Shown here: positions 1-64,000 of the stretch, piece after piece
Position numbering within the stretch: position 1 is the stretch's first letter
Layout: each line of letters opens with the position of its first letter
Assembly: GCF_009649955.1 (NCBI RefSeq)
Contig: NZ_CP045875.1
Span: forward strand, 681,059 to 745,058
Source of the DNA: Heliorestis convoluta
GTDB lineage: Bacteria > Bacillota > Desulfitobacteriia > Heliobacteriales > Heliobacteriaceae
Direction: 5' to 3'
DNA length: 64,000 nt
Made by a program: the position numbers and the translations under genes
Notes under the pieces: generated by a model
Told to the model about the DNA's origin: nothing
Database searches by the model: none
Seen by the model: only the letters and a program-made list of their open reading frames with translations

Positions 1-297
1 AGCTAAAGACGTTGACAGAAGCACCTTGGTATTATCATTGCTTATTTTATTTCTTTCCAACGTGAAGCTCGAAGACAATGATTCTTTACGTGCTAGGTCC
101 CCTACAAAATGCTCACTGTCATTATTTTTGTCTTTTATTTGCACATGTAGCGCTTCAAGTGTTCCTGTATCCTGACCAAACAGTTCTGTCATACGATCAT
201 GGGCTGCGCCTATGATTGAAGGAAAAATAATTGTTCTTCCTTCTTGGTTAATTCCTTTGGTGTAGCCATAGCCAAGGTCAATACCAATCTTAAACAT
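1..297 (-). CDS. ParM/StbA-type actin-like ATPase, partial
   Basis: This is the N-terminal 99 codons of an actin-fold protein; the rest runs off the left edge. The protein starts MFKIGIDLGYGYTKG, the phosphate-1 loop of the ParM/StbA/Alp group (IGIDxGYGxTK), followed by the short 'FPS' segment usual in ParM relatives. Such proteins polymerise to move plasmids or organise DNA. The ATG lies 7 nt behind an AAGGGG ribosome site. It is divergent from the cotJC-like gene. It could belong to a plasmid-derived or integrated partition locus; no parR partner is visible here. Family assignment rests only on the N-terminal phosphate loop. Confidence 0.75.
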   Translation of the reverse strand, partial: MFKIGIDLGYGYTKGINQEGRTIIFPSIIGAAHDRMTELFGQDTGTLEALHVQIKDKNNDSEHFVGDLARKESLSSSFTLERNKISNDNTKVLLSTSLA

Positions 298-334
298 GAT
301 GAAACCCCTTTCTGAGAAAATACTTGTCCTCAAT

Positions 335-375
335 AAAAAAGGCAGCCATCCAAACGTGGAAGACTGCCTTTTTTT
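335..375. terminator. Hairpin terminator between divergent genes
   Basis: GGCAG (341-345) pairs with CTGCC (364-368), and an inner TCCA/TGGA stem (349-352, 357-360) closes an AACG loop. Six A's precede the stem and seven T's follow it, so it reads as an intrinsic terminator in both directions. Its place between two divergently oriented gene starts is odd, because no transcript should end here. This suggests the sequence was brought together by a rearrangement. Confidence 0.6.
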
Positions 376-397
376 ACATTTATAACAGGTATTTTTT

Positions 398-913
398 ATG
401 AAAATTTTTGGAGGTACTCCCCAGTATGGCGGACCTGATTCCGAGCTAGCAGCGGCGCTTCGTTATCTGACGCAGCGTTATACCATGCCGACCAAAAAAG
501 CGAAAGGGCTTTTGACAGACATAGGAACGGAGGAAATGGCCCACCTCGAAGTCATTGCTACGCTCATCTATAAGCTAACGAAAGATGTGCCTGCTGATAA
601 GATGCGTGAGGCTGGCTTAGGGGCTCATTATGCTCACCATGACAATGCTCTTTTCTATACCGATGCCAACGGTGTGCCCTGGACAGCGGCTTATATTCAG
701 TCTACGGGCGATCCGGTGACTGATCTTCATGAAGATATGGCGGCGGAGCAGAAGGCACGGACCACCTATGAGCATCTCATCGATCTGACCGATGATCCTG
801 GCGTGAAAGATGCGCTGCGCTTCCTTCGGGAGCGGGAAGTTGTGCATTTTCAGCGCTTTGGGGAAGCTTTGAATGATGTGCAGTTCCATTTGGCTCATCG
901 GCATGTGTTTTAG
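398..913 (+). CDS. cotJC: CotJC-like spore coat / Mn-catalase family protein, 5' truncated
   Basis: The 171-residue product matches CotJC, a di-manganese catalase-like protein of the inner spore coat. It has the QYGGPDxELAAALRYLxQRY core, TDIGTEEMAHLE (metal-ligand helix), the HEDMAAEQKAR stretch and the C-terminal REREVVHFQRFGEAL helix. Usual CotJC proteins are about 185-190 residues and begin with some 25 residues (MWxYEKKLxYPV...) that are missing here: the conserved part starts only 9 residues after the ATG. The ATG has no convincing ribosome site, and cotJA and cotJB, the usual operon partners, are absent. It sits alone on the plus strand and ends before a strong terminator. It may be a decaying copy. 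Confidence 0.8.
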   Translation: MKIFGGTPQYGGPDSELAAALRYLTQRYTMPTKKAKGLLTDIGTEEMAHLEVIATLIYKLTKDVPADKMREAGLGAHYAHHDNALFYTDANGVPWTAAYIQSTGDPVTDLHEDMAAEQKARTTYEHLIDLTDDPGVKDALRFLREREVVHFQRFGEALNDVQFHLAHRHVF

Positions 914-954
914 TGGATTGTGTTGATTCTGCTGTTTTGATAGATTTGGTTACG

Positions 955-993
955 AAAAAGGTACCTGCTTTTTTGTCGAGCAGGTACCTTTTT
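955..993 (+). terminator. Rho-independent terminator of cotJC-like gene
   Basis: A perfect 15-bp inverted repeat (955-969 with 979-993; core GGTACCTGCT/AGCAGGTACC) with a 9-nt loop and flanking A and T runs. A close relative of this hairpin recurs at 4781-4814. Confidence 0.85.
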
Positions 994-1026
994 CTATGTT
1001 TGTACAGTTGACGCCGCCAAACCATG

Positions 1027-1110
1027 TCACTTAGTAAAGGATACAGCGTATTTATCAATCCGCTGAATCGCTTCTAACATATCTTGAAGACGGTCTTCTG
1101 GTGTTCTCAT
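1027..1110 (-). pseudogene. Remnant of HepT-type (DUF86) toxin gene
   Basis: A 27-codon frame begins MRTPEDRLQDMLEAIQRIDKY, which resembles the first helix of HepT-like RNase toxins (DUF86; M-R-x-P-x-x-R-L-x-D-I-L-E-A-I). It then stops, whereas HepT is about 110-140 residues. Immediately upstream and overlapping by ATGA is a short frame MDEQVLSEAIPL, which looks like the C-terminus of the partner MntA nucleotidyltransferase antitoxin; TAA and TAG codons lie just before it. I read this as the decayed junction of an mntA-hepT pair. The match is short, so confidence is moderate. Confidence 0.45.
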
Positions 1111-1173
1111 AAAGGAATTGCCTCACTTAATACTTGCTCATCCATCTATTAGCCGCAGCGATCAATCTTTTCG

Positions 1174-1213
1174 TAAAAAAGACGACTTCCTCATTCGAAA
1201 GTCGTCTTTTTTT
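1174..1213 (-). terminator. Bidirectional terminator after the histidine kinase
   Basis: AAAGACGACTT and AAGTCGTCTTT form an 11-bp stem with A's on one side and T's on the other. One arm overlaps the last codons of the histidine kinase gene. Confidence 0.75.
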
Positions 1214-2693
1214 CATAATTCTTTTCTATAACAGGTAAAATGATCATAACTGTGGTTCCTTTACCCAAGCCCTCACTGTAAATCGAAATAGAACCATCCA
1301 TTTTTTCTGTTAAAGCACGACTAATTGTTAAGCCAAGACCAAGACCAGGGTAGCGTCGCTTAATCGTCCCATCAACTTGTACAAATTTTTCAAATATATT
1401 CTCTTGATCTTCTTTAGAAATTCCTATTCCTGAATCTTCGATTGCAAAGCATATAAACTTTTTCTTTCGATGCGCCGCAATCGTAATCTTACCTTTGATA
1501 GTGAATTTCATCGAATTCTCTATGATGCTCTTAAAGATCTGGTAAAGACGATTGACATCAACTCGTATATGACAACTTTCTGTTAAAGGTACAACTTCAA
1601 AAGACAAAAATCTATGTTTCATTTTCGATTCGTATAATTGCTTTATATTTTGCAGAAAATCATTTACCTCTACTTCTGTACATTCTAGACAGATATTGCC
1701 TGCTTCGATTTGCGCCATCGCTAAGATCTCTTCTATAACATCCAGCAGTTCCTTTGCACTGTCGTCAATTCTTTTTAAGTATTCCTTTTTTTCTTCTTCT
1801 GTTTCACAGAAATCGCTTTTTAACATCTCCAGATAGCCCAATACGGAATTGAGAGGCGTACGCAATTCATGGGATGTATTGGCTAAGAACTCTGTTTTCA
1901 TGCGGTCCAAGGAAGTAAGTTCCGTGTTGGCTTTCCGCAATTGCTCTGCATATTCTAAGAGCAATTCATTTTGTCTTTCCAATTCTATTTGTTGTAGTTT
2001 TGTATCGGTGATATCTCGAATGATACCTTCTACAGCAATAATCTGACCTTCCTCGTTTCGAATCAGGAATCTATGATAATCCATCCAGAAAATTCTTCCG
2101 TCTTGGTGAACCCAACGGAAGCAATCTCGCTCCGAAATCTTACCGTCTTGCACGACGTTTTTGGCTTTCTCTTGATCATCAGGGTGGATAACCTGAGAAA
2201 TCAAAGAACTATTGTGGTAAAAATCTTCAGGTGCATACCCTGTATACTTTTTAATGACGGGACTGATGTATTGAAAGACAAAGGGATTGCGTTGAAAACG
2301 ATAAATGATGTCTTGGGAATTTTTCGCAAGCAAGGTGAGTCTCTTCTCACTTTGCTTGCGAGATCTTTCGCTTTTTTGAAGAGCTTCTAGTTGCGTATTA
2401 ATTTCTCTGTAGGCTGACTGCAAAGACTTGTGTTTTTCCATAAGCTCTTCGTCCATCTTTTCTATTTTGTTGGTAAAATAGCGAACTGTAAAGTAGAGCA
2501 ATGCTGTTATGATCAAGCCTCGCCAGATTTCATAAGGATAATAGTAGAGGTTTTCTGCATCGACCACCTGTAAAAAAAGAAAGTCGAAAAGTATGATAGA
2601 AGTTGCTCCAATTATTGCGTAAAATGTTGCCACAATTGTTGGAAGATGGTGAATTTTTCTCTTAAGAGATTGGCGATACTCTTGATATCTCAT
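1191..2693 (-). CDS. Membrane PAS sensor histidine kinase
   Basis: 500 residues: two membrane helices (about 15-42 and 57-73) joined by a short loop, a coiled-coil linker (75-115), one PAS domain with its PAC tail (about 119-232), a HisKA domain with phospho-accepting His275 in ANTSHELRTP, and a HATPase_c domain with N-box IENSMKF (391-397), G1 EDSGIGIS (419-426) and G2 GLGLGLT (450-456). All catalytic boxes are intact. The extracellular loop is very short, so the signal is probably sensed in the membrane or by the cytoplasmic PAS domain. No full response regulator is adjacent: the only receiver domain nearby (3267-3695) lacks the phospho-acceptor Asp. It probably shares a transcript with the 106-residue protein 21 nt upstream. 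Confidence 0.92.
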   Translation of the reverse strand: MRYQEYRQSLKRKIHHLPTIVATFYAIIGATSIILFDFLFLQVVDAENLYYYPYEIWRGLIITALLYFTVRYFTNKIEKMDEELMEKHKSLQSAYREINTQLEALQKSERSRKQSEKRLTLLAKNSQDIIYRFQRNPFVFQYISPVIKKYTGYAPEDFYHNSSLISQVIHPDDQEKAKNVVQDGKISERDCFRWVHQDGRIFWMDYHRFLIRNEEGQIIAVEGIIRDITDTKLQQIELERQNELLLEYAEQLRKANTELTSLDRMKTEFLANTSHELRTPLNSVLGYLEMLKSDFCETEEEKKEYLKRIDDSAKELLDVIEEILAMAQIEAGNICLECTEVEVNDFLQNIKQLYESKMKHRFLSFEVVPLTESCHIRVDVNRLYQIFKSIIENSMKFTIKGKITIAAHRKKKFICFAIEDSGIGISKEDQENIFEKFVQVDGTIKRRYPGLGLGLTISRALTEKMDGSISIYSEGLGKGTTVMIILPVIEKNYEKKTTFE

Positions 2694-2714
2694 AGATTTT
2701 CACCTCTCAACTGT

Positions 2715-3035
2715 TCAGCCTAATTTACAAAATGATGAAACTTCCGTCAATTGATTATTTGGTTCAGAAAACTGCAATCTAATACTAGGTAAATAATCCC
2801 GTGTCTGATTGTATGTACGTTGAAGAATCCGTAAGCAGTTGAGTTTCTGACATTGTTCTTCTAGTTCTTCTTCTAGACGTAAATGAAAGGTGTTGAAATC
2901 TTCTTTTTTCTCCAGATAGTTTGTGTAAACGTAAAGACCTTGTAAAGTAAAATATTCATTCAACAAAGAGCCTATTTTTATTAATGCTTCTTTGTCTCGG
3001 GCTAAAATTTCTAAGGAAATGTCTAACATATTCAT
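2715..3035 (-). CDS. Hypothetical protein, 106 aa, first gene of kinase operon
   Basis: I do not recognise this protein. It is 106 residues, soluble, with no membrane segment, and has an acidic helical middle (EEELEEQCQKL). The ATG has a strong AAGGAGG site 10 nt upstream. The start of the histidine kinase gene lies 21 nt downstream, so the two are probably one operon and this may be a sensor accessory. A perfect palindrome lies just upstream at 3060-3074. Confidence 0.7.
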   Translation of the reverse strand: MNMLDISLEILARDKEALIKIGSLLNEYFTLQGLYVYTNYLEKKEDFNTFHLRLEEELEEQCQKLNCLRILQRTYNQTRDYLPSIRLQFSEPNNQLTEVSSFCKLG

Positions 3036-3059
3036 CAGGTATAACCTCCTTCGATATCT

Positions 3060-3074
3060 ACGTAAATCTTACGT
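3060..3074. promoter_or_regulatory. Operator-like palindrome upstream of kinase operon
   Basis: ACGTAA-ATC-TTACGT is a perfect 6+3+6 palindrome about 25 nt before the start of the 106-residue gene, just upstream of its ribosome site. A repressor bound here would block the operon. No regulator is assigned. Confidence 0.35.
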
Positions 3075-3266
3075 GGTTAAAAGAACTAACACTAGCATAA
3101 CATTGCTTAAATGTAAAAAATAGAAAAAAAGAGAAAAAGTCGTTTTTAGAGTAAAAAAAGTAAAAAAAGAGTAAATCCAACATGAAAATAGTAGGAAATC
3201 AGGGAAATATGTTTTTTTATTTCTTTTTCGATATTGTCCTTTGGGACGGACTCATATTCTCTCATT

Positions 3267-3695
3267 CTATAGAACACCTCTAATAGGCTGGCTTTTATCA
3301 CCTCGTACACCACACTTGCATTCAGACGTAAGCAGTAACGACAAATGCCTATTCAATTCATCTATATCAACAGAGCGACTAAACACCTTATTTACCTTTA
3401 TCTGTCTTAGATTGTCTTCTACCTCACCAAAAGGTGTAATTAACCATAGTGACGTATTTCCGATTGCTTTTTTCATTTCTTTTAGCAGATTGAGATAATC
3501 ACGGGGCTCTCTCCCTAATTCTACGATAACCAAACAGTAGTTGTTGATATTTGGCAGTTTTAAGGCTGATGTTACATTATTTTTAATATCGCCTTGTAGT
3601 CCGTACTCACTCACTACAATACATAACAGATGTGCAAAAACCTTATCTTTACTCACAATTAAAGCTCGCCTATTTTTCTTGTTATCTAACATCAT
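3267..3695 (-). CDS. Degenerate response-regulator receiver domain protein
   Basis: 142 residues with the alternating pattern of a CheY-like receiver (RRALIVSKD at strand 1, NYCLVIVELG at strand 3, SLWLITPFGE at strand 4). The acidic pair after strand 1 is reduced to one Asp (SKD), and the phospho-acceptor Asp at the end of strand 3 is replaced by Glu (VIVELG). It probably cannot be phosphorylated normally, or mimics the phosphorylated state. No output domain follows; the C-terminus has CKCG and a basic tail. It is divergent from the XRE-PAS gene, with an AT-rich region carrying inverted repeats between. Fold assignment is from pattern only. Confidence 0.6.
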   Translation of the reverse strand: MMLDNKKNRRALIVSKDKVFAHLLCIVVSEYGLQGDIKNNVTSALKLPNINNYCLVIVELGREPRDYLNLLKEMKKAIGNTSLWLITPFGEVEDNLRQIKVNKVFSRSVDIDELNRHLSLLLTSECKCGVRGDKSQPIRGVL

Positions 3696-3805
3696 TGCAA
3701 CCCTCCCCTTATACTGTTATTTAATTGCGATAAATTCCCAGCAGAGCAAGATGACAACATTGTTAGAAAGTTATATTAAAAAAATAGAGCAAAAGAGATC
3801 AAGAG

Positions 3806-3968
3806 TCTACAGACAATAGATAACAAAAAATATCTTATTCCCATTTTTTTTTCGTTTTTTGTTGTTTTTAATTGTGGGAATATTTGTAATGGTTATTGTA
3901 TGAATACCTTTTTTTCCATGAGTTTCATAAAGTGTTTTTTTATATATTTGTTACTTATTGTCTGTAGA
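3806..3968. repeat. 19-bp inverted repeats between divergent regulators
   Basis: The 337-base gene-free stretch between the receiver-like gene and the XRE-PAS gene carries TCTACAGACAATAGATAAC (3806-3824) and its reverse complement with two mismatches (3950-3968). Thirteen bases at the outer ends match perfectly. One copy lies about 110 nt upstream of each divergent gene start or closer, which suits a pair of operators. The ends could alternatively be the termini of a 163-bp AT-rich MITE-like insertion, but no target-site duplication is evident. Confidence 0.55.
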
Positions 3969-4032
3969 AATAATAAGGTTTTTTTAAGATAATTCTAAAT
4001 AAATATTTCTTAAGCGTTTAAGGTGATAAATC

Positions 4033-4689
4033 ATGACCAATATTTTAGATACAGTAGCTTTCAATATTCGTAATATAAGGTTGAAAAAAGGGTTTACTCA
4101 AGAACAATTGGCTGAGTTATCAGGTTTACATAGAACTTATATTGGTGCATTAGAAAGAGGTAAAAGGAATATATCACTGGTAAATTTAAAGAAAATTTGT
4201 GCAGCCTTAGAGATATCGCCGCCAAAGATTTTCCTTAAATTAAGAAAAAGGGATAAAAACAATAAGGTATCAAGAAAGTGGTATAAAAGAAAAAATGGAG
4301 CAGGAGAAAACAACCATTGTGTGAGCTCAGCAAACCATTCCGATGAAATGTTTCATATAGCTTTAAAAAATACTTCCATTATTATTGCCCACTGTGATTT
4401 AGAATTGAAATATACATGGATTTACAATTCCCATCCCGATTTTCTATATGATAGCTGTATAGGTAAAAAAGATGACGATCTTGGTATAAACGAAGGCATT
4501 CTTCAATTGATCAATTTGAAGAAAAAGGTAATCGAAACAGGTATAGGAGCCCGAGAAACGATATCATTTCCTTTATCGAATGGAATGATAGCTTATGATG
4601 TGATTGCTGAACCCTTAAAAGATAATGATAATCAAATAATAGGCGTAACTACTGTTTCGACTCCCCAAAGGCCAAAATCAAAAGAATAG
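4033..4689 (+). CDS. XRE-family HTH regulator with C-terminal PAS-like domain
   Basis: 218 residues. Residues 10-64 are a Cro/CI-type helix-turn-helix (RLKKGFTQEQLAELSGLHRTYIGALERGKRN). After a basic linker, residues about 105-212 look like a PAS domain (IALKNTSIIIAHCDLELKYTWIYN ending in DNQIIGVTTVS). This combination suggests a ligand- or redox-responsive repressor. The ATG follows AAGGTGA by 7 nt. It is divergent from the receiver-like gene across a region with inverted repeats that may be its operators. The gene is AT-richer than its neighbours, which suits a transferred region. Confidence 0.8.
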   Translation: MTNILDTVAFNIRNIRLKKGFTQEQLAELSGLHRTYIGALERGKRNISLVNLKKICAALEISPPKIFLKLRKRDKNNKVSRKWYKRKNGAGENNHCVSSANHSDEMFHIALKNTSIIIAHCDLELKYTWIYNSHPDFLYDSCIGKKDDDLGINEGILQLINLKKKVIETGIGARETISFPLSNGMIAYDVIAEPLKDNDNQIIGVTTVSTPQRPKSKE

Positions 4690-4713
4690 CGTTGGAAAGG
4701 TAAATATAGAAAA

Positions 4714-4747
4714 AGCGGAAAGGCTATGTTCCTTTCCGCTGCTTTTT
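4714..4747 (+). terminator. Terminator of the XRE-PAS gene
   Basis: AGCGGAAAGG (4714-4723) and CCTTTCCGCT (4731-4740) form a perfect 10-bp stem with a 7-nt loop, followed by a T run. Confidence 0.85.
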
Positions 4748-4780
4748 TCGTTTATAGCGCACGAAGTCAAGAAAAGAGTG

Positions 4781-4814
4781 AAAGGTGCCTGCTTTTTCGC
4801 AGGTACCCTTTTTA
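4781..4814 (+). terminator. Second hairpin, related to the one at 955-993
   Basis: GGTGCCTGC (4784-4792) pairs with GCAGGTACC (4799-4807) with one G-U pair, flanked by AAA and TTTTT. The arm sequence is nearly that of the terminator at 955-993, so the two are diverged copies. Confidence 0.55.
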
Positions 4815-4861
4815 ATACGGAATTTACTCAAGAGATATATGCAACGATTCGTCAGCACGGC

Positions 4862-5164
4862 TTAGTCTAAAACTGTAATGACTTTGTTCGAAAAAAGGCC
4901 TAAAAATTTACTAAGTTCACTATGATCATCTGAAATCCGCGACATGTCTTTGACCAATAACAATGTATCAGGTTGATCTTGTATCAGCTTAACGACTTCA
5001 TGTAGGGCTAAGCGATCCGTCGATGCTCCCGAAGCCACTTCTTTGAATAAGGCTACCACCTCAAAGCCCTTCTTCTTAGCAAAACCTAATAATTCTTGTA
5101 CTTGATCGTCAAGTTCTCCAAGATGATTCGTGTTGTTTCGAGCATAAATTATGACCTTGGGCAT
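4862..5164 (-). CDS. Serine-recombinase N-terminal domain protein, catalytically degenerate
   Basis: The 100 residues have the resolvase-fold pattern: VIIYAR at strand 1, the SGASTDRLALHEVVKLI helix and VKDMSRIS before helix E. The nucleophile position of YAR-V-S is Asn11 (YARNNT), and the second arginine of the DRLxR motif is Asp79. It ends after the fold, with no HTH or recombinase domain. It is therefore unlikely to cut DNA and may be a binding or regulatory remnant. The ATG has a GGGAGAG site. The region 12-35 nt upstream is identical over 23 bases to the recA promoter/leader (44388-44410). Confidence 0.65.
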   Translation of the reverse strand: MPKVIIYARNNTNHLGELDDQVQELLGFAKKKGFEVVALFKEVASGASTDRLALHEVVKLIQDQPDTLLLVKDMSRISDDHSELSKFLGLFSNKVITVLD

Positions 5165-5176
5165 AGTCTCTCTCCC

Positions 5177-5199
5177 TTATTTGCTTTGAATATACCTTT
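5177..5199 (-). promoter_or_regulatory. 23-bp copy of recA promoter -10/leader
   Basis: These 23 bases, read on the minus strand, contain the TATATT -10 hexamer and following CAAAGCAAATAA of the recA promoter with no mismatch. Further upstream, CAAGTT is shared after an 8-base deletion, so the TTGACA -35 of recA is lost here. Confidence 0.55.
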
Positions 5200-5381
5200 A
5201 ACTTGCCCATCTTGAATCGCTATTGATACAGAAAAGGTCTTGTATTCGTCAAAATGGTGAGGCAAATATAGTAAAATAAGATAGAATAAGAAAAGGATTG
5301 TCCTATCTAAAGATTTAAGCTACAAATATATTAAACATGAGACAGAAATCAGAGATCTTCGCAGGGCAAAGTAATCTAAGC

Positions 5382-5409
5382 AAATCTATTTTAATACGAA
5401 AATAGATTT
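5382..5409. repeat. 11-bp perfect inverted repeat at element edge
   Basis: AAATCTATTTT and AAAATAGATTT pair perfectly around a 6-nt loop, followed by T's on the plus strand. It adjoins the left end of the large repeat element. Nothing else was seen in 5200-5380. Confidence 0.6.
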
Positions 5410-5454
5410 TTCATCATTGGTTGTGCCCGGGCGGGCATGAGGGGTTAACACGAA
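5407..5454 (+). repeat. Direct repeat DR1 of element A
   Basis: A 47-48 nt unit starting TTTTCATCATTGG, with a small hairpin GTGCCCG-GG-CGGGCAT and ending GTTAACACGAA. It matches DR2 (5866-5912) with about 5 differences. Confidence 0.7.
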
Positions 5455-5472
5455 AATAGCTACCCTGTGGTG

Positions 5473-5587
5473 GGGTCAGGCGTTATGATTTCCTTCCGAA
5501 CGGACTCATCCCACGCCATGAGCGGCAGCAAGCTGCCGATGGCTGAGGTCTGAAGTCCTCTCTCCAGGAAGTCATAACGCCTGACCC
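5473..5587 (+). repeat. Hairpin H1, copy A
   Basis: 115 nt. The basal stem GGGTCAGGCGTTATGA pairs with TCATAACGCCTGACCC (16 bp). Inside are stems GGACT/AGTCC, GCCAT/ATGGC and CGGCAG/CTGCCG, the last closed by a CAAG loop. The TCCCAC and TGAGGTC segments form a conserved internal loop. Confidence 0.75.
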
Positions 5588-5716
5588 AGATACATCTTGC
5601 TGATTGTGACTGAGTTTTGGCCTATTGCATTGCAAATACAATAGGTAGTTGCGGATAGAAGAAAGTTTCGCCAAGCTATTCCAACGGAAGTAACAATCAG
5701 CAAAAACCTTCTGGGA

Positions 5717-5824
5717 CTGGGCATCACGCTTTCCGCAGCGGGACTTGGGACCTCAGCTGTCGCCAGCTTGCTGGCGGTAACAGCGTGGGACCAGTCCAGA
5801 GCGGAGGAAAGCGTGATGACCTGG
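5717..5824 (-). repeat. Hairpin H2, copy A
   Basis: 108 nt, in inverted orientation to H1. Read on the minus strand, the basal stem CATCACGCTTTCC pairs with GGAAAGCGTGATG. Inner stems are GGACT/AGTCC, GCTGT/ACAGC and CGCCAG/CTGGCG with the same CAAG loop and the same TCCCAC and TGAGGTC loop segments as H1. Confidence 0.75.
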
Positions 5825-5865
5825 CCCCCTGCAAGAAGTAACCCCAACGTGATCAGGAAAACTTG

Positions 5866-5912
5866 ATTTTCATCGTTGGTTGTGCCCGACCGGGCATGGG
5901 GTGTTAACACGA
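5866..5912 (+). repeat. Direct repeat DR2 of element A
   Basis: Second copy of the DR unit, with hairpin GTGCCCG-AC-CGGGCAT, closing the element immediately before the gap terminator. Confidence 0.7.
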
Positions 5913-5914
5913 AG

Positions 5915-5948
5915 AAAAAGCGAGACCTTTTTTATGGCCTCGCTTTTT
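5915..5948 (-). terminator. Terminator of gap
   Basis: AAAAAGCGAG and CTCGCTTTTT form a long stem that works on the minus strand, 25 nt after the GAPDH stop codon. It abuts the right end of the repeat element. Confidence 0.8.
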
Positions 5949-5972
5949 GTGCATTCTTTAAAGTTTTATTCT

Positions 5973-6977
5973 TTACAGGGATCGCCCGATTTTTTCTGCC
6001 AGATCAAGAACGCGGCAAGAGTAACCCCATTCGTTATCGTACCAAGCTACGACTTTAATCATGTTATTGTCCGTTGACATGGTAGAAAGAGCATCTACAA
6101 TGGCAGAGCGTGGATCTGTTAAGAAATCCCGAGATACGAGTGGCTCATCGCAAACACCGAGAATTCCTTTCAGCTCTCCTTCTGCAGCAGCACGAAGAGC
6201 GGCGTTGACTTCCTCTTTGTCAACTTTGCGTTCTAAATCTACAACGAGATCCACAACGGAGACGTTCGGAACAGGCACACGCATGGAAAAGCCATTAAGT
6301 TTACCTTTTAGTTCTGGTAAGACAAGTGCGACTGCTTTGGCTGCACCTGTTGTGGTAGGTATAATAGACATACCTAGGGCTCTTGCTCTTCTTAAATCCT
6401 TGTGAGGATTGTCAAGAATCCATTGATCGTTTGTAAAAGCATGTACTGTTGTCATCAAACCTTGCTGAATGCCAAAGTTCTGATGCAGTACTTTGGCCAC
6501 AGGTGCCAAACAGTTGGTGGTGCATGAAGCATTCGAAATGATATGATGCTTGTCTGGATCGTAAATGGAATCATTGACACCCATGACAATAGTTGCATCT
6601 TCATTTTTTGCTGGTGCCGTAATCAATACTTTCTTCGCGCCGCCCTCTAAATGCTTGGCTGAGCCTTCGCGATTGTTGAATTTACCTGTTGACTCAATGA
6701 CAATATCTACACCTAATTCTGCCCAGGGCAATTGCGCAGGATCGCGATTTGATACGATTCGAACTTCTTTTCCATTTACGATTAAGCTATTCGAAGTTGT
6801 GCGAATGTCGGCTTTAAGTACTCCGTGTACAGAATCATAGGTTAGCAAATAAGCAACTGTCTCTGGATCAGATGTAACGTTGATAGCAACAATGTCAATA
6901 TCTTCTCTTTCCAGTGCCGCTCTAAAAACATTTCGACCAATGCGGCCAAAGCCATTAATACCTAGACGAGTGGACAA
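5973..6977 (-). CDS. gap: Type I glyceraldehyde-3-phosphate dehydrogenase
   Basis: 334 residues, standard length. It interconverts glyceraldehyde-3-phosphate and 1,3-bisphosphoglycerate in the cytoplasm. Rossmann motif NGFGRIGRNVFRA is at 8-20, catalytic Cys152 in SNASCTTN, and HAFTNDQ carries the active-site region near the substrate. The loop after strand 2 reads AINVTSDPET, so the Asp that normally contacts the NAD ribose (AIND in most NAD enzymes) is Val34; gluconeogenic GapB enzymes also lack this Asp. This points to NADPH use or dual cofactor use. The start is TTG, 8 nt behind AAGGAGG. The gene stands alone with its own promoter and terminator, not in a gap-pgk-tpi operon. Confidence 0.95.
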   Translation of the reverse strand: MSTRLGINGFGRIGRNVFRAALEREDIDIVAINVTSDPETVAYLLTYDSVHGVLKADIRTTSNSLIVNGKEVRIVSNRDPAQLPWAELGVDIVIESTGKFNNREGSAKHLEGGAKKVLITAPAKNEDATIVMGVNDSIYDPDKHHIISNASCTTNCLAPVAKVLHQNFGIQQGLMTTVHAFTNDQWILDNPHKDLRRARALGMSIIPTTTGAAKAVALVLPELKGKLNGFSMRVPVPNVSVVDLVVDLERKVDKEEVNAALRAAAEGELKGILGVCDEPLVSRDFLTDPRSAIVDALSTMSTDNNMIKVVAWYDNEWGYSCRVLDLAEKIGRSL

Positions 6978-7066
6978 AAGAAATGCCTCCTTGTACCCAA
7001 TTATGTGATACTTATTCTACTCAGTGAGGAAAAATCCTCCTGCATTATGAAATAAAATAAAGAATC

Positions 7067-7095
7067 AGTATGACATAATTGCTTGTATTTGTCAT
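7067..7095 (-). promoter_or_regulatory. Candidate gap promoter with overlapping inverted repeat
   Basis: On the minus strand ATGACA is followed after 17 nt by CATACT, a fair sigma-A promoter, about 90 nt before gap. The same bases form an inverted repeat ATGACA-N14-TGTCAT, which could be an operator. Confidence 0.4.
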
Positions 7096-7160
7096 CATAA
7101 TCACAAGAAGGCCTTCTTTCTCGTCCTTTTGAAAAAAGAGTCCTTTGTTATACATTTACC

Positions 7161-8648
7161 CTATCGTATGGCTCGCCCTGGTAGCCAAGAGAAAGAGTGA
7201 CGAGGTCTAGGAATATGCCTGTATCGTTGTACACCAATGGGTAAGTTCCAAGATCGACGCAAATCTACTTTCTCGTTATTACCGATACCATCTTGATACA
7301 TAAGCCAGACCATGTTGATTAAGATACGTGTTTCTTCTGTTCCATCTACTTCATATAGTTCTGTCAGGGATTCTTTAAAAACAGGTAAAAGCGCTTCTAC
7401 GTCACTGTTATAGAAAGCTTCTTGTACCTTTCGGTCGAGGAAGTCCCATCGTGATAAATTTCGATAGTTTTTTGCCACTAAGGAAGCCAGCGTCAATGCA
7501 ATTCGAGTGAGTTCCGGTGTTGAAATCCAGGAACCTGGTGTTCGATATTCAAAGCCATGAGACTTGGTGCGAAAATCACCAAGTGTTCCATAAAACTGCC
7601 GCCTCTGTTTGGCTCGATCTTGATTTTCTAAAAAAAGCAAAGGCAATGCTACATATTGATCGAGAGCTCGTAGCAGTTGATTATTCGCGTCAATGCCACC
7701 AAAATGGATATGCCCTCCTGTAGGATAACCGGGATAAGGTTCTGAACCAGCGACCCAAGCTATATTGGCATAGGGACAAAGCTTTATTGCTTCTCGCAAG
7801 GCCGCTCTGATCTTTTCTACAGCTTCGTTGGCAGACTGTGCTGGTTCTGGTCGCACTTCTGCTAAAGGCAAATCGTCAGAAGCACCAAAAGCCCTACGAC
7901 TATCACAGCCAACGACACCTTGGCGAGGAAAAAAGCGTGAAGCAGGGACCATGCGATGGCCTGGTTGTAAGGAAAGCATAAACTCTGGATCAGACCCAAT
8001 GGTGAGTTTGCTTTTTTGTTGCCACTTTTTCAACGACCCTACTATCTGATCGGCATAAGCTTGGGCTAGTTTTTTTTGTACTGTTGGAGCTGCATCGATA
8101 CCTAAGATTACCGGTCCATTGGAGCGGTTCATACCAATATGGACTTTACCAAAGTCCAAGCCGAGACAGTGCAGTGCTCTTGTTGCACTGGGAAGAAGTC
8201 GATCTTTTTCCCATTCTGTTAAATTACTCACCCATTGAAAGTTCTGTTGTGAACCTTTTTTGATATCTTTTAACTGGCTGCTAAGAACGATCCTTCTTTC
8301 TGTAGCGACTACCTTGGAGTCCCAGAGGTAGATTCGGTATTCTTTGGGCCATAACGTAATAGGCCACGCCGTTCCTTCTCCACCTAAAAAGGCTCGAAAA
8401 TGATTTTGATGAAGAATTGCTTCTACTTCATTGTATTGCTCTGGATGAATATGGCTGCTCTGGCTGTTATAACTTCTCAATGCCGATGAAGTTTCTATTT
8501 TCTCTTTTGGTTGCATCCAGTGAATTAGCCAATCCACGTAATGGGTCGGCTTATCTTTTCCAGAAGAAACTTTGATTCCTTTGGCTGAAAGTTTTCGAAT
8601 TAGATCGGATACACTTGTATATTGATCATAGCGTATATATATGTTCAT
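7161..8648 (-). CDS. PhiEco32-type COOH-NH2 amidoligase with ATP-grasp-like N-terminus
   Basis: 495 residues. The C-terminal half (from about residue 215) matches the phage phiEco32-like COOH-NH2 ligase type 2 domain: LTIGSDPEFML, LAEVRPEP, GGHIHFGG and FEYRTPGSWI, the glutamine-synthetase-like pattern with metal-binding Glu and His. The N-terminal half reads like a worn ATP-grasp C-lobe (EYRIYLWDSKVVATERR ... LGLDFGKVHIG ... GIDAAPTV). It probably forms amide or peptide bonds on a peptide or protein tail. It is the last gene of a four-gene operon with three YheC/YheD proteins and overlaps the preceding gene by 23 nt. The substrate is unknown; a spore-surface role is inferred from its partners and promoter. 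Confidence 0.75.
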   Translation of the reverse strand: MNIYIRYDQYTSVSDLIRKLSAKGIKVSSGKDKPTHYVDWLIHWMQPKEKIETSSALRSYNSQSSHIHPEQYNEVEAILHQNHFRAFLGGEGTAWPITLWPKEYRIYLWDSKVVATERRIVLSSQLKDIKKGSQQNFQWVSNLTEWEKDRLLPSATRALHCLGLDFGKVHIGMNRSNGPVILGIDAAPTVQKKLAQAYADQIVGSLKKWQQKSKLTIGSDPEFMLSLQPGHRMVPASRFFPRQGVVGCDSRRAFGASDDLPLAEVRPEPAQSANEAVEKIRAALREAIKLCPYANIAWVAGSEPYPGYPTGGHIHFGGIDANNQLLRALDQYVALPLLFLENQDRAKQRRQFYGTLGDFRTKSHGFEYRTPGSWISTPELTRIALTLASLVAKNYRNLSRWDFLDRKVQEAFYNSDVEALLPVFKESLTELYEVDGTEETRILINMVWLMYQDGIGNNEKVDLRRSWNLPIGVQRYRHIPRPRHSFSWLPGRAIR

Positions 8649-9738
8649 TTTCTTCCCTCCTTTGATCCTGTAGATGGCGAATATAAGCAGCTAATAGATC
8701 GTAGCTTCTTCGTTGAATCGCTCCCTCATCAAAAGAACCTGGCTTAGAGTTGATTTCTAGAATCCATAATTTTCCGCAATCTGCACAAGCTACATCTAAG
8801 GTAAGTAAGCCAAAAGGGCTTTTGTATTCTCTCTCTATGGTAGTAGCCGCTTCTTCAGCCAATTGAGCCAGCTCTTTTTTCTTGTCCTTCCAACCACGAT
8901 AGCCAAACTTTCTTACCATAATTTTCTCAGGCTTAACGATTTGCCCTCCATTGGGTCGATGGGTAACCACATGACCGGGTGCGGCCAATCGAATTCCCGC
9001 TCCTACATAGGCCCACTGTCCTTGTTCGTTTTTTTGTACCAGAACGCGCAAATCATAAGGTCTGTTTCGCCATTTGTCGAGATGGATACCTTGTTGGCTC
9101 AGATAGTCACGGCGCTGTAGCAATTTACTTAACCAATATAAAAGTTTATGATCTTGTTGAAAATAAAGCTTTTTCATCTTCATTCGTTGAATTCCTATGG
9201 CTTTCCAACCATAGCGGCATCCTTCTAGTCGAAAAATCCCTCTCCCTTGACAGCTTTCTAGAGGCTTTAGATAGACTGTAGGCCAATTCTTTAACGCTTC
9301 TATAACATCTTGCGGTGTTGGCTTGATGATTGTTTCTGGAATATGCTTTGCCAGCATACTTTCGGCAAGATGACAATGTATATCAGCCTTAGAAAGATAG
9401 CGAGGGTTGAAGTACATTTTCTTATTTTTTTGCAATCGTTCTAATGCTTTTTGAACGACTTCTGTCCCTTCTCTTCTTCGTCCCATGATACGATTGTAGT
9501 ATATAGGTGGTGATTTTACTTTTTTTGCTTTCCAGTTGCCCTTCTGATCGGCGTAGACAGGACACCAGCCTAGAACTGTATCACTTTTTTCCGCCTTTTG
9601 GATCGGTATGGCTACTGCGTCGATGCCCCGTCTTTTTAATGCTACGATAATATGGGCCAACATATAGGACCACCTGCCAAAGGGCTTGGTTGTTGAATTT
9701 CTACCCCAGGCTAAAATTCCTATATCTGGCGTATTCAA
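8626..9738 (-). CDS. YheC/YheD-family ATP-grasp protein 1 (spore-coat associated)
   Basis: 370 residues, usual family length. It has the N-terminal IGILAWG strand, YYNRIMGRR, the FNPRYLSKADIH segment, PTVYLKPLESCQGRGIF (ATP-grasp Lys and glycine loop), DLRVLVQK, and the metal-binding end LDVACADCGKLWILEINSKPG. YheC and YheD of Bacillus are endospore coat-associated proteins of unknown reaction; ATP-grasp enzymes join a carboxylate to an amine. The start is TTG, 8-9 nt behind AAAGGGG. It follows the next family member by 24 nt and overlaps the amidoligase gene. Confidence 0.88.
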   Translation of the reverse strand: MNTPDIGILAWGRNSTTKPFGRWSYMLAHIIVALKRRGIDAVAIPIQKAEKSDTVLGWCPVYADQKGNWKAKKVKSPPIYYNRIMGRRREGTEVVQKALERLQKNKKMYFNPRYLSKADIHCHLAESMLAKHIPETIIKPTPQDVIEALKNWPTVYLKPLESCQGRGIFRLEGCRYGWKAIGIQRMKMKKLYFQQDHKLLYWLSKLLQRRDYLSQQGIHLDKWRNRPYDLRVLVQKNEQGQWAYVGAGIRLAAPGHVVTHRPNGGQIVKPEKIMVRKFGYRGWKDKKKELAQLAEEAATTIEREYKSPFGLLTLDVACADCGKLWILEINSKPGSFDEGAIQRRSYDLLAAYIRHLQDQRREENEHIYTL

Positions 9739-9762
9739 CGTAATTATCCCCTTTCATGTTGC

Positions 9763-11067
9763 TTAAAAGCCATCTAAGAGTCGACCATAGAGAATGGGTC
9801 GTTGTAGTGATAGGCGTACTTGCTCTGGGTCACCTTCTTCAGTAGAAAGACGTTTTCTTGGCTTTGAATTGATTTCCAGAAGCCATATTTTACCACTTCT
9901 GTCGACCGCTAAGTCTAAGCCGAGTTCGCCAAAATTTTTTCCTGATTGTTCTTCTAAAATTTGAGGTAGTTTTAAGCCCCAACGTCTCATTTCTTTAATG
10001 ATAAATGAGCGTTTTCTTTTCCTTCCTACTGTCGATGCTGCCAGCGTATTGCGAATGCCCATGGCAGTTCCACCCTGGCTTAAGTTCGAAGTAAAGCGCC
10101 CCGGTGCAGCAATACGACCAAAAGCTTTGGTAAGCTGCCAGCTTGCTTTGCTATCTTTTTGTACTAGGAGACGAATGTCAAAGGGCGCTCCTTTTACTGT
10201 AGCAAGTCGCAAACCTTGTTGTACTACATAGGTTGTTTTGTCGAGTAGTTTTTTTACTTTTATTTCAATGGCTTCTTTCGAGAGGACGGGACCGAATTGA
10301 CTCTTATTGCGCCCTTGAAAGTAATAACCGCCTGTGGAGCGTACGCCGATGCGGTAGATACCAAAACCATGGGTTCCATGAATCGGCTTTAAATATACCA
10401 ATCGATATTTTTGTATGAGTGACCATATCTGACTCGGTTCTTGCAGTATTAATGTTTCGGGCAAGATAATTTGTGCTTCCTCGCTACCTGATAGATGCTC
10501 ATGGGTTTCCCATTTGTCAAGGTAACAGGGGTTGAATAAGGTGATTCCCATTTTTTCGAACTTTTCTTTGCCTTCTACGACATCAGGATGATTTTCCATA
10601 CTTCTTTTTAGAATGCGATTGTAGATTACTTTGGGCAAAGGAAATCTTTTTCTCACCCAGGTACCTGATTGCAATATCAGGCCATCTACAGTTTTTTCTT
10701 CCCAGGAGATATCTTGAACGGCAAATACAAGAGCTACAACGCCCAAGCGACGGGCTTGTCGCTGCGTCTCTTTTAAGTGCGCTGACCAAGAATATTGTCG
10801 CCCTTTTTTTCGATTGGCTAAGATACCGACTAAAGGTCCAAGAAGCAAAGCCTTTTCTCCTGTAGAATAGCGAACCTTATAAGGTACACTCGGGGGCCAG
10901 TGCAATTTTTGTAACAATTCTTTAGAAGCAACTGATGTTGATACTGTTTTCGATGTTAAATGAACTCTTGCAACGGCCTCCTTCGTACCAGCGCGAACAG
11001 GAACGAGAGCACCTTCATGAAATCCATATCGTAGAGCTTCACGCACTGATAAGGTAATCCTTTCCAT
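9763..11067 (-). CDS. YheC/YheD-family ATP-grasp protein 2
   Basis: 434 residues, the longest of the three because of an extra N-terminal domain of about 90 residues (MERITLSVREALRYG...), as in YheD. The shared core follows: PLVGILANRKKG, VIYNRILKR, FNPCYLDKWETHEHL, LVYLKPIHGTHGFGIYRI, DIRLLVQK and GLDLAVDRSGKIWLLEINSKP with the terminal Glu-x-Asn metal site. All ATP-grasp residues I can recognise are present. It lies 5 nt downstream of protein 3, so translation is probably coupled. Confidence 0.88.
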   Translation of the reverse strand: MERITLSVREALRYGFHEGALVPVRAGTKEAVARVHLTSKTVSTSVASKELLQKLHWPPSVPYKVRYSTGEKALLLGPLVGILANRKKGRQYSWSAHLKETQRQARRLGVVALVFAVQDISWEEKTVDGLILQSGTWVRKRFPLPKVIYNRILKRSMENHPDVVEGKEKFEKMGITLFNPCYLDKWETHEHLSGSEEAQIILPETLILQEPSQIWSLIQKYRLVYLKPIHGTHGFGIYRIGVRSTGGYYFQGRNKSQFGPVLSKEAIEIKVKKLLDKTTYVVQQGLRLATVKGAPFDIRLLVQKDSKASWQLTKAFGRIAAPGRFTSNLSQGGTAMGIRNTLAASTVGRKRKRSFIIKEMRRWGLKLPQILEEQSGKNFGELGLDLAVDRSGKIWLLEINSKPRKRLSTEEGDPEQVRLSLQRPILYGRLLDGF

Positions 11068-11072
11068 TCATT

Positions 11073-12155
11073 TCACCTGGCTTTTCTTTGAGATGCGAGG
11101 TACATGGCATACTCCAAGGGACGTCTTACAGCGTTTAACCTTTTTTCTTGATCACCTATTTTTTGAAAGATAATGCGTCCTGGTCTTGCATTGGCTTCTA
11201 AGAACCAAATCTTATTATCTTGATCTATGAGAAAGTCTAGGCCTAATTCCCCTAGAGTGGGATACTTCATTGTCAAATGGTCGGTAATTTTCAAGGCTAC
11301 TTTTTCCATTTCCTCTTCTGAAACAGTGATGCTTTTTTCTTCTTTTAGTTCCTCCATAGAGATGGCTTTAGCACCAGTATGAATATTACAAGTAATACCA
11401 TTGGCAGCGACTCTAGCTGCCATGCCCGTAATATTCCATTTTCCTGTACTATCTCTTTGCGCCAAAACACGAATATCGAAGATGCGATCCTTCCAACGTC
11501 CTGAATCAATGGCTTGCTGGATAACATATTTTTTAAGTTTGCTTGATCTTTTAAGAATTGCCATGGTTTTGTGAAGACTGGCCCAGTATCTTGCTCCTTT
11601 TTTTGCTTCTTCTATATAAAAACTTCCCTGTTTACTGTTATTGGTTATGCGAACAATACCCTCTCCTTTTGTACCGAGTACAGGCTTTAAATAGGCTGAT
11701 CCCCATCGAAGGAGCAGTCTTTTAAGTTCCTTGTCTTGCCCCGCAAAAAGATAGGTCTCTGGTAAGTGAGAGGCTATATCTGGATCATTTTGTAAAAGGC
11801 CATGGACAACATATTTATCTGCGACGACAGGATTAAAGAGCGCTACACCCACCTTGTTCAGATTTCGTCTACAATAAACCGCTTCTCTCCAACCCTTTCC
11901 AAGGTTGAAATACCGATCATATACAATATCAGGAAGGGGTATTTTTTTTCTCTTCCATTTCTTTTTTGATAGATTATAATGAAAACCTGTAACCATACGC
12001 TCTTTCCAGTGAACCTGATTGGGAGAAAAAACAAAAATAGAAAGGCCTAGCTTGGCGCCTTCTTCAGCCAATTGGCGGAAAAACAATCCATTGCCTTGAA
12101 AACCTTCTGGTTTGGAGATAGCGTGAACTAATATACCAAGGATGAAAATCTTCAC
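11073..12155 (-). CDS. YheC/YheD-family ATP-grasp protein 3, first gene of operon
   Basis: 360 residues with the family core: FILGILVHAISKP, IVYDRYFNLG, FNPVVADKYVVHGLL, AYLKPVLGTKGEGIVRI, DIRVLAQRD and ELGLDFLIDQDNKIWFLEANARPGR. The terminal site reads EANARPG rather than the EINSKPG of its two neighbours. The start is GTG at 12153-12155, but AAGGGG directly adjoins it, so initiation a few codons downstream is possible. A sigma-K-like promoter ends about 12 nt upstream of the GTG, so the operon is probably expressed in the mother cell late in sporulation. Confidence 0.87.
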   Translation of the reverse strand: MKIFILGILVHAISKPEGFQGNGLFFRQLAEEGAKLGLSIFVFSPNQVHWKERMVTGFHYNLSKKKWKRKKIPLPDIVYDRYFNLGKGWREAVYCRRNLNKVGVALFNPVVADKYVVHGLLQNDPDIASHLPETYLFAGQDKELKRLLLRWGSAYLKPVLGTKGEGIVRITNNSKQGSFYIEEAKKGARYWASLHKTMAILKRSSKLKKYVIQQAIDSGRWKDRIFDIRVLAQRDSTGKWNITGMAARVAANGITCNIHTGAKAISMEELKEEKSITVSEEEMEKVALKITDHLTMKYPTLGELGLDFLIDQDNKIWFLEANARPGRIIFQKIGDQEKRLNAVRRPLEYAMYLASQRKAR

Positions 12156-12173
12156 CCCCTTATTGGTCTAAGG

Positions 12174-12201
12174 TACTATATGATAGGGAGAATTAGAGGG
12201 T
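12174..12201 (-). promoter_or_regulatory. Sigma-K-like promoter of the ligase operon
   Basis: On the minus strand, AC (-35, 12200-12201) is followed after 17 nt by CATATAGTA (12174-12182), an exact match to the CATANNNTA -10 of Bacillus sigma-K. The short motif makes chance matches possible, but its position and the coat-associated genes fit. Confidence 0.5.
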
Positions 12202-12202
12202 G

Positions 12203-12236
12203 AAAAAAAGACTGCACTATGGTGCAGTCTTTTTTT
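12203..12236 (-). terminator. Terminator after the ion channel gene
   Basis: A perfect 15-bp stem (core GACTGCAC/GTGCAGTC, loop TATG) with seven A's and seven T's at its feet, 34-67 nt past the channel stop codon. Confidence 0.9.
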
Positions 12237-12269
12237 CCTTTTTGCCCCTTTACGAAGGCAATCTTTCTA

Positions 12270-13100
12270 TTATGTTTTTAGTTTTTTCTCTAGCTCTGTT
12301 TGAAGTTCTAGCATTTTTTGCTGCGTTGCTTTGATTTGATCTAATAAATGAGTTAGTTCAGACTCTGGTTCTTTCGTAATTGTAAGTTCTCTTTCTGTTT
12401 TAATCTCTTGTGCTGCTTTTGCATCTTGCAAATTGTTAAGGACAACAGCAATAAATAGATTAATGACCACAAAAGTTCCAATAATGACAAAAGAGACAAA
12501 GTATGTCCAAGCCCAGGGGCTCAGTTCCATGGCGACGTACATGACATCTGTCCAGTCTTCTAAAGTTATTACACGGAAAAGTGTTAACAAAGAAAGACCG
12601 AAGGAACCCCAAAGTTCTGGATCGTGTTGATGAAAGAGGTGGTATCCGAGAATTCCGTATATGTAGAAAAGAATTCCTGATAATACAAGAATATGTCCCA
12701 TGCTAGGAATGGATCGAATTAAAGTTGTTACAATTAACCGTAGCTCTGGAATGGTTGATACAAGACGTAAAATACGTAACAAGCGAACAAGACGGGCAAT
12801 CATAGCAAACTGGCCAGTCATTGGAATCAACGATAAGATTATAATCGAAAAGTCAAAAAGGTTCCATCCATTGCCAAAATAGCGATTCCATTGGGGCGCA
12901 ACGGCTGTTATTTTGATCAAAGCTTCGATAATGAAAAAGGCTAGGATGATTTTATGAATCCAGTAAAACCAGTTTTCAAAGTGAGATGTTAGAAAGCTTG
13001 ACGTTTCCAATCCAAGAACAAGGCTGTTGAGAAGAATTAAAGCTATAATGAAGTGGTCAAAGTAAGGCATGCCAACAATGCGCTGACAAAAGGCTTTCAT
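12270..13100 (-). CDS. Bacterial voltage-gated cation channel (NaChBac family), Ca-type filter
   Basis: 276 residues in one six-helix unit: S1 14-31, S2 44-65, S3 80-92, S4 98-114 with Arg103, 106, 109 and 112 at every third place, S5 135-153, pore helix, then S6 198-222 with the INLFIAVVLNN signature. Residues 245-276 form a C-terminal coiled coil, as in tetrameric NaChBac relatives. The filter is T179-L-E-D-W-T-D185. NavAb has TLESWSM, and the calcium-selective CavAb mutant has TLDDWSD, so both extra Asp residues of CavAb occur here naturally. Calcium selectivity is an inference. The gene has its own terminator. ATG follows GGGAG by about 9 nt. Confidence 0.9.
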   Translation of the reverse strand: MKAFCQRIVGMPYFDHFIIALILLNSLVLGLETSSFLTSHFENWFYWIHKIILAFFIIEALIKITAVAPQWNRYFGNGWNLFDFSIIILSLIPMTGQFAMIARLVRLLRILRLVSTIPELRLIVTTLIRSIPSMGHILVLSGILFYIYGILGYHLFHQHDPELWGSFGLSLLTLFRVITLEDWTDVMYVAMELSPWAWTYFVSFVIIGTFVVINLFIAVVLNNLQDAKAAQEIKTERELTITKEPESELTHLLDQIKATQQKMLELQTELEKKLKT

Positions 13101-13197
13101 CTTTCGGTCACTCCCTGGTAGTTTTTATGAATAGAGGTAAATAAAAACCGCCAAGGACTATACCATTGTTGTAGATACCATCATAGGTAAGGGAAGG

Positions 13198-13240
13198 CAC
13201 AAGAGGAGCCTTGCTTCGACTCCTCTCGTGTCTTTTTTTT
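13198..13240 (+). terminator. Hairpin with T run next to rnj stop
   Basis: CACAAGAGGAG and CTCCTCTCGTG pair (one mismatch) and eight T's follow on the plus strand. For the minus-strand RNase J transcript the U tract is poor, so efficiency there is doubtful. Confidence 0.5.
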
Positions 13241-13241
13241 G

Positions 13242-15020
13242 CTAGATTTCCATGATGATCGGTAATACTATCGGGCGGCGCTTCGTTTTCTGATAAAAAT
13301 ATTCGTTTAAAGTGTCTCTGATTAAGTTTTTCAATATAGACCACTCTGTTGTTTTTCCTGTTTTCTGGGTCAGGGCTTCACGAACACGGCTTTTTGCTTC
13401 ACCTAGCAGATCGCCTGCTTCTCTGACAAAAACAAAGCCCCGTGAAACAAGATCAGGTCCAGCTAAAATCGTACCATCTTCTTTGTTGATCGTAACAACG
13501 GCAATGACAACACCATCATGAGCCAGATGGTGACGATCACGAAGGACAATATTGCCTACATCGCCAACACCGATGCCATCGACCATAATACTGCCAGACT
13601 CAACCGTTCCAGTTATCATGGCTTTTTCCATGTTAAATTCTATGCGATCGCCAATATTACAACGGATGCATCGTTCTTCTGGAATACCCATGGTTTGTGC
13701 CAACTTGGCAAATGTAGCTTGATGTCGATATTCACCATGAAAAGGAATGACAAAGCGAGGTCGTAAGAAATTGAGCATAAGCTTGATTTCTTGTTGAGCA
13801 GCATGGCCTGACACGTGAACATTGGCTACTTCTTTGTAGACAACATCGGCGCCAATGCGGAATAAGTTGTCAATCGTTCTTGATACAAGCTTTTCATTGC
13901 CTGGAATCGGCGTGGCCGAGATGATAACGGTGTCACCTTCTCGAATGGAAATCTGGCGATGATTGTTTGTTGCCATTCTGGTTAAGGCTGCCATAGGTTC
14001 TCCTTGAGAACCTGTTGTAATAATAGTGACCTGATGATCGGGCAATCTATCAACTTCTTCTAACTCTATAAGCATACCTTTTGGTACATTCAAATAACCA
14101 AGTTGTTGCGAAACATCGACAACGGTCACCATACTACGACCAACAACGGCCACTTTGCGGTTAAATTCAGCAGCTGTGTTGATCACTTGTTGAATACGGT
14201 GCACGTTAGAAGCAAAAGTAGCAATTATGATGCGGCTATCTGTTTTGGCAAAGACGGAACGAAAGGTGTCACCAACAGTGCGTTCTGAGGGTGTATAGCC
14301 AGGACGCTCAACGTTCGTGGAGTCACAAATAAAGAGCATAACACCTTCATCACCATAACGAGCTAGCTTGTTAAACTCTAATACTTTGTCGTCTACCGGT
14401 GTCTGATCGAGCTTAAAATCGCCAGAATGAACAATCAATCCAGCGGGTGTTCGAATGGCCATGCCGATACCATCGGGAATGGAATGGTTTACGCGGAAAA
14501 ACTCCAACTGAAAAGGTCCTGCATTGACCACATCATCAGCTGTAATCTCATGTAATTGGGCTTCTCGTATTAAGCCATGCTCCGTTAGTTTATTCTTAAC
14601 CAGACCCAATGTCAGTCTAGTTCCATAGACAGGTACTTGAATTTGTTTCAACACAAAAGGCAATGCGCCGATATGATCTTCATGGCCATGGGTTAGAAAG
14701 ATACCACGGATCTTTTCAACATTTTGCACGAGATAGGTAATATCAGGAATTACAAGATCAATGCCAAGCAGTTCTTCTCCAGGAAATTTTACACCTGCAT
14801 CAATGACAATGATGTCATCACCATATTCAATGACGCTCATATTCTTGCCCACTTCTCCGACACCGCCTAAAGGGATGAAAGAAACGGTGGGCTTGCCATT
14901 GCCATTCATTCTTGGACGTGCCGGCGCCTTCGCTTTTCCTCGTCTAGGGCGATACCCTGTCTTTTTAGGTGGTCCTTGCGTCCCTTTCTGCGGTTGATTG
15001 GACTCTTGAGAGTTATTCAT
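13242..15020 (-). CDS. rnj: Ribonuclease J
   Basis: 592 residues. Metallo-beta-lactamase/beta-CASP nuclease that degrades and matures RNA by endo- and 5'-3' exonuclease action. The zinc motif is LTHGHEDHIGALPF; the beta-CASP part holds DSTNVERPG, GSQGEP, and VSGHAAQQE with the later metal His. A basic, Pro- and Lys-rich tail of about 45 residues precedes the enzyme core and may bind RNA. I chose ATG at 15018-15020 because AAAAGGAG lies 5-6 nt before it; a GTG 57 nt upstream is in frame but lacks a well-spaced site. It is a single-gene unit next to the ion channel. Confidence 0.95.
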   Translation of the reverse strand: MNNSQESNQPQKGTQGPPKKTGYRPRRGKAKAPARPRMNGNGKPTVSFIPLGGVGEVGKNMSVIEYGDDIIVIDAGVKFPGEELLGIDLVIPDITYLVQNVEKIRGIFLTHGHEDHIGALPFVLKQIQVPVYGTRLTLGLVKNKLTEHGLIREAQLHEITADDVVNAGPFQLEFFRVNHSIPDGIGMAIRTPAGLIVHSGDFKLDQTPVDDKVLEFNKLARYGDEGVMLFICDSTNVERPGYTPSERTVGDTFRSVFAKTDSRIIIATFASNVHRIQQVINTAAEFNRKVAVVGRSMVTVVDVSQQLGYLNVPKGMLIELEEVDRLPDHQVTIITTGSQGEPMAALTRMATNNHRQISIREGDTVIISATPIPGNEKLVSRTIDNLFRIGADVVYKEVANVHVSGHAAQQEIKLMLNFLRPRFVIPFHGEYRHQATFAKLAQTMGIPEERCIRCNIGDRIEFNMEKAMITGTVESGSIMVDGIGVGDVGNIVLRDRHHLAHDGVVIAVVTINKEDGTILAGPDLVSRGFVFVREAGDLLGEAKSRVREALTQKTGKTTEWSILKNLIRDTLNEYFYQKTKRRPIVLPIIMEI

Positions 15021-15158
15021 AGCTTCTCCTTTTAAAGAAACGAGATTGTTATATTCTTCTTCTATGCTTGTAAGCACCCTTGCTCTTTTTGCTTCATATC
15101 TTTATCTTGCCCAAAACAAGGATGCAATTTTTCTAAGTTTAGATGATTTATGAACCTT

Positions 15159-15983
15159 TTACTCGGGGAAAAACTTATCTAACGCTTCTAGAACACCCCA
15201 GGATTGGTACTCTTTGGTTACGTAATTGGCTCGTTCATGAAGACCAGCAGGTGCATTTCCAACATATACACCTGTCCCAGCCCATTCAATCATGGATAGG
15301 TCATTTCGATTGTCTCCAATGGCCATCACAGCGCCTTGTGAAAGTCCCAACATAGAGGCAACTTGTGCAAGGGCTTGTCCTTTTGTGGCCATGGGATGTA
15401 GAACTTCTGTAAAATAATCATGGGAGTTTGTGACAAAGACTTGATCGCCAAACCTTTGAAAAATCTTATCCGTAATTCGGGCTGTTACGGAACTTTCTGT
15501 CATAAGAACAATCATTGTGGGGTGGTGATCTTGTAAAAAGCACTCTTCCATATGATCATGCAAGTTATTAACATAGGAAAAAGATAAACCCAATGCTTTT
15601 TCATACTTTTCCGTAAAAAGATGAGGCGTATCGGTGACCACTTGGTCACCGAAAAAAGAAAAACGTAAAATATCTTCCTTTTCTTTCTGCAACTCTTTGA
15701 GTATTTCCCGACCTTGACCTCGGTCCAACGTTAGATGGTGGAGCGTTCGATCATCTTTGGTATCACGAATCATAGCACCGTTACAAGCAATCAGAGGTCC
15801 TTTTAAAGCAAGTTGACGAGCGTAGGGCAGGGCAGCCGGATAAAGGCGACCCGTCGCTACAACAAAATGAATTCCTCTTGCTTGCAAATCCTCTATTCGT
15901 TCGACTAAAGAAAGAGGTATTTCCCTTTTTTCGTTCAACAAGGTTCCATCTAGATCGAGAGCTACTAGTTGGATTCTACGCAT
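15159..15983 (-). CDS. Cof-type HAD-IIB phosphatase
   Basis: 274 residues from the ATG at 15981-15983, which overlaps the stop of the preceding gene; an upstream in-frame start would add 23 unrelated residues. HAD motif I is LVALDLDGTLLN, motif II is FVVATGR, and motif III/IV is KGQALAQV ... AIGDNRNDLSMIEWAG. The large cap insert identifies the Cof (IIB) group, which dephosphorylates sugar phosphates, FMN, PLP or similar small molecules. The precise substrate cannot be read from sequence. Translation is probably coupled to the 119-residue gene. Confidence 0.9.
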   Translation of the reverse strand: MRRIQLVALDLDGTLLNEKREIPLSLVERIEDLQARGIHFVVATGRLYPAALPYARQLALKGPLIACNGAMIRDTKDDRTLHHLTLDRGQGREILKELQKEKEDILRFSFFGDQVVTDTPHLFTEKYEKALGLSFSYVNNLHDHMEECFLQDHHPTMIVLMTESSVTARITDKIFQRFGDQVFVTNSHDYFTEVLHPMATKGQALAQVASMLGLSQGAVMAIGDNRNDLSMIEWAGTGVYVGNAPAGLHERANYVTKEYQSWGVLEALDKFFPE

Positions 15984-16335
15984 TATGCCACATCCAACTA
16001 AACGTACTAAATCGAAAGATCTTATGTCTACCATATTCTTCATAGGAAACAAACTTTTCTATAGGAAAAAGAAGTTCCCAATGGAGGCAATCTGCCTCTA
16101 AAGGCAAGAGCTGAAAAGCCACTTGCTCAATGGTCAAGTGGCCTTCTTCAATTCGCTCTTCACGACGATGGATCTCTCCAACAACACAAGTGCCTTTCCA
16201 GATCGTCCTATGCTGATCAATTTTGAGTGAGAAAGTCCCTTTTTGTCCCTGTAGCGTAGTAAGCCGATCAACCAGAGTCTTTTCTCGTGGATCTGTACTA
16301 AAATACTCACTGCCAGCTAAGATGTAACTGCCCAT
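15976..16335 (-). CDS. Hypothetical protein, 119 aa
   Basis: I do not recognise this protein. It is 119 residues, without membrane segments, with an alternating beta-rich pattern (GTFSLKIDQHRTIWKGTCVVGEIH) and a C-terminus rich in Phe and Trp. Its stop overlaps the start of the HAD phosphatase by 8 nt, so the two are likely co-translated. It lies 40 nt after guaB with no terminator between, so it may also receive guaB readthrough. Confidence 0.65.
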   Translation of the reverse strand: MGSYILAGSEYFSTDPREKTLVDRLTTLQGQKGTFSLKIDQHRTIWKGTCVVGEIHRREERIEEGHLTIEQVAFQLLPLEADCLHWELLFPIEKFVSYEEYGRHKIFRFSTFSWMWHNA

Positions 16336-16379
16336 TCTGACTCACCTGCTATACCCTTATTCTGTCGTCGCCTTCCTTA

Positions 16380-17852
<1,473 letters not shown>

Positions 17853-17891
17853 TCATAGAATCACAAAGCTACGGCAAACATATTATCCCTG

Positions 17892-17921
17892 ATTGTAGCA
17901 CAATTTTGCTATAAGGAGCAA
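17892..17921 (-). promoter_or_regulatory. Sigma-A promoter of guaB
   Basis: On the minus strand TTGCTC is followed after 18 nt by TACAAT with a TG extension (TGC-TACAAT), about 50 nt before the guaB start. It directly adjoins the terminator of the upstream gene. Confidence 0.55.
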
Positions 17922-17957
17922 GAAAAACCGGAAGCACCCTGTAGAAAGGTACTTCCG
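17922..17957 (-). terminator. Terminator after the DUF1232 gene
   Basis: CGGAAGTACC and GGTGCTTCCG (minus strand) pair, followed by GTTTTTC, directly past the DUF1232 stop codon. It ends the second cobalamin block. Confidence 0.8.
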
Positions 17958-17958
17958 T

Positions 17959-18258
17959 CTACTCAGTCCGCTCCATATGCTCACGAACGACATAAGAAGG
18001 TGCAGAAGCAAGGAAGCGATCAATTAAAAATACAATCACCGTTAGATCATCGATATGTCCAAAAAAAGGCACTACATCAGGCACCACATCAAGAGGCCAC
18101 AGAAAATAGGCAGCTCCTAAGCCTAGTAACAGCACTTTATTAAGAACGGGTACTCTTCCATCTCGCAACAATGCCATAATGAGTCGGGAAGATCGGGGTA
18201 TGTTAACAAGAACACGTAAACGCTGCCACGTTGTAGCTTTGTTCATTTTTGCTTGCAT
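17959..18258 (-). CDS. DUF1232 (YkvA-like) small membrane protein
   Basis: 99 residues with the DUF1232 signature YFLWPLDVVPDVVPFFGHIDDLTVI (positions about 51-75), a hydrophobic hairpin with the conserved Pro-Asp and Asp-Asp pairs. The family function is unknown; members are small membrane-associated proteins. It follows cobC by 40 nt with no terminator between and is followed by a terminator, so it is probably the last gene of the second cobalamin block, perhaps only by position. The ATG follows GGGAGGGAG. Confidence 0.85.
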   Translation of the reverse strand: MQAKMNKATTWQRLRVLVNIPRSSRLIMALLRDGRVPVLNKVLLLGLGAAYFLWPLDVVPDVVPFFGHIDDLTVIVFLIDRFLASAPSYVVREHMERTE

Positions 18259-18297
18259 AGCTCTCCCTCCCTACTATTTTCATTTTGATGGTTACTA

Positions 18298-18939
18298 CTA
18301 TTCTACCTTGTTCTCACATTGTGGAAAAGCCCCTACAAGCAAGTGCGTCGTATCATTGATACATTCAATGACGGTCTGATCATCATAAAAGGAAATAATA
18401 TTAAGGGCTGTGTTGTCTTGCTTTAGTTGCCAGGCTCGATCGAGATCGAGATCGAGAATGGCGCACAGAAGGGTACGAATAGTACCTCCATGGGCTACAA
18501 TGGCAATGTTTTCCCCTTTATGTTTTGCGACGACATCAAGTAAAGCTTCGTAAGCTCGGACTTGTAATAAAGCAAAGCTTTCTCCACCAGGCACAAGCAA
18601 CTGTCCCGGTCGCTTTCTCCATGTTTCTATTTCCTGAGGATAGGCTTTTTCTATTTCAGGAAAAGTAAGTCCTTCCCATTGGCCAAAGTGGCATTCACGA
18701 AAGCGTTGATCGAGTTGCACTTCTTTTTGATGGGCAGAAGCTATAATCTGGGCTGTTTCTACGGCTCGACCTAGGTCGCTGGCATAGAGCACATCAATGT
18801 TCTCATGAGCCAAACGACGTAGCAATTGTTGTGCTTGATATCGTCCCTGTTCACTTAAAGCAATGTCGCTATGCCCTTGATAGCGACGATTCAAATTCCA
18901 TTCTGTCTCGCCATGGCGAATCAAGTAGACCTTTGTCAT
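18298..18939 (-). CDS. cobC: Alpha-ribazole-5'-phosphate phosphatase (histidine phosphatase family)
   Basis: 213 residues. It opens with the phosphohistidine motif LIRHGETEWN (His9) and ends with the second catalytic His in AIVAHGGTIR; FRECHFGQWEGL is typical of the CobC/phosphoglycerate mutase branch. In the cobalamin pathway CobC removes the 5' phosphate from alpha-ribazole phosphate or adenosylcobalamin phosphate. The assignment as CobC rather than a generic phosphatase rests on position: its start overlaps the cobD stop by 4 nt. Confidence 0.85.
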   Translation of the reverse strand: MTKVYLIRHGETEWNLNRRYQGHSDIALSEQGRYQAQQLLRRLAHENIDVLYASDLGRAVETAQIIASAHQKEVQLDQRFRECHFGQWEGLTFPEIEKAYPQEIETWRKRPGQLLVPGGESFALLQVRAYEALLDVVAKHKGENIAIVAHGGTIRTLLCAILDLDLDRAWQLKQDNTALNIISFYDDQTVIECINDTTHLLVGAFPQCENKVE

Positions 18940-20030
18940 AATACGCTCTCCTCCCCTTCAATCACTTGTAACGCTTCTAGAAGTTTTGCCGTTTCTTCTA
19001 TTGTGCGTACTGCAATGCGCAAGTATCTCTCTCCTAGTAAGGCAAAACTATTACAATTGCGAAGGATCATTTTTTTCTGGGCCAATTTATCGGTCCACCA
19101 AGAAGCGCTATAGCCACTCTTTTCTATATTTACAAGTAGAAAGTTGACCGTAGAAGGAAGAGGCTCAAAGCCTTTGATCTTTTGTAACCCTTCAAAAAGA
19201 TAGGCCCGTTCCTGGGGCAATCTTTCTTGCGTTCTTTTCTGATAGTCTCGGTCTTGCAAAGCAGCAACGGCAGCTATCTGGGCCAGATGATTGACTGACC
19301 AAGGATCACGCTTGCTTTGTAGTTCTTCAATAAAAGAGGGTTTCCCAATCAGAAGGCCTAAACGAAGACCAGGAATGGCAAAAAATTTGGTTAAAGAATA
19401 GAGCACTCTCACATAGTTGCTCGCTACGGTCTGTTCAATGGCGCGAATTTCTTGCTCTGGTGGTAAAAAATCAACAAAAGATTCATCAATGAGCAGATGA
19501 ATTCGCCTTTCTTCACAAACTTTGATGATTTCATCACGAACTCCCCGTTCCCAGGTCCATCCGACAGGGTTATGGGGTGAGCATACTATGGCTCCATCGC
19601 AGCCTGATTCTATCAGTTGAGCAATCCACTTCTTGTGGTCAAGTTGAAAGTGATCCTTTTCATTGAGATAAAAAGGATGAATCTGGGTACCCTGGGCTTT
19701 TAAAGCTCGATGGTACTGCCCAAAGGAAGGTTCACAAAGCATAACCTTTCGAAGTTGGCATTGAGCAATCCAATGATCGAGCAAGTCAACAGCGCCATTT
19801 CCTGGCAAGAGAGCAGAAGGCGTTAAGCCCAGATAGGTGCTGAGGTGTTGAAGAAGATGGCGGCAATGGGGATCGGGATAGTGAATCACTTCATCAATTC
19901 TCTCTACCATTGCTTTACGGGCTTTTAACGACAAGCCTTGCGCATTGATGTTGGCACTAAAATCTATCACTTTTTCTCCATAAGACCAGATATCGCCACC
20001 ATGTTCATAAGGCCTCTTTTTAGTGTCCAT
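18936..20030 (-). CDS. cobD: L-threonine-O-3-phosphate decarboxylase
   Basis: 364 residues, PLP fold type I related to histidinol-phosphate aminotransferase. HGGDIW, DFSANINAQGLS, YPDPHCRHL, PGNGAVDLLDHW, CSPHNPVG and SLTKFFAIPGLRLG (Schiff-base Lys) are all present. It makes (R)-1-amino-2-propanol O-phosphate for the nucleotide-loop linker, using the product of the PduX-like kinase just upstream. The ribosome site for the ATG is weakly spaced. 140 nt without an evident promoter separate it from pduX. Confidence 0.92.
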   Translation of the reverse strand: MDTKKRPYEHGGDIWSYGEKVIDFSANINAQGLSLKARKAMVERIDEVIHYPDPHCRHLLQHLSTYLGLTPSALLPGNGAVDLLDHWIAQCQLRKVMLCEPSFGQYHRALKAQGTQIHPFYLNEKDHFQLDHKKWIAQLIESGCDGAIVCSPHNPVGWTWERGVRDEIIKVCEERRIHLLIDESFVDFLPPEQEIRAIEQTVASNYVRVLYSLTKFFAIPGLRLGLLIGKPSFIEELQSKRDPWSVNHLAQIAAVAALQDRDYQKRTQERLPQERAYLFEGLQKIKGFEPLPSTVNFLLVNIEKSGYSASWWTDKLAQKKMILRNCNSFALLGERYLRIAVRTIEETAKLLEALQVIEGEESVL

Positions 20031-20170
20031 AGAATAAAATATGGCTTTCTCTCCTTACGTACGAAAGTAAAAAGATTTGGACTTCTTAGTACTAGTAAAA
20101 GTCCCAACTAGTGCAGACGCCCTGCCTTCATTTCATAAAAGCAGTGACAAATGATTGGTCCATAGTACTG

Positions 20171-21055
20171 TTATGGAAGGTTGTAGCGGGCGCCTCCTCC
20201 AACGAGTGTGTATTCTCCAAGGTAGTTGTAGGCTGATTGTTCTGTCATGAAAGCTCGCACATTTTCTTTGATAGCTTTTTCTTCTTTTTCAATCAGTAGA
20301 CCTACAATGGTTCCGCTGTGGGCAATGGATAGGCCTAGAGCACCTTGTGCTTGCGCTTTTTCGACGATAACTTCTAAGTTGGTTTTTGGTAATAAGGTCT
20401 GATTGGCTAGGGCGCTGATTGTGGCGCCCTGGCCAATTTTTTTTCTGTCGCCTTGTTCTAGTCCTTCTATGATTAAAGCAAAAGCTTGTTGAACTTTTGC
20501 TTCTTTCATCTGATTTCGTTCGAACAGTTGGGGATGGTTGTTAAAAGCAATCGTGTCAACATCGCCACCATTGTCATAAAGAAGTATGTCTATGGCTGGA
20601 ATATTTTCTGTAATTGTCAGAGCTTGCGAGCCTTGACGGTGATCAAAAATGGCTATGCCTGGTAAAAACAAGCCATCAGAAGGTTCCACTGTTAAAATAA
20701 CCTCGATCATTTCTTGTTGCGATATCTTTCGCTTACAAGCTCTTGCTAAAGCATATAAAAGTGCACAGAGATCGGCAGTGCTAGAAGCCAACCCTTTGCC
20801 ACTTGGTAAAGGGTTTTCGAATCGAATGGCTAGATCGTACTTTCCTTCTAGATCCCAGCGAGAGAGTATTTCATAGAGGGCTTTTTCAGCTTTCCAGCGC
20901 CCTTTGAGTCCATCGATGTGGCCTCTTCCTGGTTCCATCGATATTTCTGCCGTAACCCAGCAATCAATGGGACAAGTGATATGTAGATAGCGCTTGTCAA
21001 TCCACCCCTGGGCCAGCTCTCCGCAAGTCCCTGGTAGATAAGCCCGCCCTTTCAA
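20171..21055 (-). CDS. pduX: L-threonine kinase, GHMP family
   Basis: 294 residues. GHMP kinase with PGTCGELAQGW at the N-terminus and the phosphate loop PLPSGKGLASSTADL (about 84-98). PduX phosphorylates threonine to give L-threonine-O-3-phosphate, the CobD substrate, and the two genes are neighbours here. The TTG start overlaps the cobS stop (TTTTGA) and is served by GGGGAGGTG. Family and context agree. Confidence 0.88.
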   Translation of the reverse strand: MKGRAYLPGTCGELAQGWIDKRYLHITCPIDCWVTAEISMEPGRGHIDGLKGRWKAEKALYEILSRWDLEGKYDLAIRFENPLPSGKGLASSTADLCALLYALARACKRKISQQEMIEVILTVEPSDGLFLPGIAIFDHRQGSQALTITENIPAIDILLYDNGGDVDTIAFNNHPQLFERNQMKEAKVQQAFALIIEGLEQGDRKKIGQGATISALANQTLLPKTNLEVIVEKAQAQGALGLSIAHSGTIVGLLIEKEEKAIKENVRAFMTEQSAYNYLGEYTLVGGGARYNLP

Positions 21056-21906
21056 AAGAGCACCTCCCCAAAAGGTGAATATAGAAGAGCCACGAGTAGA
21101 ACAAGCCCATAGACTTCTACAGTTTCACAGATAGCGCCGTATATATCACCGGTGAGCCCGCCCAGCTTCTTCGATAGATGAGTCGCCCAGACTTGCACGA
21201 ATAGAGCTGTCATGGCTAAGATAAAAATCCCTACTAAACCAGCCAGGGCCGTAAGCACAAAGGCTGTAAAGAGCGTTGTAATAAAAACAGGTGCAACAGG
21301 GCGATGGCGATGAAAAAGAGCGGCCATTCCTTCTGAGCGGGCATAGGGAAAGCGGTAGAGCGCAAAAGCAATGGACCATCGCCCTACCATGGGCAGCCAC
21401 AAGAGGGTAAGCAAAAGGGGATCGAAGGTAGATCCATAAAATCCTGTCTGAAAATTCCAATTCCACAGGTCAAGAGGTAATGCGAAAGCGATCGAACCAG
21501 GCTGTACGGGTAATGATGCGAGAGCACCTAGTTTTAGGAGAAGGAGCATCATCACAGAGACAACAGCATGGGCACCCACTCTTGAGTCACGCATAATCTC
21601 TAAGATCCGTTCTGGCTTTCTCCCTGAAAAAATGCCATCAAAAGTATCCATAAATCCATCAACGGTAATAGCACCGGTGAGATAGATTTGTAAACTGAGT
21701 AAAAGAGGTATAAGAAGTGTAAGAGGTAGCAACCAAGAGAAGAAAGAAGCAGCCAGAACTAACAAAAAACCAATAATCAAGCCTACAAGAGGCAAAAAAA
21801 GCAACGACTTTCCAAAGTCTTCTTCTCTAAATTCTTTTAGATTCGGTACAGGCAAGCGAGTGAAAAAAGAAAGAGCTAGAAAAAAGCGAGTTAATAAAAG
21901 ATTCAC
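21052..21906 (-). CDS. cobS: Adenosylcobinamide-GDP ribazoletransferase
   Basis: 284 residues, integral membrane with about six to seven helices. FFTRLPVP near the N-terminus and the conserved VDGFMDTFDGIFSGR ... ILEIMRDSRVGAHAV segment with metal-binding acids are diagnostic. It joins adenosylcobinamide-GDP to alpha-ribazole (phosphate) to form the final corrinoid. The GTG start has only a weak ribosome site 4 nt after the cobT stop, so coupled translation is likely. Confidence 0.93.
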   Translation of the reverse strand: MNLLLTRFFLALSFFTRLPVPNLKEFREEDFGKSLLFLPLVGLIIGFLLVLAASFFSWLLPLTLLIPLLLSLQIYLTGAITVDGFMDTFDGIFSGRKPERILEIMRDSRVGAHAVVSVMMLLLLKLGALASLPVQPGSIAFALPLDLWNWNFQTGFYGSTFDPLLLTLLWLPMVGRWSIAFALYRFPYARSEGMAALFHRHRPVAPVFITTLFTAFVLTALAGLVGIFILAMTALFVQVWATHLSKKLGGLTGDIYGAICETVEVYGLVLLVALLYSPFGEVLF

Positions 21907-21910
21907 TTGA

Positions 21911-22966
21911 TTATGTCAACGCCACAGAGACGCCTGCATCTTCAAAAGTCGCCATCTCTCGCAAGATTTTGATCGCACAGTCGACCATGGACATAACCAG
22001 GACAGCGCCGGTGGCTTCGCCAAGACGAAGGTTCATGGTAAGCATGGGTTTGATTCCTAGGTATTCGAGCATAAATTTATGACCCGGCTCTGCAGAAAGG
22101 TGGGAGCCAATCATATAAGCCCTTGATAGCGGTGCCAGTGTTCCAGCGATTAGGGCTGCTGCCGTAGCGTTAAAGCCATCAATCACAACAGGCATGCCGT
22201 ATACGGCTGCGCCAATCATCAACCCGGCCATGCCCGCAATTTCTAGACCACCGACTTTTGCCAATACATCAAGACTATCGTTGCTATCTGGTTTATTGAC
22301 TGCGAGCGCTTTGCGGACCGCTTCTATTTTGCGCTTGTATCTTTCATCGTTAATGCCTGTACCACGGCCGACGACTTGCTCCACCGGTACATTACCAAGA
22401 GCAGCTATGATGGCAGCAGAAGAAGTGGTATTGGCAATGCCCATATCACCGGGGGCGAGCAAGGTTATACCTTCTTTGGATAGTTGCTCTACCGTTTCTA
22501 CACCGATTAGAAGCGCTTTTTCTGCTTCTTCTCTAGTCATAGCAGGACCTTGAGTCATATTTTTTGTACCATAGGCAATTTTTTTTCGTATTAAATTAGG
22601 CAGATCAGGCAAGTCCACGGCCACGCCAACGTCGACACAAATTAAAGAAGCACCTGCATGGTTGGCCATGACATTAATTCCCGCACCACCGTTCATGTAA
22701 TTGAGCACCATTTGCGGTGTTACTTCCGGCGGATAAGCACTAACACCTTCAGCAGCTACACCGTGATCGCCCGCCATGATGACAACTTTTTTCTTCGTTA
22801 GCGGTGGTTTTACAGAACCGTAGATGGCGGCGACTTGCTTGCCTATATCTTCAAGCATTCCTAAGCTGCCTTGTGGTTTTGTTAAGGAGTCTAGATGAGC
22901 TTGTGTTGCTTCTATTATTTTTTGATCCAACGGTTTGATTTGTTTGATTACTTGCTCCAGTGACAA
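21911..22966 (-). CDS. cobT: Nicotinate-nucleotide-dimethylbenzimidazole phosphoribosyltransferase
   Basis: 351 residues, usual length. It activates the lower-ligand base with ribose phosphate from nicotinate mononucleotide. LTKPQGSLGMLE, MAGDHGVAAEGVSAYP, MNGGAGINV, APGDMGIANTTSSAA and VIDGFNATAAAL are family motifs; Glu in LGEATGA near the C-terminus is the catalytic base region. TTG start, 11 nt from AAGGAGG. Confidence 0.95.
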   Translation of the reverse strand: MSLEQVIKQIKPLDQKIIEATQAHLDSLTKPQGSLGMLEDIGKQVAAIYGSVKPPLTKKKVVIMAGDHGVAAEGVSAYPPEVTPQMVLNYMNGGAGINVMANHAGASLICVDVGVAVDLPDLPNLIRKKIAYGTKNMTQGPAMTREEAEKALLIGVETVEQLSKEGITLLAPGDMGIANTTSSAAIIAALGNVPVEQVVGRGTGINDERYKRKIEAVRKALAVNKPDSNDSLDVLAKVGGLEIAGMAGLMIGAAVYGMPVVIDGFNATAAALIAGTLAPLSRAYMIGSHLSAEPGHKFMLEYLGIKPMLTMNLRLGEATGAVLVMSMVDCAIKILREMATFEDAGVSVALT

Positions 22967-22989
22967 GAAAGGTGGCCTCCTTTGTTTGG

Positions 22990-24423
22990 TTATGAAGAAA
23001 AATAAGAGACAAACCTGTCCATAGCTGCAGGATAGGCTGAAAGATGAAAATGAACGTAAGAAGCGGTTAATCTTTTTTCTACATAGCCTACAGACCGAGA
23101 GATTGCTTTTTCTCCAGCTAGGGTCGTCTTCGCGATGGCAAAAACTGGATTTTGCAATTCTGCCTTTTGATAGGTCAAGCTAGAATAATGGAATTCATGG
23201 CCTCGCAAATTCTCTCCAGGACTTGTAAGTACATTCTCTGTAAGCGCTGTTGCTGTAACATAGCCTAGGGCTTGTCGTCTTTTTTGCATGACCGAATTCG
23301 CTGGTATAAGACCGGCAAGCTTATACCGTCTTTGACTAAGATCTTCTATCGACTGACTTAAAAACATATAACCGCCACATTCGCCATAGATGGGCAATCC
23401 TTCTTGAAAAGCCTGGCGTAAATCTTGGATAAATCTTTCATTGCTTTGTAGGGCTTCTAGATAAAGTTCCGGATAACCGCCGCCAAGATAGATTCCTTTG
23501 ACATGGGCCGGGAAAGTTTCTCCGGCCACCGGTTGAAAGGGAACCCATTCTATGCCCCGGTCACTGAGATCGCGTAAGCTATCTTCATAGTAGAAGTGAA
23601 AAGCTTCATCTCTGGCAATGGCTATGGGAATTCTTTTCTGACTCCTTATCTGATTCGATGTGGTTGTAACAATCCTAGTAATGGGATTGTTTTTTTGATC
23701 CCATCTCTTTTCTTCCAACAAAAAGAAGTGGGAGCGAATCTGGTTATAGAGTCGATCTAAGTCGATTTGCTGCTCTATCACTTCAGCCAATCTATTACAA
23801 TAGTCTCGCAATGCCGGTTGATCGGTGACGGCAGAGACCAAACCCAGGTGACGCTCTGGCATTGGTTCAATGCTTTTTTTCAGTAACCAGCCGTAGACAG
23901 GTATTTGACAAGTCTCTTCAATGGCTTTTTGAATCATCTGACCATGTCGCTCTGAGCCAACACGGTTGATGATTACAGCGGCAACATTCAAATCTTGTCG
24001 CAACGTAGCAAAGCCGTGGACTGTTGCAGCTACGCTTTGTGCTGCCGATGTACCATCGACTACTAAAATAATTGGAATGTTGAGGATTCGAGCAATGGAA
24101 GCAGAGCTTCCAGCTTCCCCCGGCTTTTCTCCTACGGCGCCATCATAAAGTCCCATAACGCCTTCAACGAAAGCCAGATCAGCCCCTGCAATGGCTCGAT
24201 GGTAAAGCCTTTGAATGGTACTTGGATCCATAAGCCAACTGTCGAGGTTCGAACAAGGTCGACCTGTGATCCAGCGGTAAAAGGTTGGATCAATGTAGTC
24301 AGGACCGCACTTGAAACTTTGCACTTTTTTTCCACGGTTGCGAAAGGCTGTTAAAAGACCCATGGTGAGAGTCGTTTTTCCTACCCCACTATGAGTTCCA
24401 GCAATAAGGGCTGTTGCTATCAT
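22990..24423 (-). CDS. cbiA: Cobyrinate a,c-diamide synthase
   Basis: 477 residues from the ATG that overlaps the cbiB stop (CTATGA); a GTG 9 nt upstream is also possible. The N-terminal ATPase domain has the P-loop-like AGTHSGVGKTTLT and KCGPDYIDP; the C-terminal class I glutamine amidotransferase domain has YGECGGYMFLS with the nucleophile Cys and ends with VHFHLSAYP. It amidates the a and c side chains using glutamine and ATP. Confidence 0.95.
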   Translation of the reverse strand: MIATALIAGTHSGVGKTTLTMGLLTAFRNRGKKVQSFKCGPDYIDPTFYRWITGRPCSNLDSWLMDPSTIQRLYHRAIAGADLAFVEGVMGLYDGAVGEKPGEAGSSASIARILNIPIILVVDGTSAAQSVAATVHGFATLRQDLNVAAVIINRVGSERHGQMIQKAIEETCQIPVYGWLLKKSIEPMPERHLGLVSAVTDQPALRDYCNRLAEVIEQQIDLDRLYNQIRSHFFLLEEKRWDQKNNPITRIVTTTSNQIRSQKRIPIAIARDEAFHFYYEDSLRDLSDRGIEWVPFQPVAGETFPAHVKGIYLGGGYPELYLEALQSNERFIQDLRQAFQEGLPIYGECGGYMFLSQSIEDLSQRRYKLAGLIPANSVMQKRRQALGYVTATALTENVLTSPGENLRGHEFHYSSLTYQKAELQNPVFAIAKTTLAGEKAISRSVGYVEKRLTASYVHFHLSAYPAAMDRFVSYFSS

Positions 24424-25409
24424 AGTAACCACTTTCCTATCCAGTATAAGCCAACAAGGGCTGGCAAGGCAAAAATAACTGTTGTCACAGCCATGATGGT
24501 AACAGCCTGGCCAATGTGACGAGCTTGTAGTGGAACGAGCGGATCGCCCATTGTTGCTCGCTGAGAAGGTACTTGCTTATAGTAGTTTAAGCCTCCGAGT
24601 TGAACGCCTAAGGCCCCAGCCACCACAGACTCAGGAATGCCACTGTTTGGACTGGGATGGGAAGCCGCGTCACGTTGCCAGGTTCGAATCATTGCTTTGA
24701 TTGGGTAGCCTAGTAGGGCCGCTCCTACAATCATAGATAGCCCTGTTAGACGGGCTGGTAGATAATTGGCAATGTCATCAAGCTTTGCGGCAAAGCGACC
24801 AAACCAGAGGTAGCGTTCGCTGCGATAGCCGATCATAGAGTCTAAGGTATTGATGGCTTTGTAAGCGTAAGCGCCTGGTACACCGAGTATAAAAGCATAA
24901 AAAAGAGGGCTTGTAATGCCATCAACAGTATTTTCTGCCACTGTCTCTATGGTAGCTCGTACGATTTCACTTTCGTCAAGCTGTTCTGTATCGCGGCCTA
25001 CGATATAAGAAAGCTTACGCCGTGCTTCTGCAAGATTGCCTTGTTCCAGCAAATCTTTGATCTCTAAGGCCGCTCCTGCAAGGGAACGAGCTGCCAGTGC
25101 AATGCCTAATAGTAAGGCTGCTATGAAAGTGGCCAGTAAAGTACCTAAGGCCTGGGCAATGGTGACAACAAGCGTGGTGATAAGAAAAGTCGTTATCACC
25201 ACGATCAGGGAAAGCAAAGCGCCTCGCCAATAGAGGGCTTGTGGCTTTTCTTGCTTTGACTTTTGAAGATAAAGCTTTTTCTCTAGCGAAGAGATTAGTT
25301 TTCCCATGGCGACTACGGGATGGGGCAGCCATCGTGGATCTCCCAAAAAGAGATCAATCAGAAGAGCCAAGATCAAGATAAGCGGTGTTATTAAAAAAAT
25401 CTTTTCCAT
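24420..25409 (-). CDS. cbiB: Adenosylcobinamide-phosphate synthase
   Basis: 329 residues, integral membrane. LLIDLFLGDPRWLPHPVVAMG at the N-terminus, the ETVAENTVDGITSPLFY stretch, YKAINTLDSMIGY and the DAASHPSPNSGIPESVVAGAL segment are conserved in CbiB/CobD. It attaches aminopropanol (phosphate) to cobyric acid. It ends by overlapping cbiA and starts 24 nt after cbiP, with a GGGAG site 14 nt before the ATG. Confidence 0.95.
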   Translation of the reverse strand: MEKIFLITPLILILALLIDLFLGDPRWLPHPVVAMGKLISSLEKKLYLQKSKQEKPQALYWRGALLSLIVVITTFLITTLVVTIAQALGTLLATFIAALLLGIALAARSLAGAALEIKDLLEQGNLAEARRKLSYIVGRDTEQLDESEIVRATIETVAENTVDGITSPLFYAFILGVPGAYAYKAINTLDSMIGYRSERYLWFGRFAAKLDDIANYLPARLTGLSMIVGAALLGYPIKAMIRTWQRDAASHPSPNSGIPESVVAGALGVQLGGLNYYKQVPSQRATMGDPLVPLQARHIGQAVTIMAVTTVIFALPALVGLYWIGKWLL

Positions 25410-25433
25410 GGGCTTTACTTGGAACTCCCTTTG

Positions 25434-26984
25434 TTAGCTTTCTTTCTTATGTCGTTCAATTCCGACAATGCTGTAAAGCCGCTCCATATCAAGACTCTCT
25501 CTTACGATAGCTGCCAGGCGATTATAATCTTCTTCTTGTCGTTCTTTGCTAGAAAGAGCATGGGCAAAATTCAGCGGTCCCCAGCCTTTTTTTCGTCGTA
25601 AAAAGTTAATAAGCTGGTGTCGCAAGCTATCGTTATCGAAAATACCGTGTATATAGGTGCCAATAATCAGACCATCTTCTGATACAACGCCATCAAGAAG
25701 CTCCACGTTCTTTTCGCCACGTTGTAGCAGTTGACCAAAGGGTTGCTCTTTCTCTGTAAAATAACTGCGCCCCATATGAATCTCATAGCCTTCTACAGAA
25801 AGACCTTGTAAAGGTCCCAAAAAAGGTCCTTGGCCGCATAAGGTCGCTCGTACCTGGTAGGTGATTTTTTCTGCTTCCATTTGTGTTGTCATCGGGAATA
25901 AGCCAAGACCCGGTGCTTGTTGTTGCGTACTTTCTACTGCATAGGGATCGACAATCTCTTGGCCTAAAAGTTGATAGCCGCCACAGATACCCCAGAGCAT
26001 TTTCCCTTGCTCCACATGATCTTTAATTTTGGCAACAAGTCCGCTTTGCTGAAGCCAGAAAGCGTCTTCAATGGTATTTTTCGTGCCGGGCAGGATAACC
26101 AGATCAGGAGTACCAAATTGTTCTGCTTCTGTTACATAACGAAGATGGGTCCCTTCTTCTAGTGTTAAAGCGTCAAAGTCGGTGAAGTTAGAAATGCGAG
26201 GCAGTCGTATGACCACGATGTCTAGTTGCTCTGCTTGTGACACTTGCGTTGATGCTTTTTCTAAAGCAACAGAGTCTTCCGCTTGAATATGTAAACCTTG
26301 AAAATAGGGAACTACACCAAGTACAGGCTTTTTCGTATACTCTTCTAAAAAATCAATGGCTGGTTGTAAAAGCGTAATGTCCCCTCGAAATTTATTAATA
26401 ATAATGCCTTGAACCCGTTCTTGTTCATCGGGATCTAAAAGGGCCAGTGTTCCTACGACAGAGGCAAGAGCCCCACCGCGATCAATATCAGCCACTAACA
26501 ATACAGGTGCATCGGCCATTTTGGCGACTCGCATGTTGGCGATATCTCGTGCTTTAAGATTCACTTCCGCTGGTGAGCCAGCACCTTCAATCACAATCAC
26601 ATCATAGTCTCGATGAAATTGATCGAGACAAGCTTGGATCGTTGATAAAGCTTTGGGTGCATAGTCTAAGTGGTAGGTACGAGCATTGAGATTTCCTACA
26701 GCTTTCCCCATTAAGATAACTTGCGAAGAAGACTGTCCTGTTGGCTTTAAGAGAACTGGGTTCATTGCAACTTGCGGTTCTAATCCCGCTGCTTCTGCTT
26801 GTACGACCTGGGCACGACCCATTTCTTTGCCATCTTTGGTTACGTAAGAGTTCAAAGCCATATTTTGCGACTTAAAAGGAACAACAGCAAGGCCGTCTTG
26901 GTAAAAAATACGACATAAAGCTGTAGCAAGCACACTTTTTCCTACATTGGAACTCGTACCTTGTAACATAACTGATCGGGCCAA
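25434..26984 (-). CDS. cbiP: Cobyric acid synthase
   Basis: 516 residues from a TTG at 26982-26984, chosen because GGAAGGAGAG lies 6 nt before it; an ATG 24 nt upstream would include the ribosome site in the coding region. MLQGTSSNVGKSVL is the nucleotide loop, KSQNMALNSYVT and EGAGSPAEVNL follow, and the C-terminal amidotransferase domain has WGICGGYQLLG with the Cys and GTYIHGIFDND. It amidates side chains b, d, e and g. Confidence 0.95.
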   Translation of the reverse strand: MARSVMLQGTSSNVGKSVLATALCRIFYQDGLAVVPFKSQNMALNSYVTKDGKEMGRAQVVQAEAAGLEPQVAMNPVLLKPTGQSSSQVILMGKAVGNLNARTYHLDYAPKALSTIQACLDQFHRDYDVIVIEGAGSPAEVNLKARDIANMRVAKMADAPVLLVADIDRGGALASVVGTLALLDPDEQERVQGIIINKFRGDITLLQPAIDFLEEYTKKPVLGVVPYFQGLHIQAEDSVALEKASTQVSQAEQLDIVVIRLPRISNFTDFDALTLEEGTHLRYVTEAEQFGTPDLVILPGTKNTIEDAFWLQQSGLVAKIKDHVEQGKMLWGICGGYQLLGQEIVDPYAVESTQQQAPGLGLFPMTTQMEAEKITYQVRATLCGQGPFLGPLQGLSVEGYEIHMGRSYFTEKEQPFGQLLQRGEKNVELLDGVVSEDGLIIGTYIHGIFDNDSLRHQLINFLRRKKGWGPLNFAHALSSKERQEEDYNRLAAIVRESLDMERLYSIVGIERHKKES

Positions 26985-27039
26985 GCGATTCTCTCCTTCC
27001 TGATCCATTTCTCCGTTTTTCCCCTAGCTCTTCACTTCA

Positions 27040-27630
27040 CTATTTCACCTGAAGAGGATAACCACTAACGGTAAAGTAGACTCGATGCGCTTGTCGGGCA
27101 AAAGCTTGTTGAAGTAGCCCTGATAAATCGCGAAAAAGACGACTTAAGGGATCTATCGGTACAATCCCGAGTCCTACTTCATTGCCTACAACGAGAATTG
27201 TAGCTTTCGATTCCCGGGCTTGTAAGGCCAGTCTTTCTCCCCGCTCTAGGATCTCTCTTTCCTTTTCAGCAGACCAACTTCTTTCGTCATAGATAGGTAA
27301 AAGAAGATTGGTTAACCATAGCGTTAAGCAGTCGATTAAAATAACTTGATCTGCCTGATTCCATCTATAAAGGGCATCTTCAAGCTCTGTTGGCTCTTCT
27401 ACCGTAATCCACCCTTCCGGTCTCCGTTGTTGGTGTAAGGCAACTCTTTGACTCATTTCTTGATCGTAGACTTGGGCTGTAGCAATATAAAGAACTTTTT
27501 CTTCCGAAGAAGCCACTTGACTTGCCAACTTCTCCGCAAGAGAACTCTTGCCACTTCGAGCTCCGCCTGTAATTAGCACCAATTCACTTTGACCGACTTG
27601 AATCTCCCCATATCGAGACAGGATCAACAC
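27040..27630 (-). CDS. cobU: Adenosylcobinamide kinase/guanylyltransferase
   Basis: 196 residues. Walker A in LVLITGGARSGKSSLAEKL, YIATAQVYDQEM, the guanylylated-His region RVALHQQRRPEGW, LIDCLTLWLTNLL (Walker B) and VVGNEVGLGIVP identify the bifunctional CobU. It phosphorylates adenosylcobinamide and transfers GMP. The start is uncertain: GTG at 27628 has AAGGGG directly beside it. It is the first gene of the second cobalamin block; 22 nt further upstream begins a 6-bp tandem repeat. Confidence 0.93.
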   Translation of the reverse strand: MLILSRYGEIQVGQSELVLITGGARSGKSSLAEKLASQVASSEEKVLYIATAQVYDQEMSQRVALHQQRRPEGWITVEEPTELEDALYRWNQADQVILIDCLTLWLTNLLLPIYDERSWSAEKEREILERGERLALQARESKATILVVGNEVGLGIVPIDPLSRLFRDLSGLLQQAFARQAHRVYFTVSGYPLQVK

Positions 27631-27652
27631 CCCCTTGCGCTACAGTATGTGC

Positions 27653-27690
27653 CACCTGCACCTGCACCTGCACCTGCACCTGCACCTGCC
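27653..27690. repeat. Tandem 6-bp repeat, (CACCTG)6
   Basis: Six exact CACCTG units in the gap between cobU and the divergent HD-domain gene. It may expand or contract by slippage and alter the spacing of the two promoters. Confidence 0.9.
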
Positions 27691-27718
27691 CGGATTCTAA
27701 CTTTCAGCAGGCTCTTAT

Positions 27719-27733
27719 GCTATACTTTATCTA
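27719..27733 (+). promoter_or_regulatory. Extended -10 promoter, possible leaderless start
   Basis: TGC-TATACT (27718-27726) is an extended -10; the expected transcription start falls at or within a base or two of the ATG at 27733. No ribosome site precedes the ATG. Confidence 0.4.
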
Positions 27734-28269
27734 TGAAAAAAATATTTTCTAAAGTCATCTACCGATGCCGCCAAGTGCTCTGGGCTTTAAATAGTAAAGT
27801 TACACCAGAAGAAGAAACCTGGACCGCTAGCTTATTAACCAAAGAAGAATATACCATTTTTTCTCAACTAAACCTATCGGATCAACGCCATTGCCTAGAC
27901 GTCGCTTACTACTGCAAAGAAAAAGCAAAGCACCTTGAGGAGAAGCAACAAAAACTACTCGTAAAAGTATCCTTGCTCCATGACATGGGCAAAAGGCACC
28001 ATCGCCTTCAACTCTGGCATCGAATTCTCTATGTTCTACTGCAAAATCACCCAAATTGGCTGAATAAAGCGAAAAAAACCTCGCTTCTACAAAAGCCTTT
28101 AGAAGTTCTAGCTTGTCATAGTTCCATCGGCGCTGAAGAAGCGAAAAAAAGAGGCTGGTCCAATGACGTAATCACGTTAATCCACCATCATCATAACCCT
28201 CACGCTACCTTGGAGCAACCTTTGGCAGAACTCCTCACTCTTTTGCAGGAAGCAGACGAAAAGTACTAG
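27733..28269 (+). CDS. HD-domain phosphohydrolase-like protein
   Basis: 178 residues from ATG 27733. A longer in-frame reading from 27589 would translate the tandem repeat as Pro-Ala copies and is rejected. The HD pattern is RHCLDVAYYC (first His), VSLLHDMGKR (His-Asp), the ACHSSIGAE His, VITLIHHHHNP and a final EADE acid. Such proteins hydrolyse nucleotides or phosphodiesters with a metal. It is the only plus-strand gene among the cobalamin genes and, with the adjacent repeat element, splits them into two blocks. No Shine-Dalgarno sequence is seen, suggesting leaderless translation. Confidence 0.75.
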   Translation: MKKIFSKVIYRCRQVLWALNSKVTPEEETWTASLLTKEEYTIFSQLNLSDQRHCLDVAYYCKEKAKHLEEKQQKLLVKVSLLHDMGKRHHRLQLWHRILYVLLQNHPNWLNKAKKTSLLQKPLEVLACHSSIGAEEAKKRGWSNDVITLIHHHHNPHATLEQPLAELLTLLQEADEKY

Positions 28270-28298
28270 CCTCACCAGAAGTGAAGGTTACTTTTTCT
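28270..28298 (+). terminator. Weak terminator after the HD gene
   Basis: CCTCAC and GTG-A-AGG pair with one bulged A, followed by TTACTTTTTC. It lies right after the stop codon. Confidence 0.35.
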
Positions 28299-28316
28299 TA
28301 GCGATTGAATATTTTT

Positions 28317-28360
28317 GTGTACCCCCCCATGCCTGGTCGGGCACAACCACTGATGAAAAT
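28317..28360 (-). repeat. DR unit of element B
   Basis: Minus strand TTTTCATCAGTGG followed by GTGCCCG-AC-CAGGCAT; third copy of the DR unit in the window. Confidence 0.6.
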
Positions 28361-28399
28361 AACTTTTCCTGATTACGTTGGGGTTACTTCATAGAGGGG

Positions 28400-28507
28400 C
28401 CAGGTCATCACGCTTTCCTGCGCTCTGGACTGGTCCCACGCTGTTACCGCCAGCAAGCTGGCGACAGCTGAGGTCCCAAGTCCCGCTGCGGAAAGCGTGA
28501 TGCCCAG
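28400..28507 (+). repeat. Hairpin H2, copy B
   Basis: Same fold as 5717-5824 with one base change next to the basal stem. Confidence 0.75.
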
Positions 28508-28635
28508 TCCCAGAGGATTTTTACTGATTGTGACTCCCGTTGGCATAGCTTTGCGTAACGTCCTGCTATGTTTGCACAGCTGCCTACTGTATTTGCAATA
28601 GGCCCAAACTCAGTCACAACCAGCAAAATGTACCT

Positions 28636-28750
28636 GGGTCAGGCGTTATGACTTCCTGGAGAGAGGACTTCAGACCTCAGCCATCGGCAGCTTGCTGCCG
28701 CTCATGGCGTGGGATGAGTCCGTTCGGAAGGAATTCATAACGCCTGACCC
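28636..28750 (-). repeat. Hairpin H1, copy B
   Basis: Same fold as 5473-5587 with one base change just inside the 16-bp basal stem. Confidence 0.75.
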
Positions 28751-28810
28751 CACCACAGGGTAGCTATTTTCGTACTATCAACACAGCAGAACCGTCCCCC
28801 TGCGCTAGTA

Positions 28811-29434
28811 CTAAGGCATCTGCAACAAAAGCGCATTCACAATCGCAGCCGCCGTCGTACTACCACCTTTCGTACCTTCGATAGTAATATAAGGAACATC
28901 AAGAGCCCTAAGCAATTCTTTCGATTCAGCAGCTCCCACGAAACCAACAGGCACCCCAATGACAAGAGCAGGACGGCAAAGGCCGCCTTCGATGGCTTTC
29001 ATGAGCTCAAAAAGAGCTGTCGGAGCGTTGCCAATGGCTACAACGGTACCATTAAGTTGGGGCGCTAAGATTCGAAAGGCTGTCATAGCCCTTGTTTCTC
29101 CCGTTCTTTTCGCTTCTTCGACGACTTGCTCATCATGAATGGTGCAAATGATTTGGCCGCCTCGAGGTTGTAGTAACTTATAATTGATGCCACTTCGAAC
29201 CATGTTAACGTCACAGTAGATCGAAGCGCCTTGGGCCAGTGCACGTATACCTGCTTGTGCTGCATTGGGAGAAAAATGAACGAGGGGCGCAATATCAACA
29301 TCGCCCGTCGTGTGAACAACGCGCATAATTACTTTTTTCTCTTCTTCTGTTACCTGAAGTGGCCCCAATTGACTGGCAATGATGGCCATGCTTGTATCTT
29401 CAATCGCTTTTGGGTTGGTTATATATTCCATCAT
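28811..29434 (-). CDS. cbiC: Cobalt-precorrin-8 methylmutase
   Basis: 207 residues. It moves the C11 methyl group to C12 to give cobyrinate. IxxxSMAIIASQLG, VVHTTGDVDIAPLVHFSPNA with the catalytic His, DVNMVRSGIN, GNAPTALFEL and GVPVGFVGAAESKELL are family motifs. ATG follows CAGGAG and overlaps the cbiX stop by 4 nt. It is the last gene of the first cobalamin block; the repeat element begins 38 nt downstream. Confidence 0.95.
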   Translation of the reverse strand: MMEYITNPKAIEDTSMAIIASQLGPLQVTEEEKKVIMRVVHTTGDVDIAPLVHFSPNAAQAGIRALAQGASIYCDVNMVRSGINYKLLQPRGGQIICTIHDEQVVEEAKRTGETRAMTAFRILAPQLNGTVVAIGNAPTALFELMKAIEGGLCRPALVIGVPVGFVGAAESKELLRALDVPYITIEGTKGGSTTAAAIVNALLLQMP

Positions 29435-29799
29435 GGTAACTCCTGAATTCGATCATGAATTAATTGAGCCAACCGCTTGTCAACACCAAAAGGTCGACCT
29501 AAGTTGATTGTTACATGGGGATATTGTGGGCGTAACTCTTCTAAAAGACAAGGTATGTCTCTTTTAAGATGGATGCCGTTATTCAAAAAGAGAGGTACCA
29601 CTTTCACATTGTCAACGCCTTCTTTTTCTATTAACTGCCGAATCCCTTCTTCTAAGCTTGGTTCGGCCAGTTCCATAAAAGCTACGAGGAGTGGCTCTAC
29701 TCCAAATTGTTCCTTAACAAGTTCCCCGAGGGCAACAGCATTTTCATTGGCTTCTGCAGCCCGGCTCCCATGAGCAAAAAGAATAACTCCACTTTTCAT
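29431..29799 (-). CDS. cbiX: Sirohydrochlorin cobaltochelatase, short form
   Basis: 122 residues from ATG 29797-29799, chosen for AAAGGAG 8 nt upstream; the reading upstream of this is not conserved. GVILFAHGSRAAEANE carries the metal-binding His and VVPLFLNNGIHLKRDIP the second. It inserts cobalt into sirohydrochlorin. The short, single-domain CbiX acts as a homodimer, as in archaea and many Firmicutes. Overlaps cbiJ upstream and cbiC downstream by 4 nt each. Confidence 0.93.
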   Translation of the reverse strand: MKSGVILFAHGSRAAEANENAVALGELVKEQFGVEPLLVAFMELAEPSLEEGIRQLIEKEGVDNVKVVPLFLNNGIHLKRDIPCLLEELRPQYPHVTINLGRPFGVDKRLAQLIHDRIQELP

Positions 29800-30605
29800 C
29801 GTTCTATCTCCTTTGTCTGTCTTTGCATGGCCCACTTTATGACTTCTTCTAAGTCTCCTGTCACCTGGGGATATTCTAAAGAAGGACGCTTTAACACAAT
29901 AATATCCATTTTAGAATCCAGGGCCGCCTGGATTTTTTCTATTGCGCCCCCTGGAGAGCCACTTTCTTTGGTTATAAGCCATTGGGCTCCCGTATGTACA
30001 AATAATGCTTTGTTGAGATCATAGGAAAAAGGTCCTTGCATGGCAATAATTTGCCATGGTTGTAATCCTAGATCTTGACTGTGAGCAATTTGATCTGTTT
30101 CGGGCAAAATGCGCACAAAAGGCACAAGATGACGGGACTGAAGATCAGGTACGGCCTGGGCGAGAATGCGGCTTCCTGTGGCAAGAAAGACTTTTTCTCC
30201 GGCTTTGGCTTGTTCTAAATAAGTAAGTGCTTCACTCCAAGTAGAAGCGACTCGAAGATAGGGCGACTTCGGTAAGGCTGTAGAAGGTCTTTCGTAGCGT
30301 AGATAGGGCAGGTTTCGCTTGCTAGCCAGATCGATTAGATTTTCTGAAGCTAGGCGAGCATAGGGATGGCTCAGATCCAGAAGGGCTTGAACTTGATACT
30401 TTTTCACGAATGAATCCATGGCTTCTCTTGAAAGTGCCTCTTGATGAATTTTTAAGTAGCCCTTTTGTAGGGCTGCTGAAAAAGGGTGCGTGATTAATTC
30501 AGCACCATAAGAGCTGACGACTGTGGCCACAACAGGCATTTTAGAAGCTAGAAGCTTTTGGAGTACCTTTGTCGCTTCACTGGTACCGGCAACAAGCCAA
30601 ATCAC
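29796..30605 (-). CDS. cbiJ: Cobalt-precorrin-6A reductase
   Basis: 269 residues from GTG 30603-30605, whose GTGA overlaps the cbiH stop and follows GAGG by 9 nt; another in-frame start lies 30 nt upstream. VIWLVAGTSEA binds NAD(P)H, and DLSHPYARLASENL, LRYERPS, FLATGSR, RILPE and ITKESGSPGG are CbiJ/CobK motifs. It reduces the C18-C19 double bond of the ring. Confidence 0.93.
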   Translation of the reverse strand: MIWLVAGTSEATKVLQKLLASKMPVVATVVSSYGAELITHPFSAALQKGYLKIHQEALSREAMDSFVKKYQVQALLDLSHPYARLASENLIDLASKRNLPYLRYERPSTALPKSPYLRVASTWSEALTYLEQAKAGEKVFLATGSRILAQAVPDLQSRHLVPFVRILPETDQIAHSQDLGLQPWQIIAMQGPFSYDLNKALFVHTGAQWLITKESGSPGGAIEKIQAALDSKMDIIVLKRPSLEYPQVTGDLEEVIKWAMQRQTKEIER

Positions 30606-31426
30606 AGTCGATAGCCTCGCGGTGTAATCATCCAAGATCCTTCTACGTAGGTCTGAGAATTTCCTATTATGATCGTCGTGAACATATCAATCGGATGGTC
30701 CAAGAACTGGCCCAATGTGGTTATTACTTTTTCTTCGCCTTGTCGCCCTACATTGCGCACAATACCAACTGGTGTCTGGGCTTCTTTATGTTGTAGCAAG
30801 CATTGTTGAACTTCAACGATTTGCTGAATTCTCTTTTTACTTTTGGGGTTATAAAGCGCAATCACATAATCACCGAGAGCGGCACATTCTACCCGTCGCA
30901 ATATCAATTCCCAGGGTGTTAATAAATCGCTTAAGGAGATAATGGCAAAATCGTGCATCAAAGGTGCACCCAATTGAGCCGCCGCAGCTGTAGCTGCAGT
31001 AACGCCTGCAACGACTTCTACTTGTACCGATTCTGCGCCTTCCGTTCCTGTTACGAGCTCTAATACCAGACCAGCCATGCCATAGACGCCTGGATCGCCA
31101 CTAGAGACAAGGGCCACCTTCTTCCCTGACAAAGCGAGCTCCACTGCTTTTTGGCATCGTTCCACTTCTTTTCGCATACCAGAAGTGAATATTTCTTTGT
31201 CTTCTGTTAGGTCGGCAATGAGCTCTACATAAGGATGATATCCTACAATGACTTCAGCACTTCCAATGACTTCTAAAGCCCTGGATGTCATTTCATCTTT
31301 TCCTGCTGGACCGAGTCCAACAATGGCCAGGGAGCCTCGGCAAGGGCTATCGTTACAGGTCCGTAGCTTCTCTTGGTTACCAGGAGACGGCTCCGTTGAT
31401 GCACTAGTAAAGCCGCTGGTTCGCAT
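30602..31426 (-). CDS. cbiH: Cobalt-precorrin-3B C17-methyltransferase
   Basis: 274 residues. SAM-dependent methyltransferase that contracts the ring. LAIVGLGPAGKDEMTSRAL starts the conserved part at residue 33, with SSGDPGVYGMAGLVLE, GVTAATAAAAQLGAPLMHDF and ALYNPKSKKR following. The only start behind a ribosome site (GGAG, 9 nt) is the ATG at 31424, giving a 31-residue non-conserved leader encoded within the end of cbiG in another frame: the overlap is 139 nt. Confidence 0.93.
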   Translation of the reverse strand: MRTSGFTSASTEPSPGNQEKLRTCNDSPCRGSLAIVGLGPAGKDEMTSRALEVIGSAEVIVGYHPYVELIADLTEDKEIFTSGMRKEVERCQKAVELALSGKKVALVSSGDPGVYGMAGLVLELVTGTEGAESVQVEVVAGVTAATAAAAQLGAPLMHDFAIISLSDLLTPWELILRRVECAALGDYVIALYNPKSKKRIQQIVEVQQCLLQHKEAQTPVGIVRNVGRQGEEKVITTLGQFLDHPIDMFTTIIIGNSQTYVEGSWMITPRGYRL

Positions 31427-32460
31427 AGAGCTTTCACTCCAATCGTTTGATAAACAAAGGATGATGCTGTAATTTCTTCGTGTTGGTTACAGCAATTTTC
31501 TATCTCATAAGGTTGAAATGTGTAAAAGGGTAGCTCCCGCTCCCGGGCTAGCTCTACCAAAGCAGGCTCCTCTTTCTTGATCCAACCACTTGCTATGGCA
31601 AGAAGGCAACGCTCATCAATCTCTGCTTCCACAAAAGCTTGATGTAAAGCTGCTTTCACCTTTTCTAAAGAAACGCCTCGTCGACAACCGATTCCAGCTA
31701 CAATGTAGCGCGGATACAACGTGATAGTGGCAGGGCTTTTTTTTCTTGTTGATGTACATAATACCGTAAGATTGTTACCTTTATTATCTCCTAGGGCTAG
31801 CTCCCGCTTTTCTTCTTCATCCTTTATATGGCTTGTCCAGGTTTGCCAAGGAATCTGTAGTTCCGGCGCAACTTTATATTCTTTATCTAGGGGTGATAAT
31901 TTGTTTTTTATATATCTTTGCCAATATTGCAAGAATTTCTCTTCCATCAACCATTGTACAGGTTGCTGTCGGAGTAAAGCGGATGAGATTTTTTTTACAT
32001 TTTCCCAAGGGTCTATTCGAGCACCATAACGACGAGCAAAAAGATCGACAGCTGGCACTTCTACGACATCGGTGGCCGTTGTGATAACTGGCTTTGCATC
32101 AATCGCTTGGGCCACTTGGTGAGCCAGTTCATTGGCACCGCCCCAATGCCCTGAAAGCACTGCAATTACATGGTGACCCTTTTCGTCTAGGGCGACTACA
32201 GGTGGATCCTGTTTCTTGTTCGTCATCAAAGGCCCTAAAAAGCGAACAAGAATCGCAAGAGCACCGATGAAAAGAATCGGTCGCCCTTCCTGATAGATGC
32301 CTCCAAAGGTTGGTTGTAGCGGTTTTTTCCATCGCCTGTAACGATTTGTTTCCCCTAGGAAGTCCAGATCTTCTGGAATCCACAAGATACTTTCGGGAAA
32401 AACCGAGGCAATTCTACTGCCCAGGTTCGCTCCTCCAGGCGTTAGGGCAATGATATTCAC
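31288..32460 (-). CDS. cbiG: Cobalt-precorrin-5A hydrolase
   Basis: 390 residues. It opens the delta-lactone and releases acetaldehyde. N-terminal and middle motifs include FIGALAILVR, VVALDEKGHHVIAVLSGHWGGANELA and TTATDV; the C-terminal domain has VAGIGCRRGVSLEKV, ASGWIKKEEPALVELA and the end KRSYGPVTIALAEA. GTG start overlaps the cbiF stop (GTGA). The last 11 codons or so lie beyond the conserved end, inside the cbiH overlap. Confidence 0.94.
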   Translation of the reverse strand: MNIIALTPGGANLGSRIASVFPESILWIPEDLDFLGETNRYRRWKKPLQPTFGGIYQEGRPILFIGALAILVRFLGPLMTNKKQDPPVVALDEKGHHVIAVLSGHWGGANELAHQVAQAIDAKPVITTATDVVEVPAVDLFARRYGARIDPWENVKKISSALLRQQPVQWLMEEKFLQYWQRYIKNKLSPLDKEYKVAPELQIPWQTWTSHIKDEEEKRELALGDNKGNNLTVLCTSTRKKSPATITLYPRYIVAGIGCRRGVSLEKVKAALHQAFVEAEIDERCLLAIASGWIKKEEPALVELARERELPFYTFQPYEIENCCNQHEEITASSFVYQTIGVKALCEPAALLVHQRSRLLVTKRSYGPVTIALAEAPWPLLDSVQQEKMK

Positions 32461-33221
32461 GCCCCATCTCCTGTTCCGATTCGATAGCCATGGGTAAAAG
32501 ATCCATCGTAGAGCAGAGAACGTTCATAGGGGCCTTCAAGAAAAGAGCCTACAAGGATCATCGCTGTCCGTTCGATGCCTGCCTTTTCTACTTTCTGCGC
32601 AATTGTCTCTAAAGTACCAAAAACCTTTTTTTCTTCTGGCCATGAGGCTTTGTAGACAAGGGCGATCGGACAATGCTTTTCATATCCGCCTGCGATCAAT
32701 TCTTGTACGACATCTTTGATTTTATGGGTGCTTAAAAAAATACACATAGAGGCGTTGTGGCGAGCAAGCTCTCTGAGAGATTCTTTCTCTGGGACAAGGG
32801 TTCTGCCAGATAGTCGAGTGATAATTACCGTTTGCGAGACACCAGGTAAAGTAAGTTCTCGATTGAGTGAAGCAGCTGCTGCGACAAAAGAACTCACACC
32901 AGGGACAACTTCATAGGCAATATTTTTTTCATCTAAGCCATCCATTTGCTCTCGAATGGCCCCGTAGATAGAGGGATCTCCTGTGTGGAGACGAACGACT
33001 TTTTTTCCTTCCTCATGGCCTTGGATCATAATTGCAAGTACTTCTTCTAAGGTCATGGAGGCGCTGTTGTAAATGGTTGCTTCCTGCCGACAATGGCTTA
33101 GAATTTCAGGGTTCACCAGTGAACCGGCATAAATAACAAGGTCTGCCTGGGCTAATTTTTTCTGTCCTTTTAGGGTGATTAGATCGGGATCACCAGGACC
33201 GGCACCAACAAAGCTAATCAA
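32457..33221 (-). CDS. cbiF: Cobalt-precorrin-4 C11-methyltransferase
   Basis: 254 residues. SAM-binding motifs FVGAGPGDPDLITLKG, YAGSLV, RLHTGDPSIYGAIREQ and VVPGVSSFVAAAA identify CbiF/CobM. TTG start behind AAGGAGG, overlapping the cbiL stop by 8 nt. Confidence 0.95.
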   Translation of the reverse strand: MISFVGAGPGDPDLITLKGQKKLAQADLVIYAGSLVNPEILSHCRQEATIYNSASMTLEEVLAIMIQGHEEGKKVVRLHTGDPSIYGAIREQMDGLDEKNIAYEVVPGVSSFVAAAASLNRELTLPGVSQTVIITRLSGRTLVPEKESLRELARHNASMCIFLSTHKIKDVVQELIAGGYEKHCPIALVYKASWPEEKKVFGTLETIAQKVEKAGIERTAMILVGSFLEGPYERSLLYDGSFTHGYRIGTGDGA

Positions 33222-33933
33222 CAGGAAGGCCTCCTTTTTTCACCAGTAGCAAACTCAGGTAGTCAAGCTCTTGTCCTTGCAGCAATCTAAGATCTTTTTG
33301 AATTACTTCACCGGAGAGGCCGCATCGAGAAATGTAATAAGAAGAAGAAAGTCGTCCTTCTTCTTCTAGAATTTTATAAATTTGTTCAAAAGAAGAAGCG
33401 CCCTTCATTAAGACAAGGTTGGGAAAGCTTTTAAGATAACTGCGTAGCTTTTCAGTTTCGCCCAGGGCCGGTACGATAAGAAGAGGCTCTGTGCCTTCTG
33501 CCAGGGCTACATTGGCCGCAGAAGCGGCGGCTGCAAAAGAGGTAATCCCAGGTATACTCTCGATCTGTACAGTTTTATCAATGCTGCGTAAAGCTGCAAT
33601 TAGATAGCTATAGGTAGAGTAAAGCAAACAATCGCCAATCGTGACAAAGGCACAGTTTTGTTCTTGTAGGACCTCGTAGATCTGTGCTGCACCTTCTTGC
33701 CAAGATTTCTCTAAAAGCTCTTTGTTTTGTGTCATCGGTAAGTGTAGAGAAATAACTTGACTACTTGGAGGAATTAATTCTTTGATGATAGAAAGGGCAA
33801 TGCCTTCCCTTCCCCCTTTGCCTTGTGGGGTAAAGATTACTTTTACGTCTTGCAGAATTCGGTATGCTTTCCGCGTCAACAGTTCGGGATCACCAGGACC
33901 TACACCGATTCCGTACAGTTGGCCCAGTGGCAT
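33214..33933 (-). CDS. cbiL: Cobalt-precorrin-2 C20-methyltransferase
   Basis: 239 residues from the ATG at 33931-33933, chosen for AAGGAGG 7-8 nt upstream. LYGIGVGPGDPELLTRKA, the KxxxFTPQ loop, TIGDCLLYSTYSYL and SIPGITSFAAAAS are CbiL/CobI motifs. Its first 34 nt lie within the end of cbiET in a different frame. Confidence 0.94.
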   Translation of the reverse strand: MPLGQLYGIGVGPGDPELLTRKAYRILQDVKVIFTPQGKGGREGIALSIIKELIPPSSQVISLHLPMTQNKELLEKSWQEGAAQIYEVLQEQNCAFVTIGDCLLYSTYSYLIAALRSIDKTVQIESIPGITSFAAAASAANVALAEGTEPLLIVPALGETEKLRSYLKSFPNLVLMKGASSFEQIYKILEEEGRLSSSYYISRCGLSGEVIQKDLRLLQGQELDYLSLLLVKKGGLPVD

Positions 33934-35201
33934 GGGCGGTCCTCCTTCGAAGCCCAGAATATTGTAACAGGATTTTGACTTTTCCAAAGATGGTACGATC
34001 CTGCTTTTTCCATTTTTTGCACTTGGACTTGTACAGCTTGAAAAGGAATCTTCGCCTTTTCAAACCAAGCTGTTGCTTCTGCTAAGGTCTCTACAGTGAT
34101 GGCATTCAGGACAATACGGCCCTTCGGTTGTAGCCGTTGCCAGCACGTTGATAAAAGGCTTTGTAACTGTCCACCGGATCCACCAATAATAATAACGTTT
34201 GGTTGAGGCAATCTATCCAGCCCGGTTGGTGCTTCTGTCTCTAGTACCGTTACGTTGGATAAATCAAAATGTCGACAATTGGCTTTGATCAGTGTGCAGG
34301 CTTCGCTCTTTCTTTCAATGGCATAGACATGACCTAGGGGAGCCAGTTGTGCCGCTTCCATGGAAATGGAACCGGTACCGGATCCCACATCCCAGATTCT
34401 ATCGTGCTTTTGGATAGCCGCTCTGAGGAGGGTTAATGCTCGAATATCAGACTTGGTCATTGGTATTTGCTGGCGAAGAAAAGTCTGATCGGGCAGTCCA
34501 GGGTAGAACCGCTCTTCCTCATCAAAAGGAACTTGACTCTTGTCTTGTGAAGACAAAATTTCTTCTTTTTTTCCACCTTTTACGAGCAATAATGCAGGTT
34601 GATAAGGCTTTTCATCTACTTCAGCCAGAGCTTCTATCGAGCTTTTAATGACTATTTCATCTTCATAAGCAAGATTTTTTAGTATGATAGCCTGTCGCCA
34701 ACCTTCTCCCTTCTGTTGAAGGTACTGGCAGATTTTTTCCGGACTATTCTTAGGGTCCGTTACGTAGGCGATCCAGCCATCATGTTCGAGCCATAAAGAT
34801 GCTTTTTCAAGAGGTCGTCCGTGTAAGCTTTGCCAACGACAATCTTGCCAGGGAAGCTTTATTCGTGCAAAAGCCAGTTGTAAAGAGCTTAATCCTGGAA
34901 TGACTCGCAGGCCTTCCGCTCCTATTTCTTTTACGATCATGGGCAGAAGACTGTAAAAGCCAGGATCCCCTGATAGCAAAAGAGCTATCTTGGTTTTCCC
35001 TTTAAGTTCTTCTAAAAAGGCCATAAGACCTGGTAAATCGGCATCAATTACCTTGGAAGGCTTCTTCAAATAAGCAAATAAGGCGAGGGCTCTTTTTCCG
35101 CCTACTAGCATTTCCGCTTTTTCTGCTGCTTCAATGGCTTCTAGTGTTAAGTGTTCTCTTGTTCCTGGTCCAATTCCAATGACTGTAATGGGATGTTCCA
35201 A
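33900..35201 (-). CDS. cbiET: Fused cobalt-precorrin-7 methyltransferase / cobalt-precorrin-6B methyltransferase (decarboxylating)
   Basis: 433 residues combining CbiE (1-205; VIGIGPGTREHLTLEA, LLSGDPGFYSLLP, VIPGLSSLQLAFARI) and CbiT (from about 240; IPMTKSDIRALTLLR, WDVGSGTGSISMEAAQL, VYAIERKSEA, IIIGGSGG). The fusion corresponds to CobL of the aerobic pathway; CbiE and CbiT methylate C5 and C15 and decarboxylate the C12 acetate. TTG start; overlaps cbiD by 55 nt. Confidence 0.94.
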   Translation of the reverse strand: MEHPITVIGIGPGTREHLTLEAIEAAEKAEMLVGGKRALALFAYLKKPSKVIDADLPGLMAFLEELKGKTKIALLLSGDPGFYSLLPMIVKEIGAEGLRVIPGLSSLQLAFARIKLPWQDCRWQSLHGRPLEKASLWLEHDGWIAYVTDPKNSPEKICQYLQQKGEGWRQAIILKNLAYEDEIVIKSSIEALAEVDEKPYQPALLLVKGGKKEEILSSQDKSQVPFDEEERFYPGLPDQTFLRQQIPMTKSDIRALTLLRAAIQKHDRIWDVGSGTGSISMEAAQLAPLGHVYAIERKSEACTLIKANCRHFDLSNVTVLETEAPTGLDRLPQPNVIIIGGSGGQLQSLLSTCWQRLQPKGRIVLNAITVETLAEATAWFEKAKIPFQAVQVQVQKMEKAGSYHLWKSQNPVTIFWASKEDRPCHWANCTESV

Positions 35202-36292
35202 GAGCCTACGCTTCCTTTCTTTGCGCCGTCGCTCCAGGCCAGTGCTTGACCCTGTAAATTCGTAAATACGACCTCTACAGGGCCTTGAAAGCGTTCTGTT
35301 CCTTTCTGAGCTGCTACATTGGCAAGATGTTCTAGCAAAGTATATTCCCCGGCTTTTTCTAGTACCATCACCGCTTCTTCAGCCGTATTGGCATTGAGAA
35401 GGCGTTGTAGCAAAGGTTGTGGCAGGCCTACAATAGCGCCATGGGCAACCATAATTTCTCGGCGTCCGTCGGCAATTTTGCTGTGACTGTGAAATATGCC
35501 ACCTGCCATTTTGACGAGTTTTCCAATGTGACCCCAGAGTAGAACTTGCTTGACACCTTTTTTTCTACATTGATCAAGCATGTGTCCAATAAAGTTACTG
35601 ATTACAATAATAGCCTCTGCAGGTGCACCCAATTCTTCGAGCGTTCTTTGTCCCATTCTCCCTGGTGTAAGTAGTAAAGTGTGATGACCTGCCTGTAAAG
35701 CCAAATCAATCTGGCTCTCTAAGCTATGTTTGAAAGCTTCTTCTGACATGGGGTAGACAAGTCCTGTTGTACCTAAAATAGAGATGCCTCCTGTTATACC
35801 TAACTTGGGATTCAGTGTGGCTGGTGCTTTTTTTTCTCCTTCAGGTACAGTGACAACCAAGTGTACGCCTTTATCTTTCGGTAAAACCTCACTTACCGCT
35901 TCTCGAATCATCTTTTGGGGAATGGGATTGATGGCTGCTTCACCGACAGGCAAAGCCAACCCAGGCCTTGTCAGGCGACCAACACCTTGTCCACCTGTAA
36001 TGTGAATACCCTTCGCTGCTACGGAAGCTTTCACCTCTATAGCCAGACCATGGGTGTTATCGGGATCATCTCCCCCATCTTTAATCACTTGACAGGTTAC
36101 GCTTTCTTGATCTTGTTCCACCATTTCTGCCATCAATCGCAATCTACCGTGATAAGGCAATGGAATCTCTATGATAAATCCTGTTTCCGGAGGAAAGGGT
36201 GCATCGACTTGAAGTAAGGTTCTATATAGTATGGCTGTGGCTGCTTTTGCTGCTGCTGCCGCACAAGAGCCCGTGGTGTAGCCTTTACGCAT
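35147..36292 (-). CDS. cbiD: Cobalt-precorrin-5B C1-methyltransferase
   Basis: 381 residues. RKGYTTGSCAAAAAKAAT is the CbiD start signature, followed by DGGDDPDNTHG, ITGGQGVGRLTRPGL, PVGEAAINPIP, GITGGISILGTTGLVYPMSEEA and NFIGHMLDQC. First gene of the cobalamin cluster. An intrinsic terminator (36314-36349) ends about 20 nt upstream of its GAGGGG ribosome site, leaving no room for a promoter, so expression must depend on readthrough. Confidence 0.95.
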   Translation of the reverse strand: MRKGYTTGSCAAAAAKAATAILYRTLLQVDAPFPPETGFIIEIPLPYHGRLRLMAEMVEQDQESVTCQVIKDGGDDPDNTHGLAIEVKASVAAKGIHITGGQGVGRLTRPGLALPVGEAAINPIPQKMIREAVSEVLPKDKGVHLVVTVPEGEKKAPATLNPKLGITGGISILGTTGLVYPMSEEAFKHSLESQIDLALQAGHHTLLLTPGRMGQRTLEELGAPAEAIIVISNFIGHMLDQCRKKGVKQVLLWGHIGKLVKMAGGIFHSHSKIADGRREIMVAHGAIVGLPQPLLQRLLNANTAEEAVMVLEKAGEYTLLEHLANVAAQKGTERFQGPVEVVFTNLQGQALAWSDGAKKGSVGSWNIPLQSLELDQEQENT

Positions 36293-36313
36293 CTTGCCCC
36301 CCCTCGCATTGTG

Positions 36314-36349
36314 AAAAAAGCCACACCTCCTAATAAAGAGGTATGGCTT
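36314..36349 (-). terminator. Terminator/attenuator directly before cbiD
   Basis: Minus strand AAGCCATACCTC and GAGGTGTGGCTT form a 12-bp stem with one G-U-type position, followed by TTTTTTC. It lies 25 nt after the stop of the 95-residue gene and about 20 nt before the cbiD start. Confidence 0.8.
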
Positions 36350-36373
36350 ACGTTGAGCGCCGACAAAATATTA

Positions 36374-36661
36374 TTATTCGTCAGCTTTTGCATCATTCCT
36401 GCATATCCAGATAACTTTTCCATAGTCATTCGAAAAATCATTACGAAGTACACTATGATGGGAACGCCCTTTTCGTTGCTCTCGCCTTAGACGTCGATTC
36501 TCTTCTTCCAGCTTCGTAATGGTATTACGCCGTTCACTTTCTACTGTTTCTAACAAAACCATCAATACTCGACGGCTCGTCCGTAGCTGACTCAGGCGCG
36601 AGCGCAGGTAGACGACTTGATCCTTGAGTAGATCAATCGAATCTCCTTTGACATCTCTCAT
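36374..36661 (-). CDS. Small coiled-coil protein, 95 aa, unknown function
   Basis: 95 residues, predicted as one long charged helix from about 8 to 65 (LKDQVVYLRSRLSQLRTSRR, KLEEENRRLRREQRKG). I associate similar short helical proteins with Clostridia but cannot name a function. ATG follows AGGAGG. It lies 67 nt downstream of the aminotransferase gene and immediately upstream of the cbiD terminator. Confidence 0.7.
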   Translation of the reverse strand: MRDVKGDSIDLLKDQVVYLRSRLSQLRTSRRVLMVLLETVESERRNTITKLEEENRRLRREQRKGRSHHSVLRNDFSNDYGKVIWICRNDAKADE

Positions 36662-36727
36662 GGCTATGCCTCCTGCTTTTCTCTTATCACCAGTTTATGT
36701 CTACTGAAGAAGGAATATCCCTGTTAC

Positions 36728-37894
36728 TTACAAAGCAATTGCTTTACCGATGCGCTGAACAGCTTCTATGATTTTTTCATCGGGCACAACAAGCGCAATG
36801 CGTACATAACCCTCACCGAGATCACCAAAAGCATTACCAGGGATCACAAGGACGCCGGCTTTTCTAATGAGTTGTTCTGCAAAGTCGTAAGAGCTGCTAT
36901 AACCTGTAGGGATAGGCGCCCAGACAAACATAGACGCTTTGGGTTTATCCATTTCCCAGCCGAGTGCAGTCAGTCCGTCGACAAGCAGATCTCTTCGTTT
37001 TTGATAGACGAATGCATTCTCCTGAACCATATCTTGAGGGCCTTCTAAAGCAGCTATAGCAGCCCATTGTACTGCTTTGAAGACACCATAGTCGATATTA
37101 GACTTAATTCGATTCAACGCGTTGAGGATCTCTTTGTTCCCTACGGCCATACCGAGGCGACAGCCTGCCAAGTTGTAGGACTTCGATACAGAGTGTAATT
37201 CAATGCCTACTTCTTTGGCTCCAGGGACTTGTAGGAAGCTGACAGGTCGGTACCCATCGTAGGCTAGTTCTGAGTAGGCTACATCATGTAAGATCATGAT
37301 GTCATTTTGACTTGCAAAAGCTACGGCTCTTTCGAAAAAGTCTAGTTCAGCTGTAGCTGCTAGGGGATTGCTTGGATAGTTTAAGACCATCATTTTCGCT
37401 TTTTGAGCGACCTCTCTGGGGATGGCATCAAAGTCTGGTAGATAGTGATTTTCTCGAGTAAGGGGCATGGCGTACTTTTCCCCTTCTGCCAACATGAGAC
37501 CGGCTGTGTAAATGGGATAGCCGGGATCAGGTATGAGAGCAATGTCTCCTCGATTGATCAAAGCCAGGTAGATATGCCCTAGCCCATCTTGAGAACCCAT
37601 TAAAGAAAGGACTTCTTCTGCAGGATCGAGTTGTACTCCAAATCTTTGAGCATACCATCGTGCTACGGCTTCTTTAAATTCAGGGAGTCCATCAGAAAGA
37701 GCATATCCATAAGCATCATCTCGAGCTAAAGCTTTCATAAGGGCTTCCCGCACATGGGGTGCTGGAGGGCGATCGGGACTACCAATGCCTAGGTTGATTA
37801 CGTCTTTACCTTGCGCGGTCACTTCTTGCCGCAATCTATCCATTTGGGAAAAGACGGCTGAGGAGAGGGCTGCGATTCTTGTTGCTGTCTTCAT
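36728..37894 (-). CDS. LL-diaminopimelate aminotransferase-like class I/II aminotransferase
   Basis: 388 residues, PLP fold type I. INLGIGSPDRPPAPHVREAL, MGSQDGLGHIYLAL, PDPGYPIYTAG, LNYPSNPLAAT, HDVAYSELAYDGY and SVSKSYNLAGCRLG (Schiff-base Lys) are present. The 'GSPD' start and pattern fit the DapL2/YfdZ-like branch used by some Clostridia for lysine and peptidoglycan precursors, but alanine or glutamate-pyruvate activity cannot be excluded. ATG follows GAGGTGA. Confidence 0.85.
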   Translation of the reverse strand: MKTATRIAALSSAVFSQMDRLRQEVTAQGKDVINLGIGSPDRPPAPHVREALMKALARDDAYGYALSDGLPEFKEAVARWYAQRFGVQLDPAEEVLSLMGSQDGLGHIYLALINRGDIALIPDPGYPIYTAGLMLAEGEKYAMPLTRENHYLPDFDAIPREVAQKAKMMVLNYPSNPLAATAELDFFERAVAFASQNDIMILHDVAYSELAYDGYRPVSFLQVPGAKEVGIELHSVSKSYNLAGCRLGMAVGNKEILNALNRIKSNIDYGVFKAVQWAAIAALEGPQDMVQENAFVYQKRRDLLVDGLTALGWEMDKPKASMFVWAPIPTGYSSSYDFAEQLIRKAGVLVIPGNAFGDLGEGYVRIALVVPDEKIIEAVQRIGKAIAL

Positions 37895-37924
37895 GATGTC
37901 ACCTCTACTTTTTATTAGGAAAAA

Positions 37925-38911
37925 TCAATGTTCTGTAACTTTGCGTGATGGTAACACTTTTTTCAAAAAAGCAGTGTAGTTTTCACCGGCGATGGCTTTT
38001 ACTTGTTCTTCTGAAAAACCTCTATGTAACAAAGCATCCCAGAGGCGAGGATAGTGAGCAGCGCTTTCTAAGTAAGGCACAAATTGATTAATTCCGTCAA
38101 AATCACTGCCTACACCGACATGTTTATAAGAACCTGCTACCTGACAAGCATGTTCTATATGATCGACTACCTTATTTATATCAACATTTTCACGATTCGT
38201 CGATAAGAATGGTGGATAAAAATTAATTCCCAGCATACTACTTCGTTGCTGAAGTGCTTTTATTTGTCGATCTTGTAAATTGCGAGGGTGATCACAAAGG
38301 TGACGGCAATTGCTATGTGAAACGAGTAAAGGCTTAGAAGTAGAAGCAAGTACATCCCAGAAGCCTGCTTCAGAGATATGAGCAAGATCGATGATCATGT
38401 TTTTTTCTTCCATGACTGTAATAACTTTATGTCCAAATCGACTTAAGCCACCTCTTGTTCTACTTTCGCCACAACCATCTGCGATCAGGTTACGGTGATT
38501 CCAGGTAAGCCCGATAGAGCGTACGCCGAGCCGGTAAAAGATAGAAAGCATTTCTAGAGAACCTTCTAAGGCTTCTCCGCCTTCTATGGCTAATAAGGCA
38601 CCAATACGATTCGGTTGTGATTGAAGCTGTTCTATATCTTCTTGATCTTTGATGTGTGTTAGCCTGCTATGATAACGCTTCATCAGTCTGTGAAAAGTGT
38701 CAATAAGTTGTAATGTGTAACGAAGGCTGCCTACTTGTTGAAAAGATTCATCCACATAGGCAGCAAAAAATTGCAATTTTACAGAACCTGCTTCCATCGT
38801 TTCGAGGTTTATGGGTCCTCGAAATCGATCAAAGTTAAAACTGTCCCAATCTGCTTTGTGAATTCGTCCGAGGGTGTCGCAGTGGCTATCGACAACAAAG
38901 AATTTCTTCAT
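37925..38911 (-). CDS. Membrane dipeptidase family protein (peptidase M19)
   Basis: 328 residues. Renal-dipeptidase-type zinc hydrolase: VVDSHCDTLGR (first metal ligands), AIEGGEALEG (bridging Glu), IIDLAHISEAG, LVSHSNCRHLCDHPRNLQD and HVGVGSDFDGI (active-site Asp). No signal peptide, so it is cytoplasmic. It lies 30 nt upstream of the aminotransferase gene, likely in one transcript. GAGGGGG precedes the ATG. Confidence 0.92.
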   Translation of the reverse strand: MKKFFVVDSHCDTLGRIHKADWDSFNFDRFRGPINLETMEAGSVKLQFFAAYVDESFQQVGSLRYTLQLIDTFHRLMKRYHSRLTHIKDQEDIEQLQSQPNRIGALLAIEGGEALEGSLEMLSIFYRLGVRSIGLTWNHRNLIADGCGESRTRGGLSRFGHKVITVMEEKNMIIDLAHISEAGFWDVLASTSKPLLVSHSNCRHLCDHPRNLQDRQIKALQQRSSMLGINFYPPFLSTNRENVDINKVVDHIEHACQVAGSYKHVGVGSDFDGINQFVPYLESAAHYPRLWDALLHRGFSEEQVKAIAGENYTAFLKKVLPSRKVTEH

Positions 38912-38934
38912 GGGATTCCCCCTCGATAATAATA

Positions 38935-38963
38935 AAACCTGCTCAGTATTTATGAGCAGGTTG
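38935..38963 (-). terminator. Terminator after spoVS
   Basis: Minus strand AACCTGCTCA and TGAGCAGGTT pair perfectly (10 bp, 7-nt loop), followed by TTATTATT. It lies about 70 nt after the spoVS stop. Confidence 0.85.
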
Positions 38964-39033
38964 GGAAACTAAAGATTTATAGTTAAGTAATATAAAAACA
39001 AAATTAAGACTTTATAATCGTTAAAAACTATAC

Positions 39034-39294
39034 TTAGCGAGGCTCAATAATAAGCTTAATCGCTGTACGTTCTTCACCATCGATAGAAATATCAGTGAAA
39101 GCTGGGATGCAGATTAGATCTACACCTCGAGGTGCTTCAAATCCTCTAGCAATTGCTACAGCTTTTACAGCTTGGTTCAGTGCACCTGCACCGATGGCTT
39201 GAATTTCTGCGCCTCCTCTTTCTCGTAAAACACCTGCTAGAGCTCCTGCTACGCGGTTTGGGCTGGATTTGGCTGATACTTTCAGAACTTCCAT
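39034..39294 (-). CDS. spoVS: Stage V sporulation protein S
   Basis: 86 residues from the ATG at 39292-39294, 8 nt behind AAGGAGG; MEVLKVSAKSSPNRVAGALA is the standard start, and the length matches the family exactly. A longer reading adds 12 non-conserved residues. SpoVS is a small Alba-like nucleic-acid-binding protein needed for stage V of sporulation. It follows ymdB and rny, as in many Clostridia and Bacilli. Confidence 0.97.
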   Translation of the reverse strand: MEVLKVSAKSSPNRVAGALAGVLRERGGAEIQAIGAGALNQAVKAVAIARGFEAPRGVDLICIPAFTDISIDGEERTAIKLIIEPR

Positions 39295-39397
39295 TAGAAC
39301 GGCCTCCTTGAATGTTATAATTTTCTTCAATTTCCACTATTGTATATTTCTACAGTAACACGAAAAATCCTTTTTTTCAATCGCCAAAATTGCCATA

Positions 39398-40179
39398 TTA
39401 AGGCTCTATGGTCAGGTTTATCCGTTCTATGTCCTTCGCTTTTCCTTTCTCACCCAAATTCGTTAAAACAGCACATAATTGCAAAGTTCCCGAGGCAGTC
39501 TCAAAGCGTACAGGCAAGGATGTCAAAAACTTTCTTAAGACTAACTCTTTCTTTACACCAATAACAGAGTCTCTAGGCCCTGTCATACCAACATCGGTGA
39601 TATAGGCTGTTCCACCTGGTAAAATTCTTTCATCGGCCGTTTGAACATGGGTATGGGTTCCTACAACAACAGATGCACGCCCTGCTAAATGCCAACCAAA
39701 GGCAACTTTTTCTGAAGTGCTTCGCCGTGAAAATCAACAAAAACATAGTCTGTTTTGCCCATCAAGCTTTCTAAGATTCGACCAACACTATGAAAAGGAC
39801 AATCAAGATTATCCATAAAAACACGACCACAATAGTTGATGACAGCTATTTTTTTCCCATTCGGTAAAGAAAAAACGCCCCAACCCCGACCAGGTGTTCC
39901 AATGGGGTAGTTGTTTGGACGAATGAGCCTAGGCTCACTATCAATAAAATCAAAAATTTCTTTTTTGTCCCAGGTATGGTTTCCCATGGTTATCACATTA
40001 ACGCCGAGGTCAAAAAGATTGTGCACAATTTCTTTTGTTATACCATTGCCTCCAGCTGCATTTTCACCATTGGCAATCACAAAATCAATCTTTCGTTCCT
40101 TGATTAGCTTAGGCAACAGAAGTTCTATCGCTCTTCGACCTGGTTTCCCAATAATATCACCTATAAATAAAAGTCGCAC
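39398..40179 (-). pseudogene. ymdB: ymdB metallophosphoesterase, frameshifted
   Basis: YmdB is a calcineurin-like 2',3'-cyclic-nucleotide phosphodiesterase that works with RNase Y in biofilm and sporulation control. The first frame (start GTG 40179) covers about 154 conserved residues: LLFIGDIIGKPGRR, IANGENAAGG, MGNHTWDK, FVDFHGEA. It then leaves the family and stops at 39685. The missing part continues one frame over: TSEKVAFGWHLAGR, VVVGTHTHVQTADE, YITDVGMTGP, ending at 39398. A single missing base near 39717-39720 (GAAGC-ACTTCA) explains it; the total of 782 nt equals 261 codons minus one base. It could be a real mutation or a sequencing error. Confidence 0.9.
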
Positions 40180-40244
40180 ACTGTAGCCTCCACTCGTATA
40201 TGCTAGTAAAAGTTATTTGGACCTCAAGATAATGGAAAAAGAAA

Positions 40245-40278
40245 GAAAAGAAACTGTGTTTCTCTAATCACAGTTTCC
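40245..40278 (-). terminator. Terminator after the 175-aa gene
   Basis: Minus strand GAAACTGTG and CACAGTTTC pair, followed by TTTTCTTTC. Confidence 0.7.
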
Positions 40279-40302
40279 CCCTAAAAAGCAGAACATTTTC
40301 TA

Positions 40303-40830
40303 CTAGCAGTTAAAAACCATCACTCGACCTTCTTCACGAAAAGCGTAGAGCGATTGTGTTGATTCTATACCTCGTAAATCTTCTAGTAGACTGCTAATCA
40401 TTTCTTCTTGCCATAATATCTCATCTTCATGCAATGTATCATTCAATTCTTTTTCTAAGAAACAAATTGATCCTACCTGTTGTTTAAGAAGCTCTACAAT
40501 CAAAGCAATCTCATGAAGAGAAAGGCTTTCTACGTCACGATGTATATAAAGACTCGCTAGTGGTACATTGTTCTCATACTTTACAAATAAAACATCTGGT
40601 TGTCTGTACTCTAATTTATGGAAAGTAAGCAAAGCCTCCTGCATAAGAGAAGTACAGGCTTCCATTCTTTTGATCTCTACTTCTTCTTGTAAAAGAAAAG
40701 AAAACTTTATAATGCGCTTTAGAGGATCGTATGTTACTGTTCCAACTTCAGGATAACGAGCAAGAATTGATACAAGGAGACCGGTGGTACCTTTCATTTC
40801 TTCATTTTGTTTTGTCGTTATATTCAACAA
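40303..40830 (-). CDS. Hypothetical protein, 175 aa
   Basis: I do not recognise it. 175 residues, soluble, acidic, mixed alpha/beta, with no membrane segment; a central stretch (LSLHEIALIVELLKQQVGS) is helical. TTG start behind GGAAGGTGA. It has its own terminator and sits between rny and ymdB. Confidence 0.65.
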   Translation of the reverse strand: MLNITTKQNEEMKGTTGLLVSILARYPEVGTVTYDPLKRIIKFSFLLQEEVEIKRMEACTSLMQEALLTFHKLEYRQPDVLFVKYENNVPLASLYIHRDVESLSLHEIALIVELLKQQVGSICFLEKELNDTLHEDEILWQEEMISSLLEDLRGIESTQSLYAFREEGRVMVFNC

Positions 40831-40931
40831 TCGTCACCTTCCTTGCTCCGTTTAGCTTTAGAAAGACTTTCTACAAAAATAATAAAAATCCTGTTACTTC
40901 GCCATTATCTTTTATAGTGCAAGTATTATCA

Positions 40932-40973
40932 AAAAAGGAAAGTCGATCAAAAATGAGATCGACTTTCCTTTTT
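40932..40973 (-). terminator. Terminator after rny
   Basis: A 17-bp perfect stem (core GGAAAGTCGATC/GATCGACTTTCC) with flanking A and T runs, directly past the rny stop codon. Confidence 0.9.
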
Positions 40974-40978
40974 GGAAT

Positions 40979-42508
40979 CTATTTGGCATATTCTACAGCA
41001 CGCGTTTCTCTTATAACAACCACTTTAATTTGTCCAGGATATTCAAGTTCTGCTTCAATACGCTTTACTATATCTCTGGCTACACGGATTGAGTCAGCAT
41101 CTTCCACCTTGTCAGGCTTCACCATGATGCGGATCTCTCTGCCCGCTTGGATTGCAAATGCCTTTTCAACGCCTTCAAAAGAGTCGGCGATTTCTTCCAA
41201 TTTTTGCAAACGTTTAATATATGACTCTAGTGTTTCTCTTCGAGCGCCTGGACGTGCTGCTGAAACAGCATCGGCAGCTGCAACTAAGACCGCTTCCACA
41301 GTGTAAGCTTCTTCATCACCATGATGGGCTGCAATACAATGAATCACATCACGAGACTCTCGATACTTCTTGGCCAGATCAACACCGATGCTAACGTGGT
41401 TACCTTCTACTTCATGGTCTACAGCTTTACCAATGTCATGAAGCAATCCAGCTCGTCGAGCTAAAGATACATCAGCACCAAGTTCTGCTGCCATTAAGCC
41501 TGCTAAGTGAGCCACCTCGATAGAATGCTTCAATACATTCTGTCCATAGGAGGTACGCCATTTTAGACGACCTAAAAGCTTAATCAGTTCAGGGTGCAGG
41601 CCATGTACACCTGTTTCAAAAGTAGCTTGTTCGCCTTCTTCACGAATTCTCTGTTCCACTTCTCGTTGTGCTTTTTCAACCATTTCTTCGATTCGAGCTG
41701 GGTGAATACGTCCATCAAGAATAAGCTTTTCTAAAGCCATACGAGCGACTTCTCTACGAATGGGATCAAAGCCCGATAAAATGACAGCTTCTGGTGTATC
41801 ATCAATGATTAAGTCAATGCCTGTCAGTGTTTCTAAGGTACGAATGTTACGACCTTCTCGACCAATAATTCGACCTTTCATCTCATCATTAGGCAGTGCA
41901 ACTACAGAAACAGTTGACTCGGCTACATGATCGGCTGCGAAGCGTTGAACCGCTAAAGATATAACTTCTCTTGCTTTTTTCTCTGCTTCTTCTTTGGCTT
42001 GACTTTCAACATTTTTGATCATCATAGCTGCTTCATGCTTCACTTCTTCTTCTACGTTAGCAAGTAAGAAAGTGCGTGCTTCTTCTGATGTCAAACCTGA
42101 TAAGCGTTCTAGTTCAGCAATTTGTTGTTGCAAGGTATCAGCAAGTTCACTACGAACTTTTTCTATCTCTTCTTCGCGACGGTGCAAAGAGTCTTCTTTG
42201 CGTTCCATCATATCCATTTTGCGATCGAGAGACTCTTCTTTTTGTAACAGTCGACGCTCTAGACGTTGTAGTTCATTGCGTCGTTCGCGATTCTCTCGTT
42301 CTGCTTCTGATCGCATCTGATGAACTTCGTCTTTGGCAGCTAGTACGGCCTCCCGTTTCTTCGCTTCCGATTCTCTTACTGCATCTTCTACAATCTGGCG
42401 AGAACGTTCTTCAGCAACGCCGATTTTAGCTTCTGCAATCGACTTGCGATACATTACGCCAGCCACAAAGCCGAGAACGGCTGTTACAATGGCTACTATC
42501 CATTCCAA
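40979..42508 (-). CDS. rny: Ribonuclease Y
   Basis: 509 residues from TTG 42506-42508, which has a near-perfect AGGAGGTGA 7 nt before it; an ATG 30 nt upstream would place that site inside the gene. N-terminal membrane anchor (2-20), a long coiled coil (about 25-190), a KH domain with [15 protein letters not shown], then the HD domain with [12 protein letters not shown] and AAHHGDEE. It is the membrane-bound endonuclease that starts mRNA decay. A terminator hairpin lies in its leader. Confidence 0.96.
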
Positions 42509-42568
42509 GAGTTCGTCACCTCCTCTGTTTTGGCTCATATCTTCGATGATCTTTGTTTAATTAAACAG

Positions 42569-42593
42569 AAAAAACCGAGCAGAAACTCGGTTT
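42569..42593 (-). terminator. Terminator-like hairpin in the rny leader
   Basis: Minus strand AAACCGAG and CTCGGTTT pair around TTTCTG, followed by TTTTC, 60 nt before the rny start. Confidence 0.75.
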
Positions 42594-42663
42594 CGAAGAG
42601 ATATCTGTCCACATTGAAATACAGCTTTAACTATCAATCGGTTAAAACCGCTGGCGCCTATGT

Positions 42664-42723
42664 CCTTATACTACCACACAGCCCCTTGCCTGGTTACTTA
42701 TGCGACTCCACCTTGCTATAAGG
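42664..42723 (-). promoter_or_regulatory. Candidate structured leader of rny
   Basis: In the 322-base gap between recX and rny, minus-strand CCTTATA and TATAAGG close a 60-nt G-rich segment upstream of the leader terminator. I do not recognise a known riboswitch class. Confidence 0.3.
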
Positions 42724-42749
42724 GTTTTGCTGCTGAATGAAATATATAA

Positions 42750-42770
42750 GAAAAGCCCTACTTGTGGCTT
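42750..42770 (-). terminator. Short terminator after recX
   Basis: Minus strand AAGCC-ACAAGTAG-GGCTT followed by TTCTT, 60-80 nt past the recX stop. Short stem, so strength is uncertain. Confidence 0.45.
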
Positions 42771-42830
42771 GATACTCTACGTTGTAAGTTTCCGTCTACT
42801 GCGTTATTTTAATATTTTTCATATATCATG

Positions 42831-43328
42831 TCAAGTTTTCTGCTCTTGAATCAATGGCTCTTCTTTTTTTAATTCATCGAGAAGTCGATATATTAATTCT
42901 AAAGGAAAACCTTTTTGTTGTAGATGTCGACCCAGTCTGGCGCTTTTTTGATCTACTTCTTTGCGGTAGAGCTCACGAAGCTTTATATAGGCTACTTTTT
43001 TCGCTCTTTCATACTCTTCTTCAGGTGATAAACATTCTTCTAATGCTTCTTCACATAAGGCTCCTTGAATACCTTTTCTGTTCAACTCTTGTTGAATTCG
43101 CATTGAGCCATAAGAAGAACAGTCTTTGCGATATCGAGTATAAGAACGAGCAAAACGACGATCGTCAAGGTAACCGAGATCGATAAACCGTTTTATAATT
43201 TCTTCAGTATCTTCTGCTTTGGCTCCTTTTCGCCGTAGACGATCTCTTAATTCTTGTGTGCTTAAAGAACGTCTTGAAAGCCAGAAGAGAGCTTTTTTCC
43301 AGCTCTCTTCATAAGACAAATGTGTCAT
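42831..43328 (-). CDS. recX: RecA regulator RecX
   Basis: 165 residues, typical. [43 protein letters not shown] and [10 protein letters not shown] show the three-helix repeats of RecX, which binds and tunes RecA filaments. Its ATG overlaps the recA stop by 4 nt (ATGA), so it is translationally coupled to recA. Confidence 0.93.
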
Positions 43329-44353
43329 TGGACTGCCGGTTCACTTTCAACGGTTCCATCTACAGGATGAATCGGTTGACCTCGAATGATTCTTTCAACT
43401 TCTATGGTCAGTTCTTGATTTTTCTTTAAGAATTCTTTCGCATTCTCTCGTCCTTGACCGAGTCGTTCACCTTTATAAGAGTACCACGCACCGCTTTTGT
43501 CTATTATGTTCATTTCTACAGCTATGTCCAAGAGACTGCCTTCTCGAGAAATTCCCTCACCATACATAATGTCAAAGTCAGCTTGCTTAAAAGGTGGCGC
43601 CACTTTGTTCTTCACAACTTTTACACGAGTACGAGAACCAATCATATCAGATCCTTGCTTGATTGTTTCAACTCTGCGTACCTCTAAGCGGACTGAAGAA
43701 TAGAATTTTAGAGCCCGTCCACCTGGTGTTGTTTCAGGATTGCCGAACATGACTCCCACTTTTTCGCGAATCTGGTTGATAAAGACACAGCAAGTTCTTG
43801 ATTTTGATACGACACCGGTAAGCTTCCGTAAAGCTTGTGACATCAATCGAGCTTGCAATCCCACATGGGTGTCGCCCATTTCACCATCAATTTCTGCTTT
43901 TGGAACAAGCGCTGCTACAGAGTCAACCACAACAATATCGACTGCACCAGAACGAACAAGGGCTTCTGCAATTTCTAAAGCTTGCTCCCCTGTATCAGGC
44001 TGAGAGACCAACAGATTGTCTATATCAACACCAAGATTTCGAGCATAGGCAGGATCAAGGGCATGCTCTGCATCAATAAAAGCAGCCAAGCCGCCTGCTC
44101 TTTGTGCTTCTGCAATGATATGTAGGGCAACGGTCGTTTTACCAGAAGACTCAGGTCCGTAAACTTCTACAATTCGCCCTCTAGGAACACCGCCAACTCC
44201 TAAGGCCATATCGAGTGCAATAGATCCAGTCGGGATCACTTCTACGGTTAAGCGGGCCGATGCCTCTCCCAAACGCATAATCGATCCCTTGCCAAAAGCT
44301 TTCTCAATGTTGTTCAGGGCTTGTTGAAGAGCTTGTAATTTATCACCAGCCAT
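43325..44353 (-). CDS. recA: Recombinase A
   Basis: 342 residues from ATG 44351-44353, 7 nt behind AAGGAGG; a longer reading adds 25 unrelated residues. Walker [30 protein letters not shown], Walker [11 protein letters not shown], and the loop region [16 protein letters not shown] are intact. It carries out homologous recombination and would stimulate LexA cleavage. No CGAAC-N4-GTTCG SOS box is visible near its promoter. Confidence 0.98.
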
Positions 44354-44387
44354 GATCTTCCTCCTTATTTCACATAACAGACAAAGG

Positions 44388-44428
44388 TTATTTGCTTTGA
44401 ATATACCTTTCCTGTAATAACTTGTCAA
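44388..44428 (-). promoter_or_regulatory. recA promoter
   Basis: Minus strand TTGACA (44423-44428), 17-nt spacer, TATATT (44400-44405): a near-consensus sigma-A promoter about 45 nt before the recA start. The 44388-44410 part recurs exactly at 5177-5199. Confidence 0.75.
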
Positions 44429-44440
44429 TCCCTGTTTGAA

Positions 44441-45169
44441 TCATGGCGTTTGTGTCAAAGGCTTGGCATAGCGAAATCGAAAAGAACCAGCATAGGCAGG
44501 AATTTCTACCGTATTTTGCTTAGCAATTCTGATATCGATTTTTCTTTCTTTCAAGCTATTGACGAGACCATCCGTCACTTGTAGTACATCACTAAGTTGA
44601 TCAGGCGGACCAATGGCATCAATAACATAGATCTGATCTCGATCACTGCTAATGGGCGTCTTATTGATCAGAATATTTTTTCCTGATACATAGATTTCTG
44701 AGTTAGCAATGATCCGCTGGCCATTGACAGCAATGGCTTCAGCACCTGCATAGCGTAGTATATTGACCAGTTCCATCAGATCGATAATGTCTAAAGGAAA
44801 AAGTGTGGCTTGCTTTGTATCTAAGGTGACTCGAATTCCTGCACCTTCTACACTGGCATACCCTGTCAAAATTCTCAGTCGATCAATTTCTGTAGAAATA
44901 CCGGTGCCTACGTAACCTTTGGCCACAGCTTCATACTTTTCAACTTCTGCTTTCAATCGACTGATCTCTTCTTCTAGTTCCATTCTCTCGCTTTCGCCTT
45001 TTTCTAACAGTTCCTCCAGCGCCTTCTGCCGCTCAATCAGTTCGGTTCGTCCCTGAGCAAGCTGCGTTGCTGTGTTAAACTGTGTCGTAAGCAAGATACC
45101 AAGGGTTAAGGCGACAATCGTAGCCGCTACTTGCCATCTTTTCCATTTCATTTTTACAGACATTTTCAT
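44441..45169 (-). CDS. DUF881 membrane protein (second)
   Basis: 242 residues: N-terminal membrane helix (13-32), coiled coil (about 38-80), then the DUF881 domain with GAGIRVTLDT, LMELVNILRYAGAEAIAVNGQRI and PPDQLSDVL. DUF881 proteins (YlxW/YlxX type) are usually near division or ylm genes; function is unknown. It overlaps the preceding DUF881 gene at its start. Confidence 0.88.
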   Translation of the reverse strand: MKMSVKMKWKRWQVAATIVALTLGILLTTQFNTATQLAQGRTELIERQKALEELLEKGESERMELEEEISRLKAEVEKYEAVAKGYVGTGISTEIDRLRILTGYASVEGAGIRVTLDTKQATLFPLDIIDLMELVNILRYAGAEAIAVNGQRIIANSEIYVSGKNILINKTPISSDRDQIYVIDAIGPPDQLSDVLQVTDGLVNSLKERKIDIRIAKQNTVEIPAYAGSFRFRYAKPLTQTP

Positions 45170-45927
45170 TATCTTGCCACCGACTCTTGACTTAGATCGG
45201 TCATGGTTCTAGCATACCGAAATCTTATATCACTACGATAAGCCGGAATCTCTAGTTTTTCACTAGGTAGAACATCAAAGGTAATCCCATAACGTTGCCG
45301 ATAATCTCGAAGCATTAACGATATGGATACCATATTAACAGAAGCCGATAAGTTCTTTGGATCTCCAACAGCTTTAATGACAAAAGGCGGTGTTATAAAG
45401 TCACGATTTACAAAAATAGTTGTTCCACCACAAAAAATTTCAGACGTACTAATTAACCTCTGATGATTAATCGCGATGGCTTCTGCTCCACCTGTCCATA
45501 AGGCGTTAACTAGCTCTCGTAAATACCAATCGTGAATATAGTAATCGTTCAAATTGTCCAAGCTAGAGAACTGAAAATCCTGTGCTAGGGGGCTATCATC
45601 AAGTGTTATGATTACACCAGGTCCTTCTAGTGCGACAAAACCAGCATCAAGACGGGTCCTTTCTAGGGTTTGTTCCAGGGCTTGTCGAGAGTCTTCGCCT
45701 TCTCGGTAGCGATTGAGTTGCGCACGAAGTTCCATGATTTGTGCACTCAAAGCATCTTTCGATTGTTCTATCTGAATCAGCTTCGATGTTAGTTCATCAA
45801 CAGAGTACCCTTCTGCCGCTTTGGTTATCTCTGCCTGCGTTCGCCATTGTACCATTAATGAAAAACCAACAAAAAAGCATATGACCGTTGCGATGATGAT
45901 CGCTTGTACACGCTGATTCAATTGCAA
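45169..45927 (-). CDS. DUF881 membrane protein (first)
   Basis: 252 residues with the same plan as its neighbour: membrane helix (9-27), coiled coil (40-80), and a DUF881 domain (GPGVIITLDDSP, LVNALWTGGAEAIAINHQRL, AVGDPKNL). The pair arose by duplication. TTG start behind GGGAGGTGAGAGG. Their place between a DEAD-box helicase and recA is not the usual division-gene setting. Confidence 0.88.
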   Translation of the reverse strand: MQLNQRVQAIIIATVICFFVGFSLMVQWRTQAEITKAAEGYSVDELTSKLIQIEQSKDALSAQIMELRAQLNRYREGEDSRQALEQTLERTRLDAGFVALEGPGVIITLDDSPLAQDFQFSSLDNLNDYYIHDWYLRELVNALWTGGAEAIAINHQRLISTSEIFCGGTTIFVNRDFITPPFVIKAVGDPKNLSASVNMVSISLMLRDYRQRYGITFDVLPSEKLEIPAYRSDIRFRYARTMTDLSQESVAR

Positions 45928-45966
45928 AGCCTCTCACCTCCCTGGAACTATGAGTAATTCTATTCC

Positions 45967-47589
45967 TTATCTTGCTTTGGCTGGTTCTACACTAATCTTA
46001 CGACCTTTGATCATATTCTGATGCATCACACCGAGAACACGACCGGCTACATCTTCAGGCACTTCTACGAAGGTAAATTTATCGTAAATGTTGATAACAC
46101 CAATTACATTGCCAGGAATTCCTGCTTCTTCAGCAATTGTCCTGACGATGTCTTGAGGCCTTACACCTTGTCCACGTCCAATGTTCATGAAGAGTCGAAC
46201 CATACCGGGTTCTGCGCCAGTATTGCCAAATTCAGAAGCTTCTCTGGACGTTTCTTCTTTTTCTGCTTCTGGCCCTTCTACTAAAAGTTTAAAAGTGGCT
46301 GCCGCAATTTCCATTGGATCATATTCATCGGCTAACTCACTAATAATGCTTTTGTATTCACCGAAGTGACCACCTTCTAGGAGCTTAACAAGCTTACTTT
46401 TATGTGATTCTTTATGTCTTTCTACAATGTCTGCCATAGAAGGAAGATCGCGCCGCTGAATTCTTGCTTTGGTTACTCTTTCAATGAGCTTAAGTTGACG
46501 ATACTCTCGATAATTAATCAACGTCATGGCGATGCCTTTCCGTCCTGCTCGCCCTGTACGACCAATGCGGTGAACGTAAGATTCTGGATCTTGTGGAATG
46601 TCGTAGTTGACAACGTGCGTAACATTTTCAACATCAATACCTCGTGCTGCTACGTCAGTCGCAACAAGAAGTTCTGCTTTGCCATCACGAAACTTTTTCA
46701 TCACTCGATCGCGCTGTGCTTGTGTTAAGTCACCATGCAAACCTTCGGCAAAGAAGCCTCGAGTCTCTAAGGACGCTACGAGTTCATCGACGCCACGCTT
46801 GGTTCTACAGAAAATAATAGCAGCTCCAATTTCCTCCATGTCAAGAACCCGACAAAGAGCATCTACTTTCTGTGACTCTTTACACTCATAGTAAACTTGT
46901 TCGATCAAGGGGACTGTCAATTTGTCTCTTGAAATGGTGACAAATTCAGGATTTTTCATGTATTGACGAGCTAATTTTTGAATCGGTCCTGGCATGGTTG
47001 CTGAAAAGAGCAAGGTTTGTCTGTTTTCTGGTGTTTCATTAATGATTGCTTCAATATCATCAATAAAGCCCATGTCAAGCATTTCATCCGCTTCGTCAAG
47101 AATCACCATGCGCACATTGTTCAAGCGCAAGGTTTTTCGACTGATGTGATCGAGAATTCGACCTGGTGTGCCAATGACAACTTGTACACCATGACGCAAC
47201 GCTCTAATCTGTCTTTCAATCGATTGGCCTCCATAAACAGGCAGCGATTTCAAGTTGCTCAATCGACCAATCTTACTTACTTCTTGGGCTACCTGAATGG
47301 CTAACTCTCTTGTTGGACAGAGCACAAGGGCTTGCACTCTGCTGTCAGAAGTATCCATCATTTCTGCCATTGGGATACCAAAAGTTGCAGTCTTACCAGT
47401 ACCTGTCTGCGCTTGTCCAATTAGATCTTTTCCTTCTAAAATAAAAGGAATCGCTTTTGCTTGAATTGGTGATGGTTCTTCAAAGCCCATATCGGAAATC
47501 GCTTTTAAAACCTTTTTATTTAAGTTAATATCTCCGAACTTTTCTATATTTGTCTGTTCCTCTGTGCTGGAGTTTTGTTGGAATGTCAA
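45967..47589 (-). CDS. DEAD-box RNA helicase (CshA/DeaD type) with DbpA-like RNA-binding domain
   Basis: 540 residues from a TTG at 47587-47589 preceded by AAAGGG 9 nt upstream. Motifs: Q motif FEEPSPIQAKAIP, Walker A AQTGTGKT, PTRELA, DEAD in VILDEADEMLD, SAT in LLFSATMP, ARGIDV and HRIGRTGRAGRKG. The C-terminus (about 465-540) is a DbpA-type RRM (MVRLFMNIGRGQGVRPQDIVRTI). It likely remodels ribosomal RNA or acts in mRNA decay with RNases J and Y. Confidence 0.95.
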   Translation of the reverse strand: MTFQQNSSTEEQTNIEKFGDINLNKKVLKAISDMGFEEPSPIQAKAIPFILEGKDLIGQAQTGTGKTATFGIPMAEMMDTSDSRVQALVLCPTRELAIQVAQEVSKIGRLSNLKSLPVYGGQSIERQIRALRHGVQVVIGTPGRILDHISRKTLRLNNVRMVILDEADEMLDMGFIDDIEAIINETPENRQTLLFSATMPGPIQKLARQYMKNPEFVTISRDKLTVPLIEQVYYECKESQKVDALCRVLDMEEIGAAIIFCRTKRGVDELVASLETRGFFAEGLHGDLTQAQRDRVMKKFRDGKAELLVATDVAARGIDVENVTHVVNYDIPQDPESYVHRIGRTGRAGRKGIAMTLINYREYRQLKLIERVTKARIQRRDLPSMADIVERHKESHKSKLVKLLEGGHFGEYKSIISELADEYDPMEIAAATFKLLVEGPEAEKEETSREASEFGNTGAEPGMVRLFMNIGRGQGVRPQDIVRTIAEEAGIPGNVIGVINIYDKFTFVEVPEDVAGRVLGVMHQNMIKGRKISVEPAKAR

Positions 47590-47630
47590 TACGATGCACC
47601 CTTTCAATCATCAATATTTCATTGTAGTTG

Positions 47631-48884
47631 TTACGACGACTCCTGTAGATGATATCGTAACCAGTTTAGCACGGCCGTTGCTGTTCGCTCTTTGATCGCT
47701 TTCCTGTCACCAACAAAACGAAACTCTTTCGTTTCACAATAGGCTCCATCGACAAGTGCGCCATATACCAATCCTACGGGTTTTTCTGCCGTTCCTCCAT
47801 CGGGTCCAGCAATGCCTGTAACGGCCATTGCAATGGATGCACCGGATATTTTTTGTACGCCTTGCGCCATAGCCAGCGCTGTTTCTGCACTGACAGCGCC
47901 ATAGGTTTGGAGAATCTTTTCTTCGACACCAAGTAGTTCTTTTTTCGCACTGTTATCATAGGCCGTAACACCTAAGAGAAAGTATGCCGAGGAACCTGCT
48001 TCATTGGTGATCTCGTGAGCAATCAATCCACCGGTACAGGATTCGGCTAGAGCTAACTTCTTGCCTCGTTGAAGCAAACATTGACCGACTACACCTGATA
48101 AAGTTTCTTGATCGAAACCATATATATAAGGATGAAGCCTCTTGACAATCTTTGCTTCTGTTACTTTTATGAGTGCTTCTGCGTCTACTTTTGTTTTGGC
48201 TCTAGCGGTTAGTCGAATATGGAGACCTCGTTGTTTGGCCAGCAAAGCAATGGTAGGATTGCTCTGTTGCAGAAGCAAATCGCGGAGTTTTTCCTCTACC
48301 ACCGATTCTCCCGGTCCAACAACCTTGAGGACGCGAGAATGGAGAAGACCTGGATCAATCTCTGTCTTCATGGTTAAGTAGGGCTTAACTGTCTCTTCAA
48401 ACATGGGTTCCATCTCACTAGGAGGACCTGGTAAGAGTACAAAGGTTTTTGTACCTTCTTCAAGAATCACACCAGGTGCTGTCCCTAAGTGATTGGGAAT
48501 AATGATGGAGCCCTCAGGAATAAGAGCTTGTCTTTTGTTGTTATCTGGCATGATACGGTCACGACGTTGAAAAAATGATTCTATATGATGAAGAGTAGGC
48601 TCGTGAAGTTGCAAGGAACGGCCGCAAAGTTCGGCAACCACTTCTTTTGTCAAATCATCCATAGTCGGACCTAGACCACCTGTCGTAATAATTAAATCAG
48701 CACGACTCATGGCATTTTCAAGAACTTGTCGAATTCTATCGGGGTTATCGCCTACGGTTGTCTGAAAATAACAACAAATTCCCAGAGCAGCCAACCTTTC
48801 AGAGAGATAGCGAGCATTGGTATTTATACTTTGTCCTAACAGCAGCTCTGTTCCTGTAGAGACAATTTCAGCGCTTATCATCAT
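47631..48884 (-). CDS. cinA: CinA family protein, nicotinamide-nucleotide amidohydrolase
   Basis: 417 residues from ATG 48882-48884 (a GTG three codons upstream is possible). The N-terminal COG1058 domain has EIVSTGTELLLGQ, TTGGLGPTMDD and PGPPSEM; the C-terminal CinA domain has LALAESCTGGLIAHEIT, VTAYDNSAKKELLGV and AVTGIAGPDGGT. It deamidates nicotinamide mononucleotide in NAD salvage and is often co-transcribed with recA, here three genes away. Confidence 0.95.
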   Translation of the reverse strand: MMISAEIVSTGTELLLGQSINTNARYLSERLAALGICCYFQTTVGDNPDRIRQVLENAMSRADLIITTGGLGPTMDDLTKEVVAELCGRSLQLHEPTLHHIESFFQRRDRIMPDNNKRQALIPEGSIIIPNHLGTAPGVILEEGTKTFVLLPGPPSEMEPMFEETVKPYLTMKTEIDPGLLHSRVLKVVGPGESVVEEKLRDLLLQQSNPTIALLAKQRGLHIRLTARAKTKVDAEALIKVTEAKIVKRLHPYIYGFDQETLSGVVGQCLLQRGKKLALAESCTGGLIAHEITNEAGSSAYFLLGVTAYDNSAKKELLGVEEKILQTYGAVSAETALAMAQGVQKISGASIAMAVTGIAGPDGGTAEKPVGLVYGALVDGAYCETKEFRFVGDRKAIKERTATAVLNWLRYHLQESS

Positions 48885-48995
48885 AACACCCACTTACATC
48901 TTTTTCAATACACTATGAAGTTCTTAACCGTTGTATCATCTCATAAAATATCCATTTTCGCCAAAACCATGTCAATTCCTGCTTATTAAAATCTG

Positions 48996-49037
48996 AAAAG
49001 CCCTGCTCTTTATATCTAATAAAAGAGCAGGGCTTTT
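48996..49037 (-). terminator. Terminator after the FtsH-like gene
   Basis: A 16-17-bp stem (AAAAGCCCTGCTCTTT with AAAGAGCAGGGCTTTT) directly past the stop codon, with T run. Confidence 0.9.
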
Positions 49038-49046
49038 TCTTTCGAT

Positions 49047-50543
49047 TTAGGCCGTCATTTGTTGTTCCATTTCTTGTCGGAACTCATCTCCTGATAAGCT
49101 TTCTCGTTCACGAAGCAAACGCGCCATTTTTTCCACAGTATCACGCTGACTTTTCAAGGCTTGTTGTAGATTTTTTTTCTCTCGATCTAAGATTTTTTGC
49201 AATTCCTGAAAACGTACTTGTTCAGGCAGTTCGGCAGCACCGCTCGGTCCAATGTCAGATAGTCCAGAAAGGACAATTTGCTGCGCCATCTGAGAAGCCA
49301 TGGTCAAATCCTGACGGGCACCGTTAGAACCTTGGTTAAGAATTTCTTCCTCTGCCACAAGGCCTGCTAGAGCGACACGAATGGCACTGATCATATCAGA
49401 TTTTGTTTCTAGAACTTTTTCTTCTGGCGGTACTTGACGAAGGTAGCCTAGGGCTCGTCCACGTGGTGAAATGGTCAATCGAGCTACCGAACCAGGTCGT
49501 TCCCATTCACTCACTAATGCATGGGCTGTTTCATGAACAGCCACACGCCAGAGCTCTTCTTCTATTGCTTTGCGATCGCCTGCCGCACCTAACAATACTT
49601 TTTCAATAGACTCTTTAAGCTGTTCAAAGTTAATTGTTTTTTTACCTTGTCGCAATGATAAAATTGCTGCTTCATTACAAACGCTTTCTAGTTGCGCACC
49701 GGAGAAGCCGACTGTCTCTTTTGCCAACATGGCAAGATTGACGTCGTCCGAGACAGGCTTGTTGCGCAAATGAATGTTGAGAATGTGTTCCCGACCTTCT
49801 TTATCTGGCAAATCGACTTGAATTTGTCGATCAAAGCGTCCTGGACGCAACAAGGCCGGATCTAGCAAGTCCGGTCGGTTTGTGGCACCTATAATTAAGA
49901 TTTGGATTGATTCATGCGTTTTCAGTCCATCCATTTCAACAAGTAAGGCGTTCAAAGTTTGCTCATATTCCATATGACCTCGATTGGCTCCTCGCTTGGC
50001 ACCGAGTACATCAATCTCGTCGATAAAAATAACAGCACCTTTTTTGTTGCTTTTCTTCGCTTTATCTCTTGCTTTGTTGAAAAGATTTCGAATTCGGCTG
50101 GCACCCACACCTGCGTAGACTTCAATGAAATCACTGCCAGAGCAACTTAAAAAGACACTGTTGGTGTAGGTAGCCGCTGCTTTGGCTAGCAATGTCTTTC
50201 CTGTTCCCGGTGGTCCACAAAGCAAAATTCCCTTTAAGGGTCGGATTCCTAGCTCATCAGCGGCCTGGCTTTGTACCATAAAGTCAAGCGCTTCCGATAG
50301 TTCTTTCTTCGCTACTTTTTGTCCTCCAATTTCTTCGAAGGAAAAAGAAGATTCGGCTTTGTAATCACCAATTCCTTGGGTAGCGTTTTGTTTTTGTTGC
50401 CAGATCATATAGATCATAGCCGAAATACCGGCCAAAATCAGTGGAAGGGGCGACATCAATTTATAGCTTAGAAAAAGAGTTAGAGCCAGTAAGACACCCA
50501 TGACAGCTTCTTCTAGCCAACTTTTCTTCTCGGCCTGGTTCAT
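49047..50543 (-). CDS. FtsH-like AAA+ membrane metalloprotease
   Basis: 498 residues, shorter than FtsH (about 600-650). Two N-terminal membrane helices (13-30, 33-48) have almost no extracytoplasmic loop. The AAA module has Walker A GPPGTGKTLLAKA, Walker B VIFIDEIDVLG, GATNRPDLLDPALLRPGRFDR; the M41 protease has HETAHAL (zinc site) and SNGARQDLTMA for the third ligand. All active residues are kept. It is a divergent FtsH paralogue whose loss of the outer domain implies different substrates. It is translationally coupled to the small membrane protein upstream (4-nt overlap). Confidence 0.9.
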   Translation of the reverse strand: MNQAEKKSWLEEAVMGVLLALTLFLSYKLMSPLPLILAGISAMIYMIWQQKQNATQGIGDYKAESSFSFEEIGGQKVAKKELSEALDFMVQSQAADELGIRPLKGILLCGPPGTGKTLLAKAAATYTNSVFLSCSGSDFIEVYAGVGASRIRNLFNKARDKAKKSNKKGAVIFIDEIDVLGAKRGANRGHMEYEQTLNALLVEMDGLKTHESIQILIIGATNRPDLLDPALLRPGRFDRQIQVDLPDKEGREHILNIHLRNKPVSDDVNLAMLAKETVGFSGAQLESVCNEAAILSLRQGKKTINFEQLKESIEKVLLGAAGDRKAIEEELWRVAVHETAHALVSEWERPGSVARLTISPRGRALGYLRQVPPEEKVLETKSDMISAIRVALAGLVAEEEILNQGSNGARQDLTMASQMAQQIVLSGLSDIGPSGAAELPEQVRFQELQKILDREKKNLQQALKSQRDTVEKMARLLRERESLSGDEFRQEMEQQMTA

Positions 50544-51055
50544 GATAGATCACCGCCTTTTTCTCTCGCAATAATTCGATAGAGATAGCTCTCCTCATTC
50601 TCTACTTGAAGGTAGAGATGTTTTGCATCTAAGGTAACGACATAGGAAAAACCGGTTGGCTCAATCATCGCTTTGATTTCATGATGCATATCTTGGTAGT
50701 TTCCAGTGGCCAATCCCTGGTATAAAGGAAACTGTATTTCTTTCCACAATTGTTGTAACTCTTGATCAGGATTGTCTACAAAGACAATTTTTACGCCTTC
50801 TCCAAGGTATTCTCTGCTTATTTTGTAGATTTCTTGATGTATTTCACTAAGATCATCAATTTCTTTGCTTTCCACTTTGACAAAAGTCGTAGCACCTTCT
50901 TTACGATGTTCTACCACAGCGTCAGGCAAAATCGTTGTTACTCTTTCATGAAAAGGCTTTTCCAAGACATATCGCTCATAGAGATGGTGGCTACCCCAGA
51001 GTAGAGCCAGTGTTACCAAAGCGACAGCACCGATTCGTAGTATTTTCTTCCCCAT
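50540..51055 (-). CDS. Membrane-anchored protein, partner of FtsH-like protease
   Basis: 171 residues. One N-terminal membrane helix (8-22), then an extracytoplasmic or cytoplasmic mixed alpha/beta domain that I do not recognise (VEHRKEGATTFVKVESKEID, GFSYVVTLDAKHLYLQVE). Its stop overlaps the start of the FtsH-like gene by 4 nt, so it may be an adaptor or substrate receptor replacing the missing outer domain. No promoter is obvious in the 150 nt upstream. Confidence 0.7.
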   Translation of the reverse strand: MGKKILRIGAVALVTLALLWGSHHLYERYVLEKPFHERVTTILPDAVVEHRKEGATTFVKVESKEIDDLSEIHQEIYKISREYLGEGVKIVFVDNPDQELQQLWKEIQFPLYQGLATGNYQDMHHEIKAMIEPTGFSYVVTLDAKHLYLQVENEESYLYRIIAREKGGDLS

Positions 51056-51194
51056 CTATCTTTCTCCTCTCTAATCAACAAAGCAAAAAATATTGTGCCA
51101 TAAAGTCGCAAAGGCTTCTTTCTATATCTACTATTCATATAGTGATTATAAGGATTTTAATTGGAAATTTCATTAGTAAAGGACTGGTAAATAA

Positions 51195-51230
51195 GAAAAC
51201 CGTCTGAAAACATCATGTCTCCAGACGGTT
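51195..51230 (-). terminator. Terminator after pgsA
   Basis: Minus strand AACCGTCTG and CAGACGGTT pair, followed by TTCTTATT. One arm overlaps the last pgsA codons. Confidence 0.8.
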
Positions 51231-51764
51231 CTGTAAAATACCTTTGGCTTTCCTAAAGTAGTCAACACCAGACCAAATGGTGAAAATAACGGCTAAGTAG
51301 AGGATGACTTGTGAGATAGGCAAAGGGATTACGATACTTAGGGCTTCGTCTATCAGAATCACTACTACTGTAATGATCTGAAAGACTGTCTTTAATTTAC
51401 CTAGATTGCTTGCCGCAACAGTCTGTCCTTCAGCAGCTAAAATGGCTCGTAAACCTGTTACAGCAAATTCTCGGCCAATGATGATAACAGCAATCCAGGC
51501 CGATATTTTACCGAGCTCAACAAGTGAAATCAAGGCAGCCGATACAAGTAATTTGTCTGCTAAGGGATCCATAAATTGTCCCAGACGAGTAATTTGTTTT
51601 CTCGAGCGAGCAATATAGCCATCTAAGCCGTCCGTCGCTGCAGCAATGATAAAGACGACTGCGGCAAGATATTGACGATACGGAATCTCTGGAATTAGTA
51701 AAATAATCATAAACAGTGGAACAAAGAGGATCCTTGTTAAGGTAACTTTATTGGCCAGATTCAT
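51213..51764 (-). CDS. pgsA: CDP-diacylglycerol-glycerol-3-phosphate 3-phosphatidyltransferase
   Basis: 183 residues, multi-pass membrane protein. The CDP-alcohol phosphotransferase motif D-G-x2-A-R-x8-G-x3-D-x3-D reads DGLDGYIARSRKQITRLGQF followed by MDPLADKLL. It makes phosphatidylglycerol phosphate for membrane phospholipid. Starts within the end of rimO (17-nt overlap). Confidence 0.95.
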   Translation of the reverse strand: MNLANKVTLTRILFVPLFMIILLIPEIPYRQYLAAVVFIIAAATDGLDGYIARSRKQITRLGQFMDPLADKLLVSAALISLVELGKISAWIAVIIIGREFAVTGLRAILAAEGQTVAASNLGKLKTVFQIITVVVILIDEALSIVIPLPISQVILYLAVIFTIWSGVDYFRKAKGILQNRLET

Positions 51765-53085
51765 GAAGCACTTCTCCTATCAGATCATAGTGCTCTGCAG
51801 CAGTAATTTTTACAGCTGCCCACTGTCCCGGCAGTAAACCAGTTCCTGAAAATTCTATAAATCCGTCTACTTCAGGAGCTTCCCTTTCGCTACGACCTCG
51901 ATAGCGCCCTGGCTCCACTTCTTCTTCAATAAGCACTTTGACAGTCTTCCCAATCCACTCTTTTTGAATAGAAAGTGAAATTTCTTGTTGCAATGCCATT
52001 GCTCGATGAAATCTTTCTTCTTTTACTTCTTCTGGAATTTGATCGTGTCGCTTTCCCGCTGGTGTTCTCTCTTCTTGCGAATATGTAAAAACACCAACTC
52101 GATCAAAACGCATTTCTTCCATAAATTCTAACAAGGCTTGAAAGTGTTCTTCTTCTTCTCCCGGAAAGCCTACAATGAAAGTACTCCGAATCGCAATTCC
52201 TGGCAATTGTTCGCGCAGTGACTGAATTAACTTTTTAATTTCTTTTTGTGTTCCTCGGCGATTCATTGCTTGTAAAATGTCATCGTGACTGTGTTGCAAT
52301 GGTAAATCAACATATTTGCAAATTCTTGGATCAGCGGCCATGGCTTCTATAATTTGCGGTGTAAAGTGATTGGGATAGCAGTACATAAGACGTAACCATT
52401 GCAATCCTTCCACTTCTTTGAACTTTTTAAGTAATTGTGGAAGACGATAGGAACCGTACCGATCAAGACCGTAGCGTGTCGTGTCTTGTGCAATCAACAG
52501 TATTTCCTGCACACCTCGTTGAAGGAGTGTCTGCGCTTCTGCAATGATAGAGTCTTCACTTCGAGATCGAAAGGAACCTCGTAAACTAGGGATGGAACAG
52601 TAACTACATTGATTGTCGCAACCATCGGCCACTTTAAGATAGCCATAGTGAAAAGGTGTTGTAAGAAGTCGAGGTGTATTATGATCGTAAAGATAGTCAG
52701 GTTGACCAACTTGCTTGAGTTTCTGACCGGATAATGCTTTTGCAACTAGATCAGCAATTTGGGGGACTTCACCAGGCCCCAAAAATATATCAACTTCTGG
52801 CAATTCTTTGGCCAGATCAGAGGAGTAACCTTGTGATAAACAACCTGCCACGAGTAAGGCTCGACAAGGTCCTGTTTGCTTCAATGCAGCCAGCTCTAAA
52901 ATCCTACCAATCGATTCTTCTTTGGCAGGTAGAATAAAGCCACAGGTGTTCACAATATGGACTTCGGCATCTTCTTCTCGATGGGCAAAGTCGTATCCAG
53001 CGTTGCGCAGAATTCCCATCATAACTTCTGTATCTACACGGTTTTTAGCACAACCTAAACTCGTAATATTGACCTTTATCGCCAA
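51748..53085 (-). CDS. rimO: Ribosomal protein S12 methylthiotransferase
   Basis: 445 residues from TTG 53083-53085 with AAGGTGGAAGG just before it. N-terminal UPF0004 domain (ITSLGCAKNRVDTE, VNTCGFI, VAGCLSQ), radical SAM cluster CDNQCSYCSIPSLRGSFRSR, and a C-terminal TRAM domain (from about 375). It thiomethylates Asp88 of S12. SLGCAKNRVDTE and the RSRS following the cluster favour RimO over MiaB. Confidence 0.95.
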   Translation of the reverse strand: MAIKVNITSLGCAKNRVDTEVMMGILRNAGYDFAHREEDAEVHIVNTCGFILPAKEESIGRILELAALKQTGPCRALLVAGCLSQGYSSDLAKELPEVDIFLGPGEVPQIADLVAKALSGQKLKQVGQPDYLYDHNTPRLLTTPFHYGYLKVADGCDNQCSYCSIPSLRGSFRSRSEDSIIAEAQTLLQRGVQEILLIAQDTTRYGLDRYGSYRLPQLLKKFKEVEGLQWLRLMYCYPNHFTPQIIEAMAADPRICKYVDLPLQHSHDDILQAMNRRGTQKEIKKLIQSLREQLPGIAIRSTFIVGFPGEEEEHFQALLEFMEEMRFDRVGVFTYSQEERTPAGKRHDQIPEEVKEERFHRAMALQQEISLSIQKEWIGKTVKVLIEEEVEPGRYRGRSEREAPEVDGFIEFSGTGLLPGQWAAVKITAAEHYDLIGEVLHESGQ

Positions 53086-53149
53086 AGTCCTTCCACCTTT
53101 CAACTTACTAAATTAAAAGTATAAAGGATAGGTTGAAGAGTGTCAAAAG

Positions 53150-55054
53150 TTAATGTCTTCTCTTCTTGCCCTTCCCTTTTCCTCTCCCCTCTTTATCTGA
53201 GAAGAGCTTTCTATTCTTGAATTTTTGAGACATCGGTGGACTGATCAGCTTTTTGCTGCCTGGGCCAATCAAATCCTGTCGTTCAGCGCTACACAATGCT
53301 TGATAGACTAATTCGTAATTTTCGGGCTTGCGAAACTGCAATAAGGCCCGTTGCAATGCCTTTTCTTTCGGAGTCCGCGGCACTGTTACGGGTTCCATTG
53401 TTCTGGGTTCGATGCCTGTGTAGTAGATACATGTAGAGAGACTACCTGGGGTTGGTATAAAATCTTGTACCTGCTCGGGCATGTATTTCCAATCCCGAAT
53501 CTTTTCTGCCATCTCTATGGCTTCATGAAGCGTTGCACCGGGATGGCTGGACATAAGGTAGGGTACTAGGTATTGTTTCTTGTCTAGCTTTCGATTCGTT
53601 TCTTCATACTCTTTCTTAAAATCTTCATAGACTTTTATGCTTGGTTTTCCCATATACTGCAACACTTTTGGAGATGCATGTTCTGGAGCTACTTTCAATT
53701 GACCGCTTACATGATGCTGGCAGATTTCTTCTAAAAATCGACGTCGTCGCTCTTTTTTATCGGCCATTAAATAATCATAACGCAATCCTGAACGAATAAA
53801 AACTTTTTTTACACCTTTTATTTGACGAAGTTTACGCAATAACTGTAGGTAGTGATCATGATTAATTTCTAGATTCTTACAAGGCTCTGGAAAAAGGCAA
53901 TGGCGATGGCGACAAGCGCCTGCTTTGGCCTGCTTTTTACATGCTTGTTGACGAAAATTGGCTGTTGGTCCACCGACATCATGAATGTATCCCTTAAAAC
54001 TCGGAGCTTGTACTAGTTCTTTTGCTTCTTCTACGAGAGATTCATCGCTACGACTCTGAATAATTCTGCCTTGATGAAAAGTAAGGGCACAAAAAGAGCA
54101 GCCTCCAAAACAGCCCCGTTGTGCTGCTAGACTAAATTCAACTTCTTCTAGGGCAGGTACACCACCTTGGTTCGCATAGCTAGGATGAGGTTGTCGTGCG
54201 AAAGGCAACGCATAAATGGCATCTAGTTCTTTTGTCGTTAACGGAAGGGAAGGGCGATTCTGAACAAGAAAGAGATCCTGATGTTGTTGAAGTAGTATTT
54301 TTCCATTGTAAGGATTTTGTTCTTGTTCCTGTAACCGAAAAGCCTTCGCATAGGCCACTTTGCTTTCTTTTACTTCTTCATAGGAAGGAAGAGTAATTAC
54401 TTCCTGGGGCTGTAATGTTGCAACAGTGTCAGTTACATAGCATAGTCCTTGTAAATCTATAGCAAATGATTGTTCCTTTTCTTCTCGTGCTCTTCTCTCT
54501 TGTAATTCATGAGCTAGAGCGATTATTGTTTTTTCTCCCATTCCATAGACGAGAAGATCGGCTTTCGCATCGATAAGGATCGAGCGACGCACTTTATCAT
54601 CCCAATAGTCGTAATGAGCAAAGCGACGTAAACTAGCCTCAATGCCACCAATTATAATCGGTGGCTCTTTATAGGCTTCACGACATCGCTGTGCATAAAC
54701 GAGAGTGGCTCGATCAGGTCGGCGTCCACTTTTCCCACCTGCTGTATAAGCGTCGTTAGAGCGCTTTTTCTTCGCTGCCGTATAGTGGTTGACCATAGAG
54801 TCAATATTGCCAGCTGTAATGAGCCATCCCAGGTAAGGGCGACCTAGCTTTTTGAAGTCTTTTGTATTGCGCCAGTCTGGTTGACTAATAATACCAATTC
54901 GAAATCCTTCATTTTCTAAGACACGTCCAATGATAGCTCCGCTAAAACTAGGGTGGTCTACGTATGCATCACCTGAGACGATAATAAAATCACATTGATC
55001 CCACTTTAGCTTTTTCATTTCTTCTTGTGACATGGGTAGATAGGGTGCTGCCAA
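53150..55054 (-). CDS. YgiQ-family (UPF0313) radical SAM protein
   Basis: 634 residues. N-terminal B12-binding-like region ([42 protein letters not shown]), a radical SAM site [17 protein letters not shown], then KVAPEHAS and [14 protein letters not shown]. The C-terminus is a Lys/Arg-rich tail ([14 protein letters not shown]). The reaction is unknown. TTG start 11 nt after AAAGGAGG. Confidence 0.92.
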
Positions 55055-55111
55055 GTTGTATGTCGACCTCCTTTAGGACTAGCATACCCCGTAAGTAGCT
55101 TGAACAACGTA

Positions 55112-55141
55112 GCAAAGCCGGCCTTTATAGGCCGGCTTTGC
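55112..55141. terminator. 12-bp hairpin after acuC
   Basis: GCAAAGCCGGCC and GGCCGGCTTTGC pair perfectly around TTTATA immediately past the acuC stop. The U tract is poor, so it may act as an RNA-stabilising end. Confidence 0.5.
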
Positions 55142-55142
55142 C

Positions 55143-56315
55143 TTAACAGGCTCTTCTACTCATAATGAGTTCTACAGCGTCTCTAATGCTTCTACGCAAA
55201 GTAACTCTATTCTTATCTGTTATGATTTCTCTTCGTGGTATTGGTGGAAACTCATTCGCACCATCTCGCAGTCGCAATGGTAAAGCAACAGGGCTTTCTT
55301 TTTGCCAACGCTGTAGCCATTCAACGGGGATCTCATCGGGCAATTCAATTTCATTCATTTCAGCCCAAATCAAGGTCCAAGCACGAGGTACTACACGCCA
55401 GTGATCATAGCCACCGCCGCCTAAAGCGAGCCATCGACCCTTACAATATTTATGAGCCAAACGGTGTGCAAGTCGTGGTATTACTTCAAAAGATTTTGTT
55501 GTAATAGCCAAATGAGTTAATGGATCGAGATAGTGGGCATCACAACCGTTTTGTGTAATTAAGATATCAGGTTGAAAAGCTTCTAAGATAGGCTCCATGG
55601 TTTGTTCATATACTTCTATGAATGAATCATCTTCTGTGTAGGCTTCTAATGGAATATTTACAGAAAAACCATAGCCTTCGAATCGTCCTCTTTCTTCGAC
55701 CTGGCCGGTCCCAGGAAAGAGGTAGCGTCCTGTTTCATGAATAGAGATGGTTAAAACGGTAGGATCGTCATAGAAGATAAACTGTACACCGTCACCATGG
55801 TGAGCGTCTGTATCAATATAGGCAACATTGAGCCCGTAGTTTCGCTGAAGGTACGCAATGGCAACAGCTGCGTCGTTAAGAACACAAAAGCCAGAAGCTT
55901 TATTGCGATGAGCATGGTGCAAACCTCCGCCAATGGCAAAAACATGATCGGTTTGTCCTTCCATGATCATTTTTGCACCGCTTAAGGCAGAACCGACAAC
56001 TTTTTGTGTCGCTTCCAACATACCAGAAAAAGCCGGTGTGTCATCGGTACCCAAACCATAGGTCTGTAACAAGTCCGGTGATTCTTTTCCTTGACTTGCT
56101 TTTTCAATAACTTTTATAAAGTTTTCTGGGTGAACCATTAGTAAATCTTCTATAGCACAACTTTGGGGCTCTACCATTTGCCCTTCTTGTATAAGGCCAT
56201 ACTTTTCTATTAAATCTACAGTAAGTTCTAATCTAAGAGGATTAAAGGGGTGATCAGGGCCAAATTTGTAATCATGCAACGCTTTTGAATAAATTAGTTT
56301 TGGTAGCTTATTCAT
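55143..56315 (-). CDS. acuC: Acetoin utilization deacetylase AcuC
   Basis: 390 residues from ATG 56313-56315, 8 nt behind GAGGAG. Class I histone deacetylase fold: FGPDHPFNPLRLELT, GGGLHHAHRNKASGFCVLNDAA, YIDTDAHHGDGVQ (zinc Asp and His), ISIHETGRYLFPGTG, GCDAHYLDPL and LGGGGYDH. AcuC reverses the acetylation of acetyl-CoA synthetase by AcuA. It overlaps acuB by 8 nt. No acs gene is in the window. Confidence 0.94.
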   Translation of the reverse strand: MNKLPKLIYSKALHDYKFGPDHPFNPLRLELTVDLIEKYGLIQEGQMVEPQSCAIEDLLMVHPENFIKVIEKASQGKESPDLLQTYGLGTDDTPAFSGMLEATQKVVGSALSGAKMIMEGQTDHVFAIGGGLHHAHRNKASGFCVLNDAAVAIAYLQRNYGLNVAYIDTDAHHGDGVQFIFYDDPTVLTISIHETGRYLFPGTGQVEERGRFEGYGFSVNIPLEAYTEDDSFIEVYEQTMEPILEAFQPDILITQNGCDAHYLDPLTHLAITTKSFEVIPRLAHRLAHKYCKGRWLALGGGGYDHWRVVPRAWTLIWAEMNEIELPDEIPVEWLQRWQKESPVALPLRLRDGANEFPPIPRREIITDKNRVTLRRSIRDAVELIMSRRAC

Positions 56316-56964
56316 TCGGACGCTCCTCATAGATCGGTTTGGGCTGAGGAAATATCATCTTATAACCAGCCGCTACTATGGCATGAATGATCATGCGCGT
56401 ATCAAAGGCACTAACCCTCAATACAATGGTTTTACGCTTTTCTTCTTTACCTGGCGTAATATAGATACTGATAATATTTGCGCCACCTTCTTTGATGATA
56501 CGGGTGACCTCCAAAAGCGCGCCCGGCTGATCAGGCACATCAATTTCTAGGTGGGAGCCAGGCTGGGCTACACCCATGACTAAGACGATAGCATGTAATA
56601 TATCTGTTGATGTGATAATTCCTACAAGTTGATCATTCTGCACAACAGGCAAGCAGCCAATTTTATGTTCATAGATGATTCTGGCTGCATCTTCCATCGC
56701 ATCTAAAGGATGTACCGTAATGACCGGCTTGCGCATGATGTCTTTTACTTTTGTGGTCGCTAAAAGATCATCCTGCTCTGGACTCAATGTAGAAGGGCTA
56801 ATATCTCGAAGATCGCGGTCCGATAAGATACCGATTACTTTACCGCTTTCCACAATCGGTACATGACGAACCCTTTTTTCCTGTGTAATCAACAGTGCTT
56901 CTGAAGCTGTTGCTTCAGGGCCTACAAAATAAACATTTCTTTCCATAATTTCTTCAACTAGCAT
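56308..56964 (-). CDS. acuB: CBS-ACT domain protein AcuB
   Basis: 218 residues: two CBS repeats (MERNVYFVGPEATASEALLI, MRKPVITVHPLDAMEDAARI) and a C-terminal ACT domain (HLEIDVPDQPGALLEVTRII). It probably senses an adenylate or amino acid to tune AcuA/AcuC. It starts 36 nt after acuA behind AAAGGAGG (spacing about 13). Confidence 0.9.
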   Translation of the reverse strand: MLVEEIMERNVYFVGPEATASEALLITQEKRVRHVPIVESGKVIGILSDRDLRDISPSTLSPEQDDLLATTKVKDIMRKPVITVHPLDAMEDAARIIYEHKIGCLPVVQNDQLVGIITSTDILHAIVLVMGVAQPGSHLEIDVPDQPGALLEVTRIIKEGGANIISIYITPGKEEKRKTIVLRVSAFDTRMIIHAIVAAGYKMIFPQPKPIYEERPNE

Positions 56965-57000
56965 TTTCCAAAAAATCCTCCTTTCTATTTCTCTGCTTCT

Positions 57001-57639
57001 TCAAAAAAGCCATCGATTTAGATAGAGCGACTCTTCGAAAAGCAGCACCGTTTCTTGAGGAACTCGTGGTCCGATACGGGCCATTAGCATATTGGCTGGA
57101 TGGGCTAGAATATCAGGCTCGTCGGTGCCAACTCTCTTTAAACCAATACGGCCAAAGTGTTTTTCTAAAAACTTCTGATATTCCCAGATGGACATGTTTT
57201 TGCCTTTTAAGTCCCAGTGCCAATAATACTCTGTGGCAATAACAATGGCATCATCCATGGATTGATTCCCAAAGGCAACATCTAAAAGAAGGCTGCTGAT
57301 CCCCATACTGCGCCATTGACGACTTACTTCGATAGCACCCATCTCTAGCATGCCTGGAACTTGATTTTTGGCCCACCGAGCAAATTCTTCAGGAGGGTGA
57401 AAGGTTACATAGCCTACGATCAAGTCTTCAAAGAGCGCTAGAATAATTTGGCCATTGGGCAAATCTGCGATTTCTGCCAGTGCTTCTATTTGCTCACTAG
57501 GAGGTCGAAAAGCACTAAGTCCTTCATCCATAGTATACTGCAAAATTTCCCCAGGGGCGTAGGGACCACCCACAGAAACTTTACCTACTTTTGTCTCCAC
57601 AACACGTTCTGTTCTCGGAACTTTCAACCCGATGGTCAT
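57001..57639 (-). CDS. acuA: Acetyltransferase AcuA
   Basis: 212 residues from ATG 57637-57639 with AAGGTGG 7 nt upstream. GNAT fold with the acetyl-CoA loop in EVSRQWRSMGISSLLLDVAF and the AcuA-specific segment EYYWHWDLKGKNMSIWEYQKFLEKHFG. It acetylates and inactivates acetyl-CoA synthetase. First gene of acuA-acuB-acuC. Confidence 0.93.
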   Translation of the reverse strand: MTIGLKVPRTERVVETKVGKVSVGGPYAPGEILQYTMDEGLSAFRPPSEQIEALAEIADLPNGQIILALFEDLIVGYVTFHPPEEFARWAKNQVPGMLEMGAIEVSRQWRSMGISSLLLDVAFGNQSMDDAIVIATEYYWHWDLKGKNMSIWEYQKFLEKHFGRIGLKRVGTDEPDILAHPANMLMARIGPRVPQETVLLFEESLYLNRWLF

Positions 57640-57816
57640 GGCATATCCCACCTTCGCCTTACAGTTCATATTGCAAGTGTCATAGAAAGCCTGTCGACAT
57701 CGTTCGTCAAAGAAGGAAATAATAAAAGATATAGCGAAAAATTTAAGACAGTTTTATTCCATTATGGAGGAGGTGTATCTAGACTGTCCTATCGACGACT
57801 TCCTACTGATCAAGGG

Positions 57817-58128
57817 ATGAACAGCAGTACTCCTTTTAGAAGAGTAAAAAGGCGACGCGCTATCGTCGACCCCATAAAGTTTTTGCTAAGCCTTTTATTA
57901 TTTTTCTTTCTCGCTGGAACGATCGTTACTTCCCTGATATGGTCCTTTTTAACTACTTTTTCCACTGAACCAACCTACTGGTCTATCTTAAGTCGTTCCT
58001 ATTATCAAAACTTGCTGTTTACATTTCTAATTGCTTTAGGAGCTACTTTTACCTTGCTCATTTTTCGAATTACTTATCAATTGGCGGCGAAACGCCCCCG
58101 ACCCATCGCGGGGGCCTGTGGAGACTAA
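57817..58128 (+). CDS. Small membrane protein, 103 aa
   Basis: A basic N-terminus (FRRVKRRRAIVD) is followed by two predicted membrane helices (about 18-45 and 62-85) and a short basic tail. I do not recognise it. The start is uncertain: the ATG has AAGGG almost adjacent, while a better GGAGGAGG lies 50 nt upstream without a normal in-frame start. It is divergent from acuA and 8 nt upstream of the next gene. Confidence 0.5.
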   Translation: MNSSTPFRRVKRRRAIVDPIKFLLSLLLFFFLAGTIVTSLIWSFLTTFSTEPTYWSILSRSYYQNLLFTFLIALGATFTLLIFRITYQLAAKRPRPIAGACGD

Positions 58129-58136
58129 AAACTCTA

Positions 58137-58499
58137 TTGCTTGCTCTGTTTTTGCTTTTTATGATTCAATTGACCTATCTAACCTTTAATAGTATTGATA
58201 CATATCACAAGTATCTTGACACAAGGCAATCAATAACAGCAGAAGGCATTTACATTGGAAGCAGCAAGCAGAAAAAGGAAGACCATATACTTATAGATCT
58301 TAATGGAGAAGTCCGTACTTTTATAGCGCCTGCAGCGTTGAATCTACATTCTCTACAATGGAATGACCGCGTCGCTATTCAATATGGAGAAAGAACAATG
58401 ATGATTGGCTCCTTGGAAAATATCACCTTTACAGCGCCTACTCTGATTCCTATTCCCGTAGATAGTAGTAATACTGATACTACAGATATTCAACAATAA
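58137..58499 (+). CDS. Membrane-anchored hypothetical protein, 120 aa
   Basis: One N-terminal helix (1-17) then a beta-rich domain of about 80 residues (ITAEGIYIGSSKQKKEDHILIDLNGEVRTF). Not recognised. TTG start with no good ribosome site; probably coupled to the preceding gene. Its last 20 nt overlap the end of the convergent receiver-PP2C gene. Confidence 0.5.
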   Translation: MLALFLLFMIQLTYLTFNSIDTYHKYLDTRQSITAEGIYIGSSKQKKEDHILIDLNGEVRTFIAPAALNLHSLQWNDRVAIQYGERTMMIGSLENITFTAPTLIPIPVDSSNTDTTDIQQ

Positions 58500-59661
58500 C
58501 AAGACAAATGTCGTCTGGTTGCGGAACCCCTTCTGCAAAAGATTGAATCTGTTGCATAATGGCCTGGGTCATCTCTTTTGCTGGTAGATGACCTAGATCT
58601 GCGACCAGTTTAAAAAAAGTGTTCAATCCGTAAAACTGTTTCTGTTTATTGACGACATCAAAAATGCCATCCGTAAAAAGAACCACTTTATCACCAGAAC
58701 CTATATCGATTTCTTTGCGTTCATACTGGACTGCGTCAAAAAGACCAAGGGGAAAGCCTTCTCCGTCTAAAGGAATGGTCTCTCCACTTTTACTACGAAT
58801 CAAAAGAGGGCTGGGATGGCCTGCATTGGCAAAAGTTATTTTCCCCGTTGACTGATCTATGCAGAGGAAAAAAGCAGTAACAAAAGTACCTGTAAGCTCA
58901 CCATCTACCATCTTGCCAAACTGTTGATTTAATCGATCTAATACTTCGCCAGGATCGCTTACTTCTTGTGTTACAGAGCGCATCATGGTACTGATAACCA
59001 TTGTAAGCATAGCCGCTGATACACCGTGACCGGAAACATCAGACACAAAGATCCCCATTTTATCTTCGCTGACTTGAATAAAATCATAAAAGTCACCGCC
59101 GATTTCAATGGTAGGATGATAGGCTACATGAAAAGAAAGCTTCTTCATCGTTGGAAATTTCATAGGTAAAAGGTGTTGTTGTACATGGCGTGCCATACGC
59201 AACTCTTCTGTTAGTATGGTATTTTTTGCTTCGATTTCCTGATAGCTTTTTTCGAGTTGGCGATATAATCTACGAATACGAAGTAAAGATTTAACACGAG
59301 TTAACAGTTCAACTCGATTAAAAGGCTTGCTGATAAAGTCATCAGCACCTGCTTCTATGCCTTTTATCCTATCTTCTACTTCATGAAGCGCTGTTACTAA
59401 GACAACAGGAATCAATTGTGTATGTGGATCCTCTTTCAGCTTTGCACACACTTCAAATCCGTTCATCCCCGGCATCATTACGTCGAGAAGGATCAGATCT
59501 GGCAGTGTCTCTTCGATAACTTCAAGAGCTTGCTCCCCATTGATGGCCGTTAAGACCTGGTAACCAGCTCGGGTCAATTGAAGTCGCATTAACTCTACAT
59601 TGGTTACGACATCATCTACGACAAGGATAATAGCTCCTGTTTCATTCGTTTCATCAAGCAT
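58480..59661 (-). CDS. Response regulator with PP2C (SpoIIE-type) phosphatase output
   Basis: 393 residues. Receiver domain 10-127 (VVDDVVTN, phospho-acceptor in LILLDVMMPGMNG, LVTAL, SKPF), a coiled coil (130-160), then an RsbU/SpoIIE-type PP2C domain (GGDFYDFI, VSDVSGHGVSAAMLT, FANAGHPSPLL, VLFTDGIFD, QPDDICLVIV). Such proteins dephosphorylate anti-sigma-factor antagonists on a two-component signal. No antagonist or anti-sigma gene is adjacent. AAGGAGG precedes the ATG. Confidence 0.95.
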   Translation of the reverse strand: MLDETNETGAIILVVDDVVTNVELMRLQLTRAGYQVLTAINGEQALEVIEETLPDLILLDVMMPGMNGFEVCAKLKEDPHTQLIPVVLVTALHEVEDRIKGIEAGADDFISKPFNRVELLTRVKSLLRIRRLYRQLEKSYQEIEAKNTILTEELRMARHVQQHLLPMKFPTMKKLSFHVAYHPTIEIGGDFYDFIQVSEDKMGIFVSDVSGHGVSAAMLTMVISTMMRSVTQEVSDPGEVLDRLNQQFGKMVDGELTGTFVTAFFLCIDQSTGKITFANAGHPSPLLIRSKSGETIPLDGEGFPLGLFDAVQYERKEIDIGSGDKVVLFTDGIFDVVNKQKQFYGLNTFFKLVADLGHLPAKEMTQAIMQQIQSFAEGVPQPDDICLVIVEYL

Positions 59662-59778
59662 GTCAGATTACCCTCCTTGAACGGGGACTCCTATAGATTA
59701 TATCACATGATGGCAAGAAAAACCTATACGCTACGTAACATTGACATCACCATCGCTCGCTGAGCATTTTTGAAATAA

Positions 59779-59812
59779 GAAAAAGAAACACTTTTTTAGT
59801 AAAAAGTGCTTC
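59779..59812 (-). terminator. Terminator after the deacetylase gene
   Basis: Minus strand GAAGCACTTTTT and AAAAAGTGTTTC pair around a short loop, followed by TTTTTC, directly past the stop codon. Confidence 0.8.
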
Positions 59813-59820
59813 CTCTATGC

Positions 59821-60741
59821 TTAATACCTCATTAATACAACAGGTTTTGTTGTATCGTCTATGATTTGGAAAGTGTAGCCTTCCTGAATAAGTCCTTCTA
59901 TGATAGCAGGCAATGCCTGGGGCAATGTTACTTTACCAGGTCCGTCATGAAAAAGAACGATAATAGAGTCTTTGTTCTTTGCTTGTTCTAACACTTGCTT
60001 CTCTATATAGGCAGCGGATACAAGGGGCGCCGATGTATCTCGCGCATCGATGTTCCAATCGTGAATAATATACCCACTTTCTAACAATCTTTTTACCAAT
60101 GCTGGTGAAAAATTGCCTTGTGTACCACCGGGTGCACGGATGATACTTGGCCTTTGTTGTACGATTTTGTCAAGTAAATTTTCAGCTTTTTGTAAATCCT
60201 GCATAAAGGCCTCTACACTACTGTATATCTGCCTATATTGATGAGAATAAGTATGATTTCCCAAAGCATGACCTTCTGCAACGATTCTTTTTGTTGTTTC
60301 GACATGATTTTCAACTTGCCTACCAATCACAAAAAAGGTAGCAGGGATTTGATAATGTTTTAGAATATCAAGAACACGAGGCGTTATATCACTGGGGCCG
60401 TCATCAAAAGTTAGATAAGCGATTTTTTGACTCTGCTTACCTACGATTGTCTCTATTTCTTCTTGTTTACTTTTTAGTTCTTGCGATTCTTCCTTTCTTT
60501 GTTCTACAATATTCGCGTGATTGTTATCAAGTTCTTCTATGACTTTAGGGACTGTCGCTTCTTCTTGGTAAATGGAAGATGTTTTTAGAGTTTCCAGGGT
60601 TGCACTATTTTCTCGAGCTGCTGCATCGTGATAGATAAAATAGGCAGAATAGACAGAGAGGCCATAAAAAAATAGAATTAGCAATGCCATTAAACAGAAT
60701 GTTTTTAGCAGTACTTTCCAGGAGTATCTATTTTGCATCAA
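59821..60741 (-). CDS. Membrane-anchored polysaccharide deacetylase
   Basis: 306 residues. N-terminal membrane helix (14-35), a charged linker, and a NodB domain: KIAYLTFDDGPSD (catalytic Asp and metal Asp), GNHTYSHQYR (metal His pair), RAPGGTQG, DWNIDARD and IIVLFHDGPG. It probably deacetylates peptidoglycan or another surface glycan outside the membrane. Start TTG at 60741 or the ATG next to it, behind AAGGGGG. Nothing else is recognised in 60742-60940. Confidence 0.92.
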   Translation of the reverse strand: MMQNRYSWKVLLKTFCLMALLILFFYGLSVYSAYFIYHDAAARENSATLETLKTSSIYQEEATVPKVIEELDNNHANIVEQRKEESQELKSKQEEIETIVGKQSQKIAYLTFDDGPSDITPRVLDILKHYQIPATFFVIGRQVENHVETTKRIVAEGHALGNHTYSHQYRQIYSSVEAFMQDLQKAENLLDKIVQQRPSIIRAPGGTQGNFSPALVKRLLESGYIIHDWNIDARDTSAPLVSAAYIEKQVLEQAKNKDSIIVLFHDGPGKVTLPQALPAIIEGLIQEGYTFQIIDDTTKPVVLMRY

Positions 60742-60943
60742 AAAGAAAGCGACCCCCTTTTCATTCTAATAATTGTATTGTAAATGATATGGCCATAGAT
60801 TTCTCATTGATAATAATTGAACATATGGTGGTTATAGGAACGAAAGAGAATAATGCACCTTTTAAATACCTTAATCTGTTGAATTATGATAAATTTTTAC
60901 CTTTAAGAAGGAATCTTAACTACTCATGATGAATAAAAAAGCT

Positions 60944-60972
60944 TTGACCAATGAATAAAAATCTTGTACAAT
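60944..60972 (+). promoter_or_regulatory. Near-consensus sigma-A promoter of the tRNA-like operon
   Basis: TTGACC (60944-60949), 17-nt spacer, TACAAT (60967-60972). The expected start is within one or two bases of the first tRNA-like structure at 60980. Confidence 0.75.
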
Positions 60973-60979
60973 TCTTCAA

Positions 60980-61053
60980 GCGGATGTTGCTCACAGGGAG
61001 CATCGGTTCTTAGCTAATAACCACTGTGGGTTCAACCCCCGCCATCCGCACCA
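60980..61053 (+). tRNA. Atypical tRNA-like RNA 1, with encoded CCA
   Basis: 74 nt. Acceptor stem GCGGATG/CATCCGC (7 bp) ends ACCA. D-stem GCTC/GAGC closes a 5-nt loop ACAGG. T-arm GTGGG-TTCAACC-CCCGC is canonical. The anticodon region is not: the best stem GGTT/AACC encloses a palindrome (CTTAGCTAAT), and no frame gives U33 with a purine 37 in a 7-nt loop without a mismatched stem. An alternative arm ATCGG-TTCTTAG-CTAAT would read CTT (Lys) with one C-A mismatch and no base 26. It may be an unusual tRNA, a non-decoding tRNA or a decaying gene. Confidence 0.6.
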
Positions 61054-61087
61054 AAATTGGCCCTCCCTTCCTTAGAGGGCGCTGGTG

Positions 61088-61163
61088 GTAGGTGAAGAAA
61101 TGGTACGAGTTCAGGAAAGTGGCACCTGTACTCAAAAAGGTTCGAATCCTCTTTCACCTACTA
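61088..61163 (+). ncRNA. tRNA-like RNA 2, no CCA
   Basis: GTAGGTGAA (61088-61096) pairs with TTCACCTAC (61153-61161), a 9-bp acceptor-like stem. A T-arm-like AAAGG-TTCGAAT-CCTCT has one mismatch. The middle hairpin is GAGTTCAGG (61107-61115) with CCTGTACTC (61125-61133), 9 bp with one T-T mismatch and a 9-nt loop, unlike a tRNA anticodon arm. No proper D-arm is seen and CCA is not encoded. It is probably co-transcribed with RNA 1. Confidence 0.5.
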
Positions 61164-61170
61164 CGAAGAT

Positions 61171-61206
61171 AACCCCGCTAGGCCTAGAGCTTAGCGGGGT
61201 TCTTTC
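61171..61206 (+). terminator. Terminator of the tRNA-like operon
   Basis: AACCCCGCTA (61171-61180) and TAGCGGGGTT (61192-61201) pair perfectly, followed by CTTTCGTTT. Confidence 0.85.
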
Positions 61207-61242
61207 GTTTATATAAGTTTTTTCTTGATTCTGGATCCTTTT

Positions 61243-62004
61243 TCATTTTTGCTGCGATAATAGATAGTTAATGGCACGATTGATGAGAGTGACACCTTCT
61301 TCTCTTGTGAGAGCTCGCTGTGGATTAAAGTTTCCTTTGTCGTCGCCTTGAACAATACCACGGTCTAGAGCCTCTTGTATCTCTTTTGCAGACCAGCGGT
61401 CCATTGGCACGTCAGGAAAAGGTCCCTTAGACATGATCTCACTCTCCTTTGGTAAAGAAAGTCCAAAGTGGGTTGCAACCGCTTCAGCAATCGCTTGTGC
61501 TGCTTTTTGCTGAAAGCTTTTTTCGCGTAAAAGCTTTTCTTCCTCGGGGTTGGTGATAAAGCCAAGCTCTACAAGAACAGCAGGCATCTTAGTATGCCTG
61601 ATAACGTAAAAAGAAGCTGTCTTTACACCTCTATCCAGGAGACCCAAAGCTTGCACAAGATTTTTCTGAATCAATTGTGCAAGCTTCTCTCCATTACCAC
61701 CTCTCATGTAACAATATGTCTCTATTCCTCTTGCTGCTACAGCCGTTGCTGCATTACAGTGAATGCTTATAAAAACAGAAGCATCATATGCATTGGCAAT
61801 TCGAACCCGTTCCTGTAAGTCTCGATTGACATCTGAGCCTAGAGCAACATCACGCTCTCTTGTCAAACGACAACTTACTATTGGTTCTAATAATGCAAAA
61901 AGAGCTTTAGAAACTGATAAGGCCACATCAGATTCTCGCAAACCAGTAGGACCAATAGCACCGGGATCGCGTCCACCGTGTCCAGGATCAATCATAACCT
62001 TCAA
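61243..62004 (-). CDS. N-acetylmuramoyl-L-alanine amidase with C-terminal SLH-like repeat
   Basis: About 253 residues. Amidase_3 zinc enzyme: VMIDPGHGGRDPGA (His), GLRESDVALSVSKAL (Glu), FISIHCNAA (His) and VELGFITNPEEEKLL (catalytic Glu). It cleaves the muramyl-peptide bond. The last 55 residues (FPDVPMDRWSAKEIQEALDRGIVQGDDKGNFNP ... REEG) are one SLH-type repeat for cell-wall binding. No signal peptide is visible, which is unusual for a wall enzyme. I chose TTG 62002-62004 because GAGGTGAT is well spaced for it; ATG 62010 is the alternative. Confidence 0.9.
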   Translation of the reverse strand: MKVMIDPGHGGRDPGAIGPTGLRESDVALSVSKALFALLEPIVSCRLTRERDVALGSDVNRDLQERVRIANAYDASVFISIHCNAATAVAARGIETYCYMRGGNGEKLAQLIQKNLVQALGLLDRGVKTASFYVIRHTKMPAVLVELGFITNPEEEKLLREKSFQQKAAQAIAEAVATHFGLSLPKESEIMSKGPFPDVPMDRWSAKEIQEALDRGIVQGDDKGNFNPQRALTREEGVTLINRAINYLLSQQK

Positions 62005-62032
62005 AACCATCACCTCAAAGACATAGTATTCA

Positions 62033-62428
62033 CTATGCAAGGTGTTTGACTAATATTGCTTGAAGGTCTTCTGTACGAATTGGCTTGATCAAACAATCGT
62101 CCATACCGAGTTCAATACATTTACGACTTTGCTCTAGGTCATGTCCGGATATGGCGATAATTGGTGTGTATCTGCCTAAGCCTGCTTCATAAGCACGAAT
62201 TTCTTTTGTTGCATCAAATCCATCAAGGATTGGCATTTCACAGTCCATAAAGATGATAGAAAAACGATTTATTTTAGCCTTTTGAAGAGCCTCATAACCA
62301 TTCACAACGACAGTAAGATTGAAGTAGCCAAGTTTGTTGAGCTGCCTTTGGAAGAACAGTTGTTGCACTGGGCTATCTTCTGCGATTAAGATTGACTCTT
62401 CTTTTTGATCATACCATCTATCCATCAT
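62033..62428 (-). CDS. Stand-alone CheY-like response regulator
   Basis: 131 residues, one receiver domain: ILIAEDSPVQ (acidic pair), IIFMDCEMPILDG (phospho-acceptor Asp), IIAISG (Thr/Ser switch) and CLIKPI (Lys). No output domain. The pattern is like receivers of hybrid kinases or phosphorelays. It overlaps the longest reading of the amidase gene. No strong ribosome site. Confidence 0.9.
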   Translation of the reverse strand: MMDRWYDQKEESILIAEDSPVQQLFFQRQLNKLGYFNLTVVVNGYEALQKAKINRFSIIFMDCEMPILDGFDATKEIRAYEAGLGRYTPIIAISGHDLEQSRKCIELGMDDCLIKPIRTEDLQAILVKHLA

Positions 62429-62557
62429 TTTTTCTTCTTTCTCTTAAGTTTGGTAGATAACAAAGAAAATTATGGCTATATGTTCTTGCAAAAAATATAT
62501 ATTCTGCAATTGCGATAGGGCAAAGCTAAGGTAAGCTTTACTTTACTTTACTTAACT

Positions 62558-62743
62558 TTACTTTGCTTTAAATGCGATGGCACCCGATTGACAACAGTCT
62601 ACACAAGCTTCACAAGAACGACAAAGGTCCCCTAGAACTTGAATAGATTCTCCAATTTTCATAAAAGCGCCAAAAGGACAGCTATTTAAGCAAACTCCAC
62701 ATTCAGAACAAAGATTCTTTACGATAAAAGCCTCGATGGACAA
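62558..62743 (-). CDS. 2[4Fe-4S] ferredoxin
   Basis: 61 residues with two cluster motifs, CSECGVCLNSCP (11-22) and CRSCEACVDCCQ (41-52), each C-x2-C-x2-C-x3-C followed by Pro or Gln. A low-potential electron carrier. TTG start 8 nt behind AAGGAGG. It begins 4 nt after the helicase stop. An (AGTAA)n low-complexity run follows the stop codon. Confidence 0.93.
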   Translation of the reverse strand: MSIEAFIVKNLCSECGVCLNSCPFGAFMKIGESIQVLGDLCRSCEACVDCCQSGAIAFKAK

Positions 62744-62746
62744 TTA

Positions 62747-64000
62747 TCATTCCTCCTTATGCAAACTTTCTTGCCAGCGTCTTTTTAAAGCACTAAAGCG
62801 ACTGCTATCTTCATTATTCGTAACGGCATGGGCAAGGGCATCTTGTTCCCCAATTAAAATGACTTTATCACGAGCTCTTGTTACTGCTGTATAAAGTAAG
62901 TTGCGACGCAACATTCTTCGGTGATGCATTGTTAATGGCATTACTACAACAGGGTATTCGCTTCCTTGGGCTTTGTGTACTGTCGTTGTATAAGCCAAAG
63001 TAAGTTGATCCCATTCTGAACGAACATAGGAAACAGAATCGTCAAATTGTACAACAATCTTATCTTCGTCACTTTCTCCCTCGCTATGCAAGAGAATTTC
63101 TGTGATAAAGCCTACATCACCATTAAATATTTCTTTCTCATAATCATTTTTCAACTGCATTACTTTATCACCGGTACGAAAGCTATAAAAACCTGTCTGC
63201 AGCTCCTTTTTCCCAGGCAATAAAGGGTTCAGCCGTTCTTGCATTGCCTTATTCAAGTTCCATACACCTACATCAGTATAACGCATCGGTGCTATGACTT
63301 GAATATCTTCTAAACTGTAACCGGCTCTTTCAATGGCTCTTTGAACAGTCTCCAGCAAAGCATCTCGACAGTCTTGCAAACGCCATCGTTGAATAAAAAT
63401 AAATTCTTTTTTTCCTGTAATATCAGGTAAAATCCCTTCATTGATGCGATGGGCATTCCTGACGATGTCAGAGCTATCTTCCTGGCGAAAAACATATTGC
63501 AACCTGATGATAGCTCCCATAGACTGTTCAATGATGTCTTTTAAGACTTGCCCTGGACCAATCGAGGGAAGTTGATCCTGATCGCCCACAAGTACCAACT
63601 TGGTATTTTTCTTCATGGCATTGAGGAGTGTAGCCATCATTTGTATATCAACCATAGAAACTTCATCTACAATGACCACGTCAGCTTGTAGTGCTTCTGT
63701 TTCACAAGAGAAGTATTCTTTTTCTCTACCTGTTAGTCCAAGAACTTTATGGATCGTAAAAGCAGGATATCCTGTTGTTTCTGCCATTCTTTTGGCTGCG
63801 CGACCCGTTGGTGCACATAGTGTAATTTTAGCGTTGGGCGTTGCTCGATTAACCAAGGCAATCAAGCCTTTAACAATGGTAGTTTTTCCTGTTCCAGGGC
63901 CACCTGTGATTACAGTAAGCCCCCTCTGGGCCAATGCAAAGAAAGCTTGCTTTTGTTCATCTGCATAGGCAATACCAAAGTCTTCTTCCATCGTTTGAAT
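62747..64000 (-). CDS. recD2: RecD2-type helicase, C-terminal part
   Basis: 418 codons, open at the right edge of the window. Walker A GGPGTGKTTIVK, APTGRAAKRM, Walker B VVIVDEVSMVD, LVGDQDQLPSIGPG, LQYVFRQ, and the UvrD-like end TTTVHKAQGSEYP with AVTRARDKVIL. RecD2 proteins are 720-870 residues, so some 320-400 residues with the HhH region lie outside. It unwinds DNA 5'-3' in the absence of RecBC. Confidence 0.92.
   Translation of the reverse strand: MQTMEEDFGIAYADEQKQAFFALAQRGLTVITGGPGTGKTTIVKGLIALVNRATPNAKITLCAPTGRAAKRMAETTGYPAFTIHKVLGLTGREKEYFSCETEALQADVVIVDEVSMVDIQMMATLLNAMKKNTKLVLVGDQDQLPSIGPGQVLKDIIEQSMGAIIRLQYVFRQEDSSDIVRNAHRINEGILPDITGKKEFIFIQRWRLQDCRDALLETVQRAIERAGYSLEDIQVIAPMRYTDVGVWNLNKAMQERLNPLLPGKKELQTGFYSFRTGDKVMQLKNDYEKEIFNGDVGFITEILLHSEGESDEDKIVVQFDDSVSYVRSEWDQLTLAYTTTVHKAQGSEYPVVVMPLTMHHRRMLRRNLLYTAVTRARDKVILIGEQDALAHAVTNNEDSSRFSALKRRWQESLHKEE

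Follow-up and report, generated by a model that had tools for sequence, protein, structure and literature searches.

Staphylococci possess a non-proteinogenic tRNA-Gly(UCC) that keeps its anticodon arm, is charged by GlyRS and serves as the donor for the peptidoglycan bridge, and the allo-tRNAs are novel cloverleaves of the 8/4 and 9/3 types. The rise of new functions after gene duplication is familiar from proteins, whereas well-supported cases among bacterial tRNA genes are few. The tRNAOther of Bacillus cereus is derived from a tRNA, lies outside translation, alters gene expression and may sit in a larger RNA; pseudo-tRNAs in peptidoglycan synthesis are mentioned in general terms in the same work (PMC3399842).

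Here we describe a unit of two tRNA-like RNAs, RNA1 and RNA2, in a 64,000-nucleotide stretch of the Heliorestis convoluta genome, the whole of which is called the window below. H. convoluta is a photosynthetic bacterium from soda lakes, and the genome of H. convoluta HH forms one contig of 3,218,981 bases. For this genome 105 tRNAs have been reported (PMC7143216). In this unit two former tRNA genes seem to have acquired a new role, and selection has kept them across several related genera. The presence of likely parents, a conserved remodelled shape and a close relative without the unit makes the fate of a non-decoding tRNA directly testable. A text search on tRNA-like RNAs and heliobacteria found no paper.

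Architecture of the two-RNA unit

The ordered RNA1-RNA2 pair occurs, with its structure, in three further genomes, one of the same genus (G001) and two of two other genera (G002 and G007), as recovered by BLAST and by R1, a structure-aware model built from the four RNA2 sequences, which it describes by construction. The carriers, H. convoluta included, are four Heliobacteriaceae genomes from three genera. The features of the unit and the genes on either side of it are collected in Table 1.

Table 1. Features of the two-RNA unit and its flanking genes, in window coordinates
Feature	Position	Strand	Basis or remark
Polysaccharide deacetylase gene (presumed from sequence reading)	59821-60741	-	divergent from unit
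Two-RNA unit	60944-61211	+	promoter, RNA1, linker hairpin, RNA2, intrinsic terminator; stands alone
Sigma-70-type promoter, TTGACC-17-TACAAT	60944-60972	+	consensus matches 10/12
RNA1, tRNA-like cloverleaf with encoded CCA	60980-61053	+	ARAGORN, Rfam, fold, orthologues
RNA1 D-arm, 4-bp stem, 5-nt loop ACAGG	60989-61001	+	fold
RNA1 variable stretch replacing anticodon arm and variable loop	61002-61025	+	alignment, folds
RNA1 T-arm, GTGGG TTCAACC CCCGC	61026-61042	+	5-bp stem in fold; stem paired in 4/4
Linker hairpin, GCCCTC...GAGGGC	61060-61080	+	between RNA1 and RNA2; no U-run on + strand
RNA2, D-stem-less tRNA-like three-way junction, no CCA	61084-61165	+	model R1 97.1 bits, pair counts, fold
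RNA2 outer stem, 5' strand	61085-61096	+	12 bp with 61153-61164; fold
RNA2 middle anticodon-like hairpin	61107-61133	+	alignment, fold
RNA2 T-arm, 3-bp stem, TTCGAAT loop	61138-61150	+	GG-TTCGAAT-CC invariant in 4/4
RNA2 outer stem, 3' strand	61153-61164	+	fold
Intrinsic terminator	61171-61211	+	13 pairs (61171-61201), 8 G-C, then T-rich tail
N-acetylmuramoyl-L-alanine amidase-like gene (presumed from sequence reading)	61243-62040	-	convergent with unit

Seven nucleotides separate the end of the -10 element from the start of RNA1. The promoter reads TTGACC-17-TACAAT in G001 as well and TTGACC-17-TACACT in G007, and none is recognizable in the sequence ahead of RNA1 in G002. A hairpin with a T-run also lies 3' of RNA2 in G001, G002 and G007, giving a terminator in all four carriers. 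Both the promoter and the strong terminator had been named in a preliminary description of this DNA and are borne out. The whole unit of 237 nt folds better than each of 200 shuffled sequences (z = -4.5), and it is predicted to be transcribed. The linker hairpin had gone unmentioned in that description. Hairpins comparable to it are visible in G001 and G007 and not in G002; in the window this hairpin is followed by a T-rich stretch on the - strand, for which it was flagged as terminator-like.

The acceptor stem of RNA1 consists of seven perfectly paired positions, its D-stem (GCTC/GAGC) is found in all four orthologues, and a cloverleaf fold was obtained for each of them. The variable stretch, 24 nt long in the window and 17-24 nt among the orthologues, forms no standard anticodon loop; its loops range from about 3 to 10 nt among the species and are not conserved in sequence. 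The fold agrees with the earlier account of RNA1 in its acceptor stem, CCA, five-nucleotide D-loop, T-arm and lack of a standard anticodon loop. Two of the four RNA1 orthologues (the window and G002) have an encoded CCA, the 3' end reading ACCCCA in G001 (L217) and GCCT in G007 (L216); every tRNA found in the H. convoluta genome ends in CCA.

RNA2 matched no Rfam family, which adds to the interest of the pair. Its outer stem, at first described as having 9 bp, has 12 bp in the window and in G001, 14 bp in G007 and about 8-9 bp in G002, with three additional pairs beyond a 2-nt bulge in the last of these; among the orthologues 5 of its 11 modelled pairs have changed on both sides. The middle hairpin is present as had been claimed, with eight pairs and one T.T mismatch instead of the 9 bp assigned to it, and its 9-nt loop carries the motif GUGGC (61119-61123), which is invariant in all four genomes. 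The TTCGAAT T-loop and the absence of CCA had been described correctly, and CCA is encoded after RNA2 in none of the four genomes. A GG-containing D-region is retained although the D-stem is lost, and the position equivalent to U33 is occupied by A, A, T and C in the four orthologues. In the RNA2 alignment 88% of the cells are paired and double changes occur at 6 pairs; the covariation value of 0.357, as against 0.198 in shuffles, was reached in none of 500 shuffles, and values of 0.06-0.18 were obtained when the model was slid along the alignment. Coming from four sequences, this covariation is strong but not final. An RNAalifold consensus in which the middle hairpin is paired with the T-arm was set aside in favor of the per-sequence folds and the covarying stems.

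Standard tRNA models do not fit both RNAs well. Against the Rfam tRNA model (RF00005) RNA1 scores 29.0 bits, which is exactly the gathering score and the lowest value among the 103 tRNA matches of the genome, the other 102 scoring 50.1-75.4 bits; at 28.0 bits the orthologues of RNA1 in G001 and G007 fall below this threshold, and that of G002 gives no match at E up to 0.5. The preliminary description had allowed that the two might be unusual yet decoding tRNAs. ARAGORN indeed labels RNA1 as tRNA-Lys(ctt) and RNA2 keeps GUG; however, the program calls neither RNA in G001, G002 or G007, and RNA2 offers no free CCA end. As the anticodon arm of RNA1 varies between species in both length and sequence and U33 of RNA2 is not conserved, decoding by either is highly improbable. 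Neither RNA scores as clearly in Rfam as a canonical elongator tRNA, and neither has a 7-nt anticodon loop with both U33 and a conserved anticodon. Of the outcomes named in that description as refuting it, neither a lack of conservation in close relatives nor a good fit of a standard model to both RNAs was obtained. The conserved structure and the poor fit to tRNA models support its core idea, that the RNAs derive from tRNAs and serve a purpose other than decoding, and we are confident in attributing a non-decoding role to the pair.

Selection, inheritance and loss

A common gene neighborhood, as read from the ORFs, surrounds the pair in the carriers, running YgiQ-HDAC-CBS protein-GNAT-RsbU-like-polysaccharide deacetylase, then the pair, then recD2; the pair has therefore been inherited vertically. 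PcrB-like and GntR genes have been added beside it in G002 and, to the extent that a 10.9-kb contig covers the region, in G007. An origin as the scar of a genomic island, as for tRNAOther, was rejected on account of these conserved housekeeping neighbors. A phage or plasmid origin was likewise rejected, there being no phage match and a single, unrelated plasmid match of 43 nt. A pattern search of viral contigs gave 22 matches, which reached at most 34.5 bits under the RNA2 model and the best of which were ordinary tRNA-His genes, and 118 stretches matching a degenerate RNA1 pattern, which were spread over unrelated phyla among genome contigs, were judged to be due to chance.

Orthologues are 67-77% identical in RNA1 and 68-86% in RNA2. 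At four-fold degenerate codon sites in recD2 and in the HDAC gene, identity is 42-47% for the window against G001 and 20-35%, near saturation, across genera. Purifying selection acts on the RNA pair. Decaying, functionless copies of tRNA genes might be expected to look like RNA1 in its degenerate anticodon region, and to be missing, as the unit is, at the locus in G006 and G008 and undetected in G003 and G004. Yet the identity of the RNAs stands well above that of four-fold sites across three genera and their stems covary, and decay without function is therefore not credible; the promoter kept in three of the four genomes and the terminator kept after RNA2 in all of them speak in the same direction. 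We give this explanation very little chance.

In G006, a close relative of G002, exactly the two-RNA unit is missing between well-conserved flanks. Comparison of L215:9251-9402 with L227 (G006:C62:58500-59100) shows a clean presence/absence, with the terminator hairpin remaining in G006. The unit is also missing from the same locus of G008, between the PcrB-like and GntR genes, and G003 and G004 gave tRNA-level matches only, the exact locus being out of view at contig ends or in an incomplete genome. The expected locus of G005 consists of N for about 5.1 kb (L228, G005:C1:2338500-2346500, from locus base 4001, into L234). Conserved in order, neighborhood and structure in four genomes, the two RNAs are lost together, as in G006. 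As most genomes of the family lack the unit or show no sign of it, it is dispensable. A wider search, with an exact pattern in 83 genomes of the class and with R1 in these and 398 genomes of the phylum, returned the four carriers only, two of which fell within the sample of 398; absence outside the Heliobacteriaceae is thus a statement that rests on the narrow model R1 and this sample of genomes.

Relationship to tRNA-Gly and tRNA-His genes

Next after its orthologues, the RNA1 model (R2) ranks the tRNA-Gly(tcc) genes of G005, H. convoluta and G001 (54.3, 47.4 and 47.4 bits), followed by tRNA-Gly(gcc) with up to 43 bits. Gly(tcc) is also the best class in pairwise means over the four orthologues, with 63.6 vs 53.8 for the next class. 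A glycine origin of RNA1, with tRNA-Gly(UCC) as its nearest relative, appears highly probable from these comparisons. The second rank of R1 is made up entirely of tRNA-His(gtg), with 30-38 bits in most genomes of the family, tRNAs other than His reaching at most 23.5 bits; the R1 match list for G002 and G006 has no tRNA-His entry. Plain pairwise alignment of RNA2 does not decide between Ser(gga) (48.9) and His (46.6), and because Ser(gga) comes out at or above His the histidine leg is the weaker of the two. RNA2 nevertheless probably stems from tRNA-His, as suggested by the structure-aware model, the GUGGC loop and gene order. Regarding the last, Gly(tcc) is followed by a directly adjoining His(gtg) in three tRNA clusters (H. 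convoluta L204, G005 L162 and G001 L165), which is the order of RNA1 and RNA2. From similarity and order taken together, a duplicated Gly-His tRNA gene pair would be the simplest and most likely source of the unit.

The identity elements of these tRNAs in bacteria are U73, G1-C72, C2-G71, G3-C70, C35 and C36 for glycine and G-1, C73, G34, U35 and G36 for histidine (PMC9976931). The three acceptor pairs of the glycine set are kept in RNA1 in all four orthologues; position 73 is A, A, A and G across them, so that U73 is gone, and C35 and C36 are gone too, leaving the set recognized by GlyRS incomplete. With respect to HisRS, RNA2 has GUG in all four orthologues and no G-1:C73 end, because its stem runs on past that point.

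These elements bear on one of the examples given in the preliminary description, aminoacyl donors for the modification of cell wall, lipid or peptide. In such a reading RNA1 would supply aminoacyl groups for non-ribosomal work, as the staphylococcal tRNA-Gly does, and RNA2 would be an accessory. Descent from tRNA-Gly(UCC), the retained acceptor pairs together with the D- and T-arms, the CCA encoded in the window and G002, and the deacetylase and amidase genes that adjoin the unit in the window would all be in keeping with it. Against it, G001 and G007 do not encode CCA after the discriminator of RNA1, although all tRNAs found in H. convoluta end in CCA, and the wall-gene neighbors are not common to the carriers, GntR and PcrB-like genes flanking the pair in G002 and G007. 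The donor version is weakened because CCA is encoded in half of the orthologues and U73 is lost, and we regard it as quite unlikely.

Possible roles and comparison with known systems

The observations can be accommodated by an account in which an ancestor of the Heliobacteriaceae duplicated a gene pair for tRNA-Gly(UCC) and tRNA-His(GUG). The duplicate, having landed between recD2 and the polysaccharide deacetylase gene, would later have been reshaped into an RNA gene that stands alone and whose non-decoding products mimic tRNAs. RNA1 would have retained the outer shape of a tRNA (acceptor stem, D-arm and T-arm) without the anticodon arm and U73; RNA2 would have retained the elbow, in the form of the T-loop and GG D-region, together with the anticodon-like GUGGC loop, and lost the D-stem, its charging end being buried within a stem of 9-14 bp. 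Without being normal substrates, the RNA or RNAs could then bind one or more proteins or RNAs that recognize the elbow of tRNAs, acceptor stems of the glycine type or the GUG loop, and in this way serve as regulator or decoy in functions linked to tRNAs. As a whole we consider this account to have slightly less than an even chance of being correct, and the decoy or regulatory action, which is the leading mechanism and was among the examples in the preliminary description, is put forward tentatively.

Judging from the elements kept and lost, RNA1 resembles an acceptor-side mimic and RNA2 an anticodon-plus-elbow mimic. It is conceivable, if rather doubtful, that they form a two-part regulator with complementary identity halves, the glycine acceptor side being supplied by RNA1 and the histidine anticodon and elbow by RNA2. 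If so, the two RNAs would jointly bind and modulate enzymes that recognize tRNAs (synthetases, RNase P and modification enzymes, for instance) and would represent a regulatory RNA class so far undescribed. A partnership with an extra HisRS paralogue in carriers was considered and rejected: every genome of the family, carrier and non-carrier alike, has two HisRS-type genes.

A different role for the GUG-bearing loop would follow if the unit were one structured small RNA acting by base-pairing, with the tRNA-like domains as scaffold and the exposed GUGGC loop as seed. The invariance of GUGGC in the 9-nt loop of a conserved hairpin fits such a role, and tRNAOther reportedly forms part of larger RNAs for which mRNA targets have been predicted (PMC3399842), but a mere scaffold would need neither the T-loop nor the acceptor of RNA1. 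This reading is unlikely. Still less can be said for RNA2 as a T-box ligand, in which GUG would bind a CAC specifier and, with no free NCCA, leave histidine genes repressed. RNA2 does retain the anticodon triplet and elbow with its acceptor end hidden, and a T-box carrying a Trp specifier is a target of tRNAOther (PMC3399842). However, none of the 35 T-boxes read with their downstream genes in three of the four carriers (12 of H. convoluta, 11 of G002 and 12 of G007, a few weak matches excepted) precedes HisRS or a his operon, and such a ligand is correspondingly most improbable. The genes after the 35 belong to leucine, valine, phenylalanine, isoleucine, glycine, cysteine, branched-chain, aromatic, serine-type and other functions. 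In H. convoluta itself there are 13 T-box matches, of which the 12 that were read (L266-L277) include none before histidine genes; they precede the LeuRS, ValRS, PheRS, IleRS, GlyRS, CysRS, ilvB, ilvE and DAHP synthase genes, among others.

Several described RNAs share individual features with the pair. The bacterial Y RNAs (YrlA) are, like it, non-coding RNAs with a tRNA-mimicking module; the Y RNA reading was rejected, as a TROVE/Ro60 gene was present in none of 13 genomes searched, the control genome of Deinobacterium being positive, and no Rfam Y RNA model matched. The tRNA-like domain of tmRNA resembles RNA1 in having an acceptor and T-arm without an anticodon arm, whereas the tag reading frame and pseudoknots of tmRNA are absent from the pair; a tmRNA match of 18 nt in G002 scores 12 bits vs a cut-off of 47 and is at chance level. 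Allo-tRNAs recall RNA2 by combining a long acceptor stem with a 3-bp T-stem, but the stem of RNA2 reaches 12-14 bp in three orthologues and there is neither a D-stem nor a CCA end. With the staphylococcal tRNA-Gly(UCC), RNA1 shares its likely ancestry and an altered D-loop; unlike it, RNA1 has lost the anticodon arm and U73 and has CCA encoded in half of its orthologues.

The nearest known case is tRNAOther. Both it and the pair appear to be tRNA-derived, non-essential genes of a small group of Firmicutes, with a role outside translation and possibly within a larger regulatory RNA, and the pair likewise joins conservation to unfitness for decoding. Unlike the pair, tRNAOther consists of one RNA, bears a Trp anticodon and lies next to a genomic island, and its known sequences, from the B. 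cereus group, are almost identical to one another. The pair here comprises two strongly remodelled RNAs of probable glycine and histidine ancestry, lies in a housekeeping neighborhood and spans three genera; it is thus double, more remodelled and phylogenetically deeper than its nearest known counterpart.
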